Positions 1 through 39,805 of a stretch of 39,805 nucleotides of DNA are shown here, one piece after another. The stretch is from an archaeon. GTDB taxonomy: Archaea > Nanobdellota > Nanobdellia > SCGC-AAA011-G17 > ARS1178. The DNA is taken from assembly GCA_002688325.1 (NCBI GenBank), contig NZCS01000013.1, positions 1-39,805 on the forward strand. Direction: 5' to 3'. Under the pieces are notes generated by a model. That model saw only the letters and a list, made by a program, of their open reading frames with translations. It did not search any database and was not told where the DNA came from. Positions within the stretch are counted from its first letter, which is position 1. Every line of letters begins with the position of its first letter. The position numbers were made by a program, and so were the translations under genes.

Positions 1-48
1 ACTATAGGATAATTAAATTAATATAGTTTAAGGTATTTCTAATAATAA

Positions 49-339
49 ATGAGACTGGAATATGAAAATTGTTCTAGAATTCTTTGTTATTTAAGTGAGG
101 AAGATATTGAATTTATTTGGATTGGTTTTAGATTATATGTAACTGATGAAGGTTTTGAATTTGAGAAAATAAAAGGAAATCCTTCTGGAAGTCATGGTGA
201 GTTGGAAACAAGATTAAAAGGTAAAGATCTTATTTTGAGTTTTCCTAGATGGTGGGGTTGTAGAAATTTAAAAAAAGAATTAGGTAAGGTAATAGAAAGT
301 GATGGTTCTTTTAAGTATAGTTTAATTTTAAAAAATTAA
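49..339 (+). CDS. hypothetical protein, 96 aa
   Basis: I do not recognise this protein. It is soluble, with no signal peptide or membrane segment, and reads as a small alpha/beta domain rich in aromatic residues. A WIGFRLYV strand lies near residues 24-31 and SFPRWWGC near residues 64-71. The ATG at 49 follows an AT-rich stretch with TATA-like words (AATATAG, TTTAAGG) at the usual distance for this window, so a leaderless start is plausible. Its end overlaps the end of the convergent gene on the other strand by a few bases. The codon choice (TTA, GGT, AGA) matches the neighbours. Function unknown. Confidence 0.55.
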   Translation: MRLEYENCSRILCYLSEEDIEFIWIGFRLYVTDEGFEFEKIKGNPSGSHGELETRLKGKDLILSFPRWWGCRNLKKELGKVIESDGSFKYSLILKN

Positions 340-548
340 GCAACTTGATCATCTAAACCTTTCTTTTGTGTTTCTTGAGCTTTTTTAGCTTCTGCTTCTA
401 GATCAACACCTAGTTTCTTTAGAGCTTCTATGTGTGCTTGCATTAATTGTTCTACAATAGAAAGTAATTTGATAAATTCTTCTCTTTCTTTTGCTAGAGT
501 AGCTAAAGATCCTTTGTGAAATCCGATTTGTTCATCGTTGTTTGTCAT
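336..548 (-). CDS. small helical protein, 70 aa, function unknown
   Basis: Almost entirely helical and charged, without a signal peptide or membrane segment. The C-terminal half, from about residue 18 (KEREEFIKLLSIVEQL) to 62 (EAEAKKAQETQKK), looks like a coiled coil, reminiscent of prefoldin-like or other small archaeal helical proteins, but I cannot assign a family. I place the start at 548 rather than at the in-frame ATG at 611. A TTATAAA box has its centre 26 nt before the ATG at 548, the spacing seen for most genes here. The extra 21 residues of the longer reading also overlap the dph2 remnant. The C-terminus ends in a glutamine-rich tail. Confidence 0.6.
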   Translation of the reverse strand: MTNNDEQIGFHKGSLATLAKEREEFIKLLSIVEQLMQAHIEALKKLGVDLEAEAKKAQETQKKGLDDQVA

Positions 549-585
549 AGAAAATAGAGTATAATGAGGGTTTATAAGTGTTTTG

Positions 586-831
586 TTAAAAAGGCCATTT
601 TGAATGTCCAAAGTGAATTAGTAAATCTATATCTTTTACATCTGGAATATCACAAGAACCAAAACAAGTATCTAACCATATGAATATTGTTGCTTTTGTG
701 TTATTTTCTAGAAAAGAAGCTATTTCTGTTGCTTTTGGTTTTAAGCCATCTGGTAATTGTATTAAAACAGTTTTGGCTTTAGTTTTTTTAATTTCTTTAA
801 CTGCTTTTTCTAATTCTAAGTCGTATTCCAT
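586..831 (-). pseudogene. dph2: dph2 5' fragment (diphthamide synthase N-terminus), truncated
   Basis: The 81 residues match the start of archaeal Dph2, the radical-SAM-like [4Fe-4S] enzyme that transfers the 3-amino-3-carboxypropyl group of SAM to a histidine of elongation factor 2. The sequence shows the LIQLPDGLK block (about residues 23-31), the first cluster cysteine in LDTCFGSCD (about 53-61) and the IHFGHS block near the end. It then stops at a TAA in a T-rich run. Full archaeal Dph2 is about 330-340 residues, so the second and third cluster cysteines are missing. Neither the following frame nor the downstream genes carry them. A TATA-like TTTAAAA lies at the normal distance upstream, so it may still be transcribed. 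I call it a decayed gene; one piece of a split gene is the alternative. Confidence 0.7.
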
Positions 832-862
832 TTTTTTAAAATATATTTAGAAGTTTTTAAAG

Positions 863-1582
863 TTATCTACATCTTCTTGTTGGTGGATAATAACCTTGTG
901 GTCTTCTGTTTCTGAAAACACTACGTGAAGCTCTTCCTCTTTGTTTAGATCCTCTTGAATAATATCTTGTGTTGCCATATCCTCTGTATCTATGATCATC
1001 ATCTGATAATACTTTATAACCAATAGCTAAACCACCTACAATAAGTCCTGCTTTTTCTAAGTCTGATAAACCTTTTTTCTTTTTTGGTTTAACTGTTTCT
1101 TGTTGTTCTTGAGGTTGGTATGGTTGTGTTGGTCTTGTACTTGGTTGTGTTGAAGGTTGTGATTCTTTCCATACATCATTTATTCTTGCCATTAAATCAT
1201 CAACTTCTTGAGGATTTCTTAATTGAAGAGTTTTTATATCATATCCTGGAGATACTATCTGTCCGTTTTCTATTCTTCCATATCTTGGTTCATCTGTTGT
1301 TCCAATAACTAAAGTTGAACCTCTTCTACTTAAATCTACTAATTCTTCGTTATTATAATGATTATCAAATAAGTGAGTTAAAGGTGTGTTTGTGTTTCTT
1401 TCTAAATTTCTTAAATCAGTTGGGTGGGTTCTTAAATAATCATGAACAAAATCTATTGGTGTTGTTTGATTTGCATATTGATGTGAAATCTGAGAAGGTG
1501 TTGTTCTTATTTCTCTTTGAGCTTGTATAGTTGGAGCTAGTAAAGTTAAAGCTGCTAATGAAGGTAATAGTTTGTTTGTCAT
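863..1582 (-). CDS. secreted or membrane-anchored protein, 239 aa
   Basis: Residues 1-22 form a signal peptide: NK, a hydrophobic core LLPSLAALTLLAP, then TIQAQ as a cleavage region. The middle is polar and includes a low-complexity Thr/Pro/Gln linker (STQPSTRPTQPYQPQ). After a lysine patch (KPKKKKG) comes a hydrophobic stretch LIVGGLAIGYKVL, then a C-terminal tail rich in Arg, Tyr and Gly. This would give an exported protein with a possible C-terminal anchor. I do not recognise a catalytic domain. The ATG at 1582 is preferred over the one at 1594: a TTAAATA box is centred 26 nt before 1582, so the upstream ATG would lie outside a leaderless transcript. Confidence 0.65.
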   Translation of the reverse strand: MTNKLLPSLAALTLLAPTIQAQREIRTTPSQISHQYANQTTPIDFVHDYLRTHPTDLRNLERNTNTPLTHLFDNHYNNEELVDLSRRGSTLVIGTTDEPRYGRIENGQIVSPGYDIKTLQLRNPQEVDDLMARINDVWKESQPSTQPSTRPTQPYQPQEQQETVKPKKKKGLSDLEKAGLIVGGLAIGYKVLSDDDHRYRGYGNTRYYSRGSKQRGRASRSVFRNRRPQGYYPPTRRCR

Positions 1583-1740
1583 GAAAAAAAGCATAATATG
1601 GGGGTATTTAAGGGTTATGTTTCATAACAAGTAGTAGTAACACTTTTTTTCATTTGTTCAAACACGCTTAAAGTATATAAAAGATGAGATGTTTAATATT
1701 AACAATATTTTTATTAAAATTTTCTAAAATAAGAGGATTT

Positions 1741-2802
1741 ATGAAAAAACAAATAAGAAATAATAAAAGTGAAATAGATGTTATAGGAGAGATAAGTTTA
1801 AATAATCTTTTGCCGAATAAGATACATCAAATGATCTTAGGTAGTTTACTTGGAGATATGCATTGTAGAAAAGAGTGTGTTAATTCAAAAATTGAAGAAG
1901 GACATTCTATAAAACAAAAAGAATATTTATTATGGAAACATTCTATTTTAGAAAAACATTTTGTTTTGGGTTTGAACACTATTAGTAGTTCTGTTTATGT
2001 TGGTAAGAATAAAACTTATATTAGAACGCCAGTTATTAGATTTGCAAGTAAAGTTTCTGAAAAACTTAATCCTTACCATAATATGTTTTATAAAAATGGT
2101 AAAAAAATGATAGATCAAATAATATTAGATCAATTAGATAGTTTTGGTTTGGCTGTTTGGTATTGTGATGATGGTTATTATGATCCAGAAAATAAATCAA
2201 TTACTCTCCATACAGAAGGTTTTTCAATAGAAGAGAATTATATTATTAAAAATTGGTTTAATAAACAATGGGGGATCGATGTTAATTTTAAAAAAGATTA
2301 TTCAAAAAAGAAGGTTGCATTAAGATTTACTGTTAAAGATTCAGATAAATTTCTTAGACTTATAAAAAAACATATTTCTAAAATGCCTCAGTCAATGTGG
2401 TATAAACTTGGTCATCTTTGGGAAGGAAATTTTGAAGTTATAGATAAAGCAAAGTTAAATAAATTGAGAAGAACTAAGATTTATCAGAGTAGAAAAGATG
2501 TAAAAATTAGAAGAAATCAACAAGTTAAAAAGTATTATCGTAAAAATAGAGAAAAAGTATTGAAACAAAGTGAAAAATATCGTAAAACAAAAAAATATAA
2601 AGATTATTTAAAAGAATATCATCAAAAACCAGGAGTAAGAGAAAGAATAAATGAATGGCGAAGATTATATATACAAAAACCAAAAGTAAAAAAAAGAAGA
2701 TTTCTTTATCAAGAAGAGTATAGAAAGAGACCAGAAGTTAAAATAAAGATTAAAGAGTATAATAGAATAGCAAGAGAAAAAAGAAAAGGTGATAAAAATT
2801 AG
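1741..2802 (+). CDS. free-standing LAGLIDADG homing endonuclease with basic repeat tail
   Basis: A single-chain LAGLIDADG-type endonuclease that would make a site-specific double-strand break. Two copies of the dodecapeptide are visible: LGSLLGDM at residues 33-40 and FGLAVWYCDDG at 135-145, each carrying the acidic metal ligand. Residues from about 245 to 353 form a lysine/arginine/tyrosine-rich extension made of degenerate repeats of the type YxxKPxVKxRxxEY, likely for extra DNA contact. I place the start at 1741, where GAGG precedes the ATG. The in-frame ATG at 1684 lies only about 10 nt after a TATATAAA box, too close to be in the transcript. The gene is not inside an intron or intein. 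Its 3' end overlaps the next gene by 14 nt, as expected for an element inserted at the 5' end of that gene. Confidence 0.8.
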   Translation: MKKQIRNNKSEIDVIGEISLNNLLPNKIHQMILGSLLGDMHCRKECVNSKIEEGHSIKQKEYLLWKHSILEKHFVLGLNTISSSVYVGKNKTYIRTPVIRFASKVSEKLNPYHNMFYKNGKKMIDQIILDQLDSFGLAVWYCDDGYYDPENKSITLHTEGFSIEENYIIKNWFNKQWGIDVNFKKDYSKKKVALRFTVKDSDKFLRLIKKHISKMPQSMWYKLGHLWEGNFEVIDKAKLNKLRRTKIYQSRKDVKIRRNQQVKKYYRKNREKVLKQSEKYRKTKKYKDYLKEYHQKPGVRERINEWRRLYIQKPKVKKRRFLYQEEYRKRPEVKIKIKEYNRIAREKRKGDKN

Positions 2803-3517
2803 GGCTTTGTTGCTTGCTGGAGGCTACGCTACTCGTCTATATCCTCTAACAGAAAAATTAGCTAAACCTTTAGTTAGTGTTGCTGGAGAGAAGATAATAG
2901 ATAGATTAGTTAAACAGATTAATGAAATTTGTGATGAGATTATTGTTATAACTAATGATAAATTTTATGAACAATTTGTTAAATGGAAAGGAGATAAAGA
3001 AAATATAAAAATAATTAATGATGGGGCTTTGAGTAATGACGATAGATTAGGTGCTATTGGTGATATTCAATTTGTTTTAGAGAAAGAAAAGATAAATGAA
3101 GATATGTTAGTTATTGCTGGAGATAATATATTTGATTTTAATTTGAAAGATTCTTATGGTTATTTTAAAGAGAAAGAAAAAAGTGTTATTTTGTTGAAAA
3201 AGGTAGATTTGGAACAAGCTAAGAAAGGTGGTGTTGTTGAGTTAGATGAAGATAGTAAAGTTGTGTTCTTAGAAGAAAAAAGTGAAAATCCTAAAAGTTT
3301 GTTATATAGTATACCAATATATTTTTATAAGAAAGAAGATTTAGAGAAAGTGAAGAAATATTTAAAAGAAGGTAATAATCCTGATGCACCTGGTTTTTAT
3401 TTAGAATGGTTGCATAAAAATAGTGAAGTTTATGGTTATAAAACCGAAGGAGAATGGTTTGATATAGGTGATTTTAAGAATTTAGAAAGAGCTGAGAAAG
3501 TTTTTATGGGGAAATGA
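2789..3517 (+). CDS. sugar-phosphate nucleotidylyltransferase (RmlA/GlmU N-domain type)
   Basis: A 242-residue NTP_transferase-fold enzyme that joins a sugar 1-phosphate and an NTP to give an NDP-sugar and pyrophosphate. The N-terminus has the signature LLLAGGYATRLYPLT (residues 7-21), including the arginine that contacts the NTP, and VIAGDN near residue 110 holds the metal-binding aspartate. No left-handed beta-helix follows, so this is the pyrophosphorylase domain only. It starts with GTG at 2789, inside the end of the endonuclease gene. With the epimerase at 4151 it suggests surface-glycan precursor synthesis. The first ~20 codons use CTT, CTA, GGC, TAC and CGT, unlike the TTA/TTG, GGT/GGA, TAT and AGA used in the rest of the gene. 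Confidence 0.85.
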   Translation: MIKIRALLLAGGYATRLYPLTEKLAKPLVSVAGEKIIDRLVKQINEICDEIIVITNDKFYEQFVKWKGDKENIKIINDGALSNDDRLGAIGDIQFVLEKEKINEDMLVIAGDNIFDFNLKDSYGYFKEKEKSVILLKKVDLEQAKKGGVVELDEDSKVVFLEEKSENPKSLLYSIPIYFYKKEDLEKVKKYLKEGNNPDAPGFYLEWLHKNSEVYGYKTEGEWFDIGDFKNLERAEKVFMGK

Positions 3518-3557
3518 AAAAGTTTATCCCTTATATTTTGTTTCTTGATCAAATTGT

Positions 3558-4061
3558 TTAACTGTGAGAAGATATCATTTCTATAATTTCTTCCTTACTT
3601 ATGGGGCCATCATCAGATTTTGATTCTATTTTGGGCTCTTCTGGAGTAAAATTTAAATCATATTCAACAAATACATGATTTTCTAATTTTAATCTTCCCT
3701 TAACATACCCTATTTGAACTGATGCATAACCTTCATCTTCTGGAGAGGCATATGAATGATCCCAACTATCCTTCTCAACAACATGAAATCCGTTTAAATC
3801 AATAGTAGCATATCCTTTTGTTCTTAATTCTTCAATTGCAGGTAAGAATTGTTCTGTTTCAAAATAATAAGATTGAGAACTATTTTCTCCATCAAATCCT
3901 GATTGAGAATGTTGCCCAGAACTTATCATGAACATATCTAATTCTTCTTCTAATTTTATTAGTTTGTACTTTGTTTTTTTACCATTACTATCGGTTCTAA
4001 AAATATTTACATTGTTAACTCTGACTAAGAATTCTAATATTTTATCTGATATTTCTGACAT
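3558..4061 (-). CDS. hypothetical protein, 167 aa
   Basis: Not recognised. It is an acidic soluble protein without signal peptide or membrane segment. The N-terminal part (KILEFLVRVNNV, KYKLIKLEEELD) could be a small winged-helix-like domain. The centre is aromatic and serine-rich, and the C-terminus (PISKEEIIEMISS) is a short helix. A TTATAAA box at 4084-4090 is centred 26 nt before the ATG, supporting both the start and a leaderless transcript. It is transcribed divergently from the epimerase gene with about 90 bp between the starts. Its amino-acid mix (many Asp, Glu, Ser, Gln) differs from the lysine-rich housekeeping proteins nearby, as in several other orphan genes of this window. Confidence 0.6.
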   Translation of the reverse strand: MSEISDKILEFLVRVNNVNIFRTDSNGKKTKYKLIKLEEELDMFMISSGQHSQSGFDGENSSQSYYFETEQFLPAIEELRTKGYATIDLNGFHVVEKDSWDHSYASPEDEGYASVQIGYVKGRLKLENHVFVEYDLNFTPEEPKIESKSDDGPISKEEIIEMISSHS

Positions 4062-4150
4062 TCTTAAATGTAAATTTAATAAATTTATAAGCTTTTGTAT
4101 GTTCTAGTAGTTACAACCTTTTAAAAACTTAAATTTTAACAATTAATAAT

Positions 4151-5041
4151 ATGAAAATTTTAGTAACTGGTGGATGTGGTTTTATTGGAAGTCATATTGT
4201 TGATTTATTAATTGAGAATGGTCATGAGGTTGTTGTATTAGATAATTTGAGTACTGGGAATAAAGAAAATTTAAATGAAAAAGCTAAGTTTTATGAAAAA
4301 GATATAAGAATGAACTTAAGTAAGATATTTGAAGAAGAAAAGTTTGATGTTGTTATACATGAAGCAGCTCAGATAAATGTTAGAAGTTCTATGGAAAATC
4401 CAATAAATGATGCTGAGATTAATATTCTAGGAAGTTTAAATTTAATTGAGTTAAGTAAGAAGTTTAATGTTAAGAAGTTTATTTATGCTAGTTCTGGTGG
4501 TGCAATGTATGGAGATCCAGAGAAAATTCCTTGTGATGAAGAACATAAAATAAATCCATTAAGTCCTTATGGTTTTAGTAAAGGTGCAGTTGAATGGTAT
4601 ATTGTAAATTCTGGTTTGAAATTTTGTGTTTTAAGGTATTCAAATGTTTATGGTCCTAGACAAGATCCTAAAGGTGAAGCAGGCGTTATTAGTATTTTTA
4701 TTGATAATATGTTAGAAGGTAAAAAGTGTTTTATTAATGGTAATGGTGAACAAACAAGGGATTTTGTTTATGTGGAGGATGTTGCTAAGGCTAATTTGAT
4801 TGCTTTGGAGAAAGAAGGATATTTTAATATTGGTACTGGTGAAGAGATTAGTGTTAATAATTTATTTGAAGGTATAAAGAAAGTTGTTGGAAAAGGTGAA
4901 AAAGAAAATAGAGATGAAATAAAAGGTGAAGTTTCTAGAATTAGTTTAGATGTTAGTAAGGCTGAAAGAGAATTAGGATGGAAAGCAGAAGTTAAGATTG
5001 AGGATGGATTAAGAAGAACAGTTGAGTATTTTAAGAAATAA
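4151..5041 (+). CDS. NAD-dependent epimerase/dehydratase (GalE-like)
   Basis: An extended short-chain dehydrogenase acting on NDP-sugars, most like UDP-glucose 4-epimerase. The Rossmann motif GGCGFIGS is at residues 7-14, the aspartate that binds the NAD ribose follows in VVLDNLSTG (about 28-36), the SSGGAMYG block is at 114-121, and the catalytic pair YGFSK gives Tyr140 and Lys144. LRYSNVYGPRQ and RDFVYVEDVAKA are the usual substrate-side motifs. At 296 residues it is slightly shorter than bacterial GalE but normal for archaeal members. A TTTTAAAAA box lies about 27 nt before the ATG. It probably works with the nucleotidylyltransferase at 2789 in making activated sugars. The exact sugar cannot be read from the sequence. 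Confidence 0.9.
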   Translation: MKILVTGGCGFIGSHIVDLLIENGHEVVVLDNLSTGNKENLNEKAKFYEKDIRMNLSKIFEEEKFDVVIHEAAQINVRSSMENPINDAEINILGSLNLIELSKKFNVKKFIYASSGGAMYGDPEKIPCDEEHKINPLSPYGFSKGAVEWYIVNSGLKFCVLRYSNVYGPRQDPKGEAGVISIFIDNMLEGKKCFINGNGEQTRDFVYVEDVAKANLIALEKEGYFNIGTGEEISVNNLFEGIKKVVGKGEKENRDEIKGEVSRISLDVSKAERELGWKAEVKIEDGLRRTVEYFKK

Positions 5042-5053
5042 AATTCTAAAGTT

Positions 5054-5078
5054 TTTGTAACTGGTTCGCTTTGCTCAC
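5054..5078 (+). repeat. 25-nt dispersed repeat, copy 1
   Basis: This 25-nt sequence starts TTTGTAACTGG and ends TTTGCTCAC. It is identical to positions 37556-37580. Both copies lie just downstream of a plus-strand gene, 13 nt after the epimerase stop here and 22 nt after the MATE stop there. It is GC-richer than its surroundings and does not fold into an obvious hairpin. Role unknown. Confidence 0.75.
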
Positions 5079-5087
5079 TAAAGCTTT

Positions 5088-5125
5088 TACCCCTTACAAT
5101 TCGATTTTCTTAATGTAAAGGGTAA
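5088..5125 (+). repeat. 38-bp border repeat upstream of fic, with inverted arms
   Basis: Arms TACCCCTTACA (5088-5098) and TGTAAAGGGTA (5114-5124) pair with one mismatch around a 15-nt spacer. The whole 38 bp recurs at 6158-6195 with two substitutions, so near-identical elements bracket the Fic gene. It sits just before the TTTAAATA promoter box at 5128-5135. It could be an operator, a bidirectional terminator, or the trace of insertion of a small gene cassette. Confidence 0.8.
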
Positions 5126-5157
5126 GGTTTAAATACTAGTTAATCTTAGTATTTTGT

Positions 5158-6156
5158 ATGGTATATATTTACAAAAAAGTAATACATGGAAAACCTTATT
5201 ATTATTTGAGAATAAGTAAAAGAATAAAAGGAAAGGTTATAGTTAAGGATATAGCTTATTTAGGAAGTGATGTTTCTAAGATTGAAGGAAAATTAGATAA
5301 ATTGCCTAGTATGTATAAAGAAGATATTAAAAAAACTTATAGGAATATAAAGAAATTTATTGAATCTGAATATTATTTGAAGAAAGTTAAGAAATTAAAA
5401 GAAAATCCTTATTTGGATAATAAGTTATTGTATGAATTAGAAGCTATAAAATTGCATTTTAATGAGAAGTTTTTGAAGTTAGATGAAAAAACAAAAGAAG
5501 AAGTTTTTAAGAATTTTGTGATAGATTTTGCTTTTAATACTACATCTTTGGAAGGAAATACAATAACTTTAGAGGAAACTAATAAATTGTTAGTTGAAAA
5601 TTTAAGTCCTAAGAATAAAAGTTTAAGAGAGATTTATGATTTGAAGAATACAGAGAAAGTTTTTTTTGAAATTTTGAATTCTAAGAAAAAAATAAGTAAT
5701 GATTTTATAATTAAGATACATGATGATTTGTTAGAGAATATTGATTTAAGGAAAAATTATAGGACTGGAGATGTAAGGGTTTTTAGGGGTGGTTTTAAAG
5801 CTAGTTTTGGTATTTATGTAAGGAAAGATATGGGTGAATTATTAGAATGGTTAGAGAAGAATAAAGGGATTGATGTTTTTATTTTAGCTGGAATGTTTCA
5901 TCAGAAATTTGAGAAAATACATCCTTTTTATGGTGGTAATGGTAGAACTGGAAGAATGTTGATGAATTATATGTTAATGAGAAAAGGATATCCTCCTTTA
6001 ATTGTTAGAAAGATAAGAAGAGGAGATTATTTAGATGTTTTAAAAGAAGGTAATAAGGCTGATATTAGTGATATTGATATTAAGTATTATAAGAAATTGA
6101 TTAATTATCTAGCTGAAGAGATGATTGATGGATATTGGAATAACTTCTTGATTTAG
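5158..6156 (+). CDS. Fic/Fido-domain protein with N-terminal inhibitory helix
   Basis: Fic proteins usually transfer AMP from ATP to a hydroxyl side chain of a target protein. The Fic core motif is HPFYGGNGRTGR at residues 255-266. The inhibitory motif [S/T]xxxE[G/N] is present as TTSLEG at 128-133, on the N-terminal side, as in class II Fic enzymes, where its glutamate blocks productive ATP binding. The usual Asp/Glu of HxFx(D/E)GNGR, which holds Mg2+, is Gly259 here, so AMP transfer may be altered or lost. The first ~40 residues form a small basic beta-rich domain (VIHGKPYYYLRIS, KGKVIVKDIAYLG). A TTTAAATA box starts 30 nt before the ATG. The gene is alone, with no antitoxin gene beside it, and near-identical 38-bp repeats lie on both sides. 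Confidence 0.9.
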   Translation: MVYIYKKVIHGKPYYYLRISKRIKGKVIVKDIAYLGSDVSKIEGKLDKLPSMYKEDIKKTYRNIKKFIESEYYLKKVKKLKENPYLDNKLLYELEAIKLHFNEKFLKLDEKTKEEVFKNFVIDFAFNTTSLEGNTITLEETNKLLVENLSPKNKSLREIYDLKNTEKVFFEILNSKKKISNDFIIKIHDDLLENIDLRKNYRTGDVRVFRGGFKASFGIYVRKDMGELLEWLEKNKGIDVFILAGMFHQKFEKIHPFYGGNGRTGRMLMNYMLMRKGYPPLIVRKIRRGDYLDVLKEGNKADISDIDIKYYKKLINYLAEEMIDGYWNNFLI

Positions 6157-6157
6157 T

Positions 6158-6195
6158 TACCCTTTACAATTGGATTTTCTTAATGTAAAGGGTAA
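6158..6195 (+). repeat. 38-bp border repeat downstream of fic, perfect inverted arms
   Basis: Arms TACCCTTTACA (6158-6168) and TGTAAAGGGTA (6184-6194) are perfectly complementary around a 15-nt loop. The element starts one base after the Fic stop codon and matches 5088-5125 except at two positions. As RNA it would form an 11-bp hairpin directly after the stop. It is followed by the word AAACAGTTAAA, which recurs in other intergenic regions. The rest of the gap, to 6297, holds only AT-rich sequence and the next promoter. Confidence 0.8.
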
Positions 6196-6297
6196 ACAGT
6201 TAAATTGGAATATTTTACTAGAAAACTAAAGAATTATGGAAAAATTTATGGAAAATTTTGAAATATATTTAAGTATGGAATAAAGTTAGTATTTTGT

Positions 6298-6702
6298 ATG
6301 AGTAGATATGTATATATGAAAGGTGGAGCAAATCATCAATTTGTTTTAAAAGATGGCAAAAGAGGAAGAATACAAAGTATTTCTTTTTTGTATGATTTTG
6401 ATGTGATATTTAGTTCTAATTGTTGTGATAAACGTGATGTTGAATGTTCTAGTTGTGACCCTTCGTCTGTTCATGGAGATCGTTCATTTGATGGGTTGGA
6501 TGTTTTTCGATTTGGGAATGGATTTTCTAAAAAATTATCTGGTTTTTCTCGTGAAGATTTAGAAGAATTATCAAGAGATTGTAATCTTCCATTAAAAGAG
6601 TTAATTGAATTGCATGGATTAGAGTTGTATTTTGAATATTCTGGTGAAGATTATAGAGATTCTGGTTGGAGAGATAGATTATTAGCTCAATTTGTTTCTT
6701 AA
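6298..6702 (+). CDS. hypothetical protein with cysteine cluster, 134 aa
   Basis: Not recognised. The N-terminus is basic and aromatic (MSRYVYMKGG). A cysteine cluster, NCCDKRDVECSSCD, lies around residues 40-53 and could bind a metal, although the spacing matches no zinc-ribbon pattern I know. The C-terminal half has two acidic amphipathic helices (REDLEELSRD, LKELIELHG). The 15 bases ending in the start codon, TTAGTATTTTGTATG, are identical to those at the Fic start 1.1 kb upstream, so the two promoter/start regions seem to share an origin. Arg and Asp codons (CGT, CGA) are more frequent than in the housekeeping genes. It may belong with the Fic gene as a unit, but that is only inference from context. 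Confidence 0.55.
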   Translation: MSRYVYMKGGANHQFVLKDGKRGRIQSISFLYDFDVIFSSNCCDKRDVECSSCDPSSVHGDRSFDGLDVFRFGNGFSKKLSGFSREDLEELSRDCNLPLKELIELHGLELYFEYSGEDYRDSGWRDRLLAQFVS

Positions 6703-6740
6703 TGCAAACTTTTAAAAATAATGGATTTCTTTTATAGTTT

Positions 6741-7037
6741 ATGGTTACAAAAAGTGTTATAGATAAATTAACTGCATTGTTAACTGCTGCTTTTGGATTA
6801 GTTGCAGCTTTAGCTTGGAATGATGCTATTAAATCTTTGATTAAGAGTTTAGATTTGGTTAGATATGGTCCTTGGTTATATGCAATTATTGTTACTATTG
6901 TGGCTGTTGTTATTACTGTTTATTTGGGTAAAATAGGTGAAAAAGCAAAGGAAGTTGATGATAAGTTGATTGAACATAGAAAAAAAACTTTGGAAAAGTT
7001 AAAGAAGAAAAGATTAGAGAAATTAAAGAGAAAATAA
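6741..7037 (+). CDS. DUF5654-family membrane protein, 98 aa
   Basis: A small archaeal membrane protein of the DUF5654 type; function unknown. The N-terminal block LTALLTAAFGLVAALAWNDA (residues 10-29) is the family's hallmark and forms the first membrane helix. The second helix, WLYAIIVTIVAVVITVYL, spans about residues 45-62. The C-terminal third is a lysine-rich amphipathic helix (KKTLEKLKKKRLEKL) that should face the cytoplasm. Its 3' end overlaps the end of the convergent pheT gene by 15 nt. A TTTTAAAAA box lies about 28-30 nt before the ATG. Length and topology are normal for the family. Confidence 0.8.
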   Translation: MVTKSVIDKLTALLTAAFGLVAALAWNDAIKSLIKSLDLVRYGPWLYAIIVTIVAVVITVYLGKIGEKAKEVDDKLIEHRKKTLEKLKKKRLEKLKRK

Positions 7038-8684
7038 TTCTGTTAAATTAAGTTCTAGAGCAGCAACTGGTAATTCTAATTCAAAATTGTTTAAAACTTT
7101 AGGATGTAATTCACCAATGTAAGCTATTTCTTTATTCTTAACATAAACGCTTGCAACTCTTCCTGGAATAAATGAAGAATGTTCTGTTTCTTTTATTGTG
7201 TATTTTATGTCTAAGAAATCCATTATAACATCTAAGATTTGTCTTATATTTGTGTAATTTGATTTTTCTTCACATAATAAACAAACTAACTTTTCAATAT
7301 TTCTTGATTTAACATCTGCTTTTTCATCTGGTATTACTACTATTCCTGCTTCGAAAATTCTTTGTGGATATTCTCTGTTTCTATTTGCTACTAATGCTTT
7401 TATACATTCTGGAATTAACCAAGATCTAACCATGTTAATTCCTTTATCTGAAGTATTCTTACCTAAACTAATGTGTGGTTCTTGTTTAATATTCATTTTT
7501 TTATATTGGTTTTCTTTATTTGTTAATGCGAAAGTTTTTACCTCAATTAAACCTAAATTTGCTAATAAATTAGATAAATCTTCTTTTAGTGTGTTAATTG
7601 GTAACATTTTTCCAATAGTTGAGATGTTAGGTAGTGTTGGAGTTATATTATTATATCCATAACCTCTTGCTATATCGTCTGCTATATCAACATCGTGCCA
7701 TATATCTGTTCTTACTGAAGGAATAGTTAATGTTAATTTATCTTTCTTTAAATCTGTAACATCATAACCCATTTTCTGAGCACATTCTTTTGCTTCTTTA
7801 GGTTTAAGATCTAATCCTATGTATTTGTTTACAAAATCAATAGATATTGTTTTTTTTCTTGATGTAAAATCAGGACAAATTGTTGTTTTATTATCTTTTA
7901 TTATTACTGAATAAATTTTTCCTTTCCAATCATAAAACATTGTAGCTAGTATATTCATTGTAACATCTAATGTTTCTTCATCAGGACCAGTGCATTCTAT
8001 AAAAATATTTTTTGTTTTTGAAGTGATTTTTCCTAAAGAATCTGAATTTATTATTGGCGGCATAGATAATATTTGATTTTTTTTATCTATTTGTATAGGA
8101 TACTTATCATATTTTTTTATTAAATCTGCATAATTTTTTCCAGTTGGATGTGTTTGTATAATTTGAAGTCCATTTAATTCTTTATTCATTCCTAAAGGTA
8201 CAAATTTAAAATCTTTTGGTTTCATTGCAGTATATTCTATTGGGAATTTAATTAGATCTAAATCATATACTCCTAAAGCCATTTTTTTTCTTTTTCTCCC
8301 AAAAGTTTCATGAAGTTTTTCTTGAATCCACATTATTGATTGTATGTCTTCATTTGTTAATTTAATATTTTTTACTACAAATGATCTTGTAAATGGTCTA
8401 TATTTTTTAACAGAAGGTTGGATATTATGAATATAATTTCCTTTATTTACTTTAACTTCTTGATACTCTTTTGTAAAACCCAAATAAGAACTAATTGCTC
8501 TTGCTAATCCTTCTGGAGTGATTAGATCTGTTCTTTCTGCAGTAATCTCTATTTTTAAATCATCTTCATTAACATCTTCTAATTCCATACCCATATTTGC
8601 TAAAGCTTCTTCTATCTCTTTTATTGTGATTTGTTTTTTAATTAATTTCTTTAATCTTGATAGTTTTGTTTCTACAACAGTCAT
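7023..8684 (-). CDS. pheT: phenylalanyl-tRNA synthetase beta subunit
   Basis: The beta chain of the (alpha-beta)2 enzyme that charges tRNA-Phe. At 553 residues it has archaeal length. It lacks the bacterial N-terminal tRNA-binding extension and the C-terminal anticodon-binding domain. Visible parts are the N-terminal B1-like domain, the B3/B4 editing region in the middle, the B5 domain with DVDIADDIARGYGY, and a C-terminal catalytic-like module with the GELHPKVL motif near the end. I start at 8684 (MTVVETKLSR): this ATG forms an ATGA overlap with the pheS stop, and a GAGG Shine-Dalgarno lies about 10 nt upstream. The in-frame ATG at 8714 would lie deep inside pheS. It is translationally coupled to pheS. 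Confidence 0.95.
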   Translation of the reverse strand: MTVVETKLSRLKKLIKKQITIKEIEEALANMGMELEDVNEDDLKIEITAERTDLITPEGLARAISSYLGFTKEYQEVKVNKGNYIHNIQPSVKKYRPFTRSFVVKNIKLTNEDIQSIMWIQEKLHETFGRKRKKMALGVYDLDLIKFPIEYTAMKPKDFKFVPLGMNKELNGLQIIQTHPTGKNYADLIKKYDKYPIQIDKKNQILSMPPIINSDSLGKITSKTKNIFIECTGPDEETLDVTMNILATMFYDWKGKIYSVIIKDNKTTICPDFTSRKKTISIDFVNKYIGLDLKPKEAKECAQKMGYDVTDLKKDKLTLTIPSVRTDIWHDVDIADDIARGYGYNNITPTLPNISTIGKMLPINTLKEDLSNLLANLGLIEVKTFALTNKENQYKKMNIKQEPHISLGKNTSDKGINMVRSWLIPECIKALVANRNREYPQRIFEAGIVVIPDEKADVKSRNIEKLVCLLCEEKSNYTNIRQILDVIMDFLDIKYTIKETEHSSFIPGRVASVYVKNKEIAYIGELHPKVLNNFELELPVAALELNLTELFSL

Positions 8685-10162
8685 AGTTTTATCCTCTTGT
8701 GAGTTTTTATCCAATTAATATCTACTTCTGGACCAAATAAATCTTTTAATTTTTTCTTTCCAGTTAGAATTGCTGCTATTCTTGAGGATCCCATACCCCA
8801 AGCTATAACTGATTTTGTTATTCCATAAGGAGCTAAAGCTTCTGGTCTAAATATTCCTGAATTTATTAAAGCATACCATTTGCCTAATTTTTCATTATAA
8901 TAATGAGCTTCCATACTTGGTTCAGTGTAAGGATTGAATGTTGGTTTGAATTTTATCTTAGTAATTCCTAATTTTTTATAAAATTCTTTAATAAATCCCA
9001 TAAGATCTGCTAAAGTTAGATTATCTCCCATTATGAATCCTTCTGCTTGTCCAAATTCTGGTAGATGTGTTGCATCAATTGCTTCATTTCTGAAATTATC
9101 TGCAATATAAAAATATTTACAATCTTGATTTAGTTTTAAATCATAAAAATATCTAAATGTTGTTGATGTACTGTGTTGTCTTAATATTAGTTCTTTTGCT
9201 ACTTCTGGATCCCATTCTTTAGTGTGTCCAGTAGATCCAGTATTATATCCATCTTCATGTGCTGATTTTACTTTCTTAATGAATTTTTTATCTGGTAGTT
9301 TTCCTTTTTTATCTAAATAAAAAGTATCTTGAGCATCTCTCATTGGATGATCTTGAGCAATCCACATAGAATCCATACCCCAAAATGCTGTTTCTACCCA
9401 AGGACCCTCCATTTCTTGGAAACCCATTTCTAAGAATACGTTTCTTATTATGTTCATTGATTCGTTATAAGGATGTCTTCTTCCACCTGTAATTGAAGGA
9501 ACATTTATTTGAACATCATATCTTCTAAATTTTAGATTTTTATGATTTTTAATTAGCTCTGGAGTTAGAGTTTCTGTTAAATTTTTAGGAATTCTTTGTT
9601 TTATTAATTCTTTTCCTGAAGAAGTTAAGGTTATGTTTAATTCTTTTTTTGTTATTGTTTTTATGATTTGCTTTCTTTTTTTAAGTTCTTGATAAGCATG
9701 TTTTTGTTCTGGTTTTAATTTAGAAAGTTGTAAAGGTAAAGATTTAAGGAATTGTTCTTCTAGAGATTTTGTTAGTTCTTTTTTAGTTAGAGAAACTTTA
9801 TCTCTTATTTGAATTAATGATTGTTTTTTTAGTAAACCCAAAGAAATATTTACTTCTTCATTTGATAAGTTTGATTTTTCTTTTATTTCTTGAATTGTTA
9901 ATGGTGTTTTGAGTAAATTTAGTAATTGTTTTTCTGGAAGTCCTTTTTCTTTGTATTTTAAACCATTTATGTCTAATTGTATTAATTCTTGTTTTTGTTT
10001 ATGAATTTTAAGAATATGTTTGTTTTCTAACCATTGTAGGGCTCTTGTGATTTCAATTTCTGATAAGTGTGATTCTTTTAGGTCTTGTAATGTGGAGTCA
10101 TTTTTAAGAAAAGGTATTATTTTACGTTCTAAAGGGCTAAGTGAGTTAATTAAGTTTTTCAT
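8681..10162 (-). CDS. pheS: phenylalanyl-tRNA synthetase alpha subunit
   Basis: The catalytic class II chain. The N-terminal ~200 residues are tandem winged-helix-like modules (SPLERKIIPFL, EIEITRALQWLENKHIL, LTIQEIKEKSNLSNEE), the DNA-binding-like domains of archaeal/eukaryotic PheS. The catalytic domain follows, with HPYNESMNIIRNVFLEMGF leading into motif 1, FRNEAIDATHLPEFGQAEG as motif 2, and GMGSSRIAAILTG as motif 3. A TTTAAAC box is 29 nt upstream of the ATG, so the pheST message should be leaderless. The terminator-like hairpin at 10221-10260 separates it from the TrmB-type gene upstream. Length (493 aa) is normal for archaea. Confidence 0.95.
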   Translation of the reverse strand: MKNLINSLSPLERKIIPFLKNDSTLQDLKESHLSEIEITRALQWLENKHILKIHKQKQELIQLDINGLKYKEKGLPEKQLLNLLKTPLTIQEIKEKSNLSNEEVNISLGLLKKQSLIQIRDKVSLTKKELTKSLEEQFLKSLPLQLSKLKPEQKHAYQELKKRKQIIKTITKKELNITLTSSGKELIKQRIPKNLTETLTPELIKNHKNLKFRRYDVQINVPSITGGRRHPYNESMNIIRNVFLEMGFQEMEGPWVETAFWGMDSMWIAQDHPMRDAQDTFYLDKKGKLPDKKFIKKVKSAHEDGYNTGSTGHTKEWDPEVAKELILRQHSTSTTFRYFYDLKLNQDCKYFYIADNFRNEAIDATHLPEFGQAEGFIMGDNLTLADLMGFIKEFYKKLGITKIKFKPTFNPYTEPSMEAHYYNEKLGKWYALINSGIFRPEALAPYGITKSVIAWGMGSSRIAAILTGKKKLKDLFGPEVDINWIKTHKRIKL

Positions 10163-10220
10163 TAAAGAGAAAAAGGTGGATTTTGTTTAAATAGTTTATG
10201 GTTAATTTAACTGTTAAAAG

Positions 10221-10260
10221 AAAAAATGATTTTAAACCCGGGAAGACGAATCTTCCCAGG
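10221..10260 (-). terminator. UUCG-loop hairpin with T tracts, downstream of the TrmB-type gene
   Basis: Read on the minus strand, a 10-bp GC-rich stem with one mismatch (10237-10246 with 10251-10260) closes on the tetraloop UUCG and is followed by TTTAAAATCATTTTTT. It starts 12 nt after the regulator stop codon and ends before the pheS promoter. A GC stem with a U tract is a strong intrinsic-terminator shape and stands out in such an AT-rich region. Confidence 0.65.
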
Positions 10261-10272
10261 AAAAAGAGGTGA

Positions 10273-11064
10273 TTATGAACTCCAGGATTTATCCATTAAA
10301 TTCTCTAGAGTTGATGTAAATGCTGGTGCTGTAACCCAAACAGCTGTGTCTGAAGCTGAATGTATATCTTTATCGTCTGTAATCATGAATAATATTTCTT
10401 TATTATCAACTAAAACATATCTTGTATTAATTTTATCTAAAGATTTTATTTGTGCAAAACCATTTAATTTTTTAATTTCTTCTGAATTTTCTTTGCTAAT
10501 AGGTGCTATAATTCTTAACTTAACACCTTTATTTTTTAATCTTTTAAAATTTTGTTTGAAAGCATCTAATTTTCTTAATAATCCTTTTTCGGATGTAACT
10601 ATAGTAACAGATTTGTTTGCATTTTTTAACATTGTGTTAATTTGATCATAAATTCTATCTCTTCCTTTGATAGCTGAAGATAATTCAGATGGTTTAATGA
10701 ATGCCATTGAATCTTTGTGTAAAGCTTCTAATTGATTGAATAAATCAGTACCTTTTATGTTTTCTAATACTTCTGTTCTTTCTTTTGCTAATTTATTAAT
10801 ATCTTGTTTTGCTCTTGTAACAACATTTTCTGGTTTTACTGCAATATATTTGATAGGTTTTCCTAATTTCATTACAACAAAACCTTTTTTCTCTAAAGAT
10901 TCAAGAACATCATAAGATCTTGATCTAGGAACATTAGAAATATCTGATAATTGAGCAGCACTTGATATACCTTTAGATAGTAATGCTGTCCATATTTTTA
11001 CTTCATAAATATTTAAGTTAAATACTTGTCTTAAATTTTTTAGGAATTCTTCTTTAACTATCAT
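10273..11064 (-). CDS. TrmB-family transcriptional regulator
   Basis: A sugar-type archaeal regulator. Residues 1-85 form the TrmB winged helix: NLNIYEVKIWTALLSKG, then the recognition region SNVPRSRSYDVLESLEKKGFV. A coiled-coil linker (about 88-105) follows. The C-terminal domain from about residue 130 (IYDQINTMLKNANKSVTIVTS) resembles the PLD-like half found in many TrmB proteins. At 263 residues it lacks the full sugar-binding extension of the 340-residue classical TrmB, so its ligand is unknown. A TTATAAA box lies 30 nt before the ATG. It stands alone between pheS and trpS with its own promoter and terminator. Confidence 0.9.
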   Translation of the reverse strand: MIVKEEFLKNLRQVFNLNIYEVKIWTALLSKGISSAAQLSDISNVPRSRSYDVLESLEKKGFVVMKLGKPIKYIAVKPENVVTRAKQDINKLAKERTEVLENIKGTDLFNQLEALHKDSMAFIKPSELSSAIKGRDRIYDQINTMLKNANKSVTIVTSEKGLLRKLDAFKQNFKRLKNKGVKLRIIAPISKENSEEIKKLNGFAQIKSLDKINTRYVLVDNKEILFMITDDKDIHSASDTAVWVTAPAFTSTLENLMDKSWSS

Positions 11065-11133
11065 CGTATTAATATTAGTAAGAAGTTGGTTTATAAAGGT
11101 TTCGGTGTGTATTTATTTTAAAGTAGTAAAGAA

Positions 11134-12243
11134 TTAGAGTATAAATTTATTTACTTGTTTTTTGGCTAATTCTCTCTTTTGTTGATGTTTTTTTAAGAAA
11201 GTGTTTACTTTTTTGATTAGAATCTCTTTTAGTTCTGAAGTTAGTAAAGATCCTGATTTATAATCGTTGTAAATTTTTGATAATTTTTTATCATCTGGTT
11301 CGAATAACATTCTTAGGTATTGGAAAGAAACATCTATGTCTGGATTTCCTCCTTTTTTTCTGTGTTCTTCTAAAGTTGGTTTTCCACCTGAGAAAGCATA
11401 TTTTTTTATTTTTGATTCAACTGTTGAAGGAGAATCTGTTGTGTATATAGTATCTTGTTCTGATGAAGATGACATTTTTCCTTTTGGTCCTAATAAACTT
11501 GGTAAGAACATTGAGTGAATAATCGCTGGTTTGTAATAACCTAATTTTGGAATTACATCTCTTGAAACTCTGAAGTGTGCATCTTGATCAATTGCTAAAG
11601 GAATTAAACACGGAATGTTTTTTTTCTTTAAAATTGAAGGTAGGAATGCTGGAACTGCTTGCATTGAAGTGTAAAAGATTTGTCCTAAGTTTGATTGATT
11701 ATTTAAACCAAATGTTGCTTTAACTGTTGAAAATGTGATTTTTTTAGCTACTTGCATAGCTGGTTTATACATTAAATTTGCATGTTTTGTGTCTATGATA
11801 AATTTTGTTTTTTTAGGATTAAAACCTAGAGCTATAATATCTAACATATTTTCTTTTGTGAATTTCTCTGTATCTTCAAAAGTTAGGTCTTTTTTGAAAA
11901 CAACTTTTTCTTCATCTGGAAATTGGAATAGTAATTCTACATTAAATTTATCTTGTAACCATTTTGTGAAAATCCATGGAACTAAGTGACCTAAATGAAT
12001 ATCTCCTGAGGGGGCTCTTCCTGTGTATAGGAAAAATTTATTGTTTTTTTCATATTCATCTAATAACCAATTAAAATCCCTATGAGAGAAGAAAATTTTA
12101 CGTGTTAACATAAAATGTAGATCTTTTGTGTGTTTTTTTATTCTTTTTAGTAATGGATCTGAGATGGGAGATGTTCCAAACTCTTTAACTAATTTAGAAT
12201 AGTCTATATCACCTTCAACTTCCCAAGGAGTTATTTTTTGCAT
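11134..12243 (-). CDS. trpS: tryptophanyl-tRNA synthetase
   Basis: A class Ic synthetase of the archaeal/eukaryotic type that activates tryptophan and charges tRNA-Trp. The HIGH-type motif is HLGH at residues 83-86, preceded by TGRAPSGD. The KMSKS-type loop is GKMSSSS. AIDQDAHFRVSRDV and the Trp-pocket region FSTVKATFGL are typical of archaeal TrpRS. The N-terminal block starting ITPWEVEG is the family's usual extension. At 369 residues it is of normal length. A TTTTAAATA box lies about 30 nt before the ATG. It is monocistronic, between the TrmB regulator and the nucleotidyltransferase gene. Confidence 0.95.
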   Translation of the reverse strand: MQKITPWEVEGDIDYSKLVKEFGTSPISDPLLKRIKKHTKDLHFMLTRKIFFSHRDFNWLLDEYEKNNKFFLYTGRAPSGDIHLGHLVPWIFTKWLQDKFNVELLFQFPDEEKVVFKKDLTFEDTEKFTKENMLDIIALGFNPKKTKFIIDTKHANLMYKPAMQVAKKITFSTVKATFGLNNQSNLGQIFYTSMQAVPAFLPSILKKKNIPCLIPLAIDQDAHFRVSRDVIPKLGYYKPAIIHSMFLPSLLGPKGKMSSSSEQDTIYTTDSPSTVESKIKKYAFSGGKPTLEEHRKKGGNPDIDVSFQYLRMLFEPDDKKLSKIYNDYKSGSLLTSELKEILIKKVNTFLKKHQQKRELAKKQVNKFIL

Positions 12244-12281
12244 TAAGTAAAATTAGGTTAAGAAGTATTTAAAAGTTATGA

Positions 12282-14078
12282 TTAATAACTAACCATTATT
12301 TCTATATCTTTTCCAAATAGTTTTTTTAGGTCTTCAAAGATTTTTTCTTTTATGAAAACATTTTTAGGTAATTTATTTTTAGTTAAGTGAGATTCTAATT
12401 CTTCTAAATTAGATTTTTGTAATTTATCAATTCCACCATTTGGTAATAGTTTAGCTTTTGAAATTTCTTTTTCCATGGAATCAATATTAGATGTTATGAA
12501 AACAATTTTATCAAGTAATAAAGCTTCTCCATATTTATCTCCATATTTGAATCTTACTTTACATCTTTCTAGTTCTTTTCCTCTTTTTAGTTGTATTTTA
12601 TCAAATAATAATTTAGTTAAGATGTTAGATTCTTTTTTTAGTTTTTCAACTTCTGCTTTTGATAATTTTTTAGATTTAATTTTTAGTATAGCTTTTAATG
12701 ATTTTAGAGTTGATTCTGGTAATTTTTCTGTTTTTATTGCTTTTTTGAATTCTCTAACTAATTTTTCATCATTCCCTGAAATATTTAGAAAATCTTTTGT
12801 TATTTTTACAGTTGAATTATAAATTTCTTTGACTTTTTCTTTTTCTTTTTTCTTTTGTAATTGTGTAAATACTTGATCTATTCTTTTTAGGTATTTTCTA
12901 CAATCTGCTAATAATGAATCAATTTCTTTTCCTGTTACTGTTTTTATTTTTTTATGTTCAATGTCTTTGTAATATGTTCTTACTTTTTCTAAGATATCTA
13001 CATATTCTTTTTCTAGAATTTTTTCTTTTTTAACAAAAATGTCATTTAGTAATTCTATTGTTTCTTTTGGTGTTGGAGGTGATACTCCGTAAAGCATTAA
13101 AGCTGCTTGTGATGGGTTTAATATTGCGTAATAAAGATCTAATGTGATAGCATTTAGTAATCTTAGGTTAACAGAATCTATTAATTTTTTACCTAATTCC
13201 ATGTTTAGATCAATAGCTTCTGGTGAAGGTCTTATTCTTCCCATTTTTAATAATAATTTCCATGGCATAAATACACTTCTATCATATAATGGAACTCCAT
13301 CTCTTAAGAATGTAAAAATAACTGGATTTGCATCTTTTACAGACTCCCAGAAATCAGTTAGGATATATACTTGAACGTGGAATTCTTTTTTTACTCCTGT
13401 CATCATTGTTGCTTCTACACCCATGCTTCTGATAATCGCTCCTAGTTTTGTTTTTAATTCCATTCTAGGCATTCTTTTAACATCTGTATCATCTACAACA
13501 ATGTAAATATCAATATCATTTGCTTTTTCTCCTCTGAATAAAGAACCAGCTGCTACATAACTAACTACATATTTTTCAAATTTCTTAATAACCATAGATT
13601 TGTGAATTTCTGAAACTTTTAGAGCCATTAACATTTCTCTTGGATCATAAATTGGAGCACCCATCGCAATCATTTGTATAATATCATACTTTCCATCATA
13701 ACATGTTTCTCTTAATTCAAATAAAGCCATGATTTTAGTGTCTATGTTTTTATCTAAGTCAGAAGAAATCTTTTTTATTTCTGCATCTATTTTTTTAATG
13801 AAACTTACTTTGTTTTTTTCTTCTATTTCTCCATCATCTATTAAAACTAAAGTATTTATTTTATTAGGGTCTGGTTTTTCTTGAGGTATTGGAGGCATTC
13901 CAGGAATATTAGGTTTTGGTTGTTCTGGTGGAAGTAATGAAACTGCGATTAATTGATCTTTGTATTTAGATTTTAATTGTTTTGTTAAAGAATCTAGTTT
14001 AGTCTTGATTTTTTTAAACTTTTCTTTAAGTTTTTTTTGTTCTTCTTCAGAAATTTGAGGTGGTGGTGGATTTTGCAT
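12282..14078 (-). CDS. Pol-beta-type nucleotidyltransferase with HEPN-like domain, 598 aa
   Basis: The clear domain is a minimal nucleotidyltransferase: helix-turn with Gly-Ser (AAGSLFRG, residues 176-183), the two metal-binding aspartates in DIDIYIVVDD (188-197), and a third strand VQVYILTD. A HEPN-like helical domain follows (about 285-400, with LLNAITLDLYYAILNPSQAALML), then lysine-rich helices. The first 85 residues contain a second, degenerate nucleotidyltransferase-like strand pair (DQLIAVSLLPP and NTLVLIDD), interrupted by a proline-rich insert and without the Gly-Ser. Classical MNT/HEPN pairs are separate toxin-antitoxin genes, whereas here both are in one large protein. Expression looks housekeeping-like, with a TTTATAT box 30 nt before the ATG. 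The substrate is unknown. Confidence 0.75.
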   Translation of the reverse strand: MQNPPPPQISEEEQKKLKEKFKKIKTKLDSLTKQLKSKYKDQLIAVSLLPPEQPKPNIPGMPPIPQEKPDPNKINTLVLIDDGEIEEKNKVSFIKKIDAEIKKISSDLDKNIDTKIMALFELRETCYDGKYDIIQMIAMGAPIYDPREMLMALKVSEIHKSMVIKKFEKYVVSYVAAGSLFRGEKANDIDIYIVVDDTDVKRMPRMELKTKLGAIIRSMGVEATMMTGVKKEFHVQVYILTDFWESVKDANPVIFTFLRDGVPLYDRSVFMPWKLLLKMGRIRPSPEAIDLNMELGKKLIDSVNLRLLNAITLDLYYAILNPSQAALMLYGVSPPTPKETIELLNDIFVKKEKILEKEYVDILEKVRTYYKDIEHKKIKTVTGKEIDSLLADCRKYLKRIDQVFTQLQKKKEKEKVKEIYNSTVKITKDFLNISGNDEKLVREFKKAIKTEKLPESTLKSLKAILKIKSKKLSKAEVEKLKKESNILTKLLFDKIQLKRGKELERCKVRFKYGDKYGEALLLDKIVFITSNIDSMEKEISKAKLLPNGGIDKLQKSNLEELESHLTKNKLPKNVFIKEKIFEDLKKLFGKDIEIMVSY

Positions 14079-14168
14079 ATCTAGAAAAGTTATATTAGAG
14101 TATATAAATGTTTTTGTTTTTTGATTACAACAAACTTTATATAGAAGTAAATTTCTTTTTTTATAAAA

Positions 14169-15710
14169 ATGAGGTTTAGTATTCTATTTGGAGGGAAAGC
14201 AGGACAAGGTGTTAATGAGTTATCTAAATTGTTTTCTGAAATATGTAGTAAGAAAGGTTATTATGGTTTTAATTATAGGGATTATGGAAGTTTGATAAGA
14301 GGTGGAAATAGTTTTAATGTTGTTAGTTTATCAGATAAAGAGATAAGAAGTCAAGAAGATGAATATGATGTTATAGTTGGTTTAGATGAAGAAACAGTTG
14401 CAATTCATTCTGGAAAATTGAAAAAAAATGGGTTAGTAATTAAAGATTTAACTGGAATAGTTGATGAGAATAAATTAGATAAAAAAGTTACTAATGTTGT
14501 TTATTTAGGATATTTAATGAAAGTTTTGGGTTTAGATTTGAAAAGTTTATTAGAAGAATTGAAAAAAGAATTTGAAGGTAAGAGTTTATTAGAACAAGAT
14601 TTAATTGCAGCTGAAAAAGGTTTTGAAGGAAATGAGAATAAGGATTTATTGTTTAAAGTTAAAGAAGTTAATAGAGAAGTTAAAGATGGTACTGATGGTA
14701 TTGTTAAGGGATTGATTGAATCTGGTTTAGATTTGTATATTAGTTATCCAATGACTCCTTCTACTCCTGTGTTACATAAGTTAGCTGGAAAACAAGATAA
14801 ATTTATGGTTTTTCAACCTGAAAATGAGATAGCTGCTGTAAATATGGGTTTAGGTGCCTCTTTTGCTGGAGCAAGAGTTGCTGTTGGTACTTCTGGCGGA
14901 GGTTTTGATTTGATGACAGAAGGTTTGAGTATGCAAGGATTAAGTGAGATTCCTTTGGTTGTTTATTTAGCTTCAAGACCTGGACCTGGAACTGGTGTTC
15001 CTACTTATACTATGCAAGCAGATCTGAATGTTGCTTTACATGGTGGTCATGGAGAATTTTGTAGAGTTGTTATTGCTCCTGGAGATCCAGAAGAATGTGT
15101 TAGAGCAATGAATGATGCTTTTTATTTATCTCAAAAACATAGATGTTTGGTAATTGTTTTATCAGATAAACATTTAGCTGAAAGTTTGTATACAGTTGAA
15201 ATGCCTAAAGTTAAGGAAGTTAAAATAGAATATGGGAGAAGTGATAAAAATTATTTTGGAAAAAGAAGTTTGCCTGGTTTGAATATTTGTAAAGCTTCAA
15301 GTTATACTTGTAATGAATATGGGATAACAAGTGAAAAAGGAGAGGATAATGTTAAGAAGTTAGATTGGTTTAAAAAGAAAAAAGAAGGGATTAAGAAAGA
15401 GAAATTAGAGAAAGTTAAATTATATGGTAAGGGTGAAAATTTAATTATTGGTTCTGGGAGTGTTAAGGGAGCTATATTAGATAGTTTAGATGAGAATTTT
15501 AGATTTTTACAGTTAATATATTTAGATCCTTTAGATAAAGAAAGAATAAAAAAAGAAATTGAAAAAAGTAAAGAAGTTTATGTTGTTGAAAATAATAGTA
15601 CAGGACAATTAGCTGATATAGTTGAAGGTTTGGGTGTTAAGGTGAAAAGAGTTTTGAAATATGATGGTAGACCGTTTAGTAAGGAGGATGTTAAGAATGG
15701 AATTAGGTAA
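14169..15710 (+). CDS. korA: 2-oxoacid:ferredoxin oxidoreductase, fused gamma-alpha subunit
   Basis: Together with the next gene this makes a two-subunit enzyme that oxidatively decarboxylates a 2-oxoacid to an acyl-CoA and reduces ferredoxin. Residues 1-175 are the gamma domain (GGKAGQGVNELSKL, RDYGSLIRGGNSFNVV). The alpha domain follows, with the pyrimidine-binding region ISYPMTPSTPVLHKL and FQPENEIAAVNMGLGA, GTSGGGFDLM. The C-terminal swivel (LIIGSGSVKG) is also present. The fused 513-residue layout is typical of archaeal KorA/PorA-type enzymes. No separate ferredoxin-like delta gene is nearby, so electron transfer depends on an outside ferredoxin. The substrate (2-oxoglutarate, pyruvate or a branched acid) cannot be told from this. 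The ATG follows TTTATAT at the leaderless distance. Confidence 0.9.
   Translation: MRFSILFGGKAGQGVNELSKLFSEICSKKGYYGFNYRDYGSLIRGGNSFNVVSLSDKEIRSQEDEYDVIVGLDEETVAIHSGKLKKNGLVIKDLTGIVDENKLDKKVTNVVYLGYLMKVLGLDLKSLLEELKKEFEGKSLLEQDLIAAEKGFEGNENKDLLFKVKEVNREVKDGTDGIVKGLIESGLDLYISYPMTPSTPVLHKLAGKQDKFMVFQPENEIAAVNMGLGASFAGARVAVGTSGGGFDLMTEGLSMQGLSEIPLVVYLASRPGPGTGVPTYTMQADLNVALHGGHGEFCRVVIAPGDPEECVRAMNDAFYLSQKHRCLVIVLSDKHLAESLYTVEMPKVKEVKIEYGRSDKNYFGKRSLPGLNICKASSYTCNEYGITSEKGEDNVKKLDWFKKKKEGIKKEKLEKVKLYGKGENLIIGSGSVKGAILDSLDENFRFLQLIYLDPLDKERIKKEIEKSKEVYVVENNSTGQLADIVEGLGVKVKRVLKYDGRPFSKEDVKNGIR
15681..15687 (+). promoter_or_regulatory. Shine-Dalgarno AAGGAGG for korB
   Basis: A full-length Shine-Dalgarno lies inside the 3' end of korA, 9 nt before the ATG at 15697. 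It decides the korB start against in-frame ATGs at 15661, 15664 and 15688 and supports reinitiation within the operon. Confidence 0.85.
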
Positions 15711-16497
15711 GATAACTTGGTGTTCTGGATGTCCTAATTTTAGTATTTTGAATAGTGTAAGAAAAGTTGTTGAAGAATTAAAAATAAAAGAGAAAGTAAG
15801 TATTGCAACTGGAATTGGTTGTCATGGTAAGATATTTGATTATTTAGATTTAAGTGGAATATATTGTTTACATGGAAGAACATTACCTACAATGTTGGGT
15901 ATGAAATTTGGAAATCCTAATTTGAAAGTTATTGGTTTTAGTGGTGATGGAGATTGTTATGCAGAAGGTATGGCACATTTTATTCATAATTGTAGATATA
16001 ATGCTGATATGACTTTAATTGTTCATAATAATCAGACTTTTAGTTTGACAACTGGACAACCTACTCCTGTTTCTGAAGAAAATTATAAAGATAAAACAAT
16101 GGTTAAAGGAAGTTTTGGTAATACTATTAATCCTATAAGATTAGCTTTGAGTTCAGGTTGTAGTTTTGTAGCAAGAGTTTATGCTTTAGATAGTGAAATG
16201 ATGAATGAAGTTTTAAAAGAAGCTATAAATCATAAAGGTTTTAGTTTTGTTGAGATATTACAACCTTGTATTGTTTTACATGATACTAGAGAGATGATTA
16301 ATAAGAATTTGTATAAGTTAAATCATGATAGAAAGGATATTGGAAAAGCTATGGCGAAAGCTAGTGAATGGGATTATAATAAAGAAGGTAAAATTGGCGT
16401 TGGTGTATTTTATCAAGAAAAGAAAAAATGTTTAGAAGAGAAGTGGGACTTGTTGAGTAGTTTTATGAAAGAAGGAAAAAGTTGGCATGATAAATAA
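15697..16497 (+). CDS. korB: 2-oxoacid:ferredoxin oxidoreductase beta subunit
   Basis: The thiamine-diphosphate-binding subunit, partner of the upstream gene. Cysteines for the [4Fe-4S] cluster are at WCSGC (Cys9 and Cys12) and in TGIGCHGK. The thiamine-diphosphate/metal motif is GDGDCYAEGMAHF followed by VHNNQTFSLTTGQPTP. At 266 residues it has the size of archaeal KorB/PorB. The start at 15697 overlaps korA by 14 nt and has a strong Shine-Dalgarno. The C-terminal segment (GVGVFYQEKKKCLEEKWDLL) is the usual tail. The enzyme is cytoplasmic and would feed reduced ferredoxin to metabolism. Confidence 0.92.
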   Translation: MELGKITWCSGCPNFSILNSVRKVVEELKIKEKVSIATGIGCHGKIFDYLDLSGIYCLHGRTLPTMLGMKFGNPNLKVIGFSGDGDCYAEGMAHFIHNCRYNADMTLIVHNNQTFSLTTGQPTPVSEENYKDKTMVKGSFGNTINPIRLALSSGCSFVARVYALDSEMMNEVLKEAINHKGFSFVEILQPCIVLHDTREMINKNLYKLNHDRKDIGKAMAKASEWDYNKEGKIGVGVFYQEKKKCLEEKWDLLSSFMKEGKSWHDK

Positions 16498-16567
16498 GTT
16501 TAACTGTTTATGTTGATTCTGAAGAATTTTAGAAAGGTTTTTAATGGTTTTTATTTGTAGTTTTTAT

Positions 16568-16909
16568 ATGAAAGGTTATGATGTGCAAGAAAATTATGAA
16601 ATATGTGTAAATCAAATTCAGAGATTAATTGGTGCTGAATTGAATCTTATTGAGAAAGTTTGGTTAAGAAGAAAAATTGTAGATTCATTAAAATATGTTG
16701 AGAGTCCTGCTGATTTTCATCAAAATGCATTAGATTCTTTTTTTGAAGAATTTTTTGGACTTCCTTTTGTTGGATATATCGTATATCGTAGAAGAGGATC
16801 TCTTAATCTTCTTTCAAGAAGTCCTGAAATTGAAGATTTAAGAGAGAGAGTAAGACAAGGGTACAGAGAAAAAATTGAATTAATGAGACAAGAAGATTAT
16901 ATGTTGTAA
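16568..16909 (+). CDS. hypothetical helical protein, 113 aa
   Basis: Not recognised. It is mostly alpha-helical, with no signal peptide or clear membrane helix. A short hydrophobic patch (FFGLPFVGYIVY) lies near residues 58-69, and the C-terminal helix is arginine/glutamate-rich (IEDLRERVRQGYREKIELM). I place the start at 16568 (MKGYDVQENYEI). A TTTTTAATGG promoter element begins 30 nt upstream, the same arrangement as at 35958, whereas the in-frame ATG at 16544 lies inside that element. It lies between korB and tRNA-Val with its own promoter. Arg is common relative to Lys, unlike the housekeeping proteins. Confidence 0.55.
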   Translation: MKGYDVQENYEICVNQIQRLIGAELNLIEKVWLRRKIVDSLKYVESPADFHQNALDSFFEEFFGLPFVGYIVYRRRGSLNLLSRSPEIEDLRERVRQGYREKIELMRQEDYML

Positions 16910-16952
16910 AAGTAAAAACATTTATAAAAGGAAATATTTCTATATATATTAC

Positions 16953-17027
16953 GGGCCCGTGGTCTAGTCTGGCTATGACGTCACCCTTACACGGTGAAGA
17001 TCGTGTGTTCAAATCACACCGGGCCCA
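16953..17027 (+). tRNA. tRNA-Val (anticodon UAC)
   Basis: Acceptor GGGCCCG pairs with CGGGCCC, discriminator A at 17027, and no CCA is encoded. The anticodon stem TCACC/GGTGA encloses CTTACAC, anticodon UAC. The T arm GTGTG/CACAC encloses TTCAAAT. No intron. The TATA box TTATAAA (16922-16928) is centred 28 nt before G1, so the precursor has almost no 5' leader. A T tract (17033-17037) follows. Confidence 0.95.
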
Positions 17028-17064
17028 TCAAACCTTTTTATAAAAAACGTTTACGAAAAAATAG

Positions 17065-17084
17065 AAAAGCTTAACCAAAAAAAA
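17065..17084 (+). repeat. partial copy of the A-tract dispersed element
   Basis: The sequence AAAAGCTTAACCAAAAAAAA matches the right half of the element seen in full at 27465-27505 and 33424-33463. It lies between tRNA-Val and the DAHP synthase gene. The left half (T tract and the TTTAACTGT word) is not evident. Confidence 0.5.
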
Positions 17085-17093
17085 TTAGAAAAA

Positions 17094-17834
17094 ATGAAAG
17101 ATAAATTTTTGATGATTGCTGGACCTTGTGCTGTAGAAAGTGAAGAGCAGTTAATGGAAATTGCAGAATTCTTAAAAAGTAAAGATATAAAATATTTAAG
17201 AGGTGGAAGTTTTAAACATAGAAGTTCTCCTGATGATTTTCAAGGTTTAGGGAAGAAAGGTTTAGAGATATTAGAGAAAGCTAAAGAAAAGTTTGGAATG
17301 AAAATTGTTAGTGAAGTTTTGAATGTAAGAACAATAGATTCTTTTGAAAATGTTGATATTATTCAAATTGGTGCAAGAAATAGTCAGAATTTTCCATTGA
17401 TTAGAGAAGTTGGTAGGATGGGTAAACAAATATTGTATAAAAGAGGTTTTGGGAATACAGTTGATGAATGGTTAAAGGGTGTTGAGTATATAAAAAAAGA
17501 AGGTAATGAAGATATAATCATGTGTGCAAGAGGAATAAGAACTTTTGAAATGGAAACAAGAAATACTGCTGATATAGATGTGATTCCGATTGTTAAGAAA
17601 AAAAGTGGATTAAAAATGATATTTGATCCAAGTCATTCTGCTGGTAGAAAGGATTTAGTTGTTCCTTTATGTAAAGCTGCAATTGCTGCTGGTTGTGATG
17701 GTTTGATAGTAGAAGTTCATAATAATCCTGATAGAGCTTTAAGTGATAGTAATCAACAGTTGAATTTTGAGGAATTTAATAAGTTGTTGGAAGAGATACA
17801 ACCTTATTTAGATGTAAGGGGTTTAGAGATATAA
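17094..17834 (+). CDS. aroF: 3-deoxy-7-phosphoheptulonate (DAHP) synthase, short type I-beta
   Basis: The first enzyme of the shikimate pathway, condensing phosphoenolpyruvate and erythrose 4-phosphate. The 246-residue TIM barrel begins directly with IAGPCAVES (residues 8-16), so it lacks the regulatory ferredoxin-like or chorismate-mutase domains and should be insensitive to feedback. Other family motifs: LRGGSFKHRSSPDDFQG, the YKRGFGNT phosphate-binding loop, CARGIRTFE, and FDPSHSAGR with the metal ligands; IVEVHNNPDRALSD closes the barrel. The homologous KDO8P synthases are less likely given the RTFE and SDSNQQL motifs. No other shikimate gene is in the window. It lies between two tRNA genes. 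The start is the ATG before KDKFLMI. Confidence 0.9.
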   Translation: MKDKFLMIAGPCAVESEEQLMEIAEFLKSKDIKYLRGGSFKHRSSPDDFQGLGKKGLEILEKAKEKFGMKIVSEVLNVRTIDSFENVDIIQIGARNSQNFPLIREVGRMGKQILYKRGFGNTVDEWLKGVEYIKKEGNEDIIMCARGIRTFEMETRNTADIDVIPIVKKKSGLKMIFDPSHSAGRKDLVVPLCKAAIAAGCDGLIVEVHNNPDRALSDSNQQLNFEEFNKLLEEIQPYLDVRGLEI

Positions 17835-17873
17835 GATAATTTTAAATACTATCTATTTTTAATAATTTTTAAT

Positions 17874-17999
17874 GCAGTAGTAGTCCAGTCTGGCTAAGAC
17901 ACTGGCTTGCCAAGCCAGGAACCCGGGTTCAAATAACTAACCTTTTTAAAAAAAAGATTAAGCAAAAAAGGAAAAAGTTGGAAAGTCCCGGCTACTGCA
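17874..17999 (+). tRNA. tRNA-Gly (anticodon GCC) with an insertion in the T-loop
   Basis: Acceptor GCAGTAG (17874-17880) pairs with CTACTGC (17992-17998), discriminator A. The anticodon stem CTGGC/GCCAG encloses TTGCCAA, giving anticodon GCC. The T stem is CCGGG (17923-17927) with CCCGG (17987-17991), but the loop between them is 59 nt instead of 7. The loop starts normally as TTCAAAT, so about 52 nt must be an intron in the T-loop. Removing it restores a 74-nt tRNA. I see no strict bulge-helix-bulge by eye; only a relaxed one around ACT/AGT is possible. The TATA box at 17841-17847 is centred 30 nt upstream. Confidence 0.88.
17942..17977 (+). repeat. tRNA-Gly intron core resembling the A-tract element
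   Basis: Within the tRNA-Gly insertion, C-T5-A8-G, then ATTAAGC, A6 and GGAAA align without gaps to 33436-33469 at 29 of 34 positions. The non-A landmarks (G, TTAA, C, GG) keep the same spacing. The insertion may therefore derive from the dispersed element. Confidence 0.5.
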
Positions 18000-18001
18000 T
18001 A

Positions 18002-18796
18002 TTAAAATTCATAACCTAAACTTTCAAATATTTTCTTTGTTTTTAGAGAATCTAATAATGGATTTGGAGATTCATTTATAACAGTTATATTTGTTTTATT
18101 TTTTAGAATTTCTTTAGCTAGTTCTTTTATTTTTGAAGTAGGAGTTCGAATATGTTTTCTTTCTCCTTTATCTGAAAACTCTATACCTGAGAAATGAGCA
18201 TGAATATGTTTGAAGTGTTTTATTTTTGAGAAAATTTCATCGTAGTTAAAGTTTTTTTGTTCTCTTGCTTGTAAATGTGAAAAATCTATACAAAAAGAAG
18301 TTTTTGTTTGTTTTTGTAAATCTAAGATTTCTTGTAATGAACCGAAAACATTTATTTTCCCTGTTGTTTCTGGTGCAAGTTTTACTTTATATTTATGTTT
18401 TTTAATTTGTTTTTGTAAATCTAAGATTTGTTCTTTTATATTTTCGAATGTTTGTTCTTTATCTATAGAAGTATAATAACCAGGATGGAAAACAACATAT
18501 TTTGCTTTTAAATAATGAGCACGTTCACAAGAGGTTAGGATTCTTTTTTTACTTGCTGTTATTTTTATTTTTTCTTTTGAATTTAGATTAATATGGTAAG
18601 GAGCATGAACTGATAAGGAAATGTTTAGTTTAGATGCTTTCTCTCCTACTTCTTTTGCTAGAGAATTAGACATTTTGATTCCATGTACAAATTCTACTTC
18701 TAGAGCTTGTAATTGTTTTTGTTTAACTATAGAAATACCTTCTAATGTTGATCTTCCTGGAGTTCCTGCTGTTCCTATGAGAATTTTTTGTTTCAT
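18002..18796 (-). CDS. nfo: endonuclease IV-family AP endonuclease (TIM barrel)
   Basis: A DNA-repair enzyme of the xylose-isomerase-like TIM-barrel family that cuts at abasic sites. The metal-binding stations of endonuclease IV are seen in order: VHAPYH (about 63-68), FHPGYY (about 103-108), APETTGK for the central glutamate, CIDFSHLQAR, HIHAHFSGIEF, and the C-terminal NESPNP. At 264 residues it is a little shorter than bacterial Nfo (about 280). The final His/Asp loops are less canonical, so a related TIM-barrel hydrolase is possible. The ATG at 18796 forms an ATGA overlap with the antiporter stop upstream, so the two are co-transcribed. Its own stop is 3 nt from the end of the convergent tRNA-Gly. 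Confidence 0.8.
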   Translation of the reverse strand: MKQKILIGTAGTPGRSTLEGISIVKQKQLQALEVEFVHGIKMSNSLAKEVGEKASKLNISLSVHAPYHINLNSKEKIKITASKKRILTSCERAHYLKAKYVVFHPGYYTSIDKEQTFENIKEQILDLQKQIKKHKYKVKLAPETTGKINVFGSLQEILDLQKQTKTSFCIDFSHLQAREQKNFNYDEIFSKIKHFKHIHAHFSGIEFSDKGERKHIRTPTSKIKELAKEILKNKTNITVINESPNPLLDSLKTKKIFESLGYEF

Positions 18797-19977
18797 TTAA
18801 TCTTTATTTCTTTTTTTGTTAAAAAATAATTAGAAAATTTAGATGTTACTGAAGCTACTATAATTGAATATAAGATAAATAATACTGTTAGTTCTGTTAT
18901 TTGTTCTAAACCTGGAATATTATAACTTATTAGAGTAAATGCTACAACTGCTACTGCAAGACCTTTTGAACCTGTTAAAGCCATGAACCATTTTTCTTTT
19001 TTAGTAAAAACTGATTTGTAAAAAGCTACTGAAACTGCTAGATATCTGATGTAAATGAAAATTCCAAATAAGATTATTGTTTTTATTAAGAAAATTTTAT
19101 CTGTTGGGAATTTGATAATTAAACCAAGTAAAATGAAAATAACTATTTTAAGGAAAACAGTGAAAATATCTACAAAGTTTTGGATTTCTAATTTTCTTTT
19201 GATTTCATAAATACCAAATAAAATCCCTAATGTTGTAACTGCTAAAACACCATTACCTCCAATATTTTCAGCAAGAACAAAAGAGAATAAAGCGGTTGCA
19301 ATAACAGCTAAAGGAGATATATGTTCTATGAATTTTCTTCTCATTAATTCAAAAATTAAAAGTCCTAGAACTAAACCTACTCCTGCACCAGTCATAATTC
19401 CTTGTGCTAATTGTGTTGCTATTAGATTGGTTTGAAATGTATCTCCGTTTAGTAATCCTATAACAATTAGGGGTATTAAAACAGCTAAAGGAGTATTAAG
19501 AATAGATTCAAATTCTAATATTTCTGAAATTTTGGTTCTTTTACCTTGAAAGATTGCTAAAACTGAATCTGGAGATGTTGAGGACATTAAAGCTGCGAAT
19601 GTTAGAGCTATTAATATCATTTTAAGATCAAAAAAAGATTTAGTGAAGAATAAATAAGTGAAGAATGTTAGGAAAACTAAAGAGAATAATAAAAATACTA
19701 AAGATAGTTTTAGAGCATCTGGTGATTGTTGTCTTATTGCTTTTATTTTGAATTTTGAAGTTGAGTCAAATAAGATCATGACTAATGCGAAAATAGCTAA
19801 TGCTGAAAAAAAATCATAATATGGGAAGTTTAAGTAATAACCAGTTATTAGACCAATTATTAATAGTAGTAAAACATCAGGTAGTTTAAGTTTTATTGAA
19901 ATTAAAGAAGCAAATAATCCTATGATTAGTAATACTGAGAACCATGTGACTCCTATTAGATAATCTGGAATTAACAT
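18793..19977 (-). CDS. cation:proton antiporter (CPA superfamily), membrane
   Basis: About 12 hydrophobic segments fill the 394 residues, as in monovalent cation/proton antiporters. The first is WFSVLLIIGLFASLISI and one of the last is LFILYSIIVASVTS. Family landmarks are KLKLPDVLLLLIIGLITG near residue 30, the unwound TM region FAALMSSTSPDSVLAIF and the following ESILNTPLAVLIPL. In CPA1/NhaP proteins these two are normally TDP and LND. Here the second lacks the aspartate (NT) and the first reads TSPDS, so ion coupling may differ. No C-terminal TrkA domain. The gene heads an operon with the endonuclease IV gene (ATGA overlap). It is divergent from the radical SAM gene, with an A-tract element in between. 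Confidence 0.85.
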   Translation of the reverse strand: MLIPDYLIGVTWFSVLLIIGLFASLISIKLKLPDVLLLLIIGLITGYYLNFPYYDFFSALAIFALVMILFDSTSKFKIKAIRQQSPDALKLSLVFLLFSLVFLTFFTYLFFTKSFFDLKMILIALTFAALMSSTSPDSVLAIFQGKRTKISEILEFESILNTPLAVLIPLIVIGLLNGDTFQTNLIATQLAQGIMTGAGVGLVLGLLIFELMRRKFIEHISPLAVIATALFSFVLAENIGGNGVLAVTTLGILFGIYEIKRKLEIQNFVDIFTVFLKIVIFILLGLIIKFPTDKIFLIKTIILFGIFIYIRYLAVSVAFYKSVFTKKEKWFMALTGSKGLAVAVVAFTLISYNIPGLEQITELTVLFILYSIIVASVTSKFSNYFLTKKEIKIK

Positions 19978-20034
19978 TTACAACCTCTTTTAAATTTTAG
20001 AGTAAGTGAAAGTTTATTAAGTTTTTGGTATAAT

Positions 20035-20066
20035 CTTTTTTAGGAAAAAAGCTTCACCAAAAAAAG
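20035..20066 (+). repeat. A-tract dispersed element, diverged copy
   Basis: C-T6-AGG-A6-G followed by CTTCACC and an A7 tract. It matches the copies at 27465-27505 (minus) and 33424-33463 with a few substitutions, and is preceded by TATAAT where those have TGTAAT or TGTAAG. It lies between the divergent promoters of the antiporter and radical SAM genes. Confidence 0.6.
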
Positions 20067-20107
20067 AAAAGAAAAGTTTTTTATACTAATATTAGGGGTC
20101 TTTTTAT

Positions 20108-21034
20108 ATGAATGGATTAATAGAATTTGGGAAAGGAATACAATATGATCCTGTAATGGATAGATTTCAATATGAGGGGGATTTTAAGGGATTAGAACTA
20201 TCTCAAACTCTTACTGCTTACTTATATTTAACACTTGATTGTAATCTTAAATGTGGTTTTTGTAAAAGAGATTCACCTTTGAATCCATTAACTCCAGAAA
20301 TAAATGATCTTAAAGAAATATTTGATAGTTTAGCCCCTAATGGACAACCACATAGAACAGTTGTTACTGGCGGAGAACCTTTTTTAGTTGAAAATATTGA
20401 AGAATTGCTTAGGTATGCTGCAGAGCAAGGACATATTATTAATTTGACTTCAAATGGTATTTTAGTAAGACCTTCTAGATCACTAGTAGATAGTGTAGCA
20501 ATGTTTGAAATTGGATTAGATGGTCCTGATGAAGAAACTTATACTTCTATGAGGAGAGTAGATGAATTTTCAACTGTTGTTGGAAATATTGATGAACTTA
20601 GTAATATGGGTTCTGTTGTGCGTGTAACATATTTACTTACAAAAGTTAACTATGAAAAAGCAAGAGAAATGCCAAGATTATGTTCTGATCTTGGTATTAA
20701 TATGTTGAGATTACAAAGAATACGCAGAGTTGGTCGTTTTTTAAGGAATATTGATGAATTTGATCTCTCTGAAGAAGAAGTAAGAAGAGCAGTAATAGAA
20801 ACCCGTGAAGAAGCTGAAAGATATGGAGTTGATTTAAGAACTCCGATGGTTGCACCAATACATTATGGAACAGTCCATATATATCCTGAAGGAGATATTG
20901 TAACTCGTAGAAACCCAGAAAAAACTGATAGAGGAGTAATAGGAAATTTACATGAAGGTAGTATGGAAGATTTTTGGGATCCAATCTTAGCTGATGCTCA
21001 TAAGAACTTTGTTCTTTCTCAAAATCGTGTATAA
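20108..21034 (+). CDS. radical SAM protein, 308 aa
   Basis: The cluster motif CxxxCxxC is CNLKCGFC (Cys45, Cys49, Cys52). TGGEPFL (about 87-93) is the SAM-binding GGEP motif, and NLTSNG, EIGLDGPDEETY and LRLQRIRRVGR follow the usual barrel order. The C-terminus has the frame of a SPASM/twitch region (PEGDIVTRR, GVIGNLHEGSMEDFW) but without its cysteines, so only one cluster is expected. This shape is shared by peptide- and cofactor-modifying enzymes (MoaA/PqqE-like), and the substrate is unknown. A TTTATAC box is 30 nt before the ATG. Arg clearly exceeds Lys and CGT/CGC codons occur, unlike the lysine-rich neighbours, which may mean transfer or a distinct expression class. Confidence 0.88.
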   Translation: MNGLIEFGKGIQYDPVMDRFQYEGDFKGLELSQTLTAYLYLTLDCNLKCGFCKRDSPLNPLTPEINDLKEIFDSLAPNGQPHRTVVTGGEPFLVENIEELLRYAAEQGHIINLTSNGILVRPSRSLVDSVAMFEIGLDGPDEETYTSMRRVDEFSTVVGNIDELSNMGSVVRVTYLLTKVNYEKAREMPRLCSDLGINMLRLQRIRRVGRFLRNIDEFDLSEEEVRRAVIETREEAERYGVDLRTPMVAPIHYGTVHIYPEGDIVTRRNPEKTDRGVIGNLHEGSMEDFWDPILADAHKNFVLSQNRV

Positions 21035-21104
21035 CTTAAACAGTTAAATTAATGTTTGAACATAAAAGAAAAGTTTTTTATATTTATAAAATTTAGAGAG
21101 ATTA

Positions 21105-22319
21105 ATGAAAATCTTACAAGAAGTTAAACCTTCTAAAAAAGAGGAAGAAGATTTGAAGAAGATTTCTGGTATTTTTGTTAGAAAGTTGAATATGCAGTTG
21201 AAAAAAATAAATGCTTTGGCTGTTATTGGTGGTAGTTTTGCTAAGGGAACTTGGTTGAAGGGAGACCATGATATAGATATTTATGTTAAGTTTAATTATT
21301 TAAAGTATAAAGATAAGAAGATAGATGATATTTTAGAAAAACAATTAGCTTTTACATTTTCTGATTATGTAAGAGTTCATGGTTCTAGAGATTATTTCCA
21401 GATTAAGAGAGAGAAATTTACTTTTGAAATAGTTCCTATCTTAGATATAAAGAAAGAAGAAGAAATGAAAAATATAACTGACATGAGTTTGTTTCATGTT
21501 GATTTTGTAAAAGAGAATTTAACAGCTAAGATGAAGAATGAAGTTAGAATTTTGAAAAGTTATTTGAAAGCTTTGAAGTTGTATGGGGCAGAGAGTTATA
21601 TTAAAGGTTTTAGTGGTTATGTTTCTGAAATTTTAATTTATAGATATAAAAGTTTTAAGAAGTTAGTTGAAGGTAGTAAAGAATGGAAGATGAAGGAAGT
21701 TATTGATGTAATGGGTTATTATAAGGGAGATGTGTTTGATAAGATAAATATAGAAAAATATAGTCCTTTGATTGTTGTTGATCCTGTGCAAAAAGAAAGA
21801 AATGCTGCAGCTGCTTTGAGTGTTAAGAATTTTAATGAATTTTTGTATAGTGTTAAGAATTTTAATGAGAGACAATTTAGTCAGAGTAGAATAGATATTA
21901 AATATTTGAGGAAATTGAGTAAGGAAACAGGAACTGAATTGTTTTTTATAGAATTTAAGAGTGGAGAAGGTAAAGAAGATGTTGTAGGGAGTAAGATATT
22001 AAAAGTTTTAAAGTATATTAAAGAAAGAATATTAGTTAATGATTTTCATATTTTTAAAAGTGGATGGGTTTGGGATAAAGAAGAGAAAGGATTTTTTTGG
22101 TTTTTAGTAAATAAAGAGAACTTACCTGTTTTTAAGAAACATTTTGGTCCTCCAATATGGGAAGTGAAGCATTGTGATGTTTTTGTTAAGAAATGGGAAG
22201 ATAAAAAAGTTTATGTTGAGAATAATTGTTTGTATGTTGAGAAAGAAAGAAAATATAGAAGAGTTTTAGATTTGTTGAGGGATGTTAAAAAAGAGAAGTT
22301 TGATAAGGTTAAGTTTTAG
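21105..22319 (+). CDS. cca: archaeal CCA-adding enzyme (tRNA nucleotidyltransferase)
   Basis: A class I CCA-adding enzyme that builds or repairs the 3' CCA of tRNAs without a nucleic-acid template. This fits the tRNA genes here, none of which encodes CCA. The catalytic head has GGSFAKGTW (42-50) and HDIDIYV (55-61), with a third acidic strand FEIVPILDI. FSGYVSEILIYRY and VVDPVQKERNAAAALS are the archaeal neck/body motifs, and the C-terminal tail domain (FFWFLVNKENLPVF, HFGPPIW) is complete. At 404 residues it is slightly short of the usual 440. Just after AAAALS there is an in-frame 30-nt tandem duplication that repeats SVKNFNE. The ATG has TTTATAT at the leaderless distance. Confidence 0.95.
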   Translation: MKILQEVKPSKKEEEDLKKISGIFVRKLNMQLKKINALAVIGGSFAKGTWLKGDHDIDIYVKFNYLKYKDKKIDDILEKQLAFTFSDYVRVHGSRDYFQIKREKFTFEIVPILDIKKEEEMKNITDMSLFHVDFVKENLTAKMKNEVRILKSYLKALKLYGAESYIKGFSGYVSEILIYRYKSFKKLVEGSKEWKMKEVIDVMGYYKGDVFDKINIEKYSPLIVVDPVQKERNAAAALSVKNFNEFLYSVKNFNERQFSQSRIDIKYLRKLSKETGTELFFIEFKSGEGKEDVVGSKILKVLKYIKERILVNDFHIFKSGWVWDKEEKGFFWFLVNKENLPVFKKHFGPPIWEVKHCDVFVKKWEDKKVYVENNCLYVEKERKYRRVLDLLRDVKKEKFDKVKF

Positions 22320-22373
22320 AATATAGTTTTTAGGATATAAAAGTTTTTAAAATGTTGGTTATTAAGTTGTTTT

Positions 22374-22691
22374 ATGGGAAGAGCCACAGATTATGGAAGA
22401 AATTTAGCTGTTGAAATTAATTATGTTTTTGAAACTATACCGGAATCAGAAAGGGAAGAATATATAGCTAAATTTTTAACTGAATTTAGAGATTTTTCTT
22501 TTGAAGGAAGGAAACAGGGAGAACCAGTAAATGAAGGTTGTAATTGGGAATTAATAGATATAGATGAAATTGATGTTAGAAATCCTGAAGAATATGCAAG
22601 ATTAAAAAAAGAAAGTATTCATTTGATGTACCAAAAAGGAACTGCAGGGCGTGTTTATGATTCTGTGTTAGAGAAATTGTTAAAACCGTAA
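22374..22691 (+). CDS. hypothetical acidic protein, 105 aa
   Basis: Not recognised. It is acidic and probably helical, with an aromatic/charged pattern (EREEYIAKFLTEF, EEYARLKKESIHLMY) and a single cysteine at NEGCNWE. No signal peptide or membrane segment. A TTTTAAAA promoter word lies about 30 nt before the ATG, giving a leaderless start. It sits between the cca and psmB genes with its own promoter. Glu, Arg and Asp are high relative to Lys, the composition seen in other orphan genes of the window. Confidence 0.55.
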   Translation: MGRATDYGRNLAVEINYVFETIPESEREEYIAKFLTEFRDFSFEGRKQGEPVNEGCNWELIDIDEIDVRNPEEYARLKKESIHLMYQKGTAGRVYDSVLEKLLKP

Positions 22692-22747
22692 GCTTTATAT
22701 ATGATATATAATTAATAAATAATAACCTGATTCTAAGGTGTTTAATT

Positions 22748-23383
22748 ATGAAAATAGAGGGACAAAAAGGAACAACAACTGTTGGAATTTTATGTAAAGA
22801 TGGAGTAGTATTAGCTGCTGATAAAAGAGCTAGTGCTGGATACTTAATCTCAAGTAAAGATGTAGATAAGGTAAGTAAAATTTCAAATAATATGGCTTTA
22901 ACTATGGCTGGTTTAGTTTCTGATGCTCAATTATTAACAAAATTAATTAAAGCTGAATTAACATTAAGGAAAATAAGAACAAGTAGAGAAGTAAGAGTTA
23001 AAGAATCTGCTAATTTATTAGCAATGATGTTATATAATAATATTAGAAAAATGAGTATGGTTCCTGGAATTGTTAGTTTTGTTTTAGGTGGAAAAGATGA
23101 TCATGGTTTTCATTTATATGAGTTAGGAGTTGATGGTTCTGTAACTGTAGCTAAGGATTATAGAAGTGTTGGTTCAGGAAGTATGATGGCTTTAGGAGTT
23201 TTAGAAACATTGTATAAAGAAGATTTAACAATTAAAGAAGGTATAGAAATAGCAGTTAAAGCAATAAATGCAGCTGTTCAAAGAGATTTAGCAACAGGAA
23301 ATGGTATAGATTTGTTTGTTATTGATAAAAATGGAGTTCATAAGAAATTTACAAAAGAAATTGACACAAAAATTACTGCATAG
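22748..23383 (+). CDS. psmB: proteasome beta subunit
   Basis: The catalytic beta subunit of the archaeal 20S proteasome, an N-terminal-threonine hydrolase. A short propeptide MKIEGQKG is followed by the catalytic Thr at residue 9 (TTTVGI). Counting from it, Asp17 and Lys33 fall at D25 (LAADKRAS) and K41 (DVDKV). GSGSMMALG holds the conserved serine region. The gene is unusual here in having a leader: the TTTATAT box is at 22694-22700 but the ATG is 48 nt after its end, and GGTG lies 8 nt before the ATG. The next gene, fttA, starts 14 nt after the stop, so the two form an operon that couples protein and RNA turnover. Confidence 0.95.
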   Translation: MKIEGQKGTTTVGILCKDGVVLAADKRASAGYLISSKDVDKVSKISNNMALTMAGLVSDAQLLTKLIKAELTLRKIRTSREVRVKESANLLAMMLYNNIRKMSMVPGIVSFVLGGKDDHGFHLYELGVDGSVTVAKDYRSVGSGSMMALGVLETLYKEDLTIKEGIEIAVKAINAAVQRDLATGNGIDLFVIDKNGVHKKFTKEIDTKITA

Positions 23384-23397
23384 TTCTGGAAAGTAGA

Positions 23398-25278
23398 ATG
23401 ATAAAAATATTAGAAGAAATACTAAAAGATATTCCAAATAAAAACTTAATTAATGATATTGAGTTTGAAGGTGCGAATATTGTTTTGTATACAAAGGATA
23501 AGGAATTTTTCTTAGATGATAAAGGTATTGTTAAGGAAATTGTGAATAAGATAAAGAAAAGAATTGAATTAAGACCTGATCCATCTATTACTATGGATAT
23601 GGAAAAGGCAGAAGATGTTATTAAAAAAATAATTGGTAAAGATGCTAAGGCAGGAAATATTATTTTTGATTATCAAAGAGCAGTTGTTATTATAGAAGCT
23701 GAAAAACCTGGTTTAGTAATTGGTAAGTATGGAGAATTGTTAAAAGAAATTAAAAAACAAACTTTGTGGGTTCCAATTATTAGAAGAACTCCTGCTATCA
23801 GAAGTAAGATTATTGAAAATATAAGACAGGTTTTATATGAAAATAATGATTATAGAAAGAAATTTTTAAATAAAGTAGGAGAAAGAATTTATAAGAAGTG
23901 GGTTAAAGAAAAACAATATGAATGGATAAGAGTTACTTTTTTGGGTGGTGCTAGAGAAGTTGGTAGAAGTTGTTTGTTATTACAAACGCCTGAATCTAAA
24001 ATATTATTGGATTGTGGTGTTAATGTTGCTTCTGATGATAATGCATATCCTATTTTAGATGCTCCTGAGTTTAATATTCAAGATTTAGATGCAGTTATTA
24101 TTAGTCACGCTCATTTAGACCATTCTGGTTGTTTACCTTATTTATTTAAGATGGGATATAAAGGACCAGTTTATTGTACGGCACCTACAAGAGATATTAT
24201 GTCATTGTTACACTTAGATTTTATTTCTGTTGCTCAAAAAGAAGCTAAAAAAGCGTTATTTAGTTCTACAGATGTTAAGGAAATGGTTAAGCATACTATT
24301 TGTTTAGATTATGAAGAAGTTACTGATATTACACCAGATGTAAGAATTACATTGTATAATGCTGGACATACTTTAGGGAGTTCAATGGTTCATTTGCATG
24401 TTGGTAATGGATTACATAACATATTGTATACTGGAGATATGAAAGAGTTATCAACAAGATTATTAGAACCTGCTGCAGTTAAATTTCCAAGATTAGAAAC
24501 TTGTATCTTAGAAAGTACTTATGGAGGTAAAGATAATGTATTGCCTTCAAGAAAAGAATGTGAAGATCAATTGATGAATACAATTAAAGAAACTATTGAA
24601 AGAAAAGGTAAAGTATTGATTCCTGTTTTGGGTGTTGGTAGAAGTCAAGAGATTATGGTTATTTTAGAAGATATGATTAAGAATGGAAAGTTAAAAGATG
24701 TTCCTATTTATATTGATGGTATGGTTTGGGATATTACTGCAATTCATACTACCTATCCTGATTTTTTACATAATAAAATTAGAAAAAATATATTCCACAA
24801 TGATCAAAATCCATTTTTGAGTGATGTTTTTACAAGAGTTGGAAGTCATAAAGAAAGAATGGAAGTTGTAGATGGAAAACCTTGTGTTGTTTTAGCTACA
24901 TCTGGAATGTTGGTTGGTGGAGCTTCAGTTGAATATTTGAAACATTTTGCTGAAAATAAGAAAAATAGTTTGATATTTGTAAGTTATCAAGGTGTAGGAA
25001 GTTTAGGTAATAAGATACAAAGAGGAGATAAAGAAGTTAAGATTGATAATGATATGGTTAGTGTTAATTTAGATATAAGTATTCTAGATGGATTTACAGG
25101 ACACGCAGATAGAAGTGAATTGATGAGATTTGTTCAAAGATTAGATCCTAAACCTAAGAAAGTTATTGTTGATCATGGAGAAAGTAGTAGATGTTTGGAT
25201 TTAGCAAGTTCATTACATAAAGCAAATAGAATAGAAACTAATGCTCCTAAAAATTTAGAGAGTATAAGGGTTAGGTAG
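23398..25278 (+). CDS. fttA: aCPSF1/FttA: KH-domain metallo-beta-lactamase/beta-CASP ribonuclease
   Basis: The archaeal homologue of the eukaryotic 3'-end endonuclease CPSF73. In archaea it acts as a transcription-termination factor that cleaves U-rich nascent RNA. Two KH domains form the N-terminus (about 1-145, with LVIGKYGELLKEI as the GxxG-type loop). The metallo-beta-lactamase core then has HAHLDHSG (His237-His242) for zinc, LYNAGHTLGSS and YTGDMKE. The beta-CASP insertion includes ESTYGG, IPVLGVGRSQE and ATSGMLVGG. The C-terminus has GFTGHADRSEL and VIVDHGE. At 626 residues it is normal length. Second gene of the psmB operon. T-rich gene ends throughout this window would suit its cleavage preference. 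Confidence 0.95.
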   Translation: MIKILEEILKDIPNKNLINDIEFEGANIVLYTKDKEFFLDDKGIVKEIVNKIKKRIELRPDPSITMDMEKAEDVIKKIIGKDAKAGNIIFDYQRAVVIIEAEKPGLVIGKYGELLKEIKKQTLWVPIIRRTPAIRSKIIENIRQVLYENNDYRKKFLNKVGERIYKKWVKEKQYEWIRVTFLGGAREVGRSCLLLQTPESKILLDCGVNVASDDNAYPILDAPEFNIQDLDAVIISHAHLDHSGCLPYLFKMGYKGPVYCTAPTRDIMSLLHLDFISVAQKEAKKALFSSTDVKEMVKHTICLDYEEVTDITPDVRITLYNAGHTLGSSMVHLHVGNGLHNILYTGDMKELSTRLLEPAAVKFPRLETCILESTYGGKDNVLPSRKECEDQLMNTIKETIERKGKVLIPVLGVGRSQEIMVILEDMIKNGKLKDVPIYIDGMVWDITAIHTTYPDFLHNKIRKNIFHNDQNPFLSDVFTRVGSHKERMEVVDGKPCVVLATSGMLVGGASVEYLKHFAENKKNSLIFVSYQGVGSLGNKIQRGDKEVKIDNDMVSVNLDISILDGFTGHADRSELMRFVQRLDPKPKKVIVDHGESSRCLDLASSLHKANRIETNAPKNLESIRVR

Positions 25279-25313
25279 AAACTTTTATATATAACAGTTA
25301 AATTGAATTTTAT

Positions 25314-26384
25314 ATGAAAAAGTTATTATTTTTATTAATGTTTTTAGTTTTAGTTAGTTCTGTAAATGCAGTTGTATTAGTAGATTTTTATGGGGAAGGA
25401 TGTCCTCATTGTGCTAAATTAGAAGTTTTTTTAGATGAATTAGAAGAAAAATATGAAGATTTAGAAGTAAAGAAGTTTGAAACTTATTTTGATCAAGATA
25501 ATAGAGAATTATTTGAAAAGTTAAGTAGTGCTTATGATGAAGAAATACAAGGAGTTCCAACTGTTTTTATTGATGATGAAGTTATTGCTGGTTTTAATGA
25601 TAAGATAGGGGAAAAAATAGAAGAGAAAGTAAAAGAATGTTTAGATAAAGAATGTGAAGATCCTTTAAGTAAAGTAAAAGAAACAGATGGTTTTAAGAAA
25701 ATTGGAGTTTTAGCTGTTGTTAGTGCTGCTTTTGTTGATGCGATTAATCCTTGTGCTTTTGCTGTTTTAATAATATTATTGAGTACTGTTTTAGTTAGTG
25801 GAGATAGAAAAAGAGCTTTGTTTAGTGGTTTAGCTTTTGCATTAGCTATTTTTATTTCATATTTTTTAATGGGTTTAGGTTTATATTCTGTTATTAGTGT
25901 TACTGGAATAAGCAGTGTGTTTTATTGGATAGTTGGTATCTTAGCAATTTTAATTGGTTTGTTTAATTTGAAAGATTATTTATGGTATGGTAAATGGTTT
26001 AAGATGGAAGTTCCTGATTCTTGGAGACCTAAGATGAAGGGTGTTATTAAAGGAGTTACTTCTATTCCTGGAGCTTTTATTATTGGTGTTATAATTAGTT
26101 TATTTTTATTACCATGTACTTCTGGTCCTTATATTGTAATTTTGGGTTTGTTAGGAAAGATAGCAACTAAAAATTATGCTATTTGGATGTTGTTGTTGTA
26201 TAATTTGGTGTTTGTTTTACCTATGATAATAATTACATTTGGTGTTAGTTATGGTTTGATGAAAACTGAAAAAATTGAAGAATGGCGAGTTAGGAAGTTA
26301 AGAAAATTACATTTGATTGCTGGTGTGATAATATTATTGTTAGGTATAGGAATATTGATTAGTGTTATTTTTGGTTGGGTTTAG
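25314..26384 (+). CDS. thioredoxin-CcdA fusion membrane protein (DsbD-like)
   Basis: A single chain for moving reducing power across the membrane. Residues 1-19 are a signal peptide (KKLLFLLMFLVLVSSVNA). A thioredoxin domain follows with CPHC (Cys30, Cys33) and the cis-proline in GVPT (residue 82), so it should lie outside. From about residue 128 there are six membrane helices of the CcdA/DsbD type, with the two conserved redox cysteines in NPCAFAV (Cys147) and LPCTSGPY (Cys268). Bacterial DsbD has the thioredoxin domain at the C-terminus; here it is N-terminal. The likely role is reduction or disulfide exchange for secreted proteins. The TATA region lies right after the fttA stop. Confidence 0.9.
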   Translation: MKKLLFLLMFLVLVSSVNAVVLVDFYGEGCPHCAKLEVFLDELEEKYEDLEVKKFETYFDQDNRELFEKLSSAYDEEIQGVPTVFIDDEVIAGFNDKIGEKIEEKVKECLDKECEDPLSKVKETDGFKKIGVLAVVSAAFVDAINPCAFAVLIILLSTVLVSGDRKRALFSGLAFALAIFISYFLMGLGLYSVISVTGISSVFYWIVGILAILIGLFNLKDYLWYGKWFKMEVPDSWRPKMKGVIKGVTSIPGAFIIGVIISLFLLPCTSGPYIVILGLLGKIATKNYAIWMLLLYNLVFVLPMIIITFGVSYGLMKTEKIEEWRVRKLRKLHLIAGVIILLLGIGILISVIFGWV

Positions 26385-26422
26385 AGAAAAGTATTATATA
26401 ATCTAATTGTTTTTGAATTTTT

Positions 26423-26806
26423 ATGAGAAAAGAAATAGTTTCTTTAATTTTAGAAAAAGATGGAAAGATTTTGGTAGAAAAAAGAAAAAAATCTAAAAAA
26501 ACAAGTCCTGGAGCAATAATCTTTCCTGCTGGCCATATTAATGAAGGAGAAAGTAAAAAAGAAGCATTGATTAGGGAAATGAAGGAAGAATTGGGAATTG
26601 ATATTGTAAATCCTAAATTAATATATGACGCTGAATTAGATGTAGAAGAAAAAGAAAAGATTTCTTGGTTTAGATGTGAGGATTTTAAAGGTTCTATAGT
26701 TAAGAATGAAGCTGAAGAATTAAAATGGATTGATCCTTCTGAAAATGGAATTTTAACACATGAAGTAAGTAGAGAAGCTCTTTTTAAGTTTTTAAAGAAT
26801 TATTGA
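26423..26806 (+). CDS. Nudix hydrolase
   Basis: The complete Nudix box Gx5Ex7REUxEExGU is read as G37, E43, R51-E52, E55-E56, G58 and I59, in the segment GHINEGESKKEA then LIREMKEELGI. These enzymes split nucleoside diphosphates linked to another group. Residues 1-20 form the first strands (IVSLILEKDGKILVEKR), as in MutT/8-oxo-dGTPase-like proteins, but the substrate is unknown. At 127 residues it is a minimal single-domain form. Its 3' end overlaps by 7 nt the end of the convergent kinase-fold gene. A TATA-like AGTATTATATAA lies shortly upstream. Confidence 0.92.
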   Translation: MRKEIVSLILEKDGKILVEKRKKSKKTSPGAIIFPAGHINEGESKKEALIREMKEELGIDIVNPKLIYDAELDVEEKEKISWFRCEDFKGSIVKNEAEELKWIDPSENGILTHEVSREALFKFLKNY

Positions 26807-27411
26807 ATCCCAAAAGCTCCTAAAACTGTTTCTAGACAATCAGGTTCTATTAAATCTTCTGGATCTGATGAATTATCAAAATATTCTATTAATTGTAGAT
26901 CGTGTTCAATTTTATCTCTATATCTTCTACAAGCTGTTTCAAAATGCCAACAATTGTCTGCAAGTAACATATAAGAACAATCAACCAAAAAAAGTCCATC
27001 TTGTGATTCAATAAAATTTCGAGATACTCCTTTTCTAAAAGTAAATCCTGCTTCATGTAATCTATCTATATATTCCAATATTTTTTCTCTATCTTTAGAG
27101 GGTTCTCCAGAAATAAATTCTTTTATTAATCCTGGAACACTTTCAAGATTGTTATGATTCGTAGCTCTATGTGTGTATTTTCTTGATCCATTATCAATTA
27201 CAACATTTACTAATTCAATTGGTTGAGGAACAAGAAACCCTGCATCAATTAGATGATGATAATTTCTGAGTTCTGTTTCAGCATTTTTAACTGTTCTTTG
27301 AGAATAAACTACAATACATTTTCTATCTGATAATTTTAATATCTTATTTTCTTGTCCATAACCTACTTGTTGATCATGGGGTAAGTCTTGCCATAGCATT
27401 TCTCTAACCAT
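26800..27411 (-). CDS. divergent protein-kinase-fold protein, 203 aa
   Basis: Probably a small kinase-like protein of the RIO/Bud32/aminoglycoside-kinase superfamily. Residues 20-55 look like the N-lobe (NKILKLSDRKCIVVYS, then a helix ETELRNYHHLIDAGF). LIKEFISGE (95-103) resembles a hinge. The catalytic-loop equivalent is LHEAGFTFRKGVSRNF (118-133), a LHxxGxxxxxxxxxNF pattern, and LVDCS (142-146) replaces DFG. The catalytic aspartate of the usual HxD is not obvious, so activity is uncertain. A TTATAAA box lies about 28 nt before the ATG. Arg (about 13) exceeds Lys (about 10), unlike most proteins here. It is divergent from scpA, with an A-tract element between the promoters. Confidence 0.55.
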   Translation of the reverse strand: MVREMLWQDLPHDQQVGYGQENKILKLSDRKCIVVYSQRTVKNAETELRNYHHLIDAGFLVPQPIELVNVVIDNGSRKYTHRATNHNNLESVPGLIKEFISGEPSKDREKILEYIDRLHEAGFTFRKGVSRNFIESQDGLFLVDCSYMLLADNCWHFETACRRYRDKIEHDLQLIEYFDNSSDPEDLIEPDCLETVLGAFGIQ

Positions 27412-27464
27412 AAAAATTTGAGTTATATTATGTTTATAAAGTTTGTGGAAAATAACTGCGAAAG

Positions 27465-27505
27465 TTTTTTGGTTAAGCTTTTTTAGAAAAAAGATTACAG
27501 TTAAA
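27465..27505 (-). repeat. A-tract dispersed element, full copy
   Basis: Read on the minus strand: TTTAACTGTAAT, then C-T6-CT-A6-G, then CTTAACC and A6, 41 nt in all. It matches 33424-33463 with one substitution and one T more. It lies between the divergent promoters of the kinase-fold gene (minus) and scpA (plus). The centre can fold as a short T6/A6 hairpin. Confidence 0.8.
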
Positions 27506-27543
27506 TCTAAAAGTTTATAAATATAGAGAATAAATTATGATTA

Positions 27544-28257
27544 ATGCAAGAAAAGTTATTTGAAATATTAATGGATAAAGATGAAATTACTTGGCAGAGT
27601 TTGATTTATGATTTGGTTAAAACAGAACAGATGAATCCGTGGGATATTGATATATCTTTGTTATCTAATAAGTATTTAGAAGTTGTTAGGAAATTACAAG
27701 AGGTTAATTTTTTTATTTCTGGGAAAATGTTGTTGGCTTCTGCGATATTATTGAAGATTAAGAGTAATAAATTAGTTGATGAAGATTTGTTTAATTTTGA
27801 TTGTTATTTGTTTAATAAAGAAGAGGAAGAAGAATTAGAGGAAACTGAAGTAGAAGAAGGAAATTTTGATGTTATGTTGATACCTAAGACGCCTCATGCT
27901 AGAAAAAGGAAAGTAAGTGTTGATGATTTGATAGGTGCTTTAACAAAAGCATTAGAAGTTGATAAAAGAAGAACATTAAGAAGAATAAGAGAGAAAGAGG
28001 TTGATGAAATTATATTACCTAAAAATAAAATAGATATTGTGGGTAAAATAAAAGAGATTTATGGTCAGATTAGAGGATTATTGAGTGTTAAGGAAAGAAT
28101 GATGTTTAGTGAATTAGTTAAAAGTGAGGAAAGAGAGGAGAGAATAGGTGTGTTTACTCCTTTAGTTCATTTGGCTAATGATAGGATTAATTTAGTTCAG
28201 GAAGAACACTTTAATGATATAGAAATCTATTTAAATAAAGAGAAAGTAGATGTTTAA
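27544..28257 (+). CDS. scpA: segregation and condensation protein ScpA (kleisin)
   Basis: The kleisin subunit that bridges SMC heads and helps organise and segregate the chromosome. The ScpA N-terminal signature is clear: ITWQSLIYDLVKTEQMNPWDIDISLLSNKYL (about residues 14-44), followed by helices reaching LLASAILLKIKSNKL. An acidic linker (EEEEELEETEVEEG) and a C-terminal winged helix (VFTPLVHLANDRINLVQEEHF) complete it. At 237 residues it has archaeal length. No scpB or smc gene is in the window. A TTTATAAAT box lies about 30 nt before the ATG. It overlaps the next gene by 8 nt if that gene starts at 28250. Confidence 0.9.
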   Translation: MQEKLFEILMDKDEITWQSLIYDLVKTEQMNPWDIDISLLSNKYLEVVRKLQEVNFFISGKMLLASAILLKIKSNKLVDEDLFNFDCYLFNKEEEEELEETEVEEGNFDVMLIPKTPHARKRKVSVDDLIGALTKALEVDKRRTLRRIREKEVDEIILPKNKIDIVGKIKEIYGQIRGLLSVKERMMFSELVKSEEREERIGVFTPLVHLANDRINLVQEEHFNDIEIYLNKEKVDV

Positions 28258-28891
28258 TATGGAATATAAAAAAGCAATTTTAAGACCTTTTCAAGATTGG
28301 AATAAGTTTTTGTTAGGTGTTTTGCTATCCATATTTCCTATTCTGAATATTTTTGTTAAAGGTTATGGTTTAGAATGTGCTAAAAGTACAATGAATAAAA
28401 AGAATAAATTGCCAGAATGGACCTTAGATAATTTTGTTAAAGGTTTGATGAATATGGTTATTTCGATTATTTATATGTTACCTATTGCTGTTGTGTTATT
28501 GATATTTGGTGGTATGACAGGGATGCAAGCGATTATTTTTCAAGATTTTACAGATTTTATGGTGGGTAATATGTTAGTTGGTATTATTTTAGGAGTTTTA
28601 TTAGCTTTGGTTATTTTATATATATTACCTATGGTTATGATGAGTTATGTTGAAAAATGGAAGTTTAAAGATGCTTTTGATATTAAGAAGATAATTAGAA
28701 AAAGTTTTAATTTGAAATATTTGGAAGTTTTTTTGATTTTTGTTGGATATATAATATTAATAAGTTTTGTAACTTTGATATTTGTTATGATTCCTTATGT
28801 AGGAAATTTTATTAGTATGGGTCTTGTAGGTTTTATTCTAACTGTAACTGGAAATACTTTGTTTGGGGAAGTTTATAAGAAGGTGAAGTAA
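28250..28891 (+). CDS. DUF4013-family membrane protein
   Basis: A predicted integral membrane protein of about six helices, with the DUF4013 pattern: an N-terminal FLLGVLLSIFPILNIFVKGYGLECA (about residues 20-44), then PEWTLDNFVKGL, and a Gly/Ile-rich C-terminus ending in TGNTLFGEVYKK. Function unknown; related proteins are widespread in archaea. It overlaps scpA by 8 nt when read from 28250, or starts just after the scpA stop at the second ATG (28259); both are possible. The next small gene starts directly at 28892. This suggests an scpA-DUF4013-small-protein operon. Confidence 0.8.
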   Translation: MFNMEYKKAILRPFQDWNKFLLGVLLSIFPILNIFVKGYGLECAKSTMNKKNKLPEWTLDNFVKGLMNMVISIIYMLPIAVVLLIFGGMTGMQAIIFQDFTDFMVGNMLVGIILGVLLALVILYILPMVMMSYVEKWKFKDAFDIKKIIRKSFNLKYLEVFLIFVGYIILISFVTLIFVMIPYVGNFISMGLVGFILTVTGNTLFGEVYKKVK

Positions 28892-29089
28892 ATGGTTGAT
28901 TTAAGCAGAATAGATTATTTACATATGTCTCCAAATATGTTAGAACGTGTTGATAAAGTTGTAGATAGATTAGTTGAGAACTCTATGGATTATTTATTTG
29001 ATAAGTTTCCTTTAAGAATTTTAGAAGAATGTTGGAGAGGGTTTGATGAAAGAGTATTATGTCCTCTTGAAAGATATTTGGGTAGATGA
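28892..29089 (+). CDS. small hypothetical protein, 65 aa
   Basis: Not recognised. It is a helical soluble protein (MLERVDKVVDRLVENSMDYLF, then RILEECWRGFDERVL). Its ATG follows the DUF4013 stop codon without a gap, so it depends on translational coupling. Arg and Asp are common, Lys rare (two residues), which contrasts with the two operon genes before it. A chance open frame is possible, but length, composition and coupling argue for a real gene. Confidence 0.5.
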   Translation: MVDLSRIDYLHMSPNMLERVDKVVDRLVENSMDYLFDKFPLRILEECWRGFDERVLCPLERYLGR

Positions 29090-29150
29090 TACTTTTTTTA
29101 AGTAGTAATAGATAGAAAAGTTTATAAGGTGAAAATTTCTATTTTCTAGT

Positions 29151-29465
29151 ATGGAAATGTATGCAAGATTAGAAGAAATATTTAGAATGTATGATATGCC
29201 TTTAAATGGTGAAAGTACTAGTTTTAATCATATTGTAAAACATTTAGTTGGAAATATTTATTATTATGAAGGGGAAGAATTAAGTTTAGTATCTGAAGAA
29301 GCATTAGAGAAATATTTAAATTTGTTAGATGTAGATGAAGAATTAAAAAGAGAACATTTAACTAGTGATCCATTTCATGAAGATTATAAAACAGGCGAAG
29401 TAATAGAATATGTAGATATGTTATGGGAAAAAAGAATTTATGAAGCAGATGTTTTTAAAGATTAA
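29151..29465 (+). CDS. hypothetical acidic protein, 104 aa
   Basis: Not recognised. Strongly acidic and helical (YEGEELSLVSEEALEKYL, LDVDEELKREH), with no membrane segment or signal peptide. A TTTATAAGG box begins about 30 nt before the ATG, which supports a leaderless start. Its 3' end overlaps by 4 nt the end of the convergent gene at 29462. No catalytic motif visible; a small regulatory or binding protein is as far as I can go. Confidence 0.55.
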   Translation: MEMYARLEEIFRMYDMPLNGESTSFNHIVKHLVGNIYYYEGEELSLVSEEALEKYLNLLDVDEELKREHLTSDPFHEDYKTGEVIEYVDMLWEKRIYEADVFKD

Positions 29466-29992
29466 CTTGGTGTTGGAGATTCATAGATTGATGGTATAAA
29501 TAATTCTTTTATTAGTTCTAATTCTTCACGAGAATAACAAACTGGTCCTACAGATAATTCTAAAACTCTTTTTCCTTCTTGTTTAACATCAGCTAAAAGT
29601 TCTCCTATGGTTTTTGGTGGGGATCTGTAAAAATAAAATGATTTATCAATTTCTTCTATGTTATCTAAAATAGGTCCTTCTGGACATTGTTGTAATAATC
29701 TTAATAAATATTCAGTTTCTTGTATTGCATTTTCTTGTGAACCCAATATGCATATTCGTGGTTTATCATAACTTCTAACTGCTCCAGGAGTATCATGTAA
29801 AAATTTAACTAATCCATTTTGAATTCCTTTTTGATCTAATAATCTATCTAAAGCTTTAAGATATTGATGGAATGCAGGATCATTAGTATCTGGAGATAGT
29901 TTTGTAACTGAAAAAGTAATTAAACTTTCATCATCTAATAATCTATCTATAACTATAGCTGATTTTTGTTGTAATATTCTTCCAAGAGACAT
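29462..29992 (-). CDS. hypothetical protein, 176 aa
   Basis: Not recognised. An alpha/beta protein with a possible Rossmann-like strand RICILGSQENAIQETEYLLRLL near residues 80-101 and a C-terminal VLELSVGPVCYSREELELI region. No signal peptide or membrane helix. The TTATAAA box is centred 26 nt before the ATG, supporting a leaderless start. Like several other orphan genes here, it is rich in Asp, Gln and Arg and poor in Lys. Two cysteines, in LLQQCPEG and PVCYS, do not form a recognisable metal site. Confidence 0.55.
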   Translation of the reverse strand: MSLGRILQQKSAIVIDRLLDDESLITFSVTKLSPDTNDPAFHQYLKALDRLLDQKGIQNGLVKFLHDTPGAVRSYDKPRICILGSQENAIQETEYLLRLLQQCPEGPILDNIEEIDKSFYFYRSPPKTIGELLADVKQEGKRVLELSVGPVCYSREELELIKELFIPSIYESPTPS

Positions 29993-30032
29993 ATGTCATG
30001 ATATATATCTTACATTTATAAAGATTTATGAA

Positions 30033-31211
30033 TTACAATCTAGATATTAAAATCTTTTTTTCTTTGCCTGTTTTTAGATCTCTTAAAGTTACTTTTTTGT
30101 TTTTAATATCTTTTTCTCCAACAATAATTAGATTATTTGTTATTAAAGAAGCATATTTTATTTGTTTTGATAAATTTCTGTTAAGTAAGTCTAATTCAAC
30201 TGTTGAAGTTTTTCTTAGTTTTTCTGCTATTTGAATTGCTTTTGGTATTATTTTTTTATTAACTGGAGCAATGTAATAATCAACTTGTTTTTCTAGTTTA
30301 GGAAGTTTGTTTTCTAATAATAAAAGAATAACTCTATCTCCAAAACCATAACCAACTCCTGGAAATGAAGCTAGATTATCATATCTTCCTCCTCCTGCTA
30401 TAGCTCTGAATTGTTTTTTAGTGTCAAAAGCTTCGAAAACTGTTGAGGTGTAATAATCAAATCCTCTCATTATAGATAAGTCTAATTTACAATAATCTAA
30501 AATATTATATGATTTTAAATATGAAAATAATTCTTTTAATTCAGTTAAACCAGAACTTTCAATTTTTATTTTATCTAATGAAGAGATTTTTATTATTTTT
30601 AGTAAATCTTGAATTTGTTTGTTTGTAAGTTTTAAATCTTTTAAAGCTAATTTGAAATCTTTTTCTTGTAATTTATCTTTTTTATCAATTAGTTGTGATA
30701 CTTGTTTTATGTTTGTGATGTTTATTGATTTTAGTAAGTCATCTATTAATTTTCTGTTTGAGATTCTTATGAAGAAATCTTTTTTTGTTAATTTTAAAGA
30801 TTTTAAGATTTCTACTAAAGTTTTTATGATTTCTGCATCTGCTTGCATTGAAGTAGAACCAATCATGTCTATGTTATATTGATCGAATTCCTTACTGCGG
30901 CCTGCTTGAGTTCTTTCATATCTGAAACATCTTGATATAGAAAACCATTTAATTGGTAGGGATAAGGATTTGTTATTTATCATTCTTGCTATTGATGGGG
31001 TAGTTTCTGGTCTTAAAGCTAGTAATCTAGAAGATTTATCTTTGAAAGAATACATTTGTTCTGGTATTTCTTGTCCTGATTTTTTGTAAATTTCTGCAGA
31101 TTCTAAAATTGGTGGTTCTATTTCTTCGTAACCGTATTTTTTAGAGATAGATCTAAATATGTTGAATAAGTAATTTTGGATTCTTTTGTTTTCTGGATAT
31201 AAATCAGTCAT
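30033..31211 (-). CDS. hisS: histidyl-tRNA synthetase
   Basis: A class II synthetase charging tRNA-His. Motif 2 is FRYERTQAGRSKEFDQYNID (about residues 96-115). The HisRS-specific signatures are IMRGFDYYTSTVFEAF and AIAGGGRYDNL, with motif 3 at VGYGFGDRVILLL. The anticodon-binding domain (YYIAPVN, NLIIVGEKD) is at the C-terminus. I start at 31211 (MTDLYPENKR, 392 aa), where GAGGTG lies 5-10 nt upstream. Earlier in-frame codons, up to 31268, lie inside the tRNA-His gene and cannot be coding. The gene has no promoter of its own: it is transcribed through tRNA-His, so release of the tRNA 3' end creates the 5' end of the hisS mRNA. Confidence 0.95.
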   Translation of the reverse strand: MTDLYPENKRIQNYLFNIFRSISKKYGYEEIEPPILESAEIYKKSGQEIPEQMYSFKDKSSRLLALRPETTPSIARMINNKSLSLPIKWFSISRCFRYERTQAGRSKEFDQYNIDMIGSTSMQADAEIIKTLVEILKSLKLTKKDFFIRISNRKLIDDLLKSINITNIKQVSQLIDKKDKLQEKDFKLALKDLKLTNKQIQDLLKIIKISSLDKIKIESSGLTELKELFSYLKSYNILDYCKLDLSIMRGFDYYTSTVFEAFDTKKQFRAIAGGGRYDNLASFPGVGYGFGDRVILLLLENKLPKLEKQVDYYIAPVNKKIIPKAIQIAEKLRKTSTVELDLLNRNLSKQIKYASLITNNLIIVGEKDIKNKKVTLRDLKTGKEKKILISRL

Positions 31212-31229
31212 TTTGCACCTCTTTGAAAG

Positions 31230-31302
31230 GGTAGTAGGGGAGAGTTGAACTCCCTCCTGAAGCTCCACAGGCTTCCATGCTAACCGTTACACCACAACTA
31301 CC
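31230..31302 (-). tRNA. tRNA-His (anticodon GUG) with encoded G-1
   Basis: Read on the minus strand, the extra G at 31302 (G-1) faces discriminator C73 at 31230, the identity pair for HisRS. Acceptor GTAGTTG pairs with CTACTAC with one U-U mismatch (6-67). The anticodon stem GAAGC/GCTTC encloses CTGTGGA, anticodon GUG. The T arm GGGAG/CTCCC encloses TTCAACT. No CCA is encoded and no intron is present. It lies 18 nt before hisS on the same strand. Confidence 0.95.
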
Positions 31303-31326
31303 ATAGTTTATAGAATTGAATATGAG

Positions 31327-31333
31327 TTTATAA
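31327..31333 (-). promoter_or_regulatory. TATA box of the tRNA-His-hisS transcript
   Basis: TTATAAA on the minus strand, centred 28 nt before G-1 of tRNA-His. It is the only good TATA box before both genes, so one promoter should serve the tRNA and its synthetase. Confidence 0.75.
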
Positions 31334-31480
31334 AATTTGTTATAGTTGTAACTAGAAAAAAGGTTAGTGATGAACTAAATCACATCGTTTCATTGTAGGA
31401 AATATGAAGAAATTAATGTATTTAAAGTTATTGTTTTTAAGTATATGTAGTTTCTTATAAGTAGTTACAATACCAAAAGC

Positions 31481-31487
31481 TTTATAT
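31481..31487 (+). promoter_or_regulatory. TATA box of the candidate ncRNA
   Basis: TTTATAT at 31481-31487. With the TATA-to-start spacing of this window (about 26-28 nt from the centre), transcription would begin near 31510-31512, at GATGATATGG. No protein gene follows on this strand for 2 kb. Confidence 0.6.
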
Positions 31488-31510
31488 AGTATTAAATTAT
31501 AGTAATTATA

Positions 31511-31600
31511 GATGATATGGAGTTCATTTCGGTGAATGAAATATTGTTTAGCTGTTAACTTGATCTGCTTGCAGAGAAGGTTAATAGCGACCTCTTTTTT
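31511..31600 (+). ncRNA. candidate structured non-coding RNA, about 90 nt
   Basis: Two hairpins are followed by a U tract. Hairpin 1: TTCATTT (31523-31529) pairs with GAATGAA (31534-31540) around loop CGGT. Hairpin 2: from GCTG at 31551 to TAGC at 31588. It is a 17-bp stem with a tandem G-A/A-G pair (GA at 31562-31563 facing GA at 31574-31575), two wobble pairs and the tetraloop CTTG (31568-31571). CCTCTTTTTT at 31591-31600 would end it. The region has its own TATA box and no convincing reading frame. It does not match a C/D sRNA (no box D), a tRNA, or an H/ACA RNA (no ACA end). I do not recognise the family. Confidence 0.55.
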
Positions 31601-31739
31601 AATAAGATTTTTTCTTAGAATAATTTGTTATTTTATATATTGTTTCTGCAGTTTTAATTAATGCATCTGTTGTTATAATTGCTGCTAGACTAAATGTTGT
31701 TGGAATTAATATTTTTTCTAAAGTTTTTTTCATTTTCAT
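31599..31739 (-). CDS. 46-aa small membrane protein, last gene of the minD operon
   Basis: A short gene that starts with ATG at 31739 in an ATGA overlap with the minD stop and ends with TAA at 31599-31601. It begins MKMKKTLEKI, has one hydrophobic segment LIPTTFSLAAIITTDALI (about residues 11-28), and ends in a lysine-rich tail (NYSKKKSY). Positive charges on both sides of a single helix fit a small membrane or amphipathic anchor. The precise coupling to minD argues that it is real. Its stop codon overlaps the T tract of the convergent ncRNA candidate. A role in membrane placement of the MinD ATPase is a guess from position. Confidence 0.55.
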   Translation of the reverse strand: MKMKKTLEKILIPTTFSLAAIITTDALIKTAETIYKITNYSKKKSY

Positions 31740-32485
31740 AAGCCAAAGAAATTTAAGATTTTAGTAACAATACTTTCTTCTTCATACTCAGTTCCGGTTA
31801 ATTCTGCTGCTAATCTTTTGTAAGCTTTTGCTGATTCTGAATAAGGAAAGGAATGTATAACTGGATTTGCTAATTTAATAGACGAAGGAACATTTGAATC
31901 TTCTGGAATTTCTCCAATAATTTTGTTTTCAAGTATTTTTTCTATATCATTCTTAGATAAATCATGTTTATTTGCTGTTTTATTTACTATAACTCCTGTA
32001 ATAGGAAGTTTTAGTTCTTCTGCTAATTTTACTGATTTTAGAGAATCTGTAACAGAAGGTAAGTCTGGATTTGTAACTATTAATAATTCATCTGAAGCTT
32101 TCATACAAGCTACAACTTCGTCTGATAGGCCTGCTGAAGAGTCAATTAAAACAATATCTGTTAGGTCTTTTAACTTTCTAATTTCTGTTTTTAGTTTTTT
32201 ATATGGTGTTTTTCTTATATCTTTTATAAAAATAGAAGAAGGTATAACTTTTAATTTTTTATGTGTGTAAATAGATTGTACTATCTTTTTTTTACCTTGT
32301 AAAACGTGATTTAAGTAACTAGGTAAATTTTGAATTCCTAGATGTAAGGCAATGTTTGGAGTTGATAAATTACCATCAATAACAGTTACATCTCTGTATT
32401 CTGATAAAGCTAGGCCTAAGTTTAAAGTTGTAGTAGTTTTACCTGTGCCTCCTTTTCCAGAAGCTAAACATACAAATTTAGTCAA
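31736..32485 (-). CDS. minD: MinD/ParA-type P-loop ATPase
   Basis: A deviant Walker-A ATPase of the SIMIBI class. KGGTGKTTT (residues 11-19), preceded by LASG, is the ParA/MinD P-loop with its signature lysine. VIDGNLSTPNIALHLG is switch I and DIVLIDSSAGLSD carries the Walker-B aspartate. IVTNPDLPSVTDSLK and GVIVNKTANK follow as in archaeal MinD. The C-terminus (VTKILNFFGL) is a short amphipathic helix like the membrane-targeting sequence of MinD. It starts with TTG at 32485; GAGGAG lies 6 nt upstream, and the start overlaps the previous gene by 8 nt. The neighbours are two helical proteins of unknown function and a tiny membrane protein, not MinC/MinE, so the role may be positioning of some other structure. 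Confidence 0.88.
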   Translation of the reverse strand: MTKFVCLASGKGGTGKTTTTLNLGLALSEYRDVTVIDGNLSTPNIALHLGIQNLPSYLNHVLQGKKKIVQSIYTHKKLKVIPSSIFIKDIRKTPYKKLKTEIRKLKDLTDIVLIDSSAGLSDEVVACMKASDELLIVTNPDLPSVTDSLKSVKLAEELKLPITGVIVNKTANKHDLSKNDIEKILENKIIGEIPEDSNVPSSIKLANPVIHSFPYSESAKAYKRLAAELTGTEYEEESIVTKILNFFGL

Positions 32486-32903
32486 TTTCTTCTCCTCTTA
32501 GGTATTTTACAAAATTAATGGTTTTTTGATGAAATTCTTTTAAAGTTTCTACATCTACTTTTTTATAAGGAGTAATTAAAGTCATATGTTTTCTATATTG
32601 TTCTTTTACTTCATATTCGGATTTTATGATGTTTTTTAAGAGCAAATAGAAAGAGATTAAGTCATCTGAGTCCTTATGGATCTTCTTTAATTCATTTACT
32701 TTTTGAATAGGAGAAGGAGGTAATTCTTTTATTTTTTTTGAATTTTCTAATGCTTCTATAATAGCTAAATCTAAGGTAGATATCATCCGTTTTATGATAT
32801 TTCTAATAACATCTCCTGTTTTAGTGTATTTTAGGGTTACATAGATTAGATGGTCTACCCTTTTCAATTCTTCCTTAACTTCATCGTCTGAAAATTCTCT
32901 CAT
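32478..32903 (-). CDS. helical protein of the minD operon, 141 aa
   Basis: All-helical soluble protein. The N-terminal part EELKRVDHLIYVTLKYTKTGDVIRNIIKRM (about 10-39) has a DHL motif followed by a long helix, and the C-terminus ends in FHQKTINFVKYLRGEEID. The layout is HEPN-like, but no RxxxxH catalytic motif is seen. A similar DHL-plus-helix start occurs in the gene before it, so the two may be ancient paralogues. The ATG at 32903 overlaps that gene by 23 nt, and its own end overlaps minD by 8 nt. The chain of overlaps implies co-translation and probably a complex with the MinD ATPase. Confidence 0.65.
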   Translation of the reverse strand: MREFSDDEVKEELKRVDHLIYVTLKYTKTGDVIRNIIKRMISTLDLAIIEALENSKKIKELPPSPIQKVNELKKIHKDSDDLISFYLLLKNIIKSEYEVKEQYRKHMTLITPYKKVDVETLKEFHQKTINFVKYLRGEEID

Positions 32904-33366
32904 GTTCTAATAGTATTTTATTTAGTTTGTTTATAAAGGGTCTAGACTCACTTATATAGTTTTTTATTTTTTCTATGGTAATTGTCCTTGTTTTAAAGGA
33001 TTCTGTGGTTATTATGAACTTATCTTTTCTTATGAATGATATTTCTGAAGTATTGTGTAGGTGTATTATTGATTGTAATTCTAGTATTAATGGTAGAAAT
33101 TCAGTTAAATTGTATTTTGGTGCTACTTTTTCTTTGAAAATGTTGAATTTTGATTTAAAGTTGTTTTCATATTGAGGAATTCTTTTGAAAGCTCTTTCTA
33201 GGAATAATAAAGCTTCCATTGATGAATTTAAAGAGTGATTTAGATTTTTTATGATTGTAATTGAAATTTTAAGGTCTTTTACTAATGGGAAAGTTGTTGA
33301 GGTTAAGTGATCTGCTATTCTGTAAGAAGTGTTTGCTTTTTTAATTAAATCTGTAAATTCTTTCAT
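32881..33366 (-). CDS. helical protein, first gene of the minD operon, 161 aa
   Basis: All-helical. It starts MKEFTDLIKKANTSYRIADHLTSTTFPLVKD (residues 1-31), with the same DHL motif as the following gene, then hydrophobic helices LNSSMEALLFLERAF and LPLILELQSIIHLH. The C-terminal KIKNYISESRPFINKLNKILLEHERI is a charged helix. No membrane helix or signal peptide. I do not know the family; a helical-bundle (HEPN-like) fold is likely. A TTAAAAA box lies 29 nt before the ATG, and a TATATAAA lies farther upstream. It is divergent from the gene at 33522, with an A-tract element between. Confidence 0.6.
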   Translation of the reverse strand: MKEFTDLIKKANTSYRIADHLTSTTFPLVKDLKISITIIKNLNHSLNSSMEALLFLERAFKRIPQYENNFKSKFNIFKEKVAPKYNLTEFLPLILELQSIIHLHNTSEISFIRKDKFIITTESFKTRTITIEKIKNYISESRPFINKLNKILLEHERIFRR

Positions 33367-33423
33367 ATTTTAAGTAAAGATATGTTAATTTTTAAGTATT
33401 TATATAGTAAAAGGAAAAGTTGG

Positions 33424-33463
33424 TTTAACTGTAAGCTTTTTCTAAAAAAGCTTAACCAAAAAA
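33424..33463 (+). repeat. A-tract dispersed element, full copy
   Basis: TTTAACTGTAAG, C-T5-CT-A6-G, CTTAACC, A6 (40 nt), nearly identical to the minus-strand copy at 27465-27505. TAAGCTTTTT (33432-33441) and AAAAAGCTTA (33445-33454) can form a 10-bp hairpin with a 3-nt loop. It lies between the divergent promoters of the minD operon and the gene at 33522. Confidence 0.8.
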
Positions 33464-33521
33464 GGAAAGAAAAAACTGGAAAATATAAATGTTTAAATAG
33501 TGGTTATTTTTTGTTTTATTT

Positions 33522-33707
33522 ATGGGAGAAATAGTATATAGAGATGAAGTTCTTGATTTTATTAAGGAGATGGATTATGAAGAAGAAGATGATCGTGGAC
33601 CAAAACTGACTAAAAAGGGGATATTGGCACATATTGAAAAAAGAACAGAAAGTGGTTTAGAATTATATGTTATGTATGAAGCAAAGTATGATAGTAAAGA
33701 TGATTAA
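33522..33707 (+). CDS. small hypothetical acidic protein, 61 aa
   Basis: Not recognised. It starts MGEIVYRDEVLDFIKEM and has an acidic middle (YEEEDDRGP) followed by LTKKGILAHIEKRTESGLELYVMYEAK. The pattern KLTKKGILAHIEK could be part of a small winged helix. A TTTAAATA box lies 30 nt before the ATG, so the transcript should be leaderless. The MGEI start resembles that of the gene at 35667, but I see no further similarity. Confidence 0.5.
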   Translation: MGEIVYRDEVLDFIKEMDYEEEDDRGPKLTKKGILAHIEKRTESGLELYVMYEAKYDSKDD

Positions 33708-33765
33708 TTCTTATAAAAAGTAAAGTATAAAAAGGGAAAATTGATGGTTTTTGTGGGGTAGAATA

Positions 33766-34026
33766 ATGGAAGATTTAAGTGAGATTGAACAATTGGTTTT
33801 GAGTGTTGTAGAAGAAAGTCCTGGTAGATGGAAGAGTAGAGGGGTAGTTAATCAAGTTGTATATCTACATAATGGAAAAGGTACTTCTGAAAAAGATGTT
33901 AAAGATGTTGTTAAAGGATTGATTAAAGAAGGATATGTAGAACTTCGTGGGACTAAACGATTACATGGTCAAGATTGGGAACAATTTTGTTATCCAAGTG
34001 AAAATGGAAAGAAGGAAGTAGTTTAA
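33766..34026 (+). CDS. winged-helix protein, 86 aa
   Basis: A likely small winged-helix DNA-binding or protein-interaction domain. EIEQLVLSVVEESPGRW (about 5-21) forms helix 1, VVNQVVYLHNGKGTSEKDVKDVVKGLIKEGYVEL gives helices 2 and 3, and the wing is LRGTKRLHGQDWEQFCYPSENGKK. I place the start at the ATG at 33766, preceded by GGGTAG, rather than at the in-frame TTG at 33751. A TATAAAA box starts at 33726. Target unknown. Two further small winged-helix-like genes lie at 35667 and 35958, near a double Lrp regulator. Confidence 0.6.
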   Translation: MEDLSEIEQLVLSVVEESPGRWKSRGVVNQVVYLHNGKGTSEKDVKDVVKGLIKEGYVELRGTKRLHGQDWEQFCYPSENGKKEVV

Positions 34027-34058
34027 AGGGTAGAATAAAAAACTTCCTTCAATGAAAA

Positions 34059-34607
34059 TTAAGCTGTTATTGGTTCTGGAACTAAAGGTGATTCTTGTTT
34101 TTCTTTTAATCTTTCTTCAATAGATCTAGGAAGATAAACTGAAGAATCTTCTCCTGTTATTTGTTTTAAAACTGCAATAAGTTGTTTATCTGGAATTCTT
34201 TTTAAATCTGTTAATTTTTCTTGATAATCTTGGATTGTTTGTGCTACTTTATGAAGTGCTTCTGTATATGGTTCTTGAGTGAAATCATGTAAAAGTTCTT
34301 GATCTTGATACCTCTCAACCCAATCAATAGTTTGATCATTATTGATTTGGAATGGTAATACTCTTTCGTGTCTTTGTATATTTCTACCTAAAAAACCAGA
34401 AGGCATTAATGCAATTACTAAAGTTCCTAAATCTGCTCTATCGCAAGGTTCTCCTAAAACTCGATCTTGTTCAAAATTTGTTCCGTCTGGATTATATGGT
34501 TCAAAGTAAGCTTGTGAAATTGCAACTATTGGAAAATTAGCTTCAGGATTACCATAACCAGTTCTTTCTATTACTTTATTTAAGTCTTCAACAGAATATA
34601 TACTCAT
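34059..34607 (-). CDS. hypothetical protein, 182 aa
   Basis: Not recognised. Soluble, with an N-terminal alpha/beta region (FPIVAISQAYFEPYNPDG), a middle stretch GTLVIALMPSGFLGRNIQRHERVLPF that could hold a substrate loop, and a helical C-terminus (ALHKVAQTIQDYQEKLTDL). No signal peptide or membrane helix. The C-terminal tail SPLVPEPITA is proline-rich. It is divergent from the double Lrp gene with about 100 bp between starts. Arg, Gln and Asp are high and Lys low (about 9 Lys to 11 Arg), again unlike the housekeeping genes. Confidence 0.55.
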   Translation of the reverse strand: MSIYSVEDLNKVIERTGYGNPEANFPIVAISQAYFEPYNPDGTNFEQDRVLGEPCDRADLGTLVIALMPSGFLGRNIQRHERVLPFQINNDQTIDWVERYQDQELLHDFTQEPYTEALHKVAQTIQDYQEKLTDLKRIPDKQLIAVLKQITGEDSSVYLPRSIEERLKEKQESPLVPEPITA

Positions 34608-34703
34608 TTTATAGTTAAAAAGCTTAAAATGTTAATTAAAGTTGTTATGGTATTTTTTGTAAAAAGGAAATATTTATATAAATTAATTCATTTATACAAA
34701 ATT

Positions 34704-35612
34704 ATGAAGAAAAAAGTTGAAAGATTAGTTAAGGAAATAAGGAAAAATTCAAGATTAACGTCGAGAGAACTAGGAAAAAGACTAAGAACAAGTCAACAGT
34801 CAATTAATTACTTAATCCATAGTTTAGAGAAGAACAAAATTATTAAGAAATATACAACAATTTTTGATGGATCTAGGTTTGGTTTGATTAAATTTATTGT
34901 ATTTTTTAGAATTAAAGACAATAGTGATTTAATAAAATATTTGAAAGAACATGAAGATGTAGTTAAGATAGAAAAGTTAAGTATTGGTTGGGATTTTAAA
35001 GTTATTTTTTCTTGTAAAAATATTTCTCATTTCAATAAATCATTAAAAGAATTGTTGAATGAATTTAAGAAAATTGATAGATTGGTTATTTTACCAGTTA
35101 TTGTTAAGTATGATTTTATAGAAGAAAAAAATATATTGTTTGGGGATAGGGAGAAAATTGAAATTAGTGATAAAGAATTAGAGATTTGTAAAATATTATT
35201 GGAAGATGGAAGAAAAAGTTATGTTGATATTAGTAAGAAAGTTAAGTTAGATCCTAAGACAATTGTAAGAATAAAGAAAAAATTGGAGAATGAGGAAATT
35301 ATAAAGGGATATTCAGTTGTTGTTGATCATAATAAGTTAGGGATAAGAAGATTTGTTTTGTTAATTAGATTAAATGATTATAGTTTAGAAGCCGATAAGA
35401 AATTAATTAATTATTGTAAAAATAAAAAAGAAATTGTTTCATTGTTTAAAACTTTTGGAAGTTATGATTTGGTTTTAGAAATAGAATTGAGGAATAAAAC
35501 TTTAGTTGAATTTTTGAAAGATTTTAGAGATAATGAAATGGTTAAAGATTATAGTTCTAGTATTAGTGATGGTGTGATTAAAGAAGATTATTTGCCTGAA
35601 AGTGTTTTTTAA
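34704..35612 (+). CDS. tandem Lrp/AsnC-family transcriptional regulator
   Basis: Two Lrp units in one chain. Unit 1: HTH about residues 1-45 (LVKEIRKNSRLTSRELGKRL, SQQSINYLIHSLEKNKII) and a ligand-binding RAM domain about 50-145. Unit 2: HTH about 150-195 (LEICKILLEDGRKSYVDISKKVKLDPKTIVRIKKKLE) and RAM about 200-300, with KTFGSYDLVLEIEL. Normal Lrp proteins are about 150 residues, so at 302 residues this is a covalent dimer. The start at 34704 (MKKKVERLVK) follows a TTTATAT box by 31 nt. The upstream in-frame ATG at 34629 lies before that promoter. It probably senses an amino acid or similar small ligand; targets unknown. Confidence 0.85.
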   Translation: MKKKVERLVKEIRKNSRLTSRELGKRLRTSQQSINYLIHSLEKNKIIKKYTTIFDGSRFGLIKFIVFFRIKDNSDLIKYLKEHEDVVKIEKLSIGWDFKVIFSCKNISHFNKSLKELLNEFKKIDRLVILPVIVKYDFIEEKNILFGDREKIEISDKELEICKILLEDGRKSYVDISKKVKLDPKTIVRIKKKLENEEIIKGYSVVVDHNKLGIRRFVLLIRLNDYSLEADKKLINYCKNKKEIVSLFKTFGSYDLVLEIELRNKTLVEFLKDFRDNEMVKDYSSSISDGVIKEDYLPESVF

Positions 35613-35666
35613 GGAAAGTTTTAAAAGGGTGTTTTTATTGTGTTTTTTAGGTGATGGGAGAATAAA

Positions 35667-35912
35667 ATGGGAGAAATAGACTATACAAGTTTAAGGAATA
35701 CTTTAGTTGCAAAAGTTGGTGAAAGAATTGAATTATTTGGTACTCATTTAGAACATGCTGTAAAAAAGGGAAAAATAATGGCAACTGATAATTTAATAGG
35801 TTTGTTACTTTTAGCTGATTTAGTAAGCCATGTTGATGGTGAACCTCATGTTTATGAACCAACAGAAAAAGGAAAACAAGTTTATGAACAAATTTATGGT
35901 TCTGAAGAATAA
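35667..35912 (+). CDS. small protein, possibly winged-helix, 81 aa
   Basis: An acidic protein with helices RNTLVAKVGERIELFGTHLEHAV and NLIGLLLLADLVSHV, then a beta-type EPHVYEPTEKGKQVYEQIYG, which has the TxKGxxVYE shape often seen in the wing and last helix of winged-helix proteins. No family assignment. GGGAG lies 6 nt before the ATG at 35667, acting as a Shine-Dalgarno. The TTTTAAAAGGG element sits about 45 nt upstream, so this transcript has a leader. Confidence 0.5.
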   Translation: MGEIDYTSLRNTLVAKVGERIELFGTHLEHAVKKGKIMATDNLIGLLLLADLVSHVDGEPHVYEPTEKGKQVYEQIYGSEE

Positions 35913-35957
35913 CTTTAAACAGTTAAATTTTTAATGGTTGTTATTTTGCATTTTTAT

Positions 35958-36161
35958 ATGTATTTTATAAGAGATTTGATTTTAGAAGTATGTAAACCTA
36001 AAGAAAGTATATCTGTTGAAGAGGTAATTAAAAAATTAGGATTAGATAGAAATGATGTATTAATTAGAGTTACTTTAGAAGAGATGGCAGAACAAAAAGT
36101 ATTTGATGTTGAAAATGGGTGTTATGTTTTAAGAGATAGAGATAAATGGTATGAATGGTAA
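35958..36161 (+). CDS. small winged-helix-like protein, 67 aa
   Basis: The pattern RDLILEVCKPKESISVEEVIKKLGLDRNDVLIRVTLEEMAEQKVFDVENGCYVLRD (from about residue 5) reads as helix, helix, recognition helix and wing, a minimal winged helix. I start at 35958 (MYFIRDL). A TTTTTAATGG element begins 30 nt upstream, as at 16568, and the ATG at 35934 lies within that element. Just before it is the AAACAGTTAAA word seen in other gaps. Function unknown; a DNA-binding or protein-binding adaptor is likely. Confidence 0.5.
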   Translation: MYFIRDLILEVCKPKESISVEEVIKKLGLDRNDVLIRVTLEEMAEQKVFDVENGCYVLRDRDKWYEW

Positions 36162-36193
36162 GTTTTTTAAATAGTTAATTTAAATTAAAGATA

Positions 36194-37534
36194 ATGAAAA
36201 AAGATTTTACAAAAGGTGATATTCTTAAACATATAGTAAAAGCAGCATGGCCAATTGTTTTAGCTATGTTTTTTCAAACAAGTTTTGGCTTAGTAGATTT
36301 ATTTTTTGTAAGTAGGATAAGTGATGTTGCAATTGCTGCTATTTCAATGGCTTTTCCTGTTATGTTTTTTTTAATAGCATTATCTTCTGGAGTTTCTATA
36401 GGAACAACTTCTTTTATTTCGAGATTGTGGGGTAAGAAGAATTATAAAAAAGCAGGGAAGGTTGCTTCAAATTCTTTAATAAGTGGTTCTGTTGTTGGAA
36501 TTTTATTGAGTATTTTTGGGTATTTTTTAAGTAATAGAATATTTAGTTTTATGGGTGCAGAAGGAGAATTATTAATAGCGGTTGTTGGTTATGCTAAAAT
36601 AATATTCCTTGGTTTGATATTTATGTTTATTTTATGGGTTTTAAATGGAATTTTTAGAGGTATGGGAGAAATGATTACTTCTATGAAGATTATGAGTTAT
36701 TCTGCTGTTTTGAATCTATTATTAGATCCTTTGTTTATATTTGTTTTAGATTTGGGATTAGAAGGTGCAGCTATTGCAAGTGTTTTATCAAGATTAATAG
36801 GAGTTTTAATTGGATTTTATTATATTAGTAAAGAAGAACATATTAAATTAAAATTTAAAGAGTGGAATTATAAAATAAATAAAGAGATATTTAGGGTTGG
36901 TTTGCCTGCAAGTTTAGCTAATGTTAGTAATTCTATTGGGTTTTTTGTTTTGACTATGTTTGTTGCTAGATTTGGTGTTGAAGCTGTTGCAGGTTTTGGA
37001 GTTGGAGCAAGGATTGATAGTTTTGTATTTTTACCATTAATTGGTATTGGTGGAGCTGTTATGAGTATTGTTGGACAGAATGTTGGTGTGAAAAATTTAG
37101 AAAGAGTTAAAGAAACAGTTAAAGTGGGTAATAGAATTTCTTTAGGTGTTGTTTTGTTATTGATGTTATTGATATTGCCTTTTTCTAGAAAAATAATTGG
37201 TTTATTTAGTTTAAGTGTAGATGTTGTAAATATTGGGATGTTGTATTTAGTTTTAGCTTTAATTGGAGATTTATTTTTTTTAATGATTGTTAATTATAGT
37301 AGTGCTTTTGAAGGTGCAGGTTTACCTTTACCAGCTTTTGTTATGGGATTTTTGAGATCTATTGTATTGCTAATTCCTTTAAGTTATATTGGAGGTTTTG
37401 TATTAGGAAAAGGTTTGTTAGGAATATGGATTGGTGGATTAATAGCTATTTGTTTAAGTGGTTTAATTGGTTTTGTTTGGTTTAATTTTGTTAATTGGTG
37501 GGATAAAGTTGAGAAGTTTGAGGTTGTTGTTTAA
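36194..37534 (+). CDS. MATE-family multidrug/sodium exporter
   Basis: A 12-helix membrane transporter in two six-helix bundles. The family's first helix FQTSFGLVDLFFVSRISDVAIAA (about 27-49), the GVSIGTTSFISRLWGKKNYKKA loop and NLLLDPLFIFVLDLGLEGAAIASVLSR are diagnostic. The second bundle repeats the pattern at GLPASLANVSNSIGFFVLTMFVARFG. MATE proteins export drugs or metabolites using Na+ or H+. At 446 residues it is full length. The substrate is unknown. The ATG follows TTAATTTAAATTAAAG, and the gene is followed by the 25-nt dispersed repeat. Confidence 0.92.
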   Translation: MKKDFTKGDILKHIVKAAWPIVLAMFFQTSFGLVDLFFVSRISDVAIAAISMAFPVMFFLIALSSGVSIGTTSFISRLWGKKNYKKAGKVASNSLISGSVVGILLSIFGYFLSNRIFSFMGAEGELLIAVVGYAKIIFLGLIFMFILWVLNGIFRGMGEMITSMKIMSYSAVLNLLLDPLFIFVLDLGLEGAAIASVLSRLIGVLIGFYYISKEEHIKLKFKEWNYKINKEIFRVGLPASLANVSNSIGFFVLTMFVARFGVEAVAGFGVGARIDSFVFLPLIGIGGAVMSIVGQNVGVKNLERVKETVKVGNRISLGVVLLLMLLILPFSRKIIGLFSLSVDVVNIGMLYLVLALIGDLFFLMIVNYSSAFEGAGLPLPAFVMGFLRSIVLLIPLSYIGGFVLGKGLLGIWIGGLIAICLSGLIGFVWFNFVNWWDKVEKFEVVV

Positions 37535-37555
37535 GAAAATAGTAAAAGAAATGTA

Positions 37556-37580
37556 TTTGTAACTGGTTCGCTTTGCTCAC
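37556..37580 (+). repeat. 25-nt dispersed repeat, copy 2
   Basis: Identical over 25 nt to 5054-5078 and again placed shortly after a plus-strand stop codon (MATE gene, 22 nt). After the shared block the two copies diverge. The rest of the gap to 37625 is A/T-rich without other features. Confidence 0.75.
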
Positions 37581-37625
37581 GAAAAAAGAAAAAATGTTAT
37601 TGAAAAATCATTAAGATTGTTTGTA

Positions 37626-37958
37626 TCAATATTTAAACCTCCTTTCGTAATTCTTATGATCTAACCATTCTAAAACAATTGAAAGTATTAAAATTTCTTC
37701 TTTTCCAATTGTGTAGATTAATCTCCAAGCATTAGGAAGATTGTATTTCCAAAGATTATCTAACTTTCCAAATTTTGTTTCATATTCTTTTGGAATAAGT
37801 TTTTTAGGTATTTGAATTCCTGAAAAAGCATTTTCTTCTAAATCTTCAAAAGCTCTTGTCAACCAGTTATATAATTTTTTATCTTCTGTTTTCGAGGTTT
37901 TTAATTTTTCAAAAGATAGTTTTGTTTTTTCATCTCCGAATACTAACTTAGATTTCAT
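37626..37958 (-). CDS. RelE/ParE-like toxin of a type II toxin-antitoxin pair
   Basis: A 110-residue protein with the RelE/ParE fold pattern. The N-terminal helices (KTKLSFEKLKTSKTEDKKLYNWLTRAFEDLEEN) are followed by beta strands LWKYNLPNAWRLIYTIGKEEILILSIVLEWLDHKNYERRF, where the arginine/tyrosine-rich end matches the RNA-facing side of RelE-type toxins. The ATG at 37958 forms an ATGA overlap with the upstream gene's stop; the ATG at 37967 is less likely. Chain order is antitoxin first, toxin second. If active it would cleave mRNA on the ribosome or inhibit gyrase, but catalytic residues cannot be confirmed by eye. Confidence 0.7.
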   Translation of the reverse strand: MKSKLVFGDEKTKLSFEKLKTSKTEDKKLYNWLTRAFEDLEENAFSGIQIPKKLIPKEYETKFGKLDNLWKYNLPNAWRLIYTIGKEEILILSIVLEWLDHKNYERRFKY

Positions 37959-38239
37959 TTTTTCCAAAAAAGATGTGGTTTAGATAAATATTTTTTTACT
38001 AATTCTGGATTCCAAATCCATGCTATTTTACCTTCTTTGTCTGTAGCTATTTTTCCTGAATCTGATAAGTAATCAAAAATAACACAAAAAGTTTGATACA
38101 TTGTTTTTTTGGGTAGATGTTCCCATAAAGATTTTTTTTTGAATTCTCCAGAGTGATCTTTAATGAATTCTTCAACCATTAGAACTGTGTCTAGTTGAGG
38201 ATAATGTAAAACTGTTTTTTGTTGTAATAGTTGTTTCAT
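37955..38239 (-). CDS. probable antitoxin partner of the RelE/ParE-like toxin, 94 aa
   Basis: A small protein with a winged-helix-like C-terminal part: KSLWEHLPKKTMYQTFCVIFDYLSDSGKIATDKEGKIAWIWNPE (about 36-79), helices then a two-strand wing. The N-terminus VLHYPQLDTVLMVEEFIKD is a separate helix. It is not a classic RelB/AbrB antitoxin. I infer the role from the 4-nt overlap with the toxin gene and from the inverted repeat in its promoter region. The TTTATAT box is about 30 nt upstream of the ATG. Confidence 0.6.
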   Translation of the reverse strand: MKQLLQQKTVLHYPQLDTVLMVEEFIKDHSGEFKKKSLWEHLPKKTMYQTFCVIFDYLSDSGKIATDKEGKIAWIWNPELVKKYLSKPHLFWKK

Positions 38240-38242
38240 GTA

Positions 38243-38262
38243 GTTGTATAAGTGTATATAAC
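38243..38262 (-). promoter_or_regulatory. inverted repeat in the toxin-antitoxin promoter, possible operator
   Basis: GTTGTATA (38243-38250) and TATATAAC (38255-38262) are imperfect inverted repeats around AGTG, lying between the TATA box (38263-38270) and the start codon at 38239. A repressor bound here would block transcription initiation, as in autoregulated toxin-antitoxin operons. Confidence 0.45.
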
Positions 38263-38298
38263 TATATAAATGTTGTGTTTATCTTAAGAATTAGTAAA

Positions 38299-38622
38299 TT
38301 ACTCTTTTAATTCCATTATAGTTTTAGCTAAGTCACCATTATTTTTTTCTAGAGCTTCTTTTGCTTGTTCTTCTGAAACAGAAGTTTGTTCTATAACCAT
38401 TTTGATATCTTCTTCTGAAATAGAAGATTCTTCTGAAATATCTCCTGTAATTTGGAAAGTTTCTTGACCCATCATATTAATTTTAGAAACTTGTGGGTTA
38501 GAAATTAGTAAGTTTTTTTCTGGAGTTTTTATGATAACTTCTGTTGCGTTTATTTCTTCTTGTTTCATACCTAATTGCTTCATTGCTTTCTGCATTTGTT
38601 TGGGATTTATTCCAGGTATCAT
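38299..38622 (-). CDS. nac: nascent polypeptide-associated complex protein (archaeal NAC)
   Basis: A ribosome-bound chaperone subunit that forms a homodimer in archaea. It has the NAC domain (about 20-65, with ATEVIIKTPEKNLLISNPQVSKINMMGQETFQITG) and a C-terminal UBA domain (about 68-107, with DIKMVIEQTSVSEEQAKEALEKNNGDLAKTIMEL). At 107 residues it is a normal archaeal form. The N-terminal NPKQMQKAMKQLGMK is the usual ribosome-binding helix. The ATG at 38622 overlaps the stop of the Sec61 beta gene as ATGA, so the two are translated from one message. Confidence 0.95.
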   Translation of the reverse strand: MIPGINPKQMQKAMKQLGMKQEEINATEVIIKTPEKNLLISNPQVSKINMMGQETFQITGDISEESSISEEDIKMVIEQTSVSEEQAKEALEKNNGDLAKTIMELKE

Positions 38623-38777
38623 TTTCCTAAAGTATGTATTAAAATTTCAATAAAAATAACAATAACTATCATAACTATAACTGCATAAGGTGAAAATTCT
38701 ATTTTACTTTTATAATCTTCGAAATATCTTACTAAGCCTCCACCTGAAGAAGGCATTCTTATTTGTTCATCTGCCAT
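38619..38777 (-). CDS. secG: preprotein translocase subunit Sec61 beta (SecG)
   Basis: A 52-residue gene that starts MADEQIRMPSSGGGLVRYFE (residues 1-20), continues DYKSKIEFSPYAVIV, and has one C-terminal membrane helix (AVIVMIVIVIFIEILIH, about 32-48). The serine/glycine patch before VRYFED and the single tail-anchor helix are hallmarks of archaeal Sec61 beta, the small subunit of the SecYEG channel. A TTATAAA box lies 29 nt before the ATG, so the message should be leaderless. It is the first gene of an operon with nac, with a 4-nt ATGA overlap. Confidence 0.9.
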   Translation of the reverse strand: MADEQIRMPSSGGGLVRYFEDYKSKIEFSPYAVIVMIVIVIFIEILIHTLGK

Positions 38778-38850
38778 AGGTAAAAAGATAAAAAAGGGAT
38801 TTATAAATGTTTTTGTTTAAGTTATATTAAAAAGTAAAAAAAAGAAAAAG

Positions 38851-39096
38851 TTATTCTTTGATTTCTGTTGTTTCTTGTTTAATTTCTACAGGTTCTTCTT
38901 TAGTTTCTACAGGTTTTTCTGTAGGTTCTTGAGGAGTTTTTGAAGTTTTAGATTTAAATGACATAACTAATGCAATTAAACCTATGATTCCTATAACTCC
39001 ACCAATTATTTTTAAAGTTGATGTTGTATCTGTTACTAAAAGATATATGGCTATAAGAATTAAGATTGCTCCTGTAACAAGTTTTGCTGTTTTCAT
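38851..39096 (-). CDS. small two-helix membrane protein with acidic tail, 81 aa
   Basis: Two membrane helices (LVTGAILILIAIYLLV about 6-21; IIGGVIGIIGLIALVMSF about 30-47) are followed by a soluble Pro/Glu/Lys tail (SKTPQEPTEKPVETKEEPVEIKQE). Function unknown; such short proteins are common in archaea. The start is firm: AAGGAGGT (39103-39110) lies 6 nt before the ATG, and a TTTAAATA box lies farther upstream, so this gene has a leader, unlike most here. Confidence 0.7.
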   Translation of the reverse strand: MKTAKLVTGAILILIAIYLLVTDTTSTLKIIGGVIGIIGLIALVMSFKSKTSKTPQEPTEKPVETKEEPVEIKQETTEIKE

Positions 39097-39196
39097 TGAT
39101 TTACCTCCTTATTGTTAGTTAAAAATGAATATTATGAGTATTTAAAGATTTAGGTTTTTGAGGATGAATTAGAAAATTGTTGAATATGATAAACAG

Positions 39197-39805
39197 TTAA
39201 TATTTAGTAAATAATTTATTATGGTTAAATTTAGTTATAAAATAATATATTGTATAAATAAACAAGATACATCCTAATACAAAGAATGAAGTTTGAATTG
39301 AATAAATATCTGCAATTTTTCCAAAGATTGGTTCAAAAATTATGATTAATATTGACATTCCAAATGTACTTATAGAATCTATGGTGGCCCTATTATATGA
39401 TTTAACTCTATCGTGGATATAGCCTCTTCTGATAATTCGGAACATTCCATTTATAAACATAACCAACAAGAAAAGAAGAATTCCAATATAGCTCCTTATA
39501 TAACTCATTAGAAATATTATTAATAAAGTAAATAATAAAGAAGAGGAGAATATGCTTTTATAAGAAAAATATTTCTTGATTTTATCTGCAGACCACCCAC
39601 CTATACCTTCAATAAGTGCTTCAAAAGCGAAAATTATTCCAAATAAAACTATGGGGATATTTATTAATTTAAAATAAATCTGAGAATATGAAAAGATAAA
39701 ATCTAAGGCCCATCCAAGTACTGCACCGAATACAAGAATGAATGCAAGATACTCAGTTTTAATAACTTGTTTAATTGAGCTTTTAAAATGTGAAAAGAAA
39801 GTTTC
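39197..39805 (-). CDS. MFS transporter, C-terminal part, cut by window edge
   Basis: The frame is open without a stop from the window edge to 39197, so the visible 202 residues are the C-terminal half of a larger protein. Hydrophobic segments include YLAFILVFGAVLGWALDFIF, NIPIVLFGIIFAFEALIEGIGG and SSSLLFTLLIIFLM. GIGGWSADKIKKYFSYK between helices corresponds to the MFS loop motif with an Asp before basic residues. It has the layout of the second six-helix bundle of a major facilitator. Reading from the ATG at 39508 would miss the upstream half. The substrate cannot be inferred. The word AAACAGTTAA lies just downstream (39189-39200). Confidence 0.75.
   Translation of the reverse strand, partial: ETFFSHFKSSIKQVIKTEYLAFILVFGAVLGWALDFIFSYSQIYFKLINIPIVLFGIIFAFEALIEGIGGWSADKIKKYFSYKSIFSSSLLFTLLIIFLMSYIRSYIGILLFLLVMFINGMFRIIRRGYIHDRVKSYNRATIDSISTFGMSILIIIFEPIFGKIADIYSIQTSFFVLGCILFIYTIYYFITKFNHNKLFTKY

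Follow-up and report, generated by a model that had tools for sequence, protein, structure and literature searches.

The tRNA-Gly(GCC) gene and its T-loop insert

The window (the whole stretch of archaeal DNA analysed here, 39,805 nt) lies on contig C13 of a draft genome of 606 kb and 72% completeness, referred to below as G000. It carries a tRNA-Gly(GCC) gene that becomes readable on the forward strand at positions 17874-17999 once 52 nt are taken from its T loop. The parts of this gene, together with the copies of a dispersed hairpin element found in the window, are as follows (E-values and bit scores are those of the covariance model R1, described below).

17874..17933, + strand: tRNA-Gly(GCC) 5' exon, nt 1-59, T-loop end ...CCGGGTTCAAA (sequence; ARAGORN call on the spliced form)
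17928..17931, + strand: exon strand of the predicted bulge-helix-bulge central helix, UUCA, T-loop nt 54-57 (partner GGAA at 17980-17983, 3 of 4 pairs)
17934..17985, + strand: putative T-loop intron of 52 nt, site 59/60 (T stem and acceptor pair around the insert; UUC/GAA central helix)
17936..17973, + strand: element copy inside the Gly intron (E=2.4e-7, 49.4 bits)
17980..17983, + strand: intron strand of the central helix, GGAA, then bulge AGU (cut after AG) and the 3' splice site (sequence and T-loop scan)
17986..17999, + strand: tRNA-Gly 3' exon, nt 60-73, TCCCGGCTACTGCA (equal to the matching end of the uninterrupted tRNA-Gly of G013, locus L067)
20029..20068, + strand: further intergenic element copy (E=5.2e-4)
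27461..27499, - strand: further intergenic element copy (E=8.4e-6)
33430..33467, + strand: intergenic element copy, the one named by the earlier note (E=7.2e-8, 51.9 bits)

The exons of the gene contain a complete acceptor stem (GCAGTAG/CTACTGC), anticodon loop (TTGCCAA) and T stem (CCGGG/CCCGG). The unspliced gene was missed by both ARAGORN and Rfam searches. Removal of the 52 nt produced a 74-nt RNA, which ARAGORN called as tRNA-Gly(gcc) and which has a tRNA fold, with the T stem, T loop and acceptor restored. This bears out the claim of the earlier note that taking out a T-loop insertion of about 52 nt yields a TTCAAAT or TTCAAGT loop. The ARAGORN run was made with the cut placed one base to the left of 59/60 (loop TTCAAGT); the preferred 59/60 cut leads to the loop TTCAAAT, and the last 26 nt then equal the end of the G013 tRNA-Gly, which has no insert (CCCGGGTTCAAATCCCGGCTACTGCA).

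The tRNA-Gly(GCC) pattern was found in 14 genes among 61 genomes of the order, 12 of which lack a T-loop insert. The two inserts, one each in G000 and G012, are unrelated in sequence. The comparison covered relatives from the same order, and the other tRNA-Gly(GCC) genes come from other families. No second gene of this pattern was found in the 72% complete G000 assembly. A group I or group II intron was considered and rejected: the Rfam search of the window returned no ribozyme match, and the insert, which lacks such a core, has just 52 nt. In the tRNA-Gly genes of family f3 (L218, L219 and L088), we observed a second copy of the gene's own 3' end (CGGTCGGCGCA) within about 60 nt downstream; these duplicates may be leftovers of site-specific integration.

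The geometry around the insert is that of a canonical bulge-helix-bulge: a bulge AAU (cut after AA), a central helix UUC(A)/(G)GAA, a bulge AGU (cut after AG), and the T stem as the outer helix. The two 3-nt bulges lie on opposite strands on either side of the central helix, in which three of four pairs are present in tRNA-Gly (with one A.G mismatch; that of the Arg gene discussed below is A.A), and all four, with covariation, in many relatives. The inner helix begins with AACU/AGUU (17935-17938 with 17976-17979). The statement of the earlier note that no strict bulge-helix-bulge is visible thus requires correction as regards the geometry, but it stands as regards the imperfect central helix. 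The minimum-energy fold of the tRNA-Gly precursor does not include the UUC/GAA helix.

A scan for T-loop inserts, which required T-stem and acceptor pairing around the insert, identified 24 with the 59/60 geometry, compared with one in 1.07 Mb of simulated DNA. These include the Gly, Arg(CCT) and Tyr genes of G000, and one of them (L132) resembles a chance match. The base facing nt 57 covaries, giving TTCA/TGAA in L062, L149, L154 and L248, and TTCG/CGAA in L239, L251, L255 and L257; purine mismatches occur opposite nt 57 in the three G000 genes as well as in L065 and L074. This covariation across T-loop inserts suggests that the splice structure is under selection. The insert lies at a known archaeal T-loop intron site, 59/60, and the view of the earlier note that it is almost certainly an intron is supported. 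Quite different hairpins are present in the T-loop introns of the same geometry at L074, L160, L211, L166 and L310, so more than one hairpin family may be used in such introns.

Mismatched splice motifs are usually cut by endonuclease types of broader specificity. G000 encodes one EndA gene, in which PF01974 and PF02778 are joined in a single 189-aa ORF (contig C32). This is the only EndA subunit detected in the genome (72% complete), and its sequence is nearest to the M. jannaschii enzyme. The combination of a mismatched tRNA-Gly motif with an EndA of this kind counts against the splicing of the insert.

A dispersed hairpin element and its location

The core of the insert belongs to a family of hairpin elements of approximately 38 bp (consensus TAANCTTTTTnnnAAAAAGCTTAANCAAAAA), in which an unpaired tail, TTAANCAAAA, is also conserved. 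The earlier note had aligned this core with a single intergenic sequence at 33436-33469. The local alignment between the insert and the intergenic element scored 28, the best among 1,696 A/T-rich segments of the window (mean 9.2, sd 2.5), so the likeness surpasses that expected of A-rich DNA of matched composition. The second and third best segments were copies of the same repeat, and shuffled versions of the element reached at most 18. A regular expression for the repeat matched four places in the window, but none in 200 Markov-simulated windows or in the reversed window. BLAST of the Gly insert against its own genome revealed eight further places at E < 0.001 (best 1.7e-8), and BLAST of the intergenic copy more than twenty (best 7.9e-12). 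The sequence AAAAGGAAAAGTTGG, directly before this intergenic element (33411-33424), is similar to the Gly intron in its 3' half (AAAAAAGGAAAAAGTTGG); the two blocks look as though they had changed places.

The covariance model R1, built from 54 archaeal element copies, all outside G000, extended the one copy noted earlier to tens of copies. It matched 27 places in G000, 65 in G030, 41 in G013 and 22 in G049, and between 0 and 7 in other genomes, with zero in most of the order. Compensatory changes link the two arms of the hairpin (U-A replaced by G-C or A-U at the stem base, and G-C by A-U further in): eight cells were altered on both sides, a value reached by none of 500 shuffles.

Among the other tRNA introns of G000, the element is also present in the T-loop intron of tRNA-Arg(CCT) (contig C31) and, as a variant hairpin, in that of tRNA-Tyr(GTA) (contig C6), while the anticodon-loop intron of tRNA-Leu (contig C17) contains the hairpin in the opposite orientation. 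Of the two introns of the tRNA-Tyr(GTA) gene (L003; about 1328-1530 of contig C6, minus strand), the first interrupts the anticodon loop and the second, which holds the element variant, the T loop. The other G000 copies are intergenic, some of them directly at tRNA ends. Element-like intron sequences therefore occupy different tRNAs and different positions within them, and they were found in many tRNAs of the relatives. G000 carries the element in the T loop of its tRNA-Gly(GCC), and G031 (L249) in the anticodon loop of the same tRNA, which indicates independent insertions.

Of 25 matches fetched from the low-copy genomes, 20 belong to structured-RNA genes: 18 to tRNA genes, where they occupy anticodon, T and D loops, one to a 23S rRNA gene, and one to an RNase P RNA gene, inside it or at its 5' end. 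The other five are intergenic. As RNA genes make up an estimated 1% or so of these genomes, the excess of the element in RNA genes is very large. The 18 tRNA placements are based on cmscan across the element (9), the T-loop scan (4), a second intron (1), and splicing or reading by eye (4). An automatic search for anticodon-loop introns gave chance matches in 35 of 263 shuffled controls, and ARAGORN with arbitrary cuts mislabels tRNAs carrying two introns; anticodon-loop assignments accordingly rest on cmscan, ARAGORN and by-eye reading. Reading by eye placed the start of the hairpin usually 0-5 nt past the 5' splice site of the intron, and reversed hairpins sit towards the 3' splice site (L018, L186 and L190). 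The RNase P RNA gene holds the element at its 5' end in both G049 and G045 (L063 and L238), where the Rfam P1 pairing fails; the element there is possibly an intron or a replaced P1.

A scan of GTDB genomes with the exact pattern retrieved 93 stretches, many of them in tRNA genes of Aenigmatarchaeota, Micrarchaeota, Nanoarchaeota, Woesearchaeota and others, and one within the 16S gene of a Micrarchaeota genome. On one Aenigmatarchaeota contig (L129, reverse strand, near 4900-4990), three elements lie in tandem. Further copies were found in bacteria, including exact intergenic ones in Komagataeibacter and Defluviitaleaceae, whose kinship with the archaeal element is judged from some 27 matching nt.

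Intergenic copies frequently abut open reading frames. An ATG was in contact with 14 of the 81 copies tested (loci L102-L111 and L257-L311, from G030, G049, G013 and G000) and a stop codon with 9, often the TAA of the element itself, compared with 3 and 6, respectively, of 500 random positions. This distribution would fit insertions retained only where they are harmless.

Proposed origin of the putative intron

Our preferred reading, to which we assign a probability of about three in four, is that tRNA-Gly(GCC) contains a true bulge-helix-bulge intron at 59/60, whose core comes from a short mobile palindromic element. It draws on features that can be read directly from the DNA, i.e. the hairpin family and its placement, the splice motif with its covariation, the insert-free orthologues, and the different insertion sites within the same tRNA; from these we infer that the insert is spliced and that the element preceded the introns. 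EndA would cut at the two bulges and an RNA ligase would rejoin the exons. The element, of which a copy makes up the 5' two thirds of the Gly insert, would on landing in a gene for tRNA, rRNA or RNase P RNA provide the inner hairpin and the A-rich linker of an intron. A few nucleotides at the 3' end of the intron, complementary to the upstream exon, would complete the splice motif and would be its sole site-specific part. Old invasions would leave mainly intronic copies, since splicing would keep these under selection while the intergenic ones decay, and this would explain the low-copy genomes.

The dispersal of the element would be due to its mobility. Matches to the Y1_Tnp/RAYT gene (PF01797) were absent from both G000 (72% complete) and G030 (the richest relative, 96% complete), and mobilisation of the RAYT/IS200 type was therefore rejected. 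The exact pattern was also absent from IMG/VR viral contigs, and viral carriage was likewise rejected. No target-site duplication was recognised at the element copies and no transposase could be tied to them.

The opposite order of events, in which related tRNA introns move from one tRNA gene to another, as has been suggested for Thermoproteales, and have left the intergenic copies by escape or decay, is a possibility that we consider seriously but regard as rather doubtful. The confinement of nearly all copies in low-copy genomes to structured-RNA genes is in its favour, as is the position of several G000 copies at tRNA ends. However, G000 and G030 have more free copies than intronic ones, the hairpin of the G000 Leu intron is oppositely oriented, and exact intergenic copies exist in Komagataeibacter and Defluviitaleaceae, bacteria without bulge-helix-bulge splicing. 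On the question of precedence, the free bacterial copies favour the element, whereas the RNA-gene bias of the low-copy genomes favours introns or targeted insertion. Convergence, i.e. the independent origin of A/T-rich hairpins in introns and between genes, alike merely by composition, appears improbable. The element is indeed of low complexity (T5/A5 arms) and other hairpins are found in some T-loop inserts (L074, L160 and L211), but such an origin is contradicted by the failure of the repeat pattern to appear in simulated or reversed DNA, by the conserved unpaired tail, and by a patchy copy number (65 in one genome against zero in most of the order).

It is even less probable that the element acts as a terminator or promoter and overlaps the intron by mere coincidence. 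The contacts with ORF starts and stops would suit this role, but copies are present within tRNA and rRNA genes and occur in both orientations; a terminator was rejected on account of these sites and of the absence of a T-run past the hairpin. The least credible explanation is that insertion of the repeat, which is common between genes, killed the tRNA-Gly gene and left a pseudogene. The exons are intact, with a 3' exon matching uninterrupted orthologues, the end of the insert carries the exon-complementary GAA and the AGU (cut after AG) of other T-loop inserts, and no second gene of the tRNA-Gly(GCC) pattern was found in G000.

Relation to known mobile elements and introns

Eukaryotic introners are mobile elements that turn into introns in many genes. 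The element described here would resemble them in being mobile DNA that becomes introns in many genes, and would differ in needing EndA rather than the spliceosome, in occupying RNA genes rather than mRNA, and in having no known transposase. A wider proposal, for which we see the odds as even, is that a mobile palindrome of about 38 bp, spread across DPANN phyla and bacteria, generates splice-competent introns in archaeal tRNA, rRNA and RNase P RNA genes, and would thus constitute a prokaryotic counterpart of introners.

Archaea are known to have introns at 59/60 and at further non-canonical sites (PMC4090602). The Gly intron is like the 59/60 introns in its position, length range and splice motif, and in the presence of EndA, and differs from them in that its core is a dispersed free-standing repeat and in its one central-helix mismatch. 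How archaea gain tRNA introns has been described as unknown in a review (PMC4090602). In Thermoproteales, similar introns in different tRNAs have been taken as evidence of intron transposition, by a mechanism left unexplained in the accounts on which we draw (Fujishima 2010, via PMC4033280, PMC4090602 and PMC10714607). The family in G000 likewise comprises similar introns in different tRNAs and positions, implying movement; it differs in that its hosts are DPANN archaea, that rRNA and RNase P RNA genes carry the hairpin too, and that it has tens of intergenic copies and bacterial look-alikes. In Caldiarchaeum, tRNA intron gain has also been linked to mobile DNA, but the mobile DNA in that case is an integrating element of 1.8 kb found at a single tRNA-Thr locus (PMC3293823), whereas the palindrome described here measures about 38 bp and occupies many genes.

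Our literature search, which was weak on subscription journals, found no report of a free-standing repeat common to tRNA, rRNA and RNase P RNA inserts, nor of T-loop introns in Woesearchaeota. The identity of the intron core with a free-standing repeat provides a concrete candidate source of archaeal RNA introns, which can be traced across genomes, and the mobile palindrome, if real, would explain how such introns are gained. As general tRNA and RNA-family searches miss genes interrupted by the element, the tRNA sets of DPANN archaea can look incomplete.

The element also shares with the REP/REPIN-RAYT systems (PMC3116915) the character of a short extragenic palindrome dispersed in tens of copies, and differs from them in the lack of Y1_Tnp in G000 or G030 and in its insertion into RNA genes as putative introns. 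In Komagataeibacter, copies (L143, L169, L173, L188 and L200) are present on plasmids as well, and adjoin a second, inverted hairpin of the same design (AAGTTTTTGGGTGCCGCCTTTTTTCAAAAAGGCGGC ... AAGCTTTTTGAAAAAAGCTTAACCAAAAACTT) in a REPIN-doublet-like arrangement.
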